46,043 nucleotides of DNA from Chloracidobacterium sp. CP2_5A. GTDB lineage: Bacteria > Acidobacteriota > Blastocatellia > Chloracidobacteriales > Chloracidobacteriaceae. The DNA lies in assembly GCA_002254845.1 (NCBI GenBank), contig NKPT01000026.1:1-46043 (forward strand), read 5' to 3'. Shown here one piece after another: positions 1 to 46,043 of this stretch. The notes under the pieces were generated by a model. It searched no databases. It had not been told where the DNA came from and saw only the letters and a list, made by a program, of their open reading frames with translations. The translations under genes were made by a program, and so were the position numbers. Within the stretch, counting starts at the first letter, position 1. Each line of letters starts with the position of its first letter.

Positions 1-1
1 A

Positions 2-250
2 CTCCCGCCGGAAGCGCCCGCGCCGGTAACGGTTCGCTGTGTAGCCGATGGGCAGACGCTCTACGAACAGACCCTGCGGCCGGGCGAAACGCTCCGGCGG
101 GAAGTGGAGATCCCAACGGTCGCGCCGCGCCAAGCCGTCGAAGTCCAGCTCGTCGCCGACCAATCCATACCGGCCGAACAACTCGGTTTACGTCCCAGGG
201 GCGAGCGGTTATCGTGGCGACTTCGCCAAGTCGGCTTTATTCCCGCGTAA
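2..250 (+). CDS. C-terminal end of an unidentified protein (cut by window edge)
   Basis: An open frame enters from the left edge and stops at TAA 248-250, giving about 82 residues. The visible part has regular beta-like stretches (VRCVADGQTLYEQTL, then REVEIPTV and VEVQLVADQS), as in a C-terminal beta-sandwich of a membrane or glycan-related protein. It ends 15 bases before the next glycosyltransferase start, so it is probably co-transcribed with the glycan cluster. I do not recognise the family and the missing N-terminus prevents a call. Codon use looks like that of its neighbours. Confidence 0.55.
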   Translation, partial: LPPEAPAPVTVRCVADGQTLYEQTLRPGETLRREVEIPTVAPRQAVEVQLVADQSIPAEQLGLRPRGERLSWRLRQVGFIPA

Positions 251-265
251 GGAACACACGCCATT

Positions 266-1402
266 ATGTTCGGCATCGTCGTCACCACGATTTATGACGG
301 CGCGTTTATTGACGCGTACTACGAACACTTTCAGCAGCGCGGGCGGCTTGAAGAAGCGAGGTTTTACGTCGTCGGCGACCTGACGACGCCGGAAGGTTGC
401 GCCGAGCGGGTCCGCGCCTATGCCAAGCGCGGGCTGCCGTGGCTATTCCTGACGCCGGACGACCAGCGGGCTTTTCTTGCCGACTTCCCCGAGCTCGCCG
501 CCGAAATTCCCTGGCGCAGCGACAACCGGCGCAACATCGGCTTTTTGATGGCTTACCGCGACGGCTGCGACCCCATCATCAGCATTGACGACGACAACTA
601 CCCAAAGAACGACTGGGATTTTCTAGGCGAACACGCCGTCGTTGGGCGCGAAGCGACGCTCCGCGCGGCGGTCGGTCACAACGGCTGGTTCAACATCTGC
701 TCGATGATGACGGTCGAGTGTCCGCCGCTGGGCGGCGGCAAAACGGTCTATCCGCGCGGCTTTCCCTACCTGCGCCGGACGCTCGAATGCAGCGCCGTCG
801 CCGACGAAACTGAAACCGGGCGCGTCGCCGTCAACGCCGGGCTATGGTCGGGCGACCCGGACGTGGACGCCGCGACGCGGATCGTGACGCGCTGCGCGGC
901 GAGCGAGGCCCTGACGGAAAGCTATCTGCTGGGGCGCGGCGTCCGCTCGCCCATCAACACGCAGAACACGGCGATTCTCCGGGCGGCGCTGCCGGCTTAC
1001 TACTACGTGAAAATGGGCGTTTCGCTCGCCGGGTTGAAGCTCGACCGCTTCGGCGATATTTTCAGCGGCTATTTTGTGCAGAAGTGCGCCGAGGCGATCG
1101 GTCACCGCGTACGCCTTGGGTCGCCGGTCGTCGAGCACCGCCGCACGCCGCACAACCTCTACGTTGACTTGTGGAACGAGCTGGCGGGCATGGTCGTGCT
1201 GGACGATATGCTGCCGCTGCTTGAAACCCCGCTGTCGCCGACGAACGACTACGGGGCGGCGGCGCTCGAACTCGCCGACCGCATCGAGGCGTGGGCCGGC
1301 GAGCAAAAGGGCTTCCTGTGGGGCGAGGCGCTCCAGGACTACTTCCGCAACGTCGCGGCGAATATGCGGCTCTGGGTCGCCGTTTGCCGTCGGCTTGACT
1401 GA
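266..1402 (+). CDS. RGP/STELLO-like glycosyltransferase with DDDN motif
   Basis: This 378-residue protein has the look of a GT-A-fold nucleotide-sugar enzyme. The N-terminus (MFGIVVTTIYDG) reads as a first beta strand. Residues 90-115 contain WRSDNRRNIGFLMAYRDGCD followed by IISIDDDNYP, an acidic metal-binding motif with the preceding Arg-rich NRRNIG element typical of reversibly glycosylated polypeptides (UDP-arabinopyranose mutases, GT75) and STELLO-like transferases. The likely role is transfer or ring-form conversion of a nucleotide-activated sugar for a surface glycan, in the cytosol. It starts 15 bases after the previous stop and ends 3 bases before the GT2 gene, so it sits in an operon. 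The fold and metal site are seen; the donor and acceptor are unknown. A mutase rather than a transferase is possible. Confidence 0.72.
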   Translation: MFGIVVTTIYDGAFIDAYYEHFQQRGRLEEARFYVVGDLTTPEGCAERVRAYAKRGLPWLFLTPDDQRAFLADFPELAAEIPWRSDNRRNIGFLMAYRDGCDPIISIDDDNYPKNDWDFLGEHAVVGREATLRAAVGHNGWFNICSMMTVECPPLGGGKTVYPRGFPYLRRTLECSAVADETETGRVAVNAGLWSGDPDVDAATRIVTRCAASEALTESYLLGRGVRSPINTQNTAILRAALPAYYYVKMGVSLAGLKLDRFGDIFSGYFVQKCAEAIGHRVRLGSPVVEHRRTPHNLYVDLWNELAGMVVLDDMLPLLETPLSPTNDYGAAALELADRIEAWAGEQKGFLWGEALQDYFRNVAANMRLWVAVCRRLD

Positions 1403-1405
1403 ACA

Positions 1406-2467
1406 ATGACGACGGAAACCCGCTACGCGCCCGTGTCGCTGGTGACAACGGTTTTGAACGACTTGGCCGGTTGCCGGGCGTTTTTCGCGGCGATGGAAGC
1501 GCAAACGCTCTGCCCGCGCGAAATCGTCATCGTGGATGGCGGCTCGCGCGACGGGACGTGGGCGTTTTTGCAGGACTACCGTCCAGGCCGCGACTACGCG
1601 CTGGTCGTTGCGCAGGAAGTTGGCTGCAACGTAGCGCGGGGCAGGAATCTGGCGATCGCCCGCGCGCGCTATGACATCATTGTGTCCACCGACGTCGGCT
1701 GCCAATGGGACGCGCGCTGGCTCGAAGAGCTGGCCCGGCCATTACTTGACGACCCGGCGCTAGACGCCGTGATGGGGAGTTGGGCCGTTCGGCGCGAAGA
1801 TCTGCCCGACGACGAGTGGGCGCGCGTCGAGTACGCCTTTCACGCCGACTACGCCCTGCGCGCGCGGCCGGACTCGCACGCTTCCTCGCGCGCGATTGCC
1901 TACCGCAAGGCGCTGTGGGCGCGGCTGGACGGCTACCCGGAAGACTTGACGCTGGCGGCCGACGACATGGTTTTTGCGCTGCTGCTGCATGCGACGACCA
2001 AGCGCGTCGCCGCCGCGCCGTCGCCGCGCTGTTTCTGGGAGCGGCCGGCCACGCTCCGGCGCTTTTGCCGCGAGGCTGAGCGCAACTTTTTTGGCGCCGG
2101 CGAAGCCGACATCTGGCGGAAGCACGGTCTGCTGGTGAGCGGGCGGCTGCTCGCCGAAATGGTCGCGCCGCCGCTGGGCGCGGGCGTCGGTCTGATTGAG
2201 CTGTGGCTGGGGCGGTGGCCGCTCGCGGGCGGCGTGTTGCTTGTTGCCGGCGTTGCGCTAGCCGGCGCGCGGCTGTGGCGGTTGCGGCCGGTCGTCGCCC
2301 GTTACCGGGCCGCCGGCGGCGCGCAGGCGTGGCGGCGCGCGCTGCGGTTTGAATACGCCGTCAAATGGGCGGGCGCGCGGGGCTATTGGCGCGGTTGGCG
2401 GACCGGTCGCCGCCGTTGCCAAAACTGCCGCGCCCGCCTGCGGCAAGCCGGGGTATCGCCATGGTGA
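1406..2467 (+). CDS. GT2-family glycosyltransferase, membrane-associated
   Basis: The 353-residue protein begins with a classical GT2 GT-A domain: VSLVTTVLND (residues 10-19), the nucleotide-binding IVIVDGGSRDGTW (about 41-53) and a DVGC metal-binding segment (about 95-98) in place of the more usual DxD. After the catalytic domain comes a hydrophobic stretch (about residues 270-295, GGVLLVAGVALAGARLW), suggesting membrane anchoring as in many polysaccharide GT2 enzymes. The expected reaction is inverting transfer of a sugar from a nucleotide donor. It follows the RGP-like gene by 3 bases and its stop overlaps the start of the next gene (ATGGTGA), so the genes are translationally coupled. The substrate cannot be read from the sequence. 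Confidence 0.85.
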   Translation: MTTETRYAPVSLVTTVLNDLAGCRAFFAAMEAQTLCPREIVIVDGGSRDGTWAFLQDYRPGRDYALVVAQEVGCNVARGRNLAIARARYDIIVSTDVGCQWDARWLEELARPLLDDPALDAVMGSWAVRREDLPDDEWARVEYAFHADYALRARPDSHASSRAIAYRKALWARLDGYPEDLTLAADDMVFALLLHATTKRVAAAPSPRCFWERPATLRRFCREAERNFFGAGEADIWRKHGLLVSGRLLAEMVAPPLGAGVGLIELWLGRWPLAGGVLLVAGVALAGARLWRLRPVVARYRAAGGAQAWRRALRFEYAVKWAGARGYWRGWRTGRRRCQNCRARLRQAGVSPW

Positions 2468-3570
2468 AACGCTTTCACGGCCGCTCGCGCGCGATCAGCT
2501 TAGCGCTGGCTGTCGCCCTCGGATTGAGCGCGGCGGCTGTTTGGGGCAATTGGCTTGGCGCGCGCCGGGCGCTTTACCTTGACCGGCGGATTCACGCGGT
2601 TGCGTCTCCGGCTGCCGGACAGGTTGTGCAGCGCGGGGCGGACGGCGCAGCGCGGGTCATCGTCGCCGGGCGCGTTGGCTGGCTGGCCCAAACGGTTGAG
2701 GCTGGCTTCCCGCGCGCCGCCGCTCCAGTCATTGGCGAAAGCGACTGGCAATCGCTTGGCGCGGCATCCTGGACGAGATTTCAGGGCGCCCTGACGCTGC
2801 CGACCGGATGCCATCGGTTGCTCATTCGAGTTGGAGAGCCGCGCCCGCCGCAGGCGTTCAACCATGTTGAGGCCTATGAAGTCTGCGTTGGGGAAGTGTT
2901 TGTGATTGCCGGGCAGTCAAACGCCGCCGGAAGCTGCCGCGTTTTGTTTTCGGCCGTTTCGCCGCTTGTCCGCGCCGGTCTGATTGGCGACGACGGCCAA
3001 ATGGCGTGGAAACTGTGTTCCGACCCGCAAGTCGTCAACGGCGGCGGCTCGGCGTGGCCGTTGGTCGGCGACGCGCTGACCAAACGACTGAATGCCCCGG
3101 TGGGCTTTGTCAATCTTGCCGTCGGCGGAAGCGGCGTTCGGGACTGGCGGCCGGGAACGCCCAACTTCGCGCGCCTGGCGGAGACGCTGCGCCGGCTTCA
3201 ACCGCAAGGCGCGCGGGCTGTGCTGTGGCACCAGGGGGAGAGCGATTCCGGGATGACGGCGGATGAGTACGCCGCGCATTTGAGCGCCATCATCGCGGCA
3301 GCGCGGGAAGCCGCCGGCGGAGACGGGCCGCCGTGGCTGGTGGCGCAGGCGTCGTTCAAGGATGGGCAGCGCTACGACGGCCCGCGCGCCGGACAGCGCC
3401 GCGTGTGCGAAACTGGATTGGCGCGGCCGGGTCCTGACACGGATCAGCTCGGACTCAATCTGCGGCAGCCCGACCGCGTACACTTCAACGAAGAGGGCAC
3501 GCGCGCCGCCGCGCAGCTCTGGACGCGCGCGATCCTCACCGAAATCTTTCACCTTCCGCCGGAGCTATAA
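2461..3570 (+). CDS. SGNH/sialate-O-acetylesterase-like carbohydrate esterase
   Basis: I chose ATG 2461, which overlaps the upstream stop, rather than an in-frame start 32 codons earlier that would lie within the GT2 gene. The 369-residue product has an N-terminal signal/anchor (ISLALAVALGLSAAAVWG, about residues 12-29). The SASA/CE6-type SGNH catalytic pattern follows: GQSNAAG with Ser153, WHQGESDSG around residue 260, and DRVHFNE with Asp338 and His341. The family removes acetyl groups from sugars. In this operon it probably trims or edits O-acetylation of the glycan on the outer face of the membrane; the export is inferred from the signal peptide. The substrate is unknown. Confidence 0.82.
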   Translation: MVKRFHGRSRAISLALAVALGLSAAAVWGNWLGARRALYLDRRIHAVASPAAGQVVQRGADGAARVIVAGRVGWLAQTVEAGFPRAAAPVIGESDWQSLGAASWTRFQGALTLPTGCHRLLIRVGEPRPPQAFNHVEAYEVCVGEVFVIAGQSNAAGSCRVLFSAVSPLVRAGLIGDDGQMAWKLCSDPQVVNGGGSAWPLVGDALTKRLNAPVGFVNLAVGGSGVRDWRPGTPNFARLAETLRRLQPQGARAVLWHQGESDSGMTADEYAAHLSAIIAAAREAAGGDGPPWLVAQASFKDGQRYDGPRAGQRRVCETGLARPGPDTDQLGLNLRQPDRVHFNEEGTRAAAQLWTRAILTEIFHLPPEL

Positions 3571-3576
3571 CGCTTC

Positions 3577-4743
3577 ATGACGCGCCGGCTGCTGCACTTT
3601 GTCGAGGAAAGCTACGGCGGCGCGGCCGACTATGCCCACGCGCAATCAAACGCTTTGGCGGCGCTGGGCGTTGACGTCCGCCTGCTGACGACGCCGAACT
3701 ATCCGGCCCGCTCCGCCGCCCGCTACGCCCGCCGGCCGGCGTTGCTTGAACTGCGCCCCGCCAAGCCTTTGCCAACGCGCGCGCAGCGGGCGGCGCGCTT
3801 CGCCTACGTCAAGCTGACGAACTACCAGCGATTGGCGGACTGCATTCGGCGCGAGGGCTTTCGGCATGTTCTCATCGGCTCGTTTGGCGAATATCTCGCG
3901 CCGATATGGTCGCCGTGGCTGTGCGCGCTGGCGCGGGAAGGCGTCGTTTTTGGCGCCGTCGTCCATGATCCGGCGCGGGATTACGTTGTGGGTCCGCGCT
4001 GGTGGCATCGGCGGTCGGTGGCGGCGGCTTATGGGCCGTTGCAGGAGGTTTTTGTCCACGAAGCGGCGACGCTTGACACTGGCGGGCGGGAGCTTAGGGC
4101 GCGCGTGACCGTCGTGCCGCATGGCGTTTACGACTACCCGGCGCCGGCTCGGTCGCGTGACGAGGCACGGCGGGCGTTGGGCGTTCCCGAATCGGCGACG
4201 CTGTTTCTGGCCTTTGGCAACATTCGCGACGCTAAAAACCTCGACCTCTTTTTGCGGGCGCTGGCGCAGGCGGCGGATGACTTCCCCAACGCGCATTTGT
4301 TGGTCGCCGGGGATGTCCGGTCGGCCGGACAAAAGCCGGTCGCCTACTACCGCGGGCTGGCGGCGGAGCTTGGCTTGGAAGGGCGCTGTCACTGGCGGCT
4401 TGGCGACATTGCGCCAGAAGAAACGGCTGAGTTATTTACAGCGGCCGATGGCATTGTCCTGACTTATGCGCGCGCGTTTCGGTCGGCGAGCGGCGTGCTG
4501 GCGCTGGCAGCGCGCTATCGCGTCCCGTGCTTGGCGTCGGGCGGAGATGGGCCGCTCCGGCAGGCCGTGGAAGGCTACGGGCTTGGGGCGTGGCGCGCGC
4601 CGGACGATGTAGCGGCGCTGGTCGACGGGCTGAGACGGTGGCGCCTGTCGCCGCCGACGCCGCGTTGGGAGGATTACTACGCCGATCATTCATGGATGGT
4701 CAACGCTCGGCGCGTGGCGGAACGCCTGTTTGAAAAGCGATGA
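3577..4743 (+). CDS. GT4-type (GT-B fold) glycosyltransferase
   Basis: The 388-residue protein is a two-domain GT-B enzyme. The N-terminal half carries RLLHFVEESYGGAADYAHAQ, the usual glycine-containing acceptor-side loop. The C-terminal half begins at about residue 205 with LFLAFGNIRDAKNLDLFLRAL and has RCHWRLGDI, then the donor-binding region around FRSASGVLALAARYRVP with a following glycine-rich segment. Retaining GT4 enzymes usually have an EX7E pair; here the first Glu is not evident in FRSASGVLAL, which could mean altered donor use. It starts 6 bases after the esterase stop. The role is sugar transfer in cytosolic assembly of the same glycan; donor and acceptor are not determinable. Confidence 0.82.
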   Translation: MTRRLLHFVEESYGGAADYAHAQSNALAALGVDVRLLTTPNYPARSAARYARRPALLELRPAKPLPTRAQRAARFAYVKLTNYQRLADCIRREGFRHVLIGSFGEYLAPIWSPWLCALAREGVVFGAVVHDPARDYVVGPRWWHRRSVAAAYGPLQEVFVHEAATLDTGGRELRARVTVVPHGVYDYPAPARSRDEARRALGVPESATLFLAFGNIRDAKNLDLFLRALAQAADDFPNAHLLVAGDVRSAGQKPVAYYRGLAAELGLEGRCHWRLGDIAPEETAELFTAADGIVLTYARAFRSASGVLALAARYRVPCLASGGDGPLRQAVEGYGLGAWRAPDDVAALVDGLRRWRLSPPTPRWEDYYADHSWMVNARRVAERLFEKR

Positions 4744-4959
4744 CGTTAGGGCTTGGCGCGAGCCGTAGCGCGCTTTCCGGGAAAGCGGAGCGGCTTGGGA
4801 CGGTCGTGAAACCGCTCCGCCCAGATTGGCGCGCGACAGGAGGCTTGGGGTCCTTGGCGACCTTAGCCTGCCGACGCTCAACCGCTGCGAAAAGCGAGCT
4901 CGCTGTCGCGTCGTCCAGCTCATAGGATTTTTCAGGCGACGAAAAAAATCCGGCAAGCC
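4744..4959. other. 216-base intergenic spacer with several hairpins
   Basis: No convincing gene is seen between the GT4 stop and the FkbM start. The stretch holds CGCTTTC-CGG-GAAAGCG (about 4769-4785), GAGCGG...CCGCTC shortly after, and directly before the next gene a hairpin of GGATTTTT (4925-4932) with AAAAATCC (4944-4951). The last is AT-rich and sits 9 bases before the FkbM ATG, where it could affect translation or mark a processed junction. Open frames across the spacer on both strands have atypical composition. Confidence 0.4.
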
Positions 4960-5778
4960 ATGCGTAATCCGCTCCGCACACTCGCCACCATCCAATCGCT
5001 CTGGCGCAGCGCCCAAATCGGCGCGACCGGACGCGACCGGCGACTAGCCTTTCTCGTTGCCGGCCTGGTGTCGCTGGGGCTGCATCGGAAGGCGACGCGG
5101 CGCTGGTTTCTCAGGCAAATCAACGGCTTTGCGCGCGAAGGGCAAGTGCCGCTCGCGCTCCGCCTCAACGGGCGCCCGCTGACTTTCGCCATGCGCGCGG
5201 GCGACGAGCAGGACTTCCTCATTGGCGGCGAGCTCGTCAAAGGGGCCTATGCGCCGCCAACCTTTGCGCCGCGCCGCATTGTGGACGGCGGCGCCAACAT
5301 CGGCATGTTCGCCCTCTTCGCTCACAGCCTGTTCCCGGACGCGACGCTGGTCTGCTACGAGCCGGACGAGCGCAACCTCGCTCAGCTTCGCTACAACCTG
5401 GCCGCCAACGCGATTCCCGCTCAGGTGAGGCCGGTCGGCTTGTGGTCGCGGACGACCACGCTTTATTACCACGCCGTCACGTCCTACAACGGCTATGTGG
5501 ATGAGAAGCCGCCCGGCGCGCCGATCCCCTGCGCGCCGCCGGAAATTGGCCCCGACTGCTGGCTGAAGCTCGACATTGAAGGGAGCGAGTACGAGGTGAT
5601 ACCGGCGCTGCTCGAGCGCCGCGATTATCCGCGCTGGCTGACGATGGAAATTCACCGCTTTGACGAGCGCGGCGCGGCGCTCGTCGCCCAGTTGCGAGAG
5701 CACGGCTATCAGGTCGCGGGCGACCTGTCGCCGACAGCGAGCTGTGTCACCATTGAAGCGCGCCGCGAAGCGTCCTAG
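4960..5778 (+). CDS. FkbM-family SAM-dependent methyltransferase
   Basis: The 272-residue protein has a Rossmann-like methyltransferase core: [17 protein letters not shown] at about residues 104-120 is the SAM-binding glycine motif, [14 protein letters not shown] follows as the acidic loop, and [14 protein letters not shown] (about 201-214) is the hallmark motif of the FkbM family. FkbM enzymes methylate hydroxyls, often on sugars or polyketides. In this neighbourhood O-methylation of a glycan residue is the best guess. The first 60 residues are basic and weakly hydrophobic and may be a membrane-facing extension. It is separated from upstream genes by 216 bases, so it may have its own promoter. 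Confidence 0.85.
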
Positions 5779-5863
5779 CGCGCTTCGCGCAACGCCGTCA
5801 CGCAATTGCGCGCGCTTGACCTGCCTGCTAGCGTTCGCTTTATGGATTCAGGCGCTGTCGTTT

Positions 5864-6478
5864 ATGTCGTCTTCCGCTGACTACTCGCTGATCGTCGCCG
5901 ATGCTGCGGCCGTGGCCGACGCCGCCCTGCGCGAGCATGCCGCCGCGACGGCCGCGCTGGGGCCGCTCCTGCCGATCGTAGCCGACATGGCCGCCAAGCT
6001 GATCGAGACTCTCCGCCGCGACGGGCGGGTGTTCCTTTGCGGCAACGGCGGCTCGGCCGCTGACGCCCAGCACCTTGCCGCCGAACTCGTCGGGCGCTTT
6101 CTACGCGACCGTCGGCCGCTTCCGGCCGTGGCGCTGGCCACTGACACCTCGATCCTGACCGCCGTGGCGAACGACCTGGGCTATGCCGAGGTCTTCGCCC
6201 GCCAGGTCGTCGCGCTGGGACGCCCCGGCGACTTGCTCATCGCCATTTCGACGAGCGGCAATAGCCCCAATGTGCTGCGCGCCGCCGAAGCCGCTCGCCG
6301 TCAGCGCCTGACCGTTCTAGGGCTGACCGGCCGCGCCGGCGGCAAGCTCTGCGCTCTGTGCGACCTGTGCCTGCGCGCGCCGTCGGACGCCACGCCGCGC
6401 ATTCAGGAAATGCACATTCTGGTCGGTCACATTTTATGCGAGGCGGCGGAGCGCGCCCTTGGCGAGGCTGATCCATGA
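5864..6478 (+). CDS. gmhA: Phosphoheptose isomerase
   Basis: GmhA converts D-sedoheptulose 7-phosphate to D-glycero-D-manno-heptose 7-phosphate, the first step of nucleotide-heptose synthesis for surface glycans. The 204-residue length from ATG 5864 matches the family (about 190-200). SIS-domain signatures are clear: [20 protein letters not shown], with the His/Glu metal ligands, then [18 protein letters not shown] and [17 protein letters not shown] at the C-terminus. The frame is open further upstream to 5660, but that part overlaps the FkbM gene and does not resemble GmhA. No clear Shine-Dalgarno precedes 5864. The stop overlaps the next start (ATGA), indicating coupling to the acyltransferase. 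gmhB and hldE partners are not in the window. Confidence 0.93.
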
Positions 6479-7014
6479 CGCCGCGCGTGTTGGCCGGGAG
6501 CCTGCTGAGCTACGCTTATAACCACTGGCTGACCAACTTCCCGTCGCGCCGCGTCCGTCAGGCGTACTTGCGCGGCTACCTCGGCGCGCTCGGCGCGGAC
6601 ACCGGGATCCAGATGGGCTGCCGGTTTCTCAACGGTCGCAAGGTCTTCCTTGGGCCGCGCAACGCCATCAACTTCGGGTGCCTGCTTGACGGTCGGCGCT
6701 ACGCCATTCGCACCGGGAGTGATGTCTCGATTGGTCCGGAAGCGACCATTCTCACCCTCGGCCATGACCCGCAGTCGCCGGACTTCGCCGACCAAGGCGG
6801 CGAAGTCATCATTGGCGACCGGGTGTGGATCGCCTACCGCGCCATCATTCTGCCCGGCGTGACGCTGGGAGAAGGCGCGGTGGTCGCCGCCGGCGCAGTC
6901 GTCACGCGGGATGTCGCGCCCTTTACGATTGTCGGAGGCGTCCCGGCGCGGACCATCGGAACCCGCCCAACCGATCTGCGCTACGTCGTCAGCTACGCGC
7001 CATTCTTGATCTAA
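6475..7014 (+). CDS. Hexapeptide-repeat acyltransferase (maa/WcaF-like)
   Basis: The 179-residue protein carries left-handed beta-helix hexapeptide repeats from about residue 60 to 160 ([21 protein letters not shown], then [37 protein letters not shown]). The segment ends in [13 protein letters not shown], the usual family terminus. A His in LGHDP is in the position used as catalytic base by O-acetyltransferases such as WcaF and Maa. The expected function is CoA-dependent O- or N-acetylation of a sugar, pairing with the SASA-like esterase in the same cluster. Its ATG overlaps the gmhA stop. It converges on the FecCD permease gene with only 3 bases between stop codons. Confidence 0.85.
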
Positions 7015-7017
7015 GCC

Positions 7018-8052
7018 TCACCCCATCGGGCGTAGCAGCAAGCGCAAAAAGTAAGGCGCGCCGATGATCGCCGTCACGATGCCAAGCCGAATTTCCTCAG
7101 GGCGGTTAATCGTGCGCGCCAGCAGGTCCGCGCCCACCAGAAACGCCGCGCCGACGATGGCGCACGCCGGGGCCAAAACGCGATGACGCGGCCCGACCAG
7201 CAGCCGGACGGCATGCGGGATGATCAGTCCAACAAAGCCGATGACCCCTCCCGCCGCGACCGCCGCGCCGGTCAGCAGCGCCGCCGCGAGCAGGATCGTC
7301 CAGGTCGCGCGGGGCGTTTCGACGCCTAACGCCCGGGCGTCCTCGTCGCCGAGCAACATGACATCCAGCTCCGAGGCGTAGGCGAGCGCCGCGCCAAGCC
7401 CGACCAACACGCAGGGCGCCAGCAGCCGCGCGTGAAGCCACGTCCGGCTGTCAAACCCGCCCATCAGCCAGAATGAAATTTCCTGCGCGACTTCCCATCG
7501 CTTCCACGCCAGCGAAACCGCTAGGGCCGTAAACGCCCCGCACAGCGCCCCAATCGCGACGCCGGCCAGCAACAGCGTTGTGACGGGGGCGCGCCCGGCG
7601 CGCGCGGTAAGCGCATAAACGGCAATCAGCGCCAAGGCGCTGCCGGCAAATGAAAAGGCCGGGACGTAGAGGGGCGAGACCGCCGACAGCCCGGCGGCAA
7701 TGGCCAGCACCGCGCCCAGCGCCCCGCCTGAGCTGGTGCCGACAATGTCCGGCGACGCCAGCGGATTGCGAAAAAGTCCCTGCATTTGGACGCCCGCCGT
7801 CGCCAGCGCCGCGCCCGCCAGCGCCGCGACCAGCACGCGCGGCAAGCGCATGGTCCACACAATCGCCTCATCGGTCGGCGTAAAGCCGCCGATGCCAAGC
7901 CACGGGAGCAGCTTCGACGCCAGCACCGCGACGACGGTTGACGGCGACAGGCTAACGCTGCCCACAGCCACGCCCAGCACGACGGCCGTCGCCAGCAGCC
8001 CCAGCGCCAAGGTGAAAAAGAGCGCCGGCGGAACGGCGCGGCGCGCGGTCAT
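7018..8052 (-). CDS. FecCD/BtuC-family ABC transporter permease
   Basis: The 344-residue hydrophobic protein has about 9-10 predicted membrane segments and the family landmarks: VLASKLLPWLGIGG, then TMRLPRVLVAALAGAALATAG and QMQGLFRNPLASPDIVGTSSG near residues 65-110, GGVIGFVGLIIPHAVRLLVG near residue 265, and LGIVTAIIGAPYFLRLL at the C-terminus. These permeases import Fe-siderophores, haem or cobalamin. No ATPase or binding protein is adjacent: the next gene on this strand is a 41-residue membrane peptide whose stop overlaps this start (ATGA), and the ATP synthase operon lies above. It converges on the acyltransferase. The substrate (iron chelate or corrinoid) is not decided by sequence alone. 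Confidence 0.9.
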   Translation of the reverse strand: MTARRAVPPALFFTLALGLLATAVVLGVAVGSVSLSPSTVVAVLASKLLPWLGIGGFTPTDEAIVWTMRLPRVLVAALAGAALATAGVQMQGLFRNPLASPDIVGTSSGGALGAVLAIAAGLSAVSPLYVPAFSFAGSALALIAVYALTARAGRAPVTTLLLAGVAIGALCGAFTALAVSLAWKRWEVAQEISFWLMGGFDSRTWLHARLLAPCVLVGLGAALAYASELDVMLLGDEDARALGVETPRATWTILLAAALLTGAAVAAGGVIGFVGLIIPHAVRLLVGPRHRVLAPACAIVGAAFLVGADLLARTINRPEEIRLGIVTAIIGAPYFLRLLLRPMG

Positions 8053-8174
8053 GGGCTGAAGCGGCGCGTTAGCCAGTCAAGCAGCCAGATGACGCCGGCG
8101 GCATAGATCAGCGTCGCGGCATAAGCCAACCGCCACTGGCGCGCATCGCCTTCCTCGAGCTTTTCTTCAGGCAT
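8049..8174 (-). CDS. 41-residue single-pass membrane peptide upstream of FecCD permease
   Basis: A short frame starts at ATG 8174-8172 and stops at TGA 8051-8049, overlapping the permease start in an ATGA arrangement that strongly suggests translational coupling. The peptide has an acidic N-terminus (MPEEKLEEGDARQ), one hydrophobic helix (WRLAYAATLIYAAGVIWLLD, residues 14-33) and a basic C-terminus ending in TRRFSP. The charge pattern predicts N-out/C-in or a small accessory subunit; the topology is inference. No strong Shine-Dalgarno is visible. I do not recognise the family. It could assist the FecCD permease or be a remnant subunit. It lies below usual ORF length cut-offs and would easily be missed. 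Confidence 0.6.
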   Translation of the reverse strand: MPEEKLEEGDARQWRLAYAATLIYAAGVIWLLDWLTRRFSP

Positions 8175-8259
8175 GGCGTTTGGAGAGTCTGCGAAAGCGC
8201 CCTCAAGCTACGGCCAACTAAGCCGAGGCTAACACTTGTGCAATTAGCTCCGCGCCAAG

Positions 8260-8278
8260 CCCGGCGCTTGCCGCCGGG
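8260..8278 (-). terminator. Possible hairpin after atpG
   Basis: CCCGGC (8260-8265) pairs with GCCGGG (8273-8278) across a 7-base loop, 15 bases beyond the atpG stop. No U-tract follows on the minus strand, so if it acts at all it is a weak terminator or a processing/stability hairpin between the ATP synthase genes and the small peptide-permease pair. Confidence 0.25.
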
Positions 8279-8293
8279 GGCGTGAGCTCAACG

Positions 8294-9187
8294 CTACAAC
8301 GCCGCCGCGCCGCTGACAACCTCGATGATCTCGTTTGTGATCGCCGCTTGGCGGATGCGGTTCATTGTCAGGGTCAAATGGGCGATAACCTCGCCGGCGT
8401 TGCGGCTTGCGGAATCCATCGCCGCCATGCGCGCGCCGTGCTCCGAAGCCGCCGACTCAAGCAAGGCTTGAAAGATGCAGGTTTCGACAAAGCGCGGCAG
8501 CAGGCGTCTGAGAATTTCCGCCGGCGGCTGCTCGTAAATGTAGTCCGGCCCAGCTTCGCCCGCCGCCGGGCCGTCCGTCGCGGACTTGCCAACTGGCAGC
8601 AGCCGCTCAACGCGGACAATCTGGGAGATCGCCGAGCGAAACTCGGCATAAACCAGGAGCACCCGGTCGGGGCGCGCGGCCAGGGACTCTTCCTCGGCGG
8701 AAGCGCCCTCGTAGATGTTCATCAGGTCCTGGGCGATTTCGACCGCGACCTCATAGCCAAACGACTTCGACGTGATGTTGACGTATTCCTTGCGAATCGG
8801 GACATTGCGCCGCCGGAAGAAATCCCTTCCCTTGCGCCCAATCGTCACCAGCTCGACGCGCTCGCTCGGATGCTCCGCGATGTATTGCTGAACCGACCGG
8901 ATCAGGTTGGCGTTGAACGCGCCGCAGAGCCCCTTGTCGGCGGTTATCAGCGCCAGAAGCGTCCGGTTGCCCGTCCGCTCTTCCATCAGCGGGTTAGCGA
9001 AGTCCGTCACCGCCGCGGAGAGGTTGCGCAGGACTTCCTGCATTTTGCGCGCGTAGGGGCGCGTCGCCGTCACTCGCTCCTGCGCGCGACGCAGCTTTGA
9101 CGCCGAGACGAGTTTGTACGACTTGGTGATCTGGCGCATGTTCTTGACGGCTTTGATACGCCGTCTAACGCCCTGCAAGTTCGGCAT
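8294..9187 (-). CDS. atpG: ATP synthase F1 subunit gamma
   Basis: The gamma subunit is the central rotor shaft of F1 and transmits proton-driven rotation to the catalytic head. The 297-residue sequence begins MPNLQGVRRRIKAVKNMRQITKSYKLVSASKLRRAQ, with the conserved N-terminal helix, and ends in the conserved C-terminal helix (ITNEIIEVVSGAAAL). Middle segments such as LALITADKGLCGAFNANLIR are diagnostic. It lies 25 bases after atpA in the order b', b, delta, alpha, gamma. The next genes on the strand are not atpD or atpC, so the usual beta and epsilon genes are missing from this locus. Length is within the family range. Confidence 0.97.
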   Translation of the reverse strand: MPNLQGVRRRIKAVKNMRQITKSYKLVSASKLRRAQERVTATRPYARKMQEVLRNLSAAVTDFANPLMEERTGNRTLLALITADKGLCGAFNANLIRSVQQYIAEHPSERVELVTIGRKGRDFFRRRNVPIRKEYVNITSKSFGYEVAVEIAQDLMNIYEGASAEEESLAARPDRVLLVYAEFRSAISQIVRVERLLPVGKSATDGPAAGEAGPDYIYEQPPAEILRRLLPRFVETCIFQALLESAASEHGARMAAMDSASRNAGEVIAHLTLTMNRIRQAAITNEIIEVVSGAAAL

Positions 9188-9212
9188 GAGACCCTCTTAT
9201 CGGAGCGCCCGC

Positions 9213-10730
<1,518 letters not shown>

Positions 10731-10750
10731 ATCATTCCTCGACCGCCTGG

Positions 10751-11284
10751 CTAGTAACGCCGAGCAAGTCGCTCTCGAAATTCGGCAAGTTGGGTCCGAA
10801 TCGACCCATCGTAATAGACGCTGCCGACCCGGGCGACAATCCCGCCGATCAGGTCCGGCGCTTCCTTGTAGGTAACGCGAATGTCGCTGCCGATGACTTC
10901 CTTCAGCCGGCGCTCAAGCGCGCGCCGCTCGCTGACGCCAAGCGCGACGGCGCTGGCGACTTCAACCGCGACGATGCCGGCGCGAGCGTCCGCCAGCGCC
11001 TCAAGCGCCGCATGAATATCTCCCAAGGCCGTCATGCGCTGGTTGCGGAGCAAGACGCCAAGAAAGTTGGCTGTTATCGGATGTGGCTTGAGCCGAGCGC
11101 AGAGGGCTTGCAGCAAGCTTTCCTTCTGGGCGAGCGGGATGGCGGGATTCGCCAGAACGTCCGCCAGCTCGGCAGACGCTTTTGTCAGCTTATGAAAGTC
11201 TCTCAGCTCGGCAACGACCTTCGGCAAGTCAGCCCCGGCGGCGTCCGCCAGCGCGCGGGCGTAGCGATTGGCAAGTGAACTCAT
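10751..11284 (-). CDS. atpH: ATP synthase F1 subunit delta
   Basis: The 177-residue protein is the delta (OSCP-like) subunit that joins the peripheral stalk to the top of F1. The N-terminus [17 protein letters not shown] is the classical delta signature. The C-terminus carries [30 protein letters not shown], matching the conserved PxLIGGxxxxxGxxxxDgSvr motif. The gene lies 51 bases after the b subunit and 20 before atpA. It is a normal-length member of the family, with no anomalies seen. Confidence 0.96.
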
Positions 11285-11335
11285 ATAACAGCCGGCATCC
11301 GCCAGTGATTTCCTTCCGTCATTCTCCGTCGGGCC

Positions 11336-11851
11336 TCAAGCGCGCGGCTTCTCAAGCTGCGCGGCATAGCTTGCCACAAGCCGAAACTGGTCAGCCGCCG
11401 ACAGCTCGCGCCGCACCAGCGCCTCCGCCAACTCAACCGCCTTGGAAGCCGCAAACGCCTGAAGGTCAAGCCGCGCCGACTTGCTTGCGCCCTCGATTTC
11501 CATTTTGGCCAGCCGCCGCAACCGCTCGGCGTCCGCCTCGGCTGCCGCCACAATGCGGTCATGCTCGGCCTGAGCGTCCTGCTCGGCTTGTCGGCGGATG
11601 TTGGCCAGCTCGGATTCGAGCCGGGCGAAGCGGTCTTCCAACTCGCGCAGCTTGGTTTCCGCCAACGCCCGTTCCTGTCCGGCCCGATCAAGCGCCTCGA
11701 GGATGTTTTGGGCGCGCTTGCGTAGCCCCTCGGCAATTGGCTTGGCCAGAAAGAAGGCGAGAAGTCCAGCGTAAATCGCAAAGTTGAGGAATTTAGCCCA
11801 GAGCGGGACGGCGGCGGCGAAGCGCGCCAAAGCGGCAAGCGTCATGGTCAT
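11336..11851 (-). CDS. atpF: ATP synthase Fo subunit b
   Basis: The 171-residue protein has one N-terminal membrane segment (WAKFLNFAIYAGLLAFFLAKPI, about residues 18-39), including the conserved Asn-Phe and the Lys-Pro at the end of the helix. A long charged amphipathic coiled coil follows, typical of peripheral-stalk b subunits. Its start overlaps the stop of the upstream b'-type gene by ATGA. Another open frame covers nearly the same bases but shows no membrane helix or coiled coil, so this frame is chosen. Two different b-type genes imply a b/b' heterodimeric stalk as in photosynthetic bacteria and some other phyla. Confidence 0.9.
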   Translation of the reverse strand: MTMTLAALARFAAAVPLWAKFLNFAIYAGLLAFFLAKPIAEGLRKRAQNILEALDRAGQERALAETKLRELEDRFARLESELANIRRQAEQDAQAEHDRIVAAAEADAERLRRLAKMEIEGASKSARLDLQAFAASKAVELAEALVRRELSAADQFRLVASYAAQLEKPRA

Positions 11852-12339
11852 CGCGGCGTTCCAATCCGACGCCCCAGAATCGTTTCGGCAATCGAAGCGG
11901 CCACCTGCTCGGCGTCGCGCGCAAGCGTTTCCTTCGCTGCAGCGACCTGCGCGGCGAGCGCCTGGGTAGCGGCCGCGACTTCGGCCGCGGCGGACTGCTT
12001 GGCGGACTCGATGACTTCGCCGCGTCGCTGAAGGGCAGCCGCCCGCCGTTCCTCGATAATCTTGGCGGCGGCTACCCGCCCGGCCCGCAGCGCCGCTTCA
12101 TATTCAGCCAGGCGCTGGTCGTAGTCGCTAAGCGCCTGACGGACGTCGCCCGTCAGGCGCGACCGCTCGTCAAGAACGGTCATCACCGGCTTGAAAACCA
12201 AGACGTTGAGCAGATAAGCCACCAGCAAAAAGATGCCGACGGTGACAAAAAGCGACCAATCAGGCGCCAGCAAGTCGCTTCCGGCGGCAAGGAAGAAACC
12301 TGCCGACAACCCACTTGCGCCCAATAACGGTTCAATCAT
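11848..12339 (-). CDS. ATP synthase Fo subunit b'
   Basis: The start is placed at ATG 12339 (MIEPLLGASG); the frame stays open 19 codons further upstream, but that extension runs towards the promoter's transcription start. The 163-residue product has a membrane helix (SLFVTVGIFLLVAYLLNVLVFKP, about residues 28-50) followed by a long Ala/Glu/Arg coiled coil (EYEAALRAGRVAAAKIIEERR). The VFKPVMTVLDER segment after the helix matches b/b' subunits. It is the first gene of the b'-b-delta-alpha-gamma operon and is coupled to atpF by overlap. It is called b' because it is upstream of a canonical b gene; the functional roles of the two could be swapped. Confidence 0.85.
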   Translation of the reverse strand: MIEPLLGASGLSAGFFLAAGSDLLAPDWSLFVTVGIFLLVAYLLNVLVFKPVMTVLDERSRLTGDVRQALSDYDQRLAEYEAALRAGRVAAAKIIEERRAAALQRRGEVIESAKQSAAAEVAAATQALAAQVAAAKETLARDAEQVAASIAETILGRRIGTPR

Positions 12340-12402
12340 AAGGAAAGCGAAACGGGCGCTAGGCCCTCGCGCGCCGGATGATGGTTTGAAAAGCAAGCTG
12401 TG

Positions 12403-12431
12403 AAGTTACTCGCGGACGTTGCCACTGTCAA
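12403..12431 (-). promoter_or_regulatory. Sigma-70-type promoter of the ATP synthase operon
   Basis: Read on the minus strand, TTGACA (12431-12426) is a perfect -35 box, separated by exactly 17 bases from TAACTT (12408-12403). Transcription would start near 12396 and give a leader of roughly 57 bases before the b' ATG. A small inverted repeat CCGCG-CTTT-CGCGG lies immediately upstream of the -35 box (12432-12445). The placement between tRNA-His and the operon supports the call; the activity is inferred. Confidence 0.6.
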
Positions 12432-12537
12432 CCGCGAAAGCGCGGATTTTCCCCAGCCTAAAGCCGCCGGCGACGGGCGGCGCGCGGCCCGGCAGCCCGG
12501 CGGCGGAAAGCTTGTTTGAAGGGGCGAAATAAAGGGC

Positions 12538-12615
12538 TGGGGCGAGTGATGGGATTCGAACCCACGACCTCTTGAGCCACAATCAAGCGCTCTAACCGAC
12601 TGAGCTACACCCGCC
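12538..12615 (-). tRNA. tRNA-His (anticodon GUG)
   Basis: The minus strand folds into a full cloverleaf: acceptor GCGGGTG with CACTCGC (one G-U pair), D-arm GTAGCTCAGTCGGTTAGAGC, anticodon stem CTTGA/TCAAG with anticodon GTG at 12580-12578, and T-arm GTGGGTTCGAATCCCAT. It carries the histidine identity features: an extra G at -1 (12615) facing C73 (12541). The CCA end is encoded (12540-12538). It is transcribed in the same direction as the ATP synthase operon and 106 bases upstream of its -35 box. Confidence 0.97.
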
Positions 12616-12708
12616 ATATGAGGGCCACAGGCAAGTCCCCCATACTAGCGCGGGCAATCAGCAAATGCAACCAAGCCGGAAGTCCGCTGGCGCGACGAAA
12701 CGCCGCGC

Positions 12709-14679
12709 CTACTTCGCGTCGTCGCCTTGGCTTTCGTCCAACCCAAAGACTTTCCCCACCAGCGCCTGCAAGCGCCTGCCGGTGGCGACGCGCAGCCCGC
12801 TGGTTCGGCGCGGCGTCGCGGGCTGCTTCATCTTGATGGATTGCCGGCGACGCTCAAGCTCGCTGTGTCCGGGGGCGAGCGCCAATCCCCGGTCGAGGCA
12901 TTCGATGGCGCGCGACTCCAGCCCAAACTTGATATACAAGTCCGCCAACTCCGCGAGCAGCTCCGTCACTTCGTCGGGGTCGCGGCACAGGTCAATAGCG
13001 GCCAGGAAAGCTTTTTCAGCCTCCTTGTTGCGTCCGGGGAGGCGCAACAGCACGCGCGCCATCAGCGCCTGATAGTCAGCGTTGTTGGGTCGCTGCTCCA
13101 CCGCCCGGCGAATGGCTTGGTAGGCCCGCTCAATGTCGCCAGTCCCCAGGTACTCAACCGTCTTCATATACAGCTCTGAAGCCGGAATGGACGGCGTCTC
13201 CGGGGGCGCGGCGGCGGGCGCTTTGGGATAGGCGCCCGTCGGCATTCGCGGCGCTTGCGGGCTAGACGCCGCGGCGGCGTCCAGTCGCGGATGAGCGCCC
13301 GTCGGCGGGCGCGGCGGCCCCCCGCTCGGCGGAGCGGGGGGGCTGAGCGGCGGCGGGGCTGGCGCCGGCCGCAACCCGGCATCCGTCGCCGGCGCGGGAC
13401 GCTTCAACGTGGGCGGCGTCGGAGAGCTCCCTTTTGAAAGCGGCTGGGGGGGCAACTTCGGCGGCATCGGCGGCGACTTAGCGGCTGGCGGACTGGGCGA
13501 CTCGCCGGACGACGGGCGCGCCGGCGGCGCCGGCGGCGAACTCGATGGCGTCAAGCGAACGGCCTGGTAAGCTCCGGTTGGGAAACGGTTTCCGCAGGGC
13601 GTCGCGCGCGACGCGCGCAGGGCCAGGGTCGCGTCATACTTGCGCCGCTTTTCCTCGTCGCTCAGCGTGTCGTAGGCCTGCTGGATGGCAATAAAGACCC
13701 GCTCCAGCTTGGCTTTTACCTGGAAATCAAACGTCGCCAACTGCGAATGGCGGTCGGGGTGAAATTTCTTGGCTAACTCCCGGTAGGCTTTCTTAAGCTC
13801 TTCAAGCGTGAAGCGGCGGTTGATGCCAAGCACTTGATAATGCGTGCCGCCCGATTCCATCACGCGAATCTTTTCCTCCAGCTCGAAGCACAGCTCGGCG
13901 GCCCGCGCGGGGTCTATTTCGGCGGGCGTCAGGCGCGCCGAAGCGGACGCCTTCGAGCCTGTCTCGATAACCGGCAGCGACGCGCCGTCCGCAAACTTGA
14001 CGATGCCGGACATCGTGAAAGCGCAGATTGCCCGCAGCACGCGGTCTTCCGGCAGCGGCACAGCCAGGCAGGCATCCTTGACCGACAGCGGCGCGTCGAG
14101 CCGCGAGAGCACAAACGCCTCTTCCGGCGTGAGCGTCAGCCCCGGCAGGCTGACCTCGGCGGCGGAAACCGGCTGCAGGACGCGCTGCGCAGAGCCAAGC
14201 CACCGCTCAATGAGGCCAATGTCGGAAAAGTTGCGAATGCCATCGAAAATGAGCGCAATCGGCGATAATGCTTGTTGGAAGCCGTTGACCTTGACCCGCT
14301 GCACCTGGAAGCGATACTCGCCTGCCGTCCAGTGGAAGAGCGATTGCACCAGGTAGGCGATATGCCCGGCGAGCATCGCCTGCAAGTCAGCCGCCGCGAG
14401 GTAGCCCAGGTCAACGAGGCAGGACCCAAGATGCTTGCCCTTGCGGGTTTCGGCGACGGCCTGCGCGAGCTGCTCCGGCGAAATGCAGCCCATCGCGCAC
14501 AGGCGCTCGCCGAATCGCTCGGCGACGACTTCGCTTGCCGCATAAATAACCGAGCCATCTTCAAAATACACGTGATACGCCGCATTCGGCTGCGCGAGCG
14601 TCAGCGTTCCGCTCAGGCGCTGCCAGTAGCAAGCGCCAAGCAACTGTGGGACACAAGTGCTTTCGAGTCGCTGCGCCAT
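12709..14679 (-). CDS. DUF4388-J-domain-TPR protein, paralog 1
   Basis: The 656-residue protein has three parts. Residues about 10-170 are a DUF4388 (PATAN-like) module: YFEDGSVIYAASE, FGERLCAMGCISPEQL, GSCLVDLGYLAAADLQ and FHWTAGEYRF. Residues about 277-345 form a J domain (YQVLGINRRFTLEELKKAYR) with an intact HPD at 307-309, so it should stimulate an Hsp70 ATPase. A long Pro/Ser/Ala linker (about 355-495) follows, then a TPR-like C-terminus (about 500-640) with RAYQAIRRAVEQRPNNADYQ. No signal peptide is seen, so it is probably cytosolic. A second protein of the same architecture is encoded at 22026-23618. The role is unknown: a J-protein adaptor bringing DnaK to a signalling complex is inference. 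Confidence 0.85.
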   Translation of the reverse strand: MAQRLESTCVPQLLGACYWQRLSGTLTLAQPNAAYHVYFEDGSVIYAASEVVAERFGERLCAMGCISPEQLAQAVAETRKGKHLGSCLVDLGYLAAADLQAMLAGHIAYLVQSLFHWTAGEYRFQVQRVKVNGFQQALSPIALIFDGIRNFSDIGLIERWLGSAQRVLQPVSAAEVSLPGLTLTPEEAFVLSRLDAPLSVKDACLAVPLPEDRVLRAICAFTMSGIVKFADGASLPVIETGSKASASARLTPAEIDPARAAELCFELEEKIRVMESGGTHYQVLGINRRFTLEELKKAYRELAKKFHPDRHSQLATFDFQVKAKLERVFIAIQQAYDTLSDEEKRRKYDATLALRASRATPCGNRFPTGAYQAVRLTPSSSPPAPPARPSSGESPSPPAAKSPPMPPKLPPQPLSKGSSPTPPTLKRPAPATDAGLRPAPAPPPLSPPAPPSGGPPRPPTGAHPRLDAAAASSPQAPRMPTGAYPKAPAAAPPETPSIPASELYMKTVEYLGTGDIERAYQAIRRAVEQRPNNADYQALMARVLLRLPGRNKEAEKAFLAAIDLCRDPDEVTELLAELADLYIKFGLESRAIECLDRGLALAPGHSELERRRQSIKMKQPATPRRTSGLRVATGRRLQALVGKVFGLDESQGDDAK

Positions 14680-14787
14680 TCACAGGAACCCTAAGAAACA
14701 GGCTTGGCGGGGCATTGCGCACTGATCGAGCAGCAATGGTCATTGGGTTGCCAGTATCCAACGAACCGGGGCGATTGAGCAAGGGGC

Positions 14788-15210
14788 TTATTGGCTCGCC
14801 GAGCGGCGGCCGTCAAGCGTCCGCGCCAAGCCGTCGCCATCGTCAGGCGATACGGCGGGGGGCGGCGGCGCTTTCATCTCGAATAACGACGCCCAGGTGT
14901 AAATGCTCTGGTGCTGATCCGCCCAAGTCACGCCCAGCGCATAGCGGCCGACGTGACGCATTTCGCTGATTTGGAACTTTCTGACATCGCCGAGCAGCGG
15001 CAGCCCGCGCGATCGAGGCTTGGTCGGCGACGGGGCTTCCAGCAGGCCCGGATGCGGGTTCTCTCCGCGCGCTTCCGCGCAGGTGGCGCAGGGGCAAATC
15101 TGCCGCAACTGCATCAGGGCAACCGTTGTGACTTCTCCATCCGGCCAAACGGCCGACAAGAGACCTTCGGCGCGATTGACGTTCACGGCGCGTGGCAACA
15201 GTTCCGACAT
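14788..15210 (-). CDS. DUF971 domain protein
   Basis: The 140-residue protein matches DUF971, the small domain also found at the N-terminus of gamma-butyrobetaine hydroxylases. Seen are LLSAVWPDGEVTTVALMQLRQICPCATCAEARGE, then VGRYALGVTWADQHQSIYTWASL. The CPCATC segment gives three cysteines with the pattern seen in metal-binding members; family proteins have been linked to iron-sulfur protein biogenesis in some bacteria, which I infer only by family. It lies 108 bases upstream of paralog 1 on the same strand, with no strong terminator between. A Pro/Asp-rich tail follows the domain. Confidence 0.85.
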   Translation of the reverse strand: MSELLPRAVNVNRAEGLLSAVWPDGEVTTVALMQLRQICPCATCAEARGENPHPGLLEAPSPTKPRSRGLPLLGDVRKFQISEMRHVGRYALGVTWADQHQSIYTWASLFEMKAPPPPAVSPDDGDGLARTLDGRRSASQ

Positions 15211-15378
15211 CGGCTTACCTGGCTTGACGAGGCGTCCAACAAGCTCGCTTGGCGCGGCGGTGGCATTTCGCCGCGCTTTACGATACGGTGCGAGAGCGAC
15301 ATCGCGCTACCTATCCTCGCGCTTGCGCGCCGGACAGCCAGTCAGGCGGACGCCGGCGCGAAGCTGCTTACCGTTGAG

Positions 15379-15882
15379 ATGACTTTCGTCATGGCAAGTT
15401 CCGCGACGCCTCCGCCGCCAGAGCTGGAAGGCTATCCCGTCACGGTCATTATCCCTGTGGCCTGGGGCGACATGGACGCCGCCCAGCACGTCAACAACAC
15501 CGTCTATTTTCGCTATTTTGAAAGCGCGCGCATCGCTTACTTCGAGCGCATCGCCTTCGGGCTCGACTTCAGCCGATCAGTTGGCCCAATCCTGGCGCAT
15601 ACGCAGTGTCGGTTTCGACTGCCGGTGACGTACCCGGATACCGTTGCAGTCGGGACGCGGGTCGCCGGGCTGGGCGCGGATCGTTTCGTCATGCGCTTCA
15701 CAGTCATCAGCCGCCGGCATGGCAAAGTTGCGGCGCAGGGCGATGGGCTTATTGTTTCCTATGATTACGGCAAGCAGCGCAAAGCCCCGCTGCCGGACGA
15801 TACTCGCGCCGCCATCATCGCGCTCGAAGGCTTTGACGCCGCCGCGCCGCCGGGGCTGCCGAACGAGCCGCGGACGGACTGA
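15379..15882 (+). CDS. Hot-dog-fold acyl-CoA thioesterase (YbgC/FcbC type)
   Basis: The protein has the 4HBT thioesterase motif VAWGDMDAAQHVNNTVYFRYFESARIAY, including the catalytic Asp of the WGDMD segment and HVNN. QCRFRLPVTYPDTVAVGTRV and FTVISRRHGKVAAQGDGLIVSYD follow. It hydrolyses acyl-CoA or acyl-ACP thioesters in the cytosol. The ATG at 15379 gives 167 residues; ATG 15391 (MASSATPPPPEL) is equally plausible. The frame is open much further upstream, but that part is antisense to the DUF971 gene. It lies 74 bases before fabH, in a small lipid-related group. The substrate chain length is unknown. Confidence 0.88.
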   Translation: MTFVMASSATPPPPELEGYPVTVIIPVAWGDMDAAQHVNNTVYFRYFESARIAYFERIAFGLDFSRSVGPILAHTQCRFRLPVTYPDTVAVGTRVAGLGADRFVMRFTVISRRHGKVAAQGDGLIVSYDYGKQRKAPLPDDTRAAIIALEGFDAAAPPGLPNEPRTD

Positions 15883-15956
15883 CAGACGATGGGATCGCTC
15901 CGCGCCCAAGCGACCTGGCCGCGCTTCCTCATTTCCCAAAGACTGGAGTCACCCCC

Positions 15957-16961
15957 ATGCCCACCCAAGCCGCTGGAATTATCGGGACGGGGCGCGCCCT
16001 TCCGGAGCGCGCGCTAACCAACGCCGACCTCGAAAAAATGGTCGAAACAAGCGACGACTGGATCGTGTCGCGCACCGGCATTCGCGAGCGGCGCATCGCC
16101 GCCCCGGACGAGACCACGTCGCACTTCGCCGCGCTGGCGGCTCAGCGCGCGCTGGACGCGGCTGGCGTCGCGCCGAGCGAGCTGGACCTCATCATTTGCG
16201 CGACGGTGTGTCCCGACATGATGCTGCCTTCCACGGCCTGCCTGATTCAGTCCAAGCTCGGCGCCAAGCGCGCGGCGGCGTATGACCTCGCGGCGGCCTG
16301 CTCCGGGTTTATCTATGGCTTGACGACGGCGCGCTCATTCATTGAAGCCGGGCACGCCCGCTACGCGCTGGTCATCGGCGCGGAACTGCTCTCGCGCTTT
16401 GTGGATTACACCGACCGGGCCACCTGCGTGATTTTCGGCGACGGGGCCGGGGCGGCCGTGGTTGGCCCCGTCGAGACGGGGCGCGGGATTCTGGCGCACC
16501 GCATCGCAAGCGACGGCGATTATGCCGAGTTGCTTTACACGCCGGGGGGCGGCACGCGCCACCCGGCGAGCGAGGCGACGATTCAGCAACGACTTCACTA
16601 CATCAAGATGCGGGGCAACGAGCTGTTCAAAGTCGCCGTGCGGAGCATGGCGGAAACGGTCGGGCAAATTCTGGACGAGCTGCGTCTCGCGCCGTCCGAT
16701 GTGGATTTGTTCGTGCCGCATCAGGCGAATCAGCGGATTACCGACGCGGTCGCCGACCGGCTTGGCATTGGAAGCGAGCGCATCTACGCTAACATTGAGC
16801 GGATGGGCAACACCTCCTCGGCCTCGATTCCCATCGCGCTCGATGAATGCGTCGAGGCGGGACGGATCAAGCCGGGCCACCTGCTGGTGTTCGCGTCTTT
16901 TGGAGCCGGCGTGACCTGGGGCGCGATGGCCTTGCGCTGGCAAGGCATTGGAAAGGCATGA
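15957..16961 (+). CDS. fabH: 3-oxoacyl-ACP synthase III
   Basis: FabH condenses acetyl-CoA (or another primer) with malonyl-ACP to begin fatty-acid synthesis. The 334-residue thiolase-fold protein shows the catalytic triad: Cys115 in AAACSGF, His255 in VPHQANQRI and Asn285 in GNTSSASIP. The N-terminal IIGTGRALPERALTNADLEKMVETSDDWI is diagnostic. A GGAG lies 9 bases before the ATG. It follows the thioesterase and overlaps the next lipoprotein gene by ATGA. No acpP or fabD neighbours are present, so this is not the classical fab cluster. Branched versus straight primer preference cannot be told. Confidence 0.95.
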   Translation: MPTQAAGIIGTGRALPERALTNADLEKMVETSDDWIVSRTGIRERRIAAPDETTSHFAALAAQRALDAAGVAPSELDLIICATVCPDMMLPSTACLIQSKLGAKRAAAYDLAAACSGFIYGLTTARSFIEAGHARYALVIGAELLSRFVDYTDRATCVIFGDGAGAAVVGPVETGRGILAHRIASDGDYAELLYTPGGGTRHPASEATIQQRLHYIKMRGNELFKVAVRSMAETVGQILDELRLAPSDVDLFVPHQANQRITDAVADRLGIGSERIYANIERMGNTSSASIPIALDECVEAGRIKPGHLLVFASFGAGVTWGAMALRWQGIGKA

Positions 16962-17689
16962 CACGGTTACAACCGATAACGCCAGCTTGGCTTTGCGCGG
17001 TGGCGGCAAGCTGCTGGCTCAGCGCCGGCTGCCGCGAGACGCCCCGCCATGCGCACGAAGGCGACATTCGCCCGGCGCTGGCTGAGCGGCTGACGCGGGG
17101 CGAGCTGCGGATTGAGCGCCTTGGCATGGCGCTGCGCGCGGAGCAGCCATTCTTCGGCCGCATCCTTGAACTCTCGGCGCGCAACGCAAGCTCGCGCCCT
17201 ATGCTGGTGGTCATCGAGCCAGGGCAAATCATCCGCAGCCAAAACCCGGCCGTCACCGACCTGGTCATCGCCAGCCGGGAAGAAATCGCGCTTGACGCCG
17301 GACAGGCGACGCGTCGCGAGCTGGAAGTCTTCTCATTGTCGCAGCGCAAGCTGGCGATGAACCGCGACACGTCCTACGAGTTCGGCAACCTTGCGGAAGG
17401 CGATGTCCAGACCTTCATCGCCTGCTTTGCCGCCAATCGCCCGCCGGAGCCGCCGCCGCCGCCGCCGGGATCAAAGCTCCCGCCGCAGAAGCTCGACTTG
17501 ACGCCCGTCCAGCTTGCGCTGTGGTGCGTCGCCGAGCGGCTCGACCGGCAGGCCCTGCTCGAAGGCGTGGCGCTCAACCCGGTGCTCAAGGGCGGCGAGT
17601 ATGGCCGCAGCCGCGATTATTTTGACGGACAAGCGAAATACGTCCAGGGACTACTCGACAGATGCGGGCTTGAAAAGTACAAGTTTTAA
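16958..17689 (+). CDS. Putative lipoprotein of unknown function
   Basis: The chosen ATG overlaps the fabH stop (ATGA) and opens a lipoprotein signal: WLCAVAASCWLSAGC with lipobox LSAGC (Cys25). The mature part is about 219 residues. It contains a beta-rich segment (LELSARNASSRPMLVVIEPGQIIRS, EIALDAGQATRRELEVFSLSQ), which resembles TEF-like or immunoglobulin-like regions that precede cell-surface modules. A run of prolines (PPEPPPPPPG) then leads into a helical C-terminus with LALWCVAERLDRQALLEG. The family is not recognised. It is coupled to fabH and followed by ppdK after 51 bases. An upstream in-frame start would lie within fabH and lacks a signal. Confidence 0.7.
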   Translation: MTRLQPITPAWLCAVAASCWLSAGCRETPRHAHEGDIRPALAERLTRGELRIERLGMALRAEQPFFGRILELSARNASSRPMLVVIEPGQIIRSQNPAVTDLVIASREEIALDAGQATRRELEVFSLSQRKLAMNRDTSYEFGNLAEGDVQTFIACFAANRPPEPPPPPPGSKLPPQKLDLTPVQLALWCVAERLDRQALLEGVALNPVLKGGEYGRSRDYFDGQAKYVQGLLDRCGLEKYKF

Positions 17690-17740
17690 GCCAAGAAGCG
17701 CTCCCGCTCCAAGCTTTGAATTCTTCGCCGAGGTTTTCCG

Positions 17741-20512
17741 ATGACACCCCATGCCGCGCCACATAAAAACGTCTATCGCTTCATCGCCGGCCATGCCGAT
17801 GGCGACGGGACGATGAAAGACCTGCTTGGAGGCAAGGGCGCGGGGCTGGCCGAGATGACGGCGGCCGGGCTGCCCGTGCCGCCTGGCTTTACGATCACGA
17901 CGGCGGTCTGCCACCGCTACTACGCGGCGGGCAAGCAGCTCCCTGAAGACGTATGGGAGGAAGCCTGCGCGGCGTTGCGCGAAGTTGAAGCCGCGGTCGG
18001 CAAGACGTTTGGGGACGCGACCAACCCGCTGCTGGTTTCTGTCCGCTCCGGCGCGAAGTTTTCCATGCCGGGCATGATGGACACCGTGCTCAACCTCGGC
18101 CTCAACCGCGCGACGGCTGACGGACTGGCGACCCAAACCGGCCATGAGCGGTTCGCGCGCGACGCGCATCGGCGCTTTATCCAGATGTTCGGGCGCATTG
18201 TGCTGGGCATTCCCGGCGAACGCTTTGACCACGCCCTGGAAGCCAAAAAAGCGGCGCGCGGCGTCCGGCACGACACCGAGCTGACCGCCGCCGACCTTCA
18301 GGAGCTCGTGACGGAATTTGAGGCGATTGTCGAGCGCGAAACTGGCCAGCCGTTTCCAGCCGATCCCTACGATCAGCTCCGGCTGGCGATGTGCGCGGTG
18401 TTTAACTCGTGGTACGGCAAGCGCGCGGTGGATTACCGCCGCCTCAACAAAATTCCCGAAGACCTCGGAACGGCCGTCAACGTCGTAGCCATGGTTTTCG
18501 GGAACATGGGCGACGATTCGGGGACGGGCGTGGCGTTTACGCGCAATCCATCCACCGGCGAGCGCGTCCTGTTTGGCGAATACCTGCCCAACGCGCAGGG
18601 CGAGGATGTCGTGGCGGGCATTCGCACCCCTGAAAAACTTGACACGCTACGCGACAGGATGCCGGACGTGTACGCGCAGTTTTGCGAAGTCGCGGCGCGG
18701 CTGGAGCGGCACTATCGCGACGCGCAAGACTTGGAGTTCACCATTGAGCGCGGCAAGCTCTGGATGCTTCAGACGCGCAACGCCAAGCGAACTGGCGCGG
18801 CGGCCGTCAAAATTGCCGTGGATTTGGTGGCGGAAGGCCTAATCACCCCGCGCGAGGCGGTTCTGCGCGTAGAGCCGAGCCACTTGGATCAGCTCCTCCA
18901 CCCGATGGTGGACCCGGCGGTCGAGAAAATCGTGTTGGGAAAGGGTTTGCCGGCGAGTCCCGGCGCGGCGGCCGGGGCGGTCGTGTTTGATCCCGACCGG
19001 GCGGAAAAGCTGGCGCAGGCGGGCAGGCGAGTCATCCTTGTGCGAGCCGAGACTTCGCCCGAAGACTTCCACGGCATGGTCGCGGCGCAGGGCATTCTCA
19101 CGGCGCGCGGCGGCTTGACCTCGCACGCGGCCGTGGTGGCGCGCGGCATGGGCAAACCGTGCATCGCCGGGTGCGGGGAGCTGACGCTCGATGCCGACGG
19201 CATGCGCCTGGGCGGGCGAACGCTTACGGAAGGCGACTTCATCACGCTCGACGGCACCACCGGACAGGTGCTCCTGGGCGATGTGCCGCTGGTCGCGCCC
19301 AAAACCGGCGCGGAGCTGGAAACCTTCATGCAGTGGGTGGATGAGGCGCGGACGCTGCGCGTCCGAACCAACGCCGACACGCCCCATGACGCCCGCGTGG
19401 CGCGCGACTTCGGCGCGGAGGGCATCGGGCTGTGCCGGACCGAGCACATGTTTTTTGAGGGCGACCGGATTGACGCCTTTCGGCAGATGATCATGGCGTC
19501 GGGGACGTACCAGCGCCTCGTCGCCGCCCTTGACAAAATCAGCGCCGACCTTGAGCGCGCGCGCGGCGACGCCGACAAGGCGACGGCGCTGGAAGCTGAG
19601 CGGGAAAAGATCGCGGCGGAACTAACAACGCCGGCGCAGTTGTTCAAGGGCGCGCTGGCGACCCTGCTGCCGATGCAGCGGAGCGATTTCGTTGGCATTT
19701 TCCAAGCGATGGATGGCTTCCCGGTCACGATTCGCCTGCTCGACCCGCCGCTGCATGAGTTTTTGCCCCACGCCGATGAAGAGATCGAGGCGCTGGCCGT
19801 CAAGCTGGATTTACCGGCGGCGGACGTTCGCGCCCGCGTCAACGCGCTCAAGGAGCACAACCCGATGCTGGGCCACCGTGGCTGCCGGCTGGGCATTGCC
19901 TATCCCGACATCACTGAAATGCAGGCGCGCGCCATTTTCGAGGCCGCCGTCGAAGTGGCCCGGCAGGGCGTCCAGGTTTTTCCAGAGGTCATGATTCCGC
20001 TGGTTGGGGATGTCAACGAGCTGCGCGCGCAGGAGACGATTGTCCGGCGGGTCGCCGAAGAAGCGCGGCAGGCGTCGGGAGTGGACATTCCCTACTTGGT
20101 CGGGACGATGATTGAACTGCCGCGCGCGGCGCTGACAGCGGACAAAATCGCGACCATAGCGGAGTTCTTCAGCTTTGGCACCAACGATCTGACGCAAACA
20201 ACGTTTGGGTTCTCGCGCGATGACGCGGGGACGTTCCTCCCGATGTACATCGAGCGAAAAATTCTGGCGGACGACCCATTTCAGGTGCTGGATCGGGAAG
20301 GCGTCGGCGAGTTGCTGCGGATCGGCGTTCAGAAAGGCCGCGCCGCCCGGCCGACGCTCAAGGTCGGCATTTGCGGCGAGCACGGAGGCGAGCCGTCATC
20401 CGTGGCCTTTTGCCACGAATTAGGCTTTGATTATGTAAGCTGCTCGCCCTACCGCGTGCCCATCGCCCGGCTGGCGGCCGCGCAGGCCGCGCTCCGGCAG
20501 CGTGCAACATAG
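17741..20512 (+). CDS. ppdK: Pyruvate, phosphate dikinase
   Basis: PPDK interconverts pyruvate + ATP + phosphate with phosphoenolpyruvate + AMP + pyrophosphate. At 923 residues it is a little longer than the usual 870-900. The N-terminal ATP-grasp region (MKDLLGGKGAGLAEMTAAGLPVPPGFTI), the phosphohistidine domain with His462 in GGLTSHAAVVARGMG, and the PEP-binding barrel with SFGTNDLTQTTFGFSRDD and the catalytic Cys878 in GICGEHGGEP are all intact. An Arg-rich coiled segment around residue 600 accounts for part of the extra length. It stands alone after the lipoprotein gene. No regulatory protein (DUF299-like kinase) is nearby. The enzyme can run in either gluconeogenic or glycolytic direction. 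Confidence 0.97.
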   Translation: MTPHAAPHKNVYRFIAGHADGDGTMKDLLGGKGAGLAEMTAAGLPVPPGFTITTAVCHRYYAAGKQLPEDVWEEACAALREVEAAVGKTFGDATNPLLVSVRSGAKFSMPGMMDTVLNLGLNRATADGLATQTGHERFARDAHRRFIQMFGRIVLGIPGERFDHALEAKKAARGVRHDTELTAADLQELVTEFEAIVERETGQPFPADPYDQLRLAMCAVFNSWYGKRAVDYRRLNKIPEDLGTAVNVVAMVFGNMGDDSGTGVAFTRNPSTGERVLFGEYLPNAQGEDVVAGIRTPEKLDTLRDRMPDVYAQFCEVAARLERHYRDAQDLEFTIERGKLWMLQTRNAKRTGAAAVKIAVDLVAEGLITPREAVLRVEPSHLDQLLHPMVDPAVEKIVLGKGLPASPGAAAGAVVFDPDRAEKLAQAGRRVILVRAETSPEDFHGMVAAQGILTARGGLTSHAAVVARGMGKPCIAGCGELTLDADGMRLGGRTLTEGDFITLDGTTGQVLLGDVPLVAPKTGAELETFMQWVDEARTLRVRTNADTPHDARVARDFGAEGIGLCRTEHMFFEGDRIDAFRQMIMASGTYQRLVAALDKISADLERARGDADKATALEAEREKIAAELTTPAQLFKGALATLLPMQRSDFVGIFQAMDGFPVTIRLLDPPLHEFLPHADEEIEALAVKLDLPAADVRARVNALKEHNPMLGHRGCRLGIAYPDITEMQARAIFEAAVEVARQGVQVFPEVMIPLVGDVNELRAQETIVRRVAEEARQASGVDIPYLVGTMIELPRAALTADKIATIAEFFSFGTNDLTQTTFGFSRDDAGTFLPMYIERKILADDPFQVLDREGVGELLRIGVQKGRAARPTLKVGICGEHGGEPSSVAFCHELGFDYVSCSPYRVPIARLAAAQAALRQRAT

Positions 20513-20662
20513 ACTTTACCGACCTTCGCCAGGCGCGAAGCTTTCGCCAACGGCTCCATCAACTCCGACCGATCAAAAAGCGGCAAGGCGACAGCGGTTA
20601 TCATAGCTCATTACTCCGCCAAGAAACCCTTTCAATGCCTCAGCTACAAACAGGCGCCCCCT

Positions 20663-20685
20663 TGTTCCGGAAAATTTCCGAAACA
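20663..20685. promoter_or_regulatory. 23-base near-perfect palindrome
   Basis: The bases read TGTTCCGGAAAATTTCCGAAACA. Twenty of 23 positions match the reverse complement, with mismatches only at the central base and one symmetric pair. It could be a repressor operator or a transcript hairpin past ppdK. No T-run follows, so an operator is somewhat more likely. The regulator is unknown. Confidence 0.4.
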
Positions 20686-20766
20686 GGCTTAGCGACCCGC
20701 TGATTTTTCCGCCGGCCCAACTTGCGCCCTTCGCCGAAAGCGCCTTCGGACAACGCGCTGGTCCTC

Positions 20767-20790
20767 TATAGGGTCAAGTATAGGGTCAAG
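20767..20790. repeat. 12-base tandem direct repeat
   Basis: Two perfect adjacent copies of TATAGGGTCAAG (20767-20778 and 20779-20790), about 180 bases upstream of the decayed gene. A pair of activator or sigma sites spaced by 12 bases is possible, as is simple slippage duplication. Confidence 0.6.
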
Positions 20791-20971
20791 CGAGCGGCAC
20801 TTTGCCTCTTGGCAGAGCGCTCTCGGTCGGGCGTTGGCGCGGGCGTCTGAAAAATCGCGCCCAAGAGTTGCCAAATCGAGGTAACGTTTTTTCCAGTGAA
20901 TCTTCAGACGGCGCGGATCGGAGGCTTTCCCCAGGGCGCTCGCTTCCCATCTGAAAGGAAGGCGCTTGCCG

Positions 20972-21386
20972 ATGGCTAAAACGCTCCAGCGCAACTTGCT
21001 GTGGCTGGGTTGGATGACGATTGGCTTGGCGTTGACCGCCGGCGCGCAGCAAAGCAGCGTCGTGGATTCGTTGTGACCGACGACGCCGAGCGGCAGCCCA
21101 TCCGGGGCGCGACCGTCACCCTGACGCCGAAAGCCAAGGCGCCCGGCGGCGACTACGCGCTGACCGTCGCCGCCCCCGGCTATGCGACGCTTACCGACGA
21201 ACGCTAGCTCATTGAGGACGGCGCTTTCATCGCGCAGCCTGTCGCGCTGACGCCCGCTTCTTTAGCCAAACCGACCGCACAACCGAGCGGTATCAGCTTC
21301 AGTTTTCGACGGCGCGGGCGGCCTTCAACGCCGGCGGCAATCGGTATCGCGGCTGGACTGCCGGCGCTCTACGGGGCTGGACCTAG
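20972..21386 (+). pseudogene. Decayed secreted carboxypeptidase-regulatory-like (Oar/TonB-plug type) protein
   Basis: A good Shine-Dalgarno (AAAGGAAGG) precedes ATG 20972 and a signal peptide (LLWLGWMTIGLALTAGAQQ). The frame stops at TGA 21074. In another frame from 21061 the text continues as GFVVTDDAERQPIRGATVTL, then GGDYALTVAAPGYATL, which is a carboxypeptidase-regulatory-like beta domain, broken by TAG 21205. The same frame resumes with IEDGAFIAQPVALTPA. The third frame gives RYQLQFSTARAAFNAGGNRYRG up to TAG 21384. At least two frameshifts and one stop separate pieces that belong together. The family usually forms the N-terminal domain of large outer-membrane or secreted proteins. The 3' end overlaps the sigma-factor gene on the other strand by 18 bases. 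Confidence 0.7.
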
Positions 21387-21941
21387 GAAACCGGCGAGGC
21401 GGCGCTTCAGCTCCAGTTTCGCCCGAAATAAGCGAGACTTGACCGTGCCGACCGCGACGCTTGTAATGTCGGCAATTTCCTCGCAACTTAGGCCGTCATA
21501 CTCCTTCATGATGAGCGCGTCACGGAAATCGGGCGGCAGCGCGGACAGCGCTTCCCGCACCAGACGGGCGCGCTCCTGCGCCTCAAAAGCGACATCCGGG
21601 CGCTCAGCGGCCACCGGCTCGCGCGGCGGCGCTTTCTCGCTGGCGGGCGTCGCTGACGGCGTCGCCATGACGCGGCGCTCGCTCCGTCGGGCGTCGCTCG
21701 TCAAACGATTGAAGGCAATGCGGTAGAGGTACGTCTTGACTGACGCCTCGCCGCGCCAGCTCGCGGCATGTTCCACCAGAGCGACAAACACATCCTGGCA
21801 AATTTCCTCCGCGCGCGCCGGCGATGACAGCCGTCGCGCCAGAAAGCGGTGGATGGCGGCGCGGTGGCGCTGATAGAGCGAGGCAAAAGCTTGCTCGTCG
21901 CCCCGCTGGAACGCGCGCAAGAGATCTTCATCTGTAGTCAT
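21369..21941 (-). CDS. ECF-family RNA polymerase sigma factor
   Basis: The 190-residue protein has the two-domain ECF layout. Region 2 is EQAFASLYQRHRAAIHRFL, then RAEEICQDVFVALVEH and SVKTYLYRIAFNRL (about residues 17-80). A charged Pro/Ala linker of about 45 residues follows. Region 4 is VREALSALPPDFRDALIMKEYDGLSCEEIADI with the helix-turn-helix VAVGTVKSRLFRAKLELKR (about 160-180). It redirects RNA polymerase to stress or surface-function promoters. No anti-sigma factor gene is adjacent, which is unusual for ECF factors, so control may be in trans or transcriptional. It overlaps the end of the decayed gene on the plus strand. Confidence 0.93.
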   Translation of the reverse strand: MTTDEDLLRAFQRGDEQAFASLYQRHRAAIHRFLARRLSSPARAEEICQDVFVALVEHAASWRGEASVKTYLYRIAFNRLTSDARRSERRVMATPSATPASEKAPPREPVAAERPDVAFEAQERARLVREALSALPPDFRDALIMKEYDGLSCEEIADITSVAVGTVKSRLFRAKLELKRRLAGFLGPAP

Positions 21942-21979
21942 GACCGGCTCGCATCCAGCGAGCGATTACCTCAGCGCGC

Positions 21980-22019
21980 AACCCGCGCGATTCCAGCCCA
22001 ACCTTCGCGCGGTTTTTTT
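21980..22019 (+). terminator. Strong intrinsic terminator reading plus strand
   Basis: AACC-C-GCGCGA (21980-21990, one bulged C) pairs with TCGCGCGGTT (22005-22014), followed by seven Ts (22013-22019). This is a textbook rho-independent terminator, but on the plus strand, whereas both flanking genes are on the minus strand. It could end transcription through the decayed gene or antisense transcripts. Confidence 0.65.
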
Positions 22020-22025
22020 GCCGGC

Positions 22026-23618
22026 TCATTTTTTGAATAGCTTGTCGAAGAAGCCGCCGCCCTTCGATCCCTTGATGGCGTCCAGCCCCTTGCGGGCGGC
22101 CTTTGAGTCGGGGTCTAGGCGCAGCGCCTCGCTGAACATTTTCTCAGCCTGAATGTTCATCCCGGCCCGGGCGTAAAGCTGCCCCAACGCCACTAGCGGC
22201 GCAGTGTTGAACTGGTCCAGCTCGGCGGCTTTCTTGAGGGCGTTTTCGGCGTCGCGCTGCATTTTCGGATGCGCGGCGAGGGTCGTGCCCAACAGAAGGT
22301 GATACCGAGCCACTTCCGGATTGAGCGACACCGCCTCGCGCAGCAACGTCACCGCGCCGACAAAGTCTCGGTTGGCGATCTTGGCGCGGGCGTCCTGAAA
22401 AGCTTTTTCCGCGCGGGCCTCGCGCTGGGCAGTTGTCTCGCCAGGCGCGGCGGGCGGCGCGGCGGGCGGGAGCGGCGCGCTGCCGCGCGGCGTCGGCGTG
22501 ACTGCGCTCAGCGGCATTGGAGCAAGCACGTCCGGCTTTTGGCCGCCATCCCGGATGGACTCATACGCCTCGGTCAGGCGCGCGAAAATGGCATCCACCT
22601 GGCGCCGCGTCTCCAGCGTCGCGTTCAAGTGGCGATCCGGGTGGAAGTCCTTGGCGAGCCGATAGTAGGCGTCGCGAATCTCGTCTCGCGTGGCGTGAGG
22701 CGAAACGCCTAAAACTTCATGCGGGTCATTGGTAGCGTCGAGTCGCGCCTGCATAGCCAACAGCATGTTCACGGCCTTGAGCGAGCCAGTTCGCTTGGCG
22801 GCGGCGTCAGCCACCTTGGGCGGCACGACTGGCGGCGCGGTGACGGCCTGCTCGACTATCTCGGCTGGAATTTCCATCTGCCCGGTTTCCCGGTTGATGA
22901 CCGGGACCGAGTGACGCTCCAGAATGCCGGCCGAAATGAGTCCATACAAAGCTTGAAGCGTCGCGTTGGGGGGGGCGCTGACGAGCATCATTGCCTGCAA
23001 GATGTTCATCGGGATGTTGATGCCGGCCACAAGCTGGCGCTCGATTGGCTTGAGCGAAAGCGATTGCGCCCGAAGGAGCGGGTTGCTCGACGGGCCAATG
23101 AGGCGATTCAAGTCGCCCATGCCGCGCTGGATGATGCTGAAATCTCGGATGCGGCGCGCGCCCTCCAGAACGATGTTGGCGGTTGACAGCTCAAGCCGCA
23201 AGTCATCAGAGACCGGCTTTTCCTGGTTGACGAAGCGGTACTCTCCGCTCGTCCACTCAAATAGCGAGTAGATGATGCCTAGGATTTGAAACGTCACGGC
23301 GTTAGCCAAGTCGCGCTCGGAAACAATCCCCTGTTCGACCAGGACGCGGCCGAACCGCTTGCCGCGCCCCATAGCCCCTGATGCGCGCAGGAAATCCGCT
23401 TCCGACAGCAGCCCATTCCGCATCATGCTTTCGCCGATGCGGTCGGCGGGATCATTGCTTCGCGCGAAGACAATTGCCCCCAGTTCAAAGCAAATGGACT
23501 TGCTAATCGCTTGGTGGCTCACGATGAGCTCGCCGCTCAGGCGGCGCGTGTAAACTCGCCGGATGACATCTGGCAACGCATCTTGAATGAGGTCGCCCTG
23601 TAAAAGCGGACTCGTCAC
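22026..23618 (-). CDS. DUF4388-J-domain-TPR protein, paralog 2
   Basis: The 530-residue protein starts at GTG 23618, set by a clear AAGGAG six bases upstream. Residues about 5-165 are a DUF4388 module: GAIVFARSNDPADRIGESMM, GRGKRFGRVLVEQGIVSERDL and FEWTSGEYRFV. The J domain (about 296-365) has HPD at 326-328 in LAKDFHPDRH. After a short Pro-rich linker come TPR-like helices (about 400-510) such as FVGAVTLLREAVSLNPEVARYHLLLG and IQAEKMFSEALRLDPDSKAA. The layout matches paralog 1 at 12709-14679, with a shorter linker. A run of eight Gs in the coding region (22968-22975) is a potential slippage site. The function is unknown; the J domain should engage DnaK. Confidence 0.87.
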   Translation of the reverse strand: MTSPLLQGDLIQDALPDVIRRVYTRRLSGELIVSHQAISKSICFELGAIVFARSNDPADRIGESMMRNGLLSEADFLRASGAMGRGKRFGRVLVEQGIVSERDLANAVTFQILGIIYSLFEWTSGEYRFVNQEKPVSDDLRLELSTANIVLEGARRIRDFSIIQRGMGDLNRLIGPSSNPLLRAQSLSLKPIERQLVAGINIPMNILQAMMLVSAPPNATLQALYGLISAGILERHSVPVINRETGQMEIPAEIVEQAVTAPPVVPPKVADAAAKRTGSLKAVNMLLAMQARLDATNDPHEVLGVSPHATRDEIRDAYYRLAKDFHPDRHLNATLETRRQVDAIFARLTEAYESIRDGGQKPDVLAPMPLSAVTPTPRGSAPLPPAAPPAAPGETTAQREARAEKAFQDARAKIANRDFVGAVTLLREAVSLNPEVARYHLLLGTTLAAHPKMQRDAENALKKAAELDQFNTAPLVALGQLYARAGMNIQAEKMFSEALRLDPDSKAARKGLDAIKGSKGGGFFDKLFKK

Positions 23619-23667
23619 GGCGCGCTCCTTATGATTGAGGTGATAAAGGGGTACAGACGTCTTGGCA

Positions 23668-23688
23668 AGGCTGCGCCGGGGGCAGCCT
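23668..23688. terminator. Hairpin between secreted protein gene and paralog 2
   Basis: AGGCTGC (23668-23674) pairs perfectly with GCAGCCT (23682-23688) across a GC-rich 7-base loop, just after the stop of the 23699-24751 gene. No T-run follows on either strand, so termination would be inefficient and the two minus-strand genes may still be co-transcribed. Confidence 0.35.
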
Positions 23689-23698
23689 AAAGCGCGGG

Positions 23699-24751
23699 TT
23701 AGTCGGTATCAGCGGACTCAGCGTCCTTGCCTTTGAGAATCGGGTCGGACAGCCGCGCCCGCTCGCCTTGGCGGTCAGCGCCGCGCAAAACGCCGCTGTC
23801 ATCCATTAGAAATGAGCGGCGGCCGGTTTCGCGGTAACGCTCTGGCAGGGCATGGATTTGAAACGTCGGCGGAACAGCCTGGTTATTGACAACCATCTCA
23901 ATGCGATAGCCCCGATACTGCCCATCCGATAGACCCGCGATTTCGCCCGCCCGCCGCAGATCAGCCAGCGTTCCGAAGCGATTTTGCCCGGCGCCCAGCG
24001 CATAGCGCGCCTGAGCCGCCTGTAGCTGATCAAGCAGCGGAAGCACAGCGGCTTCATTCGCGGCAATCCGAACTTCAAGCAGCTGGTCCAGGTCAAAGAC
24101 TTCATCGGCTTGCCCGCCAAACGTAGCGACGTAAAGCGCGGTAATCCGCCATACCTTGAGCTTCCGGTCACGAGTCAGCACCACATTGATGACGGTTGGG
24201 CTGGCGTCCTCGGCATTGAGCGATGCGCGAAGTTCAACTGAAGCGAGATTTTCCTCGGTCACATCCCGGAAAGCGATATTGCCGACGATTCGCGTTCCAG
24301 AGCGGAGCAGCATCTCGCGCGCTCCGGTTTCGGTGGTAATGGACTCGACGCGGACGCCGCGCTCGGCCAGCCGGCTTAGCGGGTGATCGCCCAGTAGCGC
24401 CCGCCGGATATCATTGTAAGCGGCATTATCATTCGTGGCCAGCGCGGAAAGCGTCGCTTGAGCGCGCTCCGTGAAGAACGCCCGGATGGCCGGATCGTCG
24501 CCGCGAAAGAATGCCTCGACGCAGGCCGCTACGATATCCACCGGGCGCAAGTCGCGCGAGCGCTGCGTCGGCGCGGAAGCGCCGGTCGCCCGGGCTCTCG
24601 TCGCCCGTCCAAAAGCCGTCTCCGTCGGGAGACAGAGAGCGCTCCCTGCCAGGGACAGCGTCCACAGCGCCCAAGCTAGGCGAGCGGCTCGTAAGGCGAA
24701 GACGCGCGCGGGCATTTGCATGCGATTCAAAGAGTGCATAGGCGTTATCAT
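23699..24751 (-). CDS. Exported protein with pilin-like C-terminal region
   Basis: Up to 350 residues. ATG 24751 is used, but ATG 24721 or 24715 would also give the signal peptide (ARLAWALWTLSLAGSALC). The middle part has beta/alpha segments (TEENLASVELRASLNAEDASPTVINV). The C-terminal third (about residues 235-335) reads EAAVLPLLDQLQAAQARYALG, FGTLADLRRAGEIAGL, QYRGYRIEMVV and ETGRRSFLMDDSGVLRG. That is the pattern of pseudopilin/type II secretion-like tails common in Acidobacteriota secreted proteins, without the type IV prepilin N-terminus. It is probably periplasmic. It lies upstream of the DUF4388-J paralog 2 gene on the same strand; a functional link is only suggested by order. Confidence 0.75.
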   Translation of the reverse strand: MITPMHSLNRMQMPARVFALRAARLAWALWTLSLAGSALCLPTETAFGRATRARATGASAPTQRSRDLRPVDIVAACVEAFFRGDDPAIRAFFTERAQATLSALATNDNAAYNDIRRALLGDHPLSRLAERGVRVESITTETGAREMLLRSGTRIVGNIAFRDVTEENLASVELRASLNAEDASPTVINVVLTRDRKLKVWRITALYVATFGGQADEVFDLDQLLEVRIAANEAAVLPLLDQLQAAQARYALGAGQNRFGTLADLRRAGEIAGLSDGQYRGYRIEMVVNNQAVPPTFQIHALPERYRETGRRSFLMDDSGVLRGADRQGERARLSDPILKGKDAESADTD

Positions 24752-24900
24752 TATGGATTGTTATGCTTAGTTTCAAGCGTCTCTTCGGGCAACGGCATTT
24801 GACAGACGCGAGACAGAGGTTCACTTTGTTGGCGCGCATTGCATCGCAGCCCGAATGCGCGAATTTCCGGCGGAATCGCTGGCTGGGAGGCGGCGTCAGC

Positions 24901-24943
24901 AGCCCCCTCAGGTCGGGGCTTTAGGTAGAGGCGGAAAACCGCC
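24901..24943. other. Two tandem small hairpins upstream of a small gene
   Basis: AGCCCC (24901-24906) pairs with GGGGCT (24915-24920), and GGCGG (24930-24934) pairs with CCGCC (24939-24943) around an AAAA loop. They lie 30 bases before the 94-residue gene, in the divergent gap with the secreted protein gene. They may be leader structures, or a scar of an IS200/IS605-type end, whose subterminal hairpins look alike. No transposase is nearby. Confidence 0.35.
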
Positions 24944-24972
24944 GCTTAGGTTGCCGCATCGCATGCCGTGCT

Positions 24973-25257
24973 ATGTACGACCGAGTTATTCGATTGCGCG
25001 GAAGTGAAACCTATGAGCTGGCCACGCGCACTCGCTTTGGCTACGAGCTTGACCCAGCGTGTAACTTTGGCGTCGCGCTGACGGTGCGGGCTTATGTCGT
25101 GGCCGAGGACTACAGCATCGAGGATTTCGCCGCGCTGGTCAAAAGCGAGGCCGCGCGGCGCAGCGAAGCGCGCCAGTTTCGCGCTAGCTTCGCGCTCGAC
25201 AGCCGCGACCTGGAGCCGGACGCGCCGCCAGCGCCCCGTGACGAACTCAAGCAATAG
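24973..25257 (+). CDS. Small hypothetical protein (94 residues)
   Basis: The open frame from ATG 24973 gives a balanced soluble protein with no signal or membrane helix. The text YELATRTRFGYELDPACNFGVALTVRAYVV suggests two beta strands, followed by a helix (SIEDFAALVKSEAARRSEARQF) and a charged Pro/Asp-rich tail. The family is not recognised. It sits 32 bases before the cupin gene on the same strand and probably shares a transcript. No Shine-Dalgarno is obvious. Codon use (GC-rich third positions) agrees with a real gene. Confidence 0.6.
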   Translation: MYDRVIRLRGSETYELATRTRFGYELDPACNFGVALTVRAYVVAEDYSIEDFAALVKSEAARRSEARQFRASFALDSRDLEPDAPPAPRDELKQ

Positions 25258-25289
25258 CTGACTCAAGCGATCATGGAGTCATCAGCCAT

Positions 25290-25859
25290 ATGGAAGACCT
25301 CACCCAGCCGGCGGCAGCAGCGACTTCGCCCGCGGCAGCCGAAGAGACCATCAGCCATCCGGCGGCGACTTCCCCGCGCCACCGCTTCACGCCGACGACC
25401 GAGCCGTTTCGGTGGGCTGGCGTTCCGGTAACGGAGTATAAGACGACGCCCGCCACGGCGGATGACTTTGCCGGCATCACCCGGCAGACCCTTTTTGGGC
25501 GCGCCGGCGAGGCAATCAGCTTTGAGGCGCGCTATTTCGAGATCGCCCCCGGCGGCTGGTCGTCGCTTGAATGCCACGAGCATGCCCACGCCGTCATCGG
25601 GCTGCGCGGCGTCGGCAAGGCGCTGATTGGCGACACTGTTCAAACGCTGGGTTTCCTCGACTTGGCCTACATCGGCCCCAACTGCGTTCACCGTCTGGCG
25701 AACGATGGGCCGACGCCCTTTGGATTCCTATGCATTGTGGATGCCAAGCGCGACCGCCCGCGCCGGCTTCGCCCCTCCGACGTTCCCGACTTGCTGGCGC
25801 AACCCGCGCTGGCCGGCTTGATTCAACGGGAAAGCGGGCATTGTTCACAGCCGTCTTAG
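25290..25859 (+). CDS. Cupin-domain protein
   Basis: The 189-residue protein has an Ala/Pro/Thr-rich N-terminus (about 40 residues) and a single cupin barrel (about 70-155). The metal-binding motif 1 is SSLECHEHAHAVIGLRGVGKALIG, with Glu and His residues in the usual HxH-type positions. Motif 2 is AYIGPNCVHRLANDGPTPFGFLCIV. Cupins bind Fe, Mn or Zn and act as dioxygenases, isomerases or sensors; which of these applies cannot be said. The last part contains RDRPRRLRPSDVPDLL. It follows the 94-residue gene and is followed by a perfect 12-base inverted repeat before hrcA. Confidence 0.82.
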   Translation: MEDLTQPAAAATSPAAAEETISHPAATSPRHRFTPTTEPFRWAGVPVTEYKTTPATADDFAGITRQTLFGRAGEAISFEARYFEIAPGGWSSLECHEHAHAVIGLRGVGKALIGDTVQTLGFLDLAYIGPNCVHRLANDGPTPFGFLCIVDAKRDRPRRLRPSDVPDLLAQPALAGLIQRESGHCSQPS

Positions 25860-25901
25860 CGGCAGCTTGCCCATTCGCTTAGGAGTCAAGGCAAGCTGCC
25901 G
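25860..25901. terminator. Perfect 12-base inverted repeat after the cupin gene
   Basis: CGGCAGCTTGCC (25860-25871) and GGCAAGCTGCCG (25890-25901) pair exactly around an 18-base loop, beginning 1 base beyond the cupin stop and ending 14 bases before the hrcA -35 box. With no T-run it may be a weak terminator of the cupin pair or a regulatory site of the heat-shock operon. Confidence 0.5.
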
Positions 25902-25914
25902 AGCGGCGCCCGTC

Positions 25915-25943
25915 TTGACACTTTGCTTGACTGGCGCTAGCTT
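25915..25943 (+). promoter_or_regulatory. Candidate promoter of the hrcA heat-shock operon
   Basis: TTGACA (25915-25920), a 17-base spacer and TAGCTT (25938-25943) form a good sigma-70-type promoter about 37 bases before the hrcA ATG. A perfect AAAAGCTTTT palindrome follows at 25949-25958, near the expected transcription start. No CIRCE element is seen here, although HrcA normally acts through one. Confidence 0.5.
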
Positions 25944-25979
25944 CTCCTAAAAGCTTTTCTTCCAAAGAAACAACAGTTT

Positions 25980-27143
25980 ATGGGCAAGCGGCGACCGGCT
26001 CGGGGACTTGATGCACGTAGCCATGAGCTACTGCTGGGACTGGTGCGTCTGCACATCGCCACCGGCGAGCCGATTAGCTCGCGGACGCTTTCGAAGCAGT
26101 CGGGGCAAACGCTGAGCCCGGCCTCGATCCGCAACATCATGGCCGAGCTCGAAGAGCAGGGCTATGTCGCGCAGCCCCACGCCTCCGCGGGGCGAGTGCC
26201 GACGGATCGCGGCTACCGCTACTATGTGGATACCCTTGTCGCCGACTTCGAGGCGCGGCCTTCCCGCGCCGATGAAGAGGTTATCCAGCGCAGCCTGTTC
26301 TCGGACCCAACCGTGACCGGAGAGGACGTTCTTGCCCGGGCCTCGCACGTCCTCTCGAATCTCTCCTCCCACGTCGGGATTGTCTTGTCGCCGCCGCTTT
26401 CCCGCGACATCCTGCAGCATATCGAGTTTATTCGGCTCGAGGCGCGGCGCGTGCTGGTCGTGACCGTCTCGCGAACCGGGCTGGTGCGCAACTTCGTCGT
26501 TCGAATGGATGAAGACATTCCGCCCGGCGAGCTTGATCGGACGGCGAACTACATCATTGAAAACTTTGCCGGCCGCAGCCTGACGGACATTCGCGTCGAG
26601 CTGCTCAGGCGCATGTCGGAGGAGCAGCGCCTTTATGACCGACTGCTCAAGAACGCGCTGGTGCTCTGCAATCAGGATCTCAGCGCGAGCGTTCCTGAAA
26701 CCGACGTCTATGTGGATGGCGCGGCCAACATGCTCGACACGCCGGAATTCGCCGATACCGCCCGCATGCGCGCCATCTTTCGCATGTTTGAAGAAAAAGG
26801 CCGACTGGTGAAAATCCTCAACGCTTGCCTGTCGCAAAGCGAAACCGCTCGCGGGGTCGTGGTGCAGATTGGTATGGAACATCACGTGCCAGGGCTGCGG
26901 GATTGCGCCATTGTCACGGCACCTTACCATTACCGTCATGATTCGGTCGGAAGCCTCACGGTAGTAGGACCGACGCGGATGAAATACGGGCGCGTTATGC
27001 GGTTAGTTGGCTACATGGCCAGGATGTTCAACCAGCTCTTGGACGACACGACCAAGTCGCCTTTTCCGCCGGCGCTCGTGGGACAGCCCGGCGGCCCGAT
27101 CCAAGTCGTTAACTTGCAGGGCGGCTCCCTGCTTGGCAGCTGA
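25980..27143 (+). CDS. hrcA: Heat-inducible transcription repressor HrcA
   Basis: HrcA represses the groE and dnaK operons by binding CIRCE elements and is itself kept active by GroEL. The 387-residue protein begins with a winged helix: LDARSHELLLGLVRLHIATGEPISSRTL and LSPASIRNIMAELEEQGYVAQPHASAGRVPTDRGYRYYVDTL (about residues 10-85). The GAF-like dimer domain follows, and it ends with SLTVVGPTRMKYGRVMRLVGYMARMFNQLL, a family signature. It is the first gene of hrcA-grpE-dnaK-dnaJ, the order seen in many phyla. Length is near the usual 340-350 plus a short tail. Confidence 0.96.
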   Translation: MGKRRPARGLDARSHELLLGLVRLHIATGEPISSRTLSKQSGQTLSPASIRNIMAELEEQGYVAQPHASAGRVPTDRGYRYYVDTLVADFEARPSRADEEVIQRSLFSDPTVTGEDVLARASHVLSNLSSHVGIVLSPPLSRDILQHIEFIRLEARRVLVVTVSRTGLVRNFVVRMDEDIPPGELDRTANYIIENFAGRSLTDIRVELLRRMSEEQRLYDRLLKNALVLCNQDLSASVPETDVYVDGAANMLDTPEFADTARMRAIFRMFEEKGRLVKILNACLSQSETARGVVVQIGMEHHVPGLRDCAIVTAPYHYRHDSVGSLTVVGPTRMKYGRVMRLVGYMARMFNQLLDDTTKSPFPPALVGQPGGPIQVVNLQGGSLLGS

Positions 27144-27303
27144 CCTCCAAGCGAGGCGCGGAACGCGGCACAAGATGGAGCGCTAAGGCGGCTGATGATC
27201 CGACTCGCGTTGTGTTTGGCTGGCGGCGCGATGGCGACGAATGGGCATCGCGCTTTTGTGACAAGCCGCCTTGGCAGGGAACGCTCAAAGGAGGACCGCA
27301 ACG

Positions 27304-28218
27304 GTGAATACGCCTGTCGGCAACGTTTTGCCAAAGTTTGACATCGCGCCCCCGCCGACCGAGATTGAGCTGCCTGACGCGGGAGGCATCTTGACCGACA
27401 GCGCCGAGGAAACGCCTTCCACAGCGCGGGGTCCGGCGGTCAGCGCCGCGCCATCGGCTCCAGCCGAAGCGGAGCCGCCGGCCACCGCGCCCCCGCCCTG
27501 CGAGCCTGCCCAGGAGCTGAGGGGCGGCGCCAAAGCCGAGTCGGCCCTGACCGACACTCCAGCCGCGGCGACGGCGGAAGGGGGCAGCCCGCCTGTCGCG
27601 GGAGCGCCTGCGGAAGCGTCGACGAGCGGGCGCCAGGCTTTCTCCGAAGACGAGACGATCAAGCTCCTCATGGACTTGGCAAGCTTGCAGGAAGACCTTG
27701 AGCGCGCCCGCGAGCAAACCAATTCGGCGCGGCGGCATGTCGAAATCGTGCAGGAGCAGCTTGCGAAAACGACGGTCGAGAAGGCGACGCTCCAGGAGCA
27801 GCTTCAGCGCCTTATGGCGGAGTTTGACAACTATCGCAAGCGCGTCGAGCGGGAAAAAGCCGAAGCCATTGAGCGCGGCAAGCAGACGGTCATCCTGAAC
27901 CTGCTAGAAACGCTCGACAACCTTGATCGGGCGCTGGCGACCGGACGCGCCGAAGGCGGCAGCCTGACGGACTTTCTAGCAGGCGTTGAACTCATCCAGC
28001 GTCAGCTTGCGGACGGACTTTCCAGCATTGGGGTCAAGCCGATTCCGGCGGTCGGCGAAGCCTTTGACCCGATGGTTCACGAAGCGATTGCCACGGACGA
28101 GACAGACGAGTACAAACCCAATACAGTACTCGCGGAACTCAAGCGCGGCTATAAGCTTGGCGACCGGCTCCTGCGCCCGTCCATGGTGCGCGTGGCTGTC
28201 CGCCCGGCATCCACTTGA
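27304..28218 (+). CDS. grpE: Nucleotide exchange factor GrpE
   Basis: GrpE releases ADP from DnaK. GTG 27304 is chosen because AAAGGAGG lies nine bases upstream; a TTG 11 codons earlier is less likely. Of 304 residues, the first 115 or so are a low-complexity Ala/Pro/Glu extension, much longer than the usual acidic tail. The canonical dimerising coiled coil (LQEQLQRLMAEFDNYRKRVEREKAE) and the beta-wing (GEAFDPMVHEAIATDETDEYKPNTVLAELKRGYKLGDRLLRPSMVRVA) follow. The gene lies between hrcA and dnaK. The long extension may interact with membranes or partners; that is inference. Confidence 0.95.
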   Translation: MNTPVGNVLPKFDIAPPPTEIELPDAGGILTDSAEETPSTARGPAVSAAPSAPAEAEPPATAPPPCEPAQELRGGAKAESALTDTPAAATAEGGSPPVAGAPAEASTSGRQAFSEDETIKLLMDLASLQEDLERAREQTNSARRHVEIVQEQLAKTTVEKATLQEQLQRLMAEFDNYRKRVEREKAEAIERGKQTVILNLLETLDNLDRALATGRAEGGSLTDFLAGVELIQRQLADGLSSIGVKPIPAVGEAFDPMVHEAIATDETDEYKPNTVLAELKRGYKLGDRLLRPSMVRVAVRPAST

Positions 28219-28291
28219 TCGCTCGCGCGCGGCCTGATGGGCTTCGAGCGAGCTAACTGACACGGGCGCGCTTAGAGCTATTTTCCTGAAC

Positions 28292-28311
28292 GCATGTCTA
28301 GCGAGACATGC
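28292..28311. promoter_or_regulatory. Perfect 8-base inverted repeat in the dnaK leader
   Basis: GCATGTCT-AGCG-AGACATGC lies 14 bases before the dnaK ATG at 28326. It may be an operator of 20 bases or an RNA hairpin with a four-base loop near the ribosome site. No Shine-Dalgarno is visible beyond it. It is not a CIRCE element. Confidence 0.5.
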
Positions 28312-28325
28312 CATGGACACCTGTC

Positions 28326-30188
28326 ATGGGCAAAGTTATCGGCATAGACCTCGGCACGACTAACTGCTGCGTCGCCGTCATGGAAGGCGGCACAACGCAG
28401 ATCATTCCCAACAAAGAGGGCGGGCGCACCACGCCATCGGTTGTCGGTTTCACCGACAAGGGCGAGCGTCTGGTTGGGCAGATTGCGCGCCGGCAGGCCA
28501 TTACCAACGCCGCTAACACCATCTATGCCGTCAAGCGGCTCATCGGTCGCAAGTTCAATTCGCCGGAGGTGCAGCGGGCGCGCGAGACCTGCCCGTATGA
28601 GATTTGCGAATCCTCCAACGGCGACGCTTGGGTGCGGGCGCAGGGCCGCGCCTACAGCCCGCCGGAGGTTTCGGCCATCATTTTGCAGCGACTGAAGGCT
28701 TCCGCTGAAGATTTCCTTGGCGAGCCGGTCGAGGAAGCGATCATCACGGTTCCGGCCTACTTTGACGACTTTCAGCGTCAGGCCACCAAGGACGCGGGCA
28801 AGATCGCCGGTCTCAACGTCCAGCGCATCATCAACGAGCCGACGGCGGCGGCGCTGGCCTACGGATCGGGGCGGCGGGAATCCGAGCGCATTGCGGTTTA
28901 TGACTTAGGCGGGGGCACGTTCGACGTATCCGTTCTGGAGATGAATGACGGCGTCTTTGAAGTGCTCTCGACCTGCGGCGATTCGTTCCTCGGCGGCGAA
29001 GACTTCGACCAGCGCATCATCGATTGGCTGATTCAGGAGTTTATGCGCGAGTCAGGCATTGACCTGCGCGCCGACCGGCTGGCGCTCCAGCGACTGAAGG
29101 AAGCGGCCGAGCGCGCCAAGTGCGAGCTGTCCTCGACGATGGAAGCCAACATCAACCTGCCCTTCATCGCCGCCGACCCGGCGACCGGTCCCAAGCACCT
29201 CAACCTCAACCTCGCCCGCGCCAAGTTCGAGGAGCTGGTCAAGGACCTTGTCGAGCGCACCGTCGAGCCGTGCCAAAAAGCTCTCTGGGACGCGCGGCTC
29301 AAGCCCGAAGACATTGACCAAGTGCTGCTGGTCGGCGGGCAAACGCGCTCGCCGATTATTCACGAGTGCGTCAGGAAGATTTTCGGGCGCGAGCCGAACG
29401 CGAGCATCAATCCCGACGAAGTTGTGGCCATCGGGGCCTCCATTCAGGGCGGCGTTTTCACCGGACAGGTCAAGGATCTCGTCCTGCTTGACGTCATTCC
29501 GCTCTCGCTGGGCATTGAGGTTCGCGGCGGGCTTTTCCAAAAAATCGTCGAGCGCAATGCCACGATTCCAGTGCGCAAGGCGCTGACGTTCACGACTGTC
29601 GTGGACAACCAGGCCAGCGTCGAGGTTCATGTGTTGCAGGGCGAGCGCGAGATTGCCAAGGGCAACCGCTCGCTCGGCAAATTCGAGTTGATTGGCATTC
29701 CTCAGGCCCCCCGCGGTGTGCCGCAAATCGAGGTCTCCTTCGAGATTGACGCCGACGGCATTGTGCAGGTGTCGGCGCGCGACAAGTCCACCGGGCTCGA
29801 GCAAAACATGCGCGTCACGCCGTCTTCCGGGCTGTCGCCGGGCGAGATTGCCAACCTCATCGCTGAAGCTCAGCGCAACGCCGAAAGCGATCGCCAGATG
29901 AAAGAGCTGTTGCTGATGCAAAGCCGACTGGATGGGCTGCTGCAGAACACCCAGCGCTCCTTTGGCGAATTCGGCTGGATGCTGGCCGCCGAGGAGCAAG
30001 AGCTGGTGCGCGAGACGCTGACCGGGGCTAAGGAAGTGTTGAGCATTCAGGACCCGGCGGTGGTCAAGCAATGGCTTGACGCGCTCGAAAACGCCGCTCA
30101 AATCATCACCAATGCCATGTTCAATGCGCCGGCGGGGGATCAGCCTCCGCCATCCGAAACCGGCGGCGTGAAGATGTTGACGGAATGA
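28326..30188 (+). CDS. dnaK: Chaperone DnaK (Hsp70)
   Basis: DnaK is the central ATP-driven chaperone. I place the start at ATG 28326 ([15 protein letters not shown]), not at the in-frame ATG 28308 that lies inside the inverted repeat. The 620-residue protein has the nucleotide-binding domain with phosphate 1 ([15 protein letters not shown]), [36 protein letters not shown] and the [15 protein letters not shown] segments. The substrate-binding domain and C-terminal lid follow, with no EEVD-like tail. Cys in TTNCC where most bacteria have Ser or Thr is a small variation. It follows grpE by 107 bases and precedes dnaJ by 122. Confidence 0.97.
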
Positions 30189-30310
30189 CCGTCGTCGGCA
30201 ATGGTAAGTCAAGCTTGAGGCGCGGATTGCCGATCGCCTGGCGGCGGGGGGCGTAAGCCTTCGGCCGCGCGGCAGGCGGCGACTTGGTCAGGCTTCGGAA
30301 GGATGACGAC

Positions 30311-31459
30311 ATGGCAGCAACCAAGCGGGATTACTACGAGGTGTTGGGCGTTGCCCGCAACGCGACCGAGACCGACATCAAAAAAGCTTACCGTCGCCTC
30401 GCCATGAAGTATCACCCGGACAAAAATCCGGGTGACGCCGCCGCGGAAGAGAAGTTTAAGGAAGCGGCGGAAGCGTATGCCGTTTTGTCGGATGCCGAGC
30501 AGCGCGCCCGATACGATCGCTTTGGTCACGCCGGCGTCGGCGCCGCGGCGGCCGGCGGGTTTGGCGGCGGCTTTGCCGGATTCCAGAATTTTGAAGATAT
30601 TCTGGGCGACATCTTTGGCTTTGGCTTTGGCGGGGCTGGCGGCGGACGCCGCAACAGCCAGGTCCAGCGCGGGGCCGACTTGCGCTATGACCTGGAACTC
30701 ACCCTGGAGGAAGCCGCTAAAGGCGTGACCACGCAGATTCGCGTGCCGCGGCTAGAGACCTGCGACGACTGTGGCGGAAGCGGCGCCGCGCCGGGAAGCG
30801 CGCCGGAGATCTGCGCGGCTTGCGGAGGGGCGGGGCAAGTTCGCTATCAGCAGGGTTTCTTCAGCGTGACGCGCACCTGTCCCCAGTGCCGCGGCGTCGG
30901 ACGCATCATCAAAGACATCTGCCACGCCTGCCGTGGCGAGGGCCGCGTCCGGCGCGAGAAGAAAATCGAGCTCAAGGTTCCGGCCGGCATTGACGATGGC
31001 ATGCGCCTGCGCGTTGCGGGCGAAGGCGAGTCCGGCCTTGGCGGCGGCCCGCCGGGCGACTTGCAAGTGGTTATTCACATTCGCGAGCACGAGATTTTCG
31101 AGCGACAGGACAACAATCTGCTGTGCCAAGTCTCGGTTGACTTTGCCGAAGCCGCGCTTGGCGCTGAAATTGAAGTGCCGCTCCTGGAAGGCCAAGCCAG
31201 CTTGAAAATTCCTGAAGGCACGCAAACCGGCGCGACATTTCGCCTGCGCGGCAAGGGGATCACTTCGCTTTCCGGCGAAACGGGCGACTTGTTTGTGATC
31301 ATTAACGTCGTGACGCCGACGAGCCTCACGCCGGAACAGCGTCGGCTGCTGGAGGAATTCGCGGCGCTCAGCCCCAAGGGCAACCGCCGCAAGGGCGCGC
31401 GCAAAAGCGAGGACAAAAGCTTTTTTGACCGCGTGAAAGACACGATCTTCGGCAGCTAA
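30311..31459 (+). CDS. dnaJ: Chaperone DnaJ (Hsp40)
   Basis: DnaJ delivers clients to DnaK and stimulates ATP hydrolysis. The start is ATG 30311, with GGAAGGATG upstream; a further upstream in-frame start adds only nine residues. The 382-residue protein has a J domain ([23 protein letters not shown], with HPD in [11 protein letters not shown]), a Gly/Phe-rich linker, four CxxCxGxG-type zinc motifs ([32 protein letters not shown]) and the C-terminal client-binding domain. It is a full type I DnaJ and ends the heat-shock operon, converging on the response regulator gene. Confidence 0.97.
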
Positions 31460-31505
31460 CGACCGCGATCGGCCTCTCCAACAGGGGCTTGCCGGCGCGA
31501 CAAAG

Positions 31506-31877
31506 CTACCGGCTCGCTATCCGCTCGCGAAGCAGGTTGCGTAACTGCCCTAAATTGAATGGCTTAGGCATAACCGTCACATTGGGGCGCTCCTGCAGTT
31601 GAGCGAGCCGGGCTTCGTCCTGGAGGGCCGTAATGAGCACAACCGGCAGGTCCGGCTGCTCGGCATGGATATGGCTGATGAGTTCCTCGCCGTCCATGCG
31701 CGGCATAAACAAATCCGTAATAAGGCACTGAATCACATCTCGATGCCTTCCATACACCTCAAGCGCCTCAACGCCGTCCTCAGCGGTGAGCGTCGTGTAT
31801 TCCAGGCTGAGAATCGAAACCAGCAGGTCGCGAATGTATGACTCATCATCCACAATCAAAATCGCGCGGGGTGACAT
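31506..31877 (-). CDS. Single-domain response regulator (CheY-like)
   Basis: The 123-residue protein is only a receiver domain. The acidic pair is Asp10/Asp11 (ILIVDDESYIRDLL), the phosphoacceptor is Asp55 (CLITDLFMPRMDG), the switch Thr is Thr83 (VVLITAL) and the conserved Lys is Lys105 (VMPKPFNL). With no output domain it must act by protein-protein contact. The cognate kinase is not in the window; the decayed propeller-type sensor at 33945-34850 is a possible but unproven former partner. It is divergent from the LysR gene across 266 bases. Confidence 0.94.
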   Translation of the reverse strand: MSPRAILIVDDESYIRDLLVSILSLEYTTLTAEDGVEALEVYGRHRDVIQCLITDLFMPRMDGEELISHIHAEQPDLPVVLITALQDEARLAQLQERPNVTVMPKPFNLGQLRNLLRERIASR

Positions 31878-32143
31878 AGCGTGCTAAACGAGAGGACGCG
31901 ACAAAGTGTGCCAGCGCGCTCCGGACCTCGCCAGAGACTTGAGTTCGGGGCGCTTTTCAAGCATGTCCAGCGGCAGACGGGGAAGGTCAAGCTAGTCGGC
32001 GATGACGCGGCGCTGCAATTTTTTACCCAACGGATAGAAAGAATCGCATAGCTAACGGCACGCTGTCCACCTGCGAACGGCATGCACAGTGGCCGCGCGG
32101 GGCGCAAGCCAGCGCCTGAATCTCGACAGAGACGTCACCAGCC
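31878..32143. promoter_or_regulatory. Divergent gap between response regulator and LysR genes
   Basis: The only feature noted is a CTTGA...TCAAG pair at 31938-31942 and 31957-31961, which is weak. On the minus strand one frame just upstream of the response regulator reads like a coding tail (LDMLEKRPELKSLARSG) bounded by stops, possibly a remnant. No convincing promoter was seen. Confidence 0.3.
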
Positions 32144-33037
32144 GTGGACTTGGCCCATCTCGAAGTCTTCACAGCCGTCGTTGAGGAACAGCATTTCTCC
32201 CGCGCGGCGGCGCGCTTGGCGCGCACGCAGGCGGCGGTCAGCCAAACCATCAAGAAGCTTGAAAGCGATCTTGGCGTCGCGCTGCTCGACCGCAATTCGA
32301 AGGGCGTTATCACGACTGAAGCCGGGCGGCTGCTGTATGACTACGCCCGGCGATTGCTTGATTTACGCGACGAGGCGGCCCAGGCGCTCCGCCGACTTGA
32401 CGAGCTAACCGCCGGGCGGCTGGTCATTGGGGCGAATGAGCAAACCGTGACCTACATTTTGCCCTGGCTGGAGCGATTTATTCGGACTCATCCAGCCGTG
32501 CGCGTCGAGGTCAAGCGGTGTCGCGCCAGCGATGTTTCGTCTGAGCTTCTGCGACATGGCGTCGAGTTGGGCGTGATCAGCTTCGCGCCGCCGGAGGCGG
32601 GCTTGCGCGCGCTGACCGTCGCCACGGATGCAGTAGCGCTCGTGACCGCGCCCGATCATCCGCTGGCCAAGCGGCAGTCGGTTTCCATCCGCGAGCTTGG
32701 CCAGGAAGTCTTTATCGCGCACAACATCGTGTCGCGGTATCGGCTTCAGGTCGTCGAGGCCTTCGCCCGCCACCGAACGCCGCTGCGGATCGCGGTCGAG
32801 CTGCCGTCCATTGAGGCCATCAAGCGCATGGTCGAGGCCGGCGTCGGCGTCAGCGCGCTGCCCCGCTTGTGCGTCGCGGCCGAAGTGGAGCGCGGACAAC
32901 TGGCGGCCATTCCCGTCCGCGAGATGCGCTTGGCGCGAAAGCTACGCGTCGTCTACCGGGCGCAATCGCCGCTGTCGCGGGCGGCCCAGGCCTTTGTGGA
33001 CTTGGCGCGGGCGGCTAAGGATATGAAGGCGGACTAG
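32144..33037 (+). CDS. LysR-family transcriptional regulator
   Basis: The GTG-started 297-residue protein has the N-terminal winged helix-turn-helix (MDLAHLEVFTAVVEEQHFSRAAARLARTQAAVSQTIKKLESDLG), then the periplasmic-binding-like co-inducer domain (GRLVIGANEQTVTYILPWLERFI, VTAPDHPLAKRQSVSIRELG, EAIKRMVEAGVGVSALP). It resembles the CbbR/CysL-like group. LysR proteins usually control a divergently transcribed gene: here that is the response regulator, across a 266-base gap with no clear LysR box. Its stop codon shares the bases CTAG with the stop of the convergent ABC ATPase gene. Confidence 0.93.
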   Translation: MDLAHLEVFTAVVEEQHFSRAAARLARTQAAVSQTIKKLESDLGVALLDRNSKGVITTEAGRLLYDYARRLLDLRDEAAQALRRLDELTAGRLVIGANEQTVTYILPWLERFIRTHPAVRVEVKRCRASDVSSELLRHGVELGVISFAPPEAGLRALTVATDAVALVTAPDHPLAKRQSVSIRELGQEVFIAHNIVSRYRLQVVEAFARHRTPLRIAVELPSIEAIKRMVEAGVGVSALPRLCVAAEVERGQLAAIPVREMRLARKLRVVYRAQSPLSRAAQAFVDLARAAKDMKAD

Positions 33038-33732
33038 CCCGGCGGAAACGGCTCGATGGAAACCTTGGGGTTGTCGAGAACAACCCGTCCGTCGCGCAGC
33101 GTAATGGCTCGGTCGGCGGTTCGGGCCAGCTCCTCGTTGTGCGTGACCATCACCAAAGTCGTCCCGGTCTCGCGGTTGAGCCGGCGCAGCAACTCGAAGA
33201 CGCGCAGGCCGTTGGCATAGTCAAGGTTTCCCGTCGGCTCGTCCGCTAGCAGGATCGGCGGCTCGTTGGCGAAGGCGCGAGCAATGGCCACACGCTGCTG
33301 CTCGCCGCCTGAAAGCTGCGCCGGGTAATGATGCGCCCGCTCGCTCAGGCCGACAGATTCCAGTAACGCCTTCGCCCGCTTTTTGGCGTCCCGGCGGCCG
33401 GTGATTTCCATGGGAATTTGAACGTTCTCCACAGCGGTGGCTGTCGGCACGAGATGAAAGGCTTGAAAAACAAACCCGATGTTTCGGCTTCGAAAAGCCG
33501 CGAGCGCGTCCTCGCCAAGGCGCGTGATGGCAGTGCCTGCCAGAATGACTTCGCCGGTCGTTGGCGTGTCGAGTCCGGCCATGAGTCCGAGCAAGGTTGA
33601 TTTGCCGCTGCCTGACGGGCCGAGGATGGCCGCAAACTGGCCGGCTGGAATGACGAGATCGAGCGGATGGAGAATGGTCAACTGATTCCGTCCGCTGTTC
33701 ACTTGCTTTGAAAGCTGTTTCAGTTCAATCAT
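33034..33732 (-). CDS. ABC transporter ATP-binding protein (LolD/MacB type)
   Basis: The 232-residue ATPase has Walker [10 protein letters not shown] (residues 38-46), the Q-loop [18 protein letters not shown], signature [14 protein letters not shown] and Walker [13 protein letters not shown], with the switch His in VMVTHNEE. The GNLD ending and the [12 protein letters not shown] segment fit the LolD/MacB/FtsE group that works with FtsX-like permeases in lipoprotein export or mechanotransmission. ATG 33732 ([11 protein letters not shown]) matches family starts; ATG 33765 adds 11 residues. No permease is adjacent: the upstream side is the decayed propeller gene. Its stop overlaps that of lysR. 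Confidence 0.9.
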
Positions 33733-33944
33733 TCGCAAACGCTTACCCGGAAGGCTGAACGCCATCGGACATCTTGGTCGCGCCCGCCCCTGGATGTCGG
33801 CGCGCAGTTTCGCGCGCCAACGGCCGGTTTGCCAGCGATTCAGCCGTCTGAGCCTGACAGCGCCTCAGGAGTTAACGCCGCCGGATGAAACGACGCTGCC
33901 TCGACATCCGCCGCCTCACGTCGCCTCAGGTTGCGCCTTGTTAG

Positions 33945-34850
33945 CGCCGGCGCCCTTGGTCGTCCAGCGCCCTATGGCTGCTGGCGGTTGGGGGCTGGCT
34001 AGCCGGGGCGGCTTTTCCGTCCTGACGCAGCCTGGGCGAAACTCGCGCGCCGCTCCAGTTCAAAACGCTCTCCATCGAGCAGGGGCTTTCCCAAAGCGCG
34101 GCGACCTGCTTTCTACAAGATCGCGCCGGGTTCCTTTGGTTCGGGACGGCAATGGTCTCCTCCGCTACGACGGCTACGGCTTCAAGGCTTTCCGACGCGA
34201 GGAGCGTCAGCCCGACAGCCTGAACGGAAACCTGGCGTACGCCCTGCGCGAAGCTCGCGCCGGCGCGCTTGGCGAAGGCGAGGCGCGCGCCCTTTGCATT
34301 GGGCGCGACGGCGCGCTCTAGGTCGGGACGCGCGGCGGGCTGCGCCGAATTCACGAAGACCGGCGCGGGCGCTGCCTCGCCCATTACACGACGCGCCCTG
34401 GTCTCGTCAACAACATCATTTACGCGATACTGGAAGACGACGAAGGGCGTCTCTGGCTCAGCGCCAATCGCGGGCTGTCGCGCTTTTCCCTGGACGCCGA
34501 GCCTTTCGCAACTTCGACGCTCAAGATGGTCTCCAGAGCGACGAATTTGACTCCAACTTTTTAACTCCAACGCCGGTTTCAAGACCTTGACGGGCGAGAT
34601 GCTTTTTGGCGGCATTGCCGGCTATACGGCCTTTCATCCGGCAAAAGGTCGCTTCTGGCAGGTCATCAACGCCCGCTTACGAAGCGTCCCGCCGCCGCTG
34701 TCGGACCTCGTGGACTGCCTGCTGCACAAGGACCTGTGCGGCTTCGACCGGCGCTGGAGCGCGCCGCGACCTTTTCCTTCGCGCCTGAACGCAACGGAAC
34801 GGGGCGGTCGGACGAAAGCCGCGAAACCTCCGAAACGCCCGCTTGGCTAG
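33945..34850 (+). pseudogene. Decayed two-component-regulator propeller sensor protein
   Basis: Pieces of one protein lie in three frames. A signal-like stretch (LWLLAVGGWLAGAAFPS) meets an in-frame TGA at 34023, after which the same frame gives QFKTLSIEQGLSQSAATCF and AGFLWFGT, the propeller repeat of hybrid sensor kinases. A shift leads to GLLRYDGYGFKAFRREE, then TAG 34319, then VGTRGGLRRIHEDRRG and AILEDDEGRLWLSANRGLSRF. Another shift gives AFRNFDAQDGLQSDEFDSNF, and a last one gives GEMLFGGIAGYTAFHP, then GFDRRWS. At least three frameshifts and two stops make it non-functional. The Y_Y_Y and kinase parts appear deleted. Family members sense carbohydrates or other cues. Confidence 0.78.
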
Positions 34851-34930
34851 CGTCCGGCGAAGATTTCGTTGGCGAGCGGTAAACCTGAGCTAATATTGCG
34901 CCAGGGCGAGCCAAATGCCTGACCAGCTGC

Positions 34931-35680
34931 ATGAAACGGAGCGGAGCGAGCGCAAAAGGCATGAGGAGACGAGGCATTTGGGCGACGTGCCTGATCATCG
35001 GCAGCGGCTTGTGGCTGGGCGGATGCAGCCGATCCGGAGCGGACGGGACGGAGGCTCTGCCGGTCGTGACGTCTGCCCCGACAACGGCGGAGCGCGGCGC
35101 GCAACCCCGGATCGTCATCTTAGGCGACAGCCTGACGGCTGGGTTTGGCTTGACGCGCGAAGCCAGTTATCCGGCGCTGCTTCAGAAAAAGCTTGACGCG
35201 GCCGGGCTGGCCTACCAAGTCGTCAACGCCGGCATATCAGGCGACACCTCGGCGGGCGGGCTGGAGCGACTTGACTGGTCGCTGGAAGGCGACGTCCGCA
35301 TTGTCGTTGTCGCGCTCGGCGCCAACGACGGGCTGCGCGGACTGCCGCTAGCGCAGCTGGAATCCAACTTGCAAGCCATCATCGAGCGGGCGCAGGCGCG
35401 CGGCGCGAAGGTGATTCTCGCTGGACTCAAGGCGCCGCCTGAAGCGGGGCCTGATTACGGCGCGCGCTTTGAGGCGGTCTATCGCAAACTTGCTCAGAAG
35501 TTTCGGATACCGCTGATTCCATCGCTTCTGGAAGGCGTCGCCGGCAAGCCTGAACTCAATCAGACCGACGGCATTCATCCGAATGAGCGCGGCGCCGCGC
35601 TCGTCGCCGACAATGTCTGGAAAGCCCTTGAACCCATTGCCCGCCAAGCCGCCGCCGGAACCGCCCAAAGCGGCTCGTAG
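34931..35680 (+). CDS. SGNH/GDSL esterase lipoprotein (TesA/arylesterase type)
   Basis: The protein is 249 residues from ATG 34931, or 239 from ATG 34961, which fits the signal better (MRRRGIWATCLIIGSGLWLGGC with lipobox LGGC). The four SGNH blocks are visible: GDSLTAG with Ser67, NAGISGDTSAGG, GANDGL and DGIHPNERG with Asp213 and His216. Such enzymes hydrolyse short acyl esters or thioesters and are typically periplasmic. It is followed after 18 bases by mnmE; the link to tRNA modification is probably only positional. The substrate is unknown. Confidence 0.92.
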   Translation: MKRSGASAKGMRRRGIWATCLIIGSGLWLGGCSRSGADGTEALPVVTSAPTTAERGAQPRIVILGDSLTAGFGLTREASYPALLQKKLDAAGLAYQVVNAGISGDTSAGGLERLDWSLEGDVRIVVVALGANDGLRGLPLAQLESNLQAIIERAQARGAKVILAGLKAPPEAGPDYGARFEAVYRKLAQKFRIPLIPSLLEGVAGKPELNQTDGIHPNERGAALVADNVWKALEPIARQAAAGTAQSGS

Positions 35681-35698
35681 GGCGCTGGCCTCCGCCCC

Positions 35699-37090
<1,392 letters not shown>

Positions 37091-37155
37091 CCGAAGCGGC
37101 GTCTGGGCGGGGCCGCTTGAAGGCGATCGGGCTGATTACGTAAAGTCGAGCCAGC

Positions 37156-38040
37156 ATGGAATCCGCCGCCCCGCTGGAAAAGCCGACTTATCAGGACGCG
37201 GAAGCCCCGCGCCCGCCAGGCATCCCAATCATCCGCATTGAGCCATCGCGCGGCTGGGTCGCGGTGAAGCTCGGCGAGCTATGGGCGTGCCGCGAGCTGC
37301 TCTACTTCTTGATCTGGCGCGATGTGAAGGTGCGCTACAAGCAAACCGTCCTTGGCGCGGCGTGGGCAATTTTGCAGCCGCTGTTCACTATGCTCGTGTT
37401 CAGCGTCTTCTTCGGTCGGCTGGCGGGACTGCCGTCGGACGGCGTCCCATATCCGCTGTTCGCGCTGGCAGCGCTCATCCCGTGGACGTTTTTCGCCAAC
37501 GCGCTGGGGCAGTCATCCAATAGCCTGGTCAACAGCGCGCACCTGATCGCCAAGGTGTATTTTCCCCGACTGGTCATCCCGCTGGCGAGCGTCCTTGGGG
37601 GGCTCATAGATTTGGCCGTCGCCTGCCTCATCCTTACTCCGATGCTGTTGTATTACGGCGTCGCGCCAAGCTGGCACATCATCTGGCTGCCGGCCTTTGT
37701 GGCGCTGGCGCTGGCGACGGCGCTAGGGGTCGGACTGTGGGCTTCGGCGCTCAACGTCGAGTACCGCGATGTGCGGCATGTCATTCCCTTCCTGACGCAA
37801 ATTTGGATGTTTTTGACGCCGGTCATCTATCCCGCCAGCCTAGTGCCGGAACGGTGGCGCGCAATCTATAACCTCAATCCGATGAGCGGCGTGATTGACG
37901 GCTTTCGGTGGGCGCTGCTGGGCGCGGGCGCGCCGCCGGGACGGACCTTCGCCGTCTCGGTCGGGGCGTCGCTGGTCATCCTGGTCACCGGGGCGCTTTA
38001 CTTCCGGCGGATGGAAAAGACCTTTGCCGACTGCATTTGA
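37156..38040 (+). CDS. ABC-2-type polysaccharide export permease (Wzm-like)
   Basis: The 294-residue protein begins with a soluble N-terminus and has about six membrane segments. The family signature is LLYFLIWRDVKVRYKQTVLGAAWAILQPL (about residues 50-78), followed by LIPWTFFANALGQSSNSLVNSAHLI and IWMFLTPVIYPASLVPERWRAIYNLNPM. These permeases export O-antigen, capsule or teichoic-type glycans through the inner membrane. A Wzt-type ATPase would be expected next but is absent; the following gene is on the other strand. It may pair with an ATPase encoded elsewhere and serve the glycan made by the 266-7014 cluster. Confidence 0.92.
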   Translation: MESAAPLEKPTYQDAEAPRPPGIPIIRIEPSRGWVAVKLGELWACRELLYFLIWRDVKVRYKQTVLGAAWAILQPLFTMLVFSVFFGRLAGLPSDGVPYPLFALAALIPWTFFANALGQSSNSLVNSAHLIAKVYFPRLVIPLASVLGGLIDLAVACLILTPMLLYYGVAPSWHIIWLPAFVALALATALGVGLWASALNVEYRDVRHVIPFLTQIWMFLTPVIYPASLVPERWRAIYNLNPMSGVIDGFRWALLGAGAPPGRTFAVSVGASLVILVTGALYFRRMEKTFADCI

Positions 38041-38049
38041 CTGGCGGCG

Positions 38050-39216
38050 TCATTCCCGCAGCGCCGCGATTTTGCGCTGGAGCTCGGTCAGCCGCGCCGG
38101 GTCGAAGTCGCGCCCCGGCTGAAAGTCAAGCCGCTCAAGCTGCTGGAAAGCCGTCTCAAACGCTTCGGCGGCGGACTGGCAGGCGCGCCGCGCGTCGGCG
38201 CGCTTCCCTTCGGCTTCGAGTTCGGCTGCGCGGGTCTCGTCAAGCTCGCCCAGCGCGAGCCAGGCCACGGGGAAGAATGTCTCGCGCGCCCGAATGGCTT
38301 CCAGCAGCGTCGCGCGCGCCTCATCGCGCCTTTCCCCTTCTTCTTCCTCGCATAAGTGAGCCAGCTCAAGGTACGCGACCGGGTCCTGGAGTCCGCGCCC
38401 TAAGGTCAGCGCGCGATAGATGTCCGGGCTGGCCAGGCAGGCGCTCTCAATGGCCGTCACAGCCGTTTGTAGCGCTTCCTGCGCCCGCGCTTGGTCGGGC
38501 GGCGTCGAGCGGCGCGCGGCCGCGTCCTTGAGGAACTTCAGCGCGCGCTGGGCCTCCGGGTTGCTGACGCCAGCGGCGGCGGCCAGCCGCTCCAGGCTCG
38601 GGAGCGCGCGCTCCCACGCGCCAAGCCGGCCGTAAGCGCGCGCCAGCAGCAGCCACGCGGGGAAATGGTCGGAAAGACCAGGCGCGTCCACGACTGAGCT
38701 CAGCGCCAGAACGACGTCCGCCGCCCGGTCGCCGCGCCAGTACAAGCGCGCCATCAGGTAGCGACACTCGACTGTCCGCAGCGACAGCGCCTGCCATTCC
38801 GCCAGTTGAGGCGGCTCCAGTCGCGCCCCAGCCAGCCGCTCAAACTCGGCGGCGACGGCCTGGCGGGCCTGGCGCTGGGCGGGCGAGCCGGCCAGACGGC
38901 GGTCGTAAGCCGTCCGCTCAAGCTGCTCAAGCGCCGCCCGGTCGGCTGCCGGGAGCGTCGCCTTGATGGCCCGCTGAAGCTCGCGGCGGCGCTCATCCGC
39001 TGCGTCCAGCGCCCGGTACAGCGCGGCCAGCGCGCGGCCAGGCTGATCCTGGGCGTCAAGCGCGAGCGCCCGCTCGTAGTGCCACCGGACGCTCTCGCGC
39101 GGGACGGTCGGCTCCGCTTGGAGACCAAGCGTTGACTGGAGACCAAGCGTCAGCGCCAGCCCCAACAACCCAAAGCGAGCAAGGTGACGGAAGGCGCGCT
39201 TCATGGCTCGGCTCAT
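38050..39216 (-). CDS. Exported TPR-like protein of unknown function
   Basis: The 388-residue protein has a signal peptide (LARFGLLGLALTLGLQSTLGLQA) and then an all-helical, Ala/Leu/Arg-rich body with TPR-type pairs: WHYERALALDAQDQPGRALAALYRALDAA, AWLLLARAYGRLGAWERALPSLERLAAAA and AYLELAHLCEEEEGERRDEARATLLEAI. It is probably periplasmic and a scaffold. Its start overlaps the DUF486 stop (ATGA), so it ends an fmt-DUF309-DUF486-TPR operon. The C-terminus (LDFQPGRDFDPARLTELQRKIAALRE) has no known motif. The exact role is unknown. Confidence 0.75.
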   Translation of the reverse strand: MSRAMKRAFRHLARFGLLGLALTLGLQSTLGLQAEPTVPRESVRWHYERALALDAQDQPGRALAALYRALDAADERRRELQRAIKATLPAADRAALEQLERTAYDRRLAGSPAQRQARQAVAAEFERLAGARLEPPQLAEWQALSLRTVECRYLMARLYWRGDRAADVVLALSSVVDAPGLSDHFPAWLLLARAYGRLGAWERALPSLERLAAAAGVSNPEAQRALKFLKDAAARRSTPPDQARAQEALQTAVTAIESACLASPDIYRALTLGRGLQDPVAYLELAHLCEEEEGERRDEARATLLEAIRARETFFPVAWLALGELDETRAAELEAEGKRADARRACQSAAEAFETAFQQLERLDFQPGRDFDPARLTELQRKIAALRE

Positions 39217-39557
39217 GGCTCGGACGACGGCGACGGCAGAAAGGCGAAGTACGCCGCCGCCAGAATAAACAAAAACGCCACGGCATAGTTCCAGCGCATT
39301 GGCTCGCGCAGATACGCGAGGGCAAAGGCGACAAACATCAGGAGCGTGATAATTTCCTGCAGAATTTTGAGCTGAAAGGCCGTGAACTGCCCATAGCCCC
39401 AGCGATTAGCCGGCACTTGCAGGCAGTATTCAAAGAGCGCGATGCCCCAACTGATGAGAATGACTTTCCACAACGCGACGCCGCGGTGGCGCAAGTGGCC
39501 ATACCACGCAATGGTCATGAAGAAGTTGCTGGCGATGAGCAAAAGAACCGTCCGCAT
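39213..39557 (-). CDS. DUF486 (DMT-like) small membrane protein
   Basis: The 114-residue protein has four membrane segments and matches DUF486: LLLIASNFFMTIAWYGHLRH, then ISWGIALFEYCLQVPANRWGY, QLKILQEIITLLMFVAFALAY and MRWNYAVAFLFILAAAYFAF. The family resembles small drug/metabolite exporters, but a substrate is not established. It lies 8 bases after DUF309 and overlaps the TPR gene start. Length is typical. Confidence 0.92.
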   Translation of the reverse strand: MRTVLLLIASNFFMTIAWYGHLRHRGVALWKVILISWGIALFEYCLQVPANRWGYGQFTAFQLKILQEIITLLMFVAFALAYLREPMRWNYAVAFLFILAAAYFAFLPSPSSEP

Positions 39558-39565
39558 GGCAACGG

Positions 39566-40351
39566 CTACCGATGTTTGCGCGGCACGTCTGGATGCTCGT
39601 TGACGAGGGGAATCTCCGGCGCGAGGATTGCGTCTCCCAGCGGCGCTTGCGCGACGGCTTCCGTTTCGCGCAAGAGTCGGGCGACATCCAGCCAGGGCGT
39701 TGCCTCAACCCCAGCCTGAAGATTGACGCAGGCTTTGTCGAGCATGGCGCGCATCGGCTCGGCGCGCCCCTTGAGTCGGTGAATGTGGACGCCGCACAGT
39801 TGAATCAGCCCCTGCACAACGAGCTTCTCGCCGCCATCCGGCAGGCGCATCCAAAGCGACTCCCAATCCTCATGCGCGGCATAGAACTCGCCGCAGTTGA
39901 ACAAATCCGCGCCCGCGATCAAGCCCAGCCGCAGATGGGGAAAGCGTTCGGCGTAGCTGTTGCCGGCAGCGATGCGGTATTCGCGGTCGAGGCTAGTTTG
40001 GTAGTCGCGCCAGAGCGTCACAAGCTTGGCGGTCGGCAGCGCGCAGCGCGTCCAGTACAGGATGAAGCCCGGCGAATAGGGAACGACCTGCCCAAGCCTG
40101 AGGTCCGCTTCAGCGCGGGCGAGACATTGCGCTTCGAGTCGCGCCTGGAGATGCGCCGGAGGCATTTCATCGAAAATGAGTCGGGTTACGCGGTCAAGGC
40201 GCGCCGCGAGCTTGATGGCTTGGCGGTCGAGCCAGTGCAGGCGATCCAGCGTTGACAGCGCGAAGGCCAGCGAATCCGGGCAGCCAAAGGGCGGGACGAA
40301 CGCTGGTCGCAAATATGCGCAAAAGGCGTCCCAACTTAGCGGTGAACTCAT
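39566..40351 (-). CDS. DUF309-containing protein
   Basis: The 261-residue protein has an N-terminal half with unknown fold (SLAFALSTLDRLHWLDRQAIKLAARL) and a C-terminal DUF309 region: FNCGEFYAAHEDWESLWMRLP, KLVVQGLIQLCGVHIHRLKGRAEPMRAML. The His-Glu-xx-Trp-Glu pattern (HEDWESLW) and QGLIQL are the family hallmarks. The biochemical role of the family is not known to me. It is 18 bases downstream of fmt and 8 upstream of DUF486, in the same minus-strand operon. Confidence 0.88.
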   Translation of the reverse strand: MSSPLSWDAFCAYLRPAFVPPFGCPDSLAFALSTLDRLHWLDRQAIKLAARLDRVTRLIFDEMPPAHLQARLEAQCLARAEADLRLGQVVPYSPGFILYWTRCALPTAKLVTLWRDYQTSLDREYRIAAGNSYAERFPHLRLGLIAGADLFNCGEFYAAHEDWESLWMRLPDGGEKLVVQGLIQLCGVHIHRLKGRAEPMRAMLDKACVNLQAGVEATPWLDVARLLRETEAVAQAPLGDAILAPEIPLVNEHPDVPRKHR

Positions 40352-40369
40352 GCTTGGGGTGTCAGTGCC

Positions 40370-41344
40370 TTACTCGGATTCGGCGCCTCCTCGAGCTGGC
40401 GCGGGGAAAATGAAACACGCCCCCGGCTGTAACCGCAACCCATTAGCGAAGTCGCGCGCCGGAACGCGCGCGCGCCCTTCAAGCTGAAGCTCGCTGACCG
40501 CCAGGCAGGTCGCCGCGCCGCAGACAATCAGAAGACGGTCAGCCTCGACGCGCAGGACAGCGCCCGGCGGCTTGTCGCCCGTATCCGCGTCGACTTCGAC
40601 CCGCGCCCGCCAGAAGGTCACGCGCCGGTCGCCAAGCAGGGCATGGCTGCCGGGAAACGGCTGAAACGCCCGAATGCGCGCCGCAATGACCCCCGCGGGA
40701 CGCGACCAATCAATCCAGCCGTCCTCGCGCCTGAGGATGGGGGCATAGGTGGCTTGAGTCGCGTCTTGCGGCCGGCGGGGCAACGTCCCGTCCGCCAGCT
40801 TGCGCAGGGACTCGCGCAGCAAGTCAGCCCCGATGCGAGCGAGTCGCTCGCCCAGCTCCGGGGCCGTTTCATCGCGCCCAATCCAACACTCGGTCTGAAG
40901 GGCGATATCGCCGGTGTCGAGCCCGGCATCCATATACATCACCGTCACGCCGGTGACGGCTTCATCATGCGCAATGGCCCAGTTGACCGGCGCCGCGCCG
41001 CGATACTTCGGCAGCAGCGAGAAGTGAACGTTCAGGCAGCCATGGCGCGGCGTCTCTAGCAAATGCGGCGGAAGGACGCGTCCGTAGGCGACGACGACGC
41101 CAACATCGGCTTCGAGCGCCGCGACTTCGGCGCGGAATTCCGGCGTCTTGATTTTAGCCGGCTGCCAAACTGGGATGCCCAGTTCCAACGCAACTTCCTT
41201 GACCGGCGGCGGCTGCAAGCGGTGTCCGCGCCCGGCAGGGCGGTCGGGCTGCGTGATGACGGCGGCAATCTCATGCCCATCCTTGTAAAGACTCTGAAGC
41301 GTCGGCGCGGCCAGGCTTGGCGTGCCCATGAAAATCACTCTCAT
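40370..41344 (-). CDS. fmt: Methionyl-tRNA formyltransferase
   Basis: Fmt formylates Met-tRNA(fMet) using 10-formyl-THF for translation initiation. The 324-residue protein has the Rossmann core (MRVIFMGTPSLAAPTLQSLYKDGH), the SLLPKYRGAAP loop with the catalytic Asn and His just before it (LNVHFSLLPKYRG), and GVTVMYMDAGLDTGD with the catalytic Asp. The C-terminal OB-fold starts around residue 210. No def or rsmB gene, the common neighbours, is next to it. It leads the fmt-DUF309-DUF486-TPR operon. Confidence 0.96.
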   Translation of the reverse strand: MRVIFMGTPSLAAPTLQSLYKDGHEIAAVITQPDRPAGRGHRLQPPPVKEVALELGIPVWQPAKIKTPEFRAEVAALEADVGVVVAYGRVLPPHLLETPRHGCLNVHFSLLPKYRGAAPVNWAIAHDEAVTGVTVMYMDAGLDTGDIALQTECWIGRDETAPELGERLARIGADLLRESLRKLADGTLPRRPQDATQATYAPILRREDGWIDWSRPAGVIAARIRAFQPFPGSHALLGDRRVTFWRARVEVDADTGDKPPGAVLRVEADRLLIVCGAATCLAVSELQLEGRARVPARDFANGLRLQPGACFIFPAPARGGAESE

Positions 41345-41723
41345 GGCGACTCTATACCCTTTCAGACCAGGCGCCGCAAAGCCCTGCTTGAGTCATCGCC
41401 ATTGCGGTCTCGCCGCCGGCGCGACGCCGTCGGCCCCCGGCAATATTTTCAAGCCCATTAGTTTAGGTTTGACAATCGAGCGCGCGCAGCGTAAACAAAA
41501 AAAGCGCATACATTGAAAGCGGTTTGTCGCGGCTAAAGCTTGGCGCGTCAGACCATTTTTCAGCAACCGAAGTCTCTTGGCGGCACGGCTCGCGTAGCGA
41601 CTTTGCGATCGCGATTCTAGCTCGCGATTCTAGCTTTATGACTGTGGATGACGCGGTCTGCCGCCTACCAACCTATCGCGTCGCCAGGCGGCGCGACTCT
41701 ACATCTCACGAGGAACCACACTG
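41345..41723. other. 379-base divergent intergenic region
   Basis: The gap lies between fmt (minus) and the protease gene (plus). It is less GC-rich in the middle (a run of seven As around 41497-41503) and has a perfect 13-base tandem repeat at 41610-41635. TTGACA-like text occurs at about 41468 but without a matched -10 box. GAGGAA is a plausible Shine-Dalgarno eight bases before the protease ATG. No gene was found. Confidence 0.5.
41610..41635. repeat. 13-base perfect tandem repeat
   Basis: Two adjacent copies of CGCGATTCTAGCT (41610-41622 and 41623-41635) in the leader of the large protease gene, about 90 bases before its ATG. It may be a binding-site pair or a recent duplication. Confidence 0.6.
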
Positions 41724-44700
41724 ATGAACGAGAGTATTTCATCGATGCCAACGGGGCGCTCGCCGCGTCAGTCAAGTTGGCGGCGCTTGCTGCCGCTGGC
41801 GGTGGCAGCGACAGTGTTCGCGGCTGGATTGGCGCTGACGTTTCGAGCGTCGACGACGCGAGCGGCTGGGCGGGCGGCATTGGTCGCCGGGAAGTTGACG
41901 CCGGGCGAGTTGCAGAAGCTTTCCATTCCGAGCGCGAGCCGAGTGAAGCTGCTGGTGGAGGCGGACGCGCCGGCGACGGAGAGCCTGCGCGGGTCAAAGC
42001 TGGTCAGCGAGTACGAGGGCTTTCGGGTGTTTGAAGTATCCGAGCGCGAGGCAGCGCGGCTGGCGAGCGAGCCGGGCGTGACGCAGCGCAACGATTTCAA
42101 CTCAATTTACTTGAATGCGGTGGAAATTAACACGACTTCGGCGGCAGCCCAGGCCCTGCGGCAGGAACAGTCTCTGATGGACGGAGTTGGGATGCGGCTG
42201 GTGCAGTTTGCCGGCCCAATCCAGCCGGCGTGGCTGCGGATGCTGGAAGCGACGGGCGTGCAAGTGGTGACGTACGTGCCGAGCAACGCCTACCTGGTCT
42301 ATGGCAACGCGAAGAATTTCGCGGCGCTGAACGACTTGGCGCAGCGGACGGAAGCGCTGCAATGGGACGGGCCGTACTACGGGCTGTTCAAGATTCACCC
42401 GATGGCGCTGCCGGGGAGCAAGCAGTTTGTTGACACGAACGGGGAGTATCAAGTCCAGCTTTTGAACGACCAGCAGGGCAATCGAGGCACGTTTGGGCTG
42501 TTGCAGGCCATTGGGGCGCGGCAGATTGGCGAAACGGACGCTTGGGGTCCATACGTGAACCTGACCGTGAAGTTTTCGCCGGACCACCTGATGGAAGTGG
42601 CGGAGCGGCCGGACGTGATTTCGATTCACCCGAATATCGAGACCAAGAAGCTCGATGAACGGCAGAATATGATTGTCGCGGGGAATCTCTCAGGGAACAA
42701 TCCGAATTCGGGGAACTACCTGAACTTGCTGGCAACCTGGGGCTTTACTCAAGCGCAGTTCAATTCCTCGGGCTTCATCGTGGACGTGACCGACGACGGG
42801 GCAGATCGGAACCCGACCGGGGCGGATCCTGGGACAGTGCCAGTGAACGGAAGCGCGGGCCCTGTGCCGACGCGGCACTTCAGCTTGCGCGAGGGCGGCA
42901 ATTTTAGCGGCGTGTCGCGCTTTATATACAAGGGCGTGTGGGGAACGCTCGGAACGGACCAGGGGCTTGGGCTTGACGGCCACGGGCAGCTCAACATGAG
43001 CATCGTAGGCGGGTTTGTGCCGGACTCATTCGATCCGTCGGGAACGCGAATCCACCGCGATCCGCAGGGCTTCCGGTACGGCTTGGGCGTGGCGCCGTTC
43101 GTGCGGCTGGCGAATTCGGTCATCTTCGACCCGAACTTCACGAGCCCGAACTTCAGCAACATGCTGCGCCAGAACTACATAGACGGGGCCCGGATTACAA
43201 GCAACAGTTGGGGCGCGGCGACGTCCGGGGGATATAACATCAATTCGCAGACTTACGACGCTCGGACGCGGGACGCGGACACCGTGGCGACAGGGAATCA
43301 ACAGCTGGCGATGGTGTTTGCAGCCGGGAACAGCGGGCCTGGCAGCCAAACGGTTGGAGCGCCCGGAACAGCGAAGAATGTCATCACGGTCGGCGCGGCG
43401 GAGAACGTGCATTCGCATTCGAGCGCGAACGGCGGGAACAACGTGTCGGGCAACGACGGGTGCAATATCCCAGACACCGGGGCGGACAGCGCAAACGACA
43501 TGATTTCGTTTTCGAGCCGCGGCCCGTGCGCGGACGGGCGGCGGAAGCCGGACATCGTAGCGCCAGGGACGCACGTGACAGGCATGGCCTACGTGGCCGC
43601 AGGCTCAGACCCAACGACGCCGCCGAACAACCCAGGGACGGGGGATCCGGGCTTCCGCGCAAGCGGGGTGTGCGCCCTCCCTGGCGGTGGCACGGCGGGC
43701 AATCCGAACAACTACTTCCCCTTCACGACGGGCCAGCGGTGGTACACGACATCGTCAGGGACCAGCCACTCATGCCCGGCGGTGGCCGGCGGAGCGGCGC
43801 TGGCGTATCAGCAGTTCATCAACAATCCCTCGTATATTGGGCTGCACCGGACGCCTTCCGGGAGCGCGCCGCCCAGCCCGGCGATGCTCAAAGCCTACCT
43901 AATGAACACAGCGCGATATATGACGGGCGCCGGGGCAAATGACACGCTGTGGTCAAATGTCCAGGGTATGGGAGAGATGAACCTTGGCGCGGCCTTCAAC
44001 GGCGTGCAGCGGATCATCCGAGACCAAGTCCCGGCGGACCGGTTTACGGCGACGGGACAGGAGCGGTTATTCGTGGGGACGGTCGCGAACCCGGCGCAGC
44101 CGTTTCGGGTGACGCTAGCCTGGACGGAGCCGCCTGGGAACACCATGGGGAACGCCTACGTCAACGACCTGGACCTGGAAGTGACGGTAGGCGGGAACAC
44201 CTACCGCGGAAACGTCTTTACCGGGGCAAACTCGACGACGGGGGGCGCGGCGGATTTTCGCAACAACGTGGAAAGCGTGTTCTTGCCGGCCGGAGTAAGC
44301 GGAAGCTTCCTTGTGCGGGTGCGGGCCACGAACATCGCGGGACAAGCCGACCCGACGGTGTCTGGAAACAACCAGGACTTCGCGCTGGTGGTGCAAAATG
44401 GGCAGCCGGCGACGGTGCCAGTCATTAGCGGATTAAGCGCGACAATTACGGCGGAGAGCTGCGCGCCGCCGAACGGCGTGCCAGACACATCCGAGACGGT
44501 GACAGTGAACGTGACGCTGCGCAACGACGGAACGGGGCCAACAGCTGGAAACCTGATTGCGACGCTGACGCCGACGGGCGGAGTGGGCACGATTGGAGGA
44601 ACGAACCCGCAGAATTATGGGACGCTCGCAAGTGGCGCAAGCGCGACACGGCCATTCACATTCACAGTGAGCGGGACGTGCGGAAGCGCGTTAACGATGA

Positions 44701-46043
44701 CGCTAAACCTGTCAGACAACAACGGAAGCCTTGGGGCTGTGACCTTCTCGTTCCAGATTGGCGTGCCAAACAATGTGCTGACGCAGAACTTTGACACAGT
44801 GACGCCGCCGGCGCTGCCGAGTGGGTGGACGGCAACCAACGCGGCCGGGCCCCTGCCGTTGTGGGAAACATCCAATCTGACGCCGGACACGTCGCCAAAC
44901 TGCGCGTTTGTGGACAACCCGAGTGTGGTAAGCGACAAGCGACTGGATACGCCGCCCATCAACCTGACGACAAGCGCAGCGAAGCTGAGATTCCGCAACT
45001 TCTACAACCTTGAGGCTACATATGACGGCGGGGTGCTGGAGATCAGCATCAACGGCGGACCGTTCCAGGACATCCTGTCGGCCGGCGGAAGTTTCGCGAC
45101 TGGCGGGTACAATGGGACAATCTCTACTGGATTCTCGAACCCGATTGGCGGGCGACAAGCCTGGACTGGAAACTCGGGCGGGTACATCACGACGGAAGTG
45201 AACTTGCCTGGGAGCGGCAGTCGGACGGTCGTCCTGCGCTTCCGAATGGGCAGCGATAGCCTTTTTGGGGCGCCGGGCTGGCGGATAGACACGCTGACGG
45301 TACAGGACGGCTTCAACTGCTGCGGCGCGGTGCTGACGCCGAACGTGACCTTCACGAGCCAAACGACGAGCGAGCTGCCGGGAACGCTCAACAGCGATGG
45401 GGACGGCTTCTTTGAGCCGTGCGAGACCCTGCAGTCGAACATCACTGTGACCAACACCGGCGGGGCGACGGCGACAACGACGACGGTGACCATCACGACG
45501 ACGACGCCGAACGTGACGATTGTGAGCGGCACGACGCCAAACCTGGGTCCGATTGCGCCGGGCGGCAGCGCCACGGGCAACGTGACGTTCAAGCTTGCGC
45601 CGAGCTTCACGCCTGGCACGCCGGTGAACATCAATGTGTCGGTGGCGTTCGGCCCAGGAGGGCCGAGCCCGAGCATGTCGAGCTACCTGGTAACGACAGG
45701 CTGCCCGTTGTTGCCGGGGAGCACGTTTACAGGATCGAATACCGCGCCGATCACAATTCCAACTTTGGGAACGGCGACGCCATACCCCTCGACCATCTCA
45801 GTCAGCGGCATCTCCAGCCCTATCACGAAGGTGACGGTGACGATCAATAACTTCAACCATACCTGGCCAAGCGACGTCGGCGTGGCGCTGCGAGGTCCGG
45901 GCGGGCAGGTCTGCGTGCTGTTCAACAACGCCATCGGCGGGTCTGGCGGCGTGACCGGCCGGACTTACACATTTGACCAGACGGCGGCGACGGCGCTCCC
46001 GGCGACCGGCTTCCCGCCGAGCGGCACGTATCAGCCAAATAAC
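41724..46043 (+). CDS. Large secreted subtilisin-like (S8) serine protease, 3' end outside window
   Basis: The frame from ATG 41724, preceded by GAGGAA, is open to the end of the window: 1440 codons with no stop. A signal peptide (RRLLPLAVAATVFAAGLALTF) is followed by a long propeptide-like region (about 45-340). The S8 domain has the catalytic triad Asp357 (VDVTDDGAD), His420 (GLDGHGQLN) and Ser681 (SGTSHSCPAVAGG), with the oxyanion Asn in MVFAAGNSGPGS. After it come a jelly-roll segment, two CARDB/DUF11-like beta domains (near 900-1010 and 1205-1320), a choice-of-anchor-like region starting NFDTVTPPALPSGW (about 1023) and, near 1340, a proprotein-convertase-P-like domain (WPSDVGVALRGPGG). 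It is probably an extracellular enzyme; the rest of the C-terminus and any sorting signal lie beyond the window. Confidence 0.92.
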   Translation, partial: MNESISSMPTGRSPRQSSWRRLLPLAVAATVFAAGLALTFRASTTRAAGRAALVAGKLTPGELQKLSIPSASRVKLLVEADAPATESLRGSKLVSEYEGFRVFEVSEREAARLASEPGVTQRNDFNSIYLNAVEINTTSAAAQALRQEQSLMDGVGMRLVQFAGPIQPAWLRMLEATGVQVVTYVPSNAYLVYGNAKNFAALNDLAQRTEALQWDGPYYGLFKIHPMALPGSKQFVDTNGEYQVQLLNDQQGNRGTFGLLQAIGARQIGETDAWGPYVNLTVKFSPDHLMEVAERPDVISIHPNIETKKLDERQNMIVAGNLSGNNPNSGNYLNLLATWGFTQAQFNSSGFIVDVTDDGADRNPTGADPGTVPVNGSAGPVPTRHFSLREGGNFSGVSRFIYKGVWGTLGTDQGLGLDGHGQLNMSIVGGFVPDSFDPSGTRIHRDPQGFRYGLGVAPFVRLANSVIFDPNFTSPNFSNMLRQNYIDGARITSNSWGAATSGGYNINSQTYDARTRDADTVATGNQQLAMVFAAGNSGPGSQTVGAPGTAKNVITVGAAENVHSHSSANGGNNVSGNDGCNIPDTGADSANDMISFSSRGPCADGRRKPDIVAPGTHVTGMAYVAAGSDPTTPPNNPGTGDPGFRASGVCALPGGGTAGNPNNYFPFTTGQRWYTTSSGTSHSCPAVAGGAALAYQQFINNPSYIGLHRTPSGSAPPSPAMLKAYLMNTARYMTGAGANDTLWSNVQGMGEMNLGAAFNGVQRIIRDQVPADRFTATGQERLFVGTVANPAQPFRVTLAWTEPPGNTMGNAYVNDLDLEVTVGGNTYRGNVFTGANSTTGGAADFRNNVESVFLPAGVSGSFLVRVRATNIAGQADPTVSGNNQDFALVVQNGQPATVPVISGLSATITAESCAPPNGVPDTSETVTVNVTLRNDGTGPTAGNLIATLTPTGGVGTIGGTNPQNYGTLASGASATRPFTFTVSGTCGSALTMTLNLSDNNGSLGAVTFSFQIGVPNNVLTQNFDTVTPPALPSGWTATNAAGPLPLWETSNLTPDTSPNCAFVDNPSVVSDKRLDTPPINLTTSAAKLRFRNFYNLEATYDGGVLEISINGGPFQDILSAGGSFATGGYNGTISTGFSNPIGGRQAWTGNSGGYITTEVNLPGSGSRTVVLRFRMGSDSLFGAPGWRIDTLTVQDGFNCCGAVLTPNVTFTSQTTSELPGTLNSDGDGFFEPCETLQSNITVTNTGGATATTTTVTITTTTPNVTIVSGTTPNLGPIAPGGSATGNVTFKLAPSFTPGTPVNINVSVAFGPGGPSPSMSSYLVTTGCPLLPGSTFTGSNTAPITIPTLGTATPYPSTISVSGISSPITKVTVTINNFNHTWPSDVGVALRGPGGQVCVLFNNAIGGSGGVTGRTYTFDQTAATALPATGFPPSGTYQPNN

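Follow-up and report, generated by a model that had tools for sequence, protein, structure and literature searches.

The window, by which we mean the whole stretch of DNA analysed (46,043 nucleotides of Chloracidobacterium sp. CP2_5A, contig NKPT01000026.1), encodes two J-domain proteins, here called A and B, as well as the genes of a DnaK chaperone system (Table 1). A first-pass annotation made from the sequence had given both open reading frames, and we recovered them at exactly the same coordinates on the minus strand, a detail that it had left unstated. Protein A begins at a GTG codon, with AAGGAG a little way 5' of it. The annotation had also described one architecture common to the two proteins, in which DUF4388 is followed by a J domain with an intact HPD motif, a proline-rich linker and TPR-like helices, and this is borne out by Pfam, by the positions of the HPD and by the AlphaFold2 models. 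Profile searches placed all three domain types above cut-off in both proteins. DUF4388 (PF14332), the match on which the earlier description hinged, scored 54.2 bits in B and 71.1 bits in A, both well above the gathering cut-off of 25, and DnaJ scored 66.5 and 46.8 bits, respectively (cut-off 27.8); four TPR models exceeded their Pfam cut-offs in B and three in A.

The HPD lies at residues 307-309 of B and 326-328 of A and is flanked by predicted helices in both models. In the proline-rich linker, pLDDT was below 50 for most of residues 359-495 of B and for residues 359-390 of A, and a structure search with the models identified the C-terminus of each protein as a TPR superhelix (match to VIA: Z 19.5, rmsd 1.5, 120 residues aligned for A; Z 17.9, rmsd 2.2, 120 aligned for B). 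TPR chains filled the match lists of both models, with no MshEN among the matches listed. The models were built with 14 sequences and reached pTM values of 0.47 for A and 0.41 for B, at which the arrangement of the domains is not trustworthy. A and B are paralogs, with 27% identity over 376 aa (E 2e-43). The DnaJ model TIGR02349 matched the J domain only, at 62.5 bits in B and 34.3 bits in A, as against a cut-off of 377.2; neither protein is a canonical class A DnaJ.

Table 1. Features of the window and the third paralog of the source genome
Feature	Position	Strand	Layout, evidence or remarks
Protein B (P0002, 656 aa)	12709..14679	minus	DUF4388 with insert, residues 5-150; J domain 279-349; Pro-rich linker; TPR about 496-620 (Pfam, AlphaFold2 model, TPR structure matches)
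MshEN-like insert of B (residues 55-104)	14368..14517	minus	NF053729, 41.8 bits in protein scan, 46.9 in genome scan
ECF sigma factor	21369..21941	minus	Adjoins A in the window, three congeners, L067 and L068
Protein A (P0001, 530 aa)	22026..23618	minus	DUF4388 with insert, residues 7-158; J domain 298-357; short linker; TPR about 396-520 (Pfam, start region, AlphaFold2 model)
MshEN-like insert of A (residues 60-111)	23286..23441	minus	NF053729, 31.4 bits in protein scan, 34.2 in genome scan
Protein of no assigned family	23699..24751	minus	Directly upstream of A, same strand; in the window, three congeners, L067 and L068
hrcA	25980..27143	plus	TIGR00331, 282.6 bits
grpE	27271..28218	plus	NF010738, 141.8 bits
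dnaK	28308..30188	plus	One of two full-length HSP70 genes found in the genome
Canonical dnaJ	30284..31459	plus	TIGR02349, 437.4 bits
Paralog C (L002)	G000:C276:16211-17362		Open to contig end

The full DnaK system that the annotation had named in the window is real, with HrcA, GrpE, DnaK and DnaJ encoded at 25980-31459. Its statement that the J-protein pair lies beside this system holds for A in the window, in three congeners and in L067, an uncultured Chloracidobacterium sp. whose A relative is 92% identical; it does not hold for B, nor for A relatives in L068 (an uncultured Blastocatellia bacterium, 85% identity) and in the stretches read from two other genera. A is near hrcA, grpE, dnaK and dnaJ in the window, in the congeners G165 (L038) and G096 (L041) and in L067, and in the congener G123 (L066) it is beside hrcA with dnaJ about 7 kb on. 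Neither the L068 stretch nor the A stretches of the two other genera (L058-L061) showed any of the four genes; their closeness to A was observed within the genus alone. Transcription of A runs away from the hrcA-grpE-dnaK-dnaJ operon, and B and its paralogs C and D are located elsewhere: A and B are about 37 kb apart in G165 and G123 and more than 600 kb apart in G096. In the window and the three congeners, B is adjoined by ATP synthase genes.

A search of the whole window for a CIRCE-type operator, including the region before hrcA and allowing up to three mismatches, gave no match; this is uninformative as to control by HrcA. The second full-length DnaK of the genome (G000:C282:21098-23286) has a DnaJ close by and differs from the DnaK of the window at its C-terminal end. 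The protein upstream of A has a DUF2950 match below threshold (17.5 bits, cut-off 20.2), and a 1440-aa frame at 41724-46043 is open at the window end.

A and B had been regarded as a dedicated pair, and here the annotation has to be revised, as they belong to a set of four that occurs in three genera of the family. The draft source genome (95% complete) encodes a third paralog, C, so that three of its six J-domain proteins carry DUF4388; the fourth, D, was not found in this draft. Each of the three congener assemblies (two contigs each, 3.7 Mb) encodes all four, making up four of seven J-domain proteins. The C paralogs keep the HPD, and their C-terminal region differs and is without TPR-like signs, as judged from the alignment. 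In a tree of 37 proteins from 19 genomes and seven families, B, C and D each formed a clade with a bootstrap of 100, and A and a near-copy formed a weaker group (82/84). Since the B, C and D clades each contain all three genera read, the duplications seem to predate the divergence of these genera.

Matches to A at 1e-10 were present in 131 of 199 sampled genomes of the phylum, many over the DUF4388 part only. A contig scan across many phyla for two motifs of close relatives returned 11 loci, ten of them titled Acidobacteria, Blastocatellia or Chloracidobacterium; the other is titled Actinomycetota, and its scaffold name says Acidobacteria. Among 14 control genomes, DUF4388 matches occurred in three and NF053729 matches in five, and P0001 had no match among plasmids. 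All 37 aligned relatives matched Pfam DUF4388 and DnaJ, the latter count and that for the HPD being partly a matter of choice, as 13 of the proteins (those outside family f1) were selected for the HPD letters; the HPD is also present in all 24 aligned f1 proteins, which were selected by how they match A and not by the HPD. Of the TPR models, TPR_19 was the commonest, with matches in 29 of the 37.

A feature unmentioned in the annotation emerged by profile match. Each DUF4388 of A, B and C carries an insert of about 50 residues with homology to MshEN/GSPII, the module by which pilus ATPases bind c-di-GMP. The DUF4388 matches of the three J-proteins are accordingly long, at 146-152 aa vs 88-107 aa in the other 12 of the 15 above cut-off in the source genome. 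NF053729, the NCBIfam model for the MshE-type c-di-GMP motif (cut-off 38 bits), scored B above its cut-off and A below it in both the protein and the genome scans. At E <= 0.001, this model had four matches in the draft source genome, namely PilB (C291) and the three DUF4388-J proteins, and it matched 29 of the 37 aligned relatives, with no match at that level in the other eight. Among 12 proteins whose scores were seen singly, four exceeded the cut-off (P0002 41.8, L052 38.9, L014 40.1 and L029 45.2 bits), six fell below it (30.4-35.6 bits, P0001 included) and two had no match at the limit used. Compared with PDB sequences, a profile of the A and C relatives matched Thermus thermophilus PilF (6f8l) over the insert at E 1.2e-10 and Vibrio cholerae MshE (5htl) at 2e-4; the head of A alone matched the two more weakly (3e-4 and 0.002, respectively). 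Four helices were predicted at the insert in the AlphaFold2 models of both A and B, those of A at residues 61-67, 73-81, 89-95 and 101-119. These matches establish the homology of the insert in A and B to MshEN/GSPII, an assignment that covers homology and not function. What appears to be new here is this insert in each DUF4388 of the DUF4388-J proteins, and the main interest lies in a nested MshEN-like module whose matches in this draft genome were confined to PilB and the J-proteins. Our findings suggest that other DUF4388 domains with a long helical insert are worth checking for a relative of MshEN/GSPII.

Whether the insert could bind a nucleotide was approached through 14 key positions of MshE (PMC5013675), which were mapped onto the family with L, I, V, M, F, Y, W and A accepted at the hydrophobic ones. 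A keeps 12 of these positions, B 11 and C 13, and eight of the 37 relatives keep merely 6-9. The equivalents of R9, G11, R38, G40 and Q61 are kept in 32, 29, 25, 32 and 24 of 37 proteins, respectively. Q61, the second conserved glutamine, is present in A and replaced by His in B, where His also replaces the second Arg of the motif; A has Ser at the L29 position. The glutamine of the first motif (Q32 of MshE) is kept in none of the 37, and the two conserved glutamines by which an MshEN c-di-GMP receptor is recognised therefore do not occur together in any of them. The mean frequency of the majority residue is 0.61 at the 14 key positions vs 0.42 in the rest of the insert, part of this difference being plain fold conservation.

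The source genome has six GGDEF domains above cut-off, so the cell probably makes c-di-GMP, and Chloracidobacterium thermophilum PilB is reported as a c-di-GMP binder (PMC11656802). Known relatives of the insert point both ways. GSPII-A of PilF, the best PDB match, deviates at both glutamines and the second Arg and is reported not to bind c-di-GMP (PMC12002112), and GSPII-B of the same protein is reported to bind it at a nanomolar KD despite the replacement of both leading arginines (PMC11731258). Given a non-binding GSPII-A, a tightly binding GSPII-B and the partial retention of residues, sequence does not decide the matter. We consider it possible but rather unlikely that the insert of A or C can still bind c-di-GMP or a related dinucleotide, and less likely again that the insert of B can.

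With DUF4388 above cut-off and the HPD kept, a DnaK-recruiting role for A and B is reasonable, and the earlier reading that these proteins bring DnaK to specific complexes is partly supported; the adaptor role is still a matter of interpretation. Starting from what the sequence establishes, namely the order of the domains, an HPD that is intact, a family of paralogs and the homology of the insert, we think the odds somewhat favour A and B being DnaK co-chaperones with specialised targeting. The J domain would recruit DnaK and stimulate its ATPase, the TPR superhelix would hold a client or partner, and the DUF4388 head with its MshEN-like insert may set where or when the co-chaperone works, through docking to a partner complex or through a response to a nucleotide. 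With this insert, the head becomes a candidate for sensing or docking, which hints that a second messenger could steer a chaperone.

How much of this targeting depends on a ligand is where the explanations part. We give an even chance to the insert being a four-helix module with a structural or protein-docking role, comparable to GSPII-A of PilF, which does not bind, with A and B serving as DnaK adaptors that take no nucleotide input. The loss of the first-motif glutamine throughout the family and the eight relatives lacking an NF053729 match point this way, and the persistence of the R9, G11, R38, G40 and Q61 equivalents, together with the higher conservation at key positions, partly explained by the fold, argues the other way; such a module would be compatible with the targeting half of the explanation that we favour. 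A co-chaperone gated by c-di-GMP would be a special case of that explanation, in which the ligand switches the exposure of the J domain or of a partner surface and DnaK is recruited at a given c-di-GMP level. The homology of the insert, its partial residue retention and the GGDEF enzymes are consistent with gating, as are the two PilZ-DnaK chaperones of Myxococcus xanthus (PMC10313047) and the nanomolar binding by GSPII-B of PilF, by which the motif tolerates changes (PMC11731258). Against these stand the missing glutamines and the score of P0001 under the NF053729 cut-off, and we regard gating as a tentative possibility. Extended to the whole family, it would mean four second-messenger-gated J-proteins whose MshEN-like module senses c-di-GMP or a related dinucleotide through an altered first half-site and switches DnaK recruitment at particular complexes, which we judge unlikely. 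A further alternative is that these are general heat-shock co-chaperones that simply add to the DnaJ repertoire, with co-regulation as the reason for a place near dnaK. The position of A in the window, in three congeners and in L067, with hrcA-grpE-dnaK-dnaJ close by, would fit, but A is transcribed away from the operon, its paralogs are elsewhere, and neither L068 nor the stretches from the two other genera showed the operon genes near A, so that we find this improbable.

The DUF4388 domain is one that we take to be identical to PATAN, with a helical insertion that is presumably the one called the alpha-clip. Makarova et al. are said to have named the PATAN domain and its alpha-helical insertion in 2006. 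The PATAN response regulators PixE, PixG and LsiR have the same domain type with a helical insertion; unlike them, the proteins described here have a J domain and TPR instead of a receiver domain. In cyanobacteria, PATAN regulators bind PilB1, and the TPR-containing DnaJ3 acts with DnaK1 at the pilus motor (PMC12288463, PMC9239167), the contact between DnaK1 and PilB being reported as seen in Nostoc and not in Synechocystis (PMC9239167). The likeness to this system lies in a TPR-containing J-protein that works with DnaK, with PATAN regulators at the same motor (PMC12288463, PMC9239167). The difference is that head, J domain and TPR form one chain here, whereas the passages that describe DnaJ3 mention no DUF4388 or MshEN-like head.

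Because PATAN regulators and DnaK1/DnaJ3 both act at the motor in cyanobacteria, our first guess for the partner of A and B would be the type IV pilus motor, together with the output to which it is coupled, either surface or polysaccharide. A pilus-motor gene neighbourhood is without support among the T2SSE matches listed for 15 genomes: compared by eye, no T2SSE gene adjoins a DUF4388-J gene, and the nearest on the same contig as a DUF4388 match is about 20 kb away (G021:C94, J domain unconfirmed).

Fusion of chaperone machinery to a domain type known for binding c-di-GMP has a parallel in CsdK1 and CsdK2, the PilZ-DnaK proteins of M. xanthus, described as working in a heat-stress system that may involve raised c-di-GMP (PMC10313047). 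There, PilZ is on the Hsp70 itself (PMC10313047); here, the MshEN-like insert, a candidate ligand binder, is within DUF4388 on a J-protein. The insert resembles MshEN/GSPII of MshE, PilB and PilF in its homology over the 53-residue tandem motif and in its four predicted helices (PMC5013675, PMC11731258, PMC12002112) and differs in being nested inside DUF4388, in a spacer that in A and B is shorter by one residue, and in the first glutamine, missing from all 37. Many partner domains of MshEN are listed in PMC5013675, the main text of which does not name PATAN, DUF4388 or DnaJ. Where papers contain both "PATAN domain" and MshEN, the passages concerned connect them loosely and not as one fold, and a review with PATAN, DnaJ and TPR places them, in the passages concerned, in separate proteins (PMC12288463). 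Searches of the open-licence literature returned no paper joining DUF4388 with DnaJ, none joining J-domain, cyclic di-GMP and MshEN, and none joining alpha-clip with PATAN, which does not imply that the idea has never appeared in print. The J domains also resemble those of AtcJ-type short J-proteins, AtcJ being a J domain with a 21-residue extension (PMC6715715): all 37 relatives match the AtcJ-type model NF050028 at E <= 0.001, but the scores seen, 31-43 bits, are far below its cut-off of 150.

How bacteria bring a co-chaperone to the correct complex at the moment it is needed there is a largely open question. In the congeners, four of seven J-proteins have a signalling head with a module in common with the pilus motor, which makes control of DnaK recruitment by a dinucleotide or by motor docking directly testable. 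If such control operates, J-proteins would give c-di-GMP signalling a route into proteostasis, in addition to the PilZ-DnaK proteins known from Myxococcus, and if the gated reading is true, more than half of the J-proteins (four of seven in the congeners) would tie chaperone action to a signal of surface life.

Some relatives of A vary in their J domain or were set aside from the alignment. L016, L021 and L023 match A along nearly the whole length without an HPD or a DnaJ match at 1e-4, and they may have lost the J domain and kept head and tail; they were dropped for want of the HPD. The best matches of L022, L028, L031 and L033-L037 end before the J domain, and these were dropped as well. L002 is cut by a contig end, as is L077, which was set aside. 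In L013 (G051), an A relative of 706 aa, the HPD occurs twice, giving two J domains in one chain, and a 546-aa frame at G063:C124:69532-70158 likewise has two DnaJ matches.
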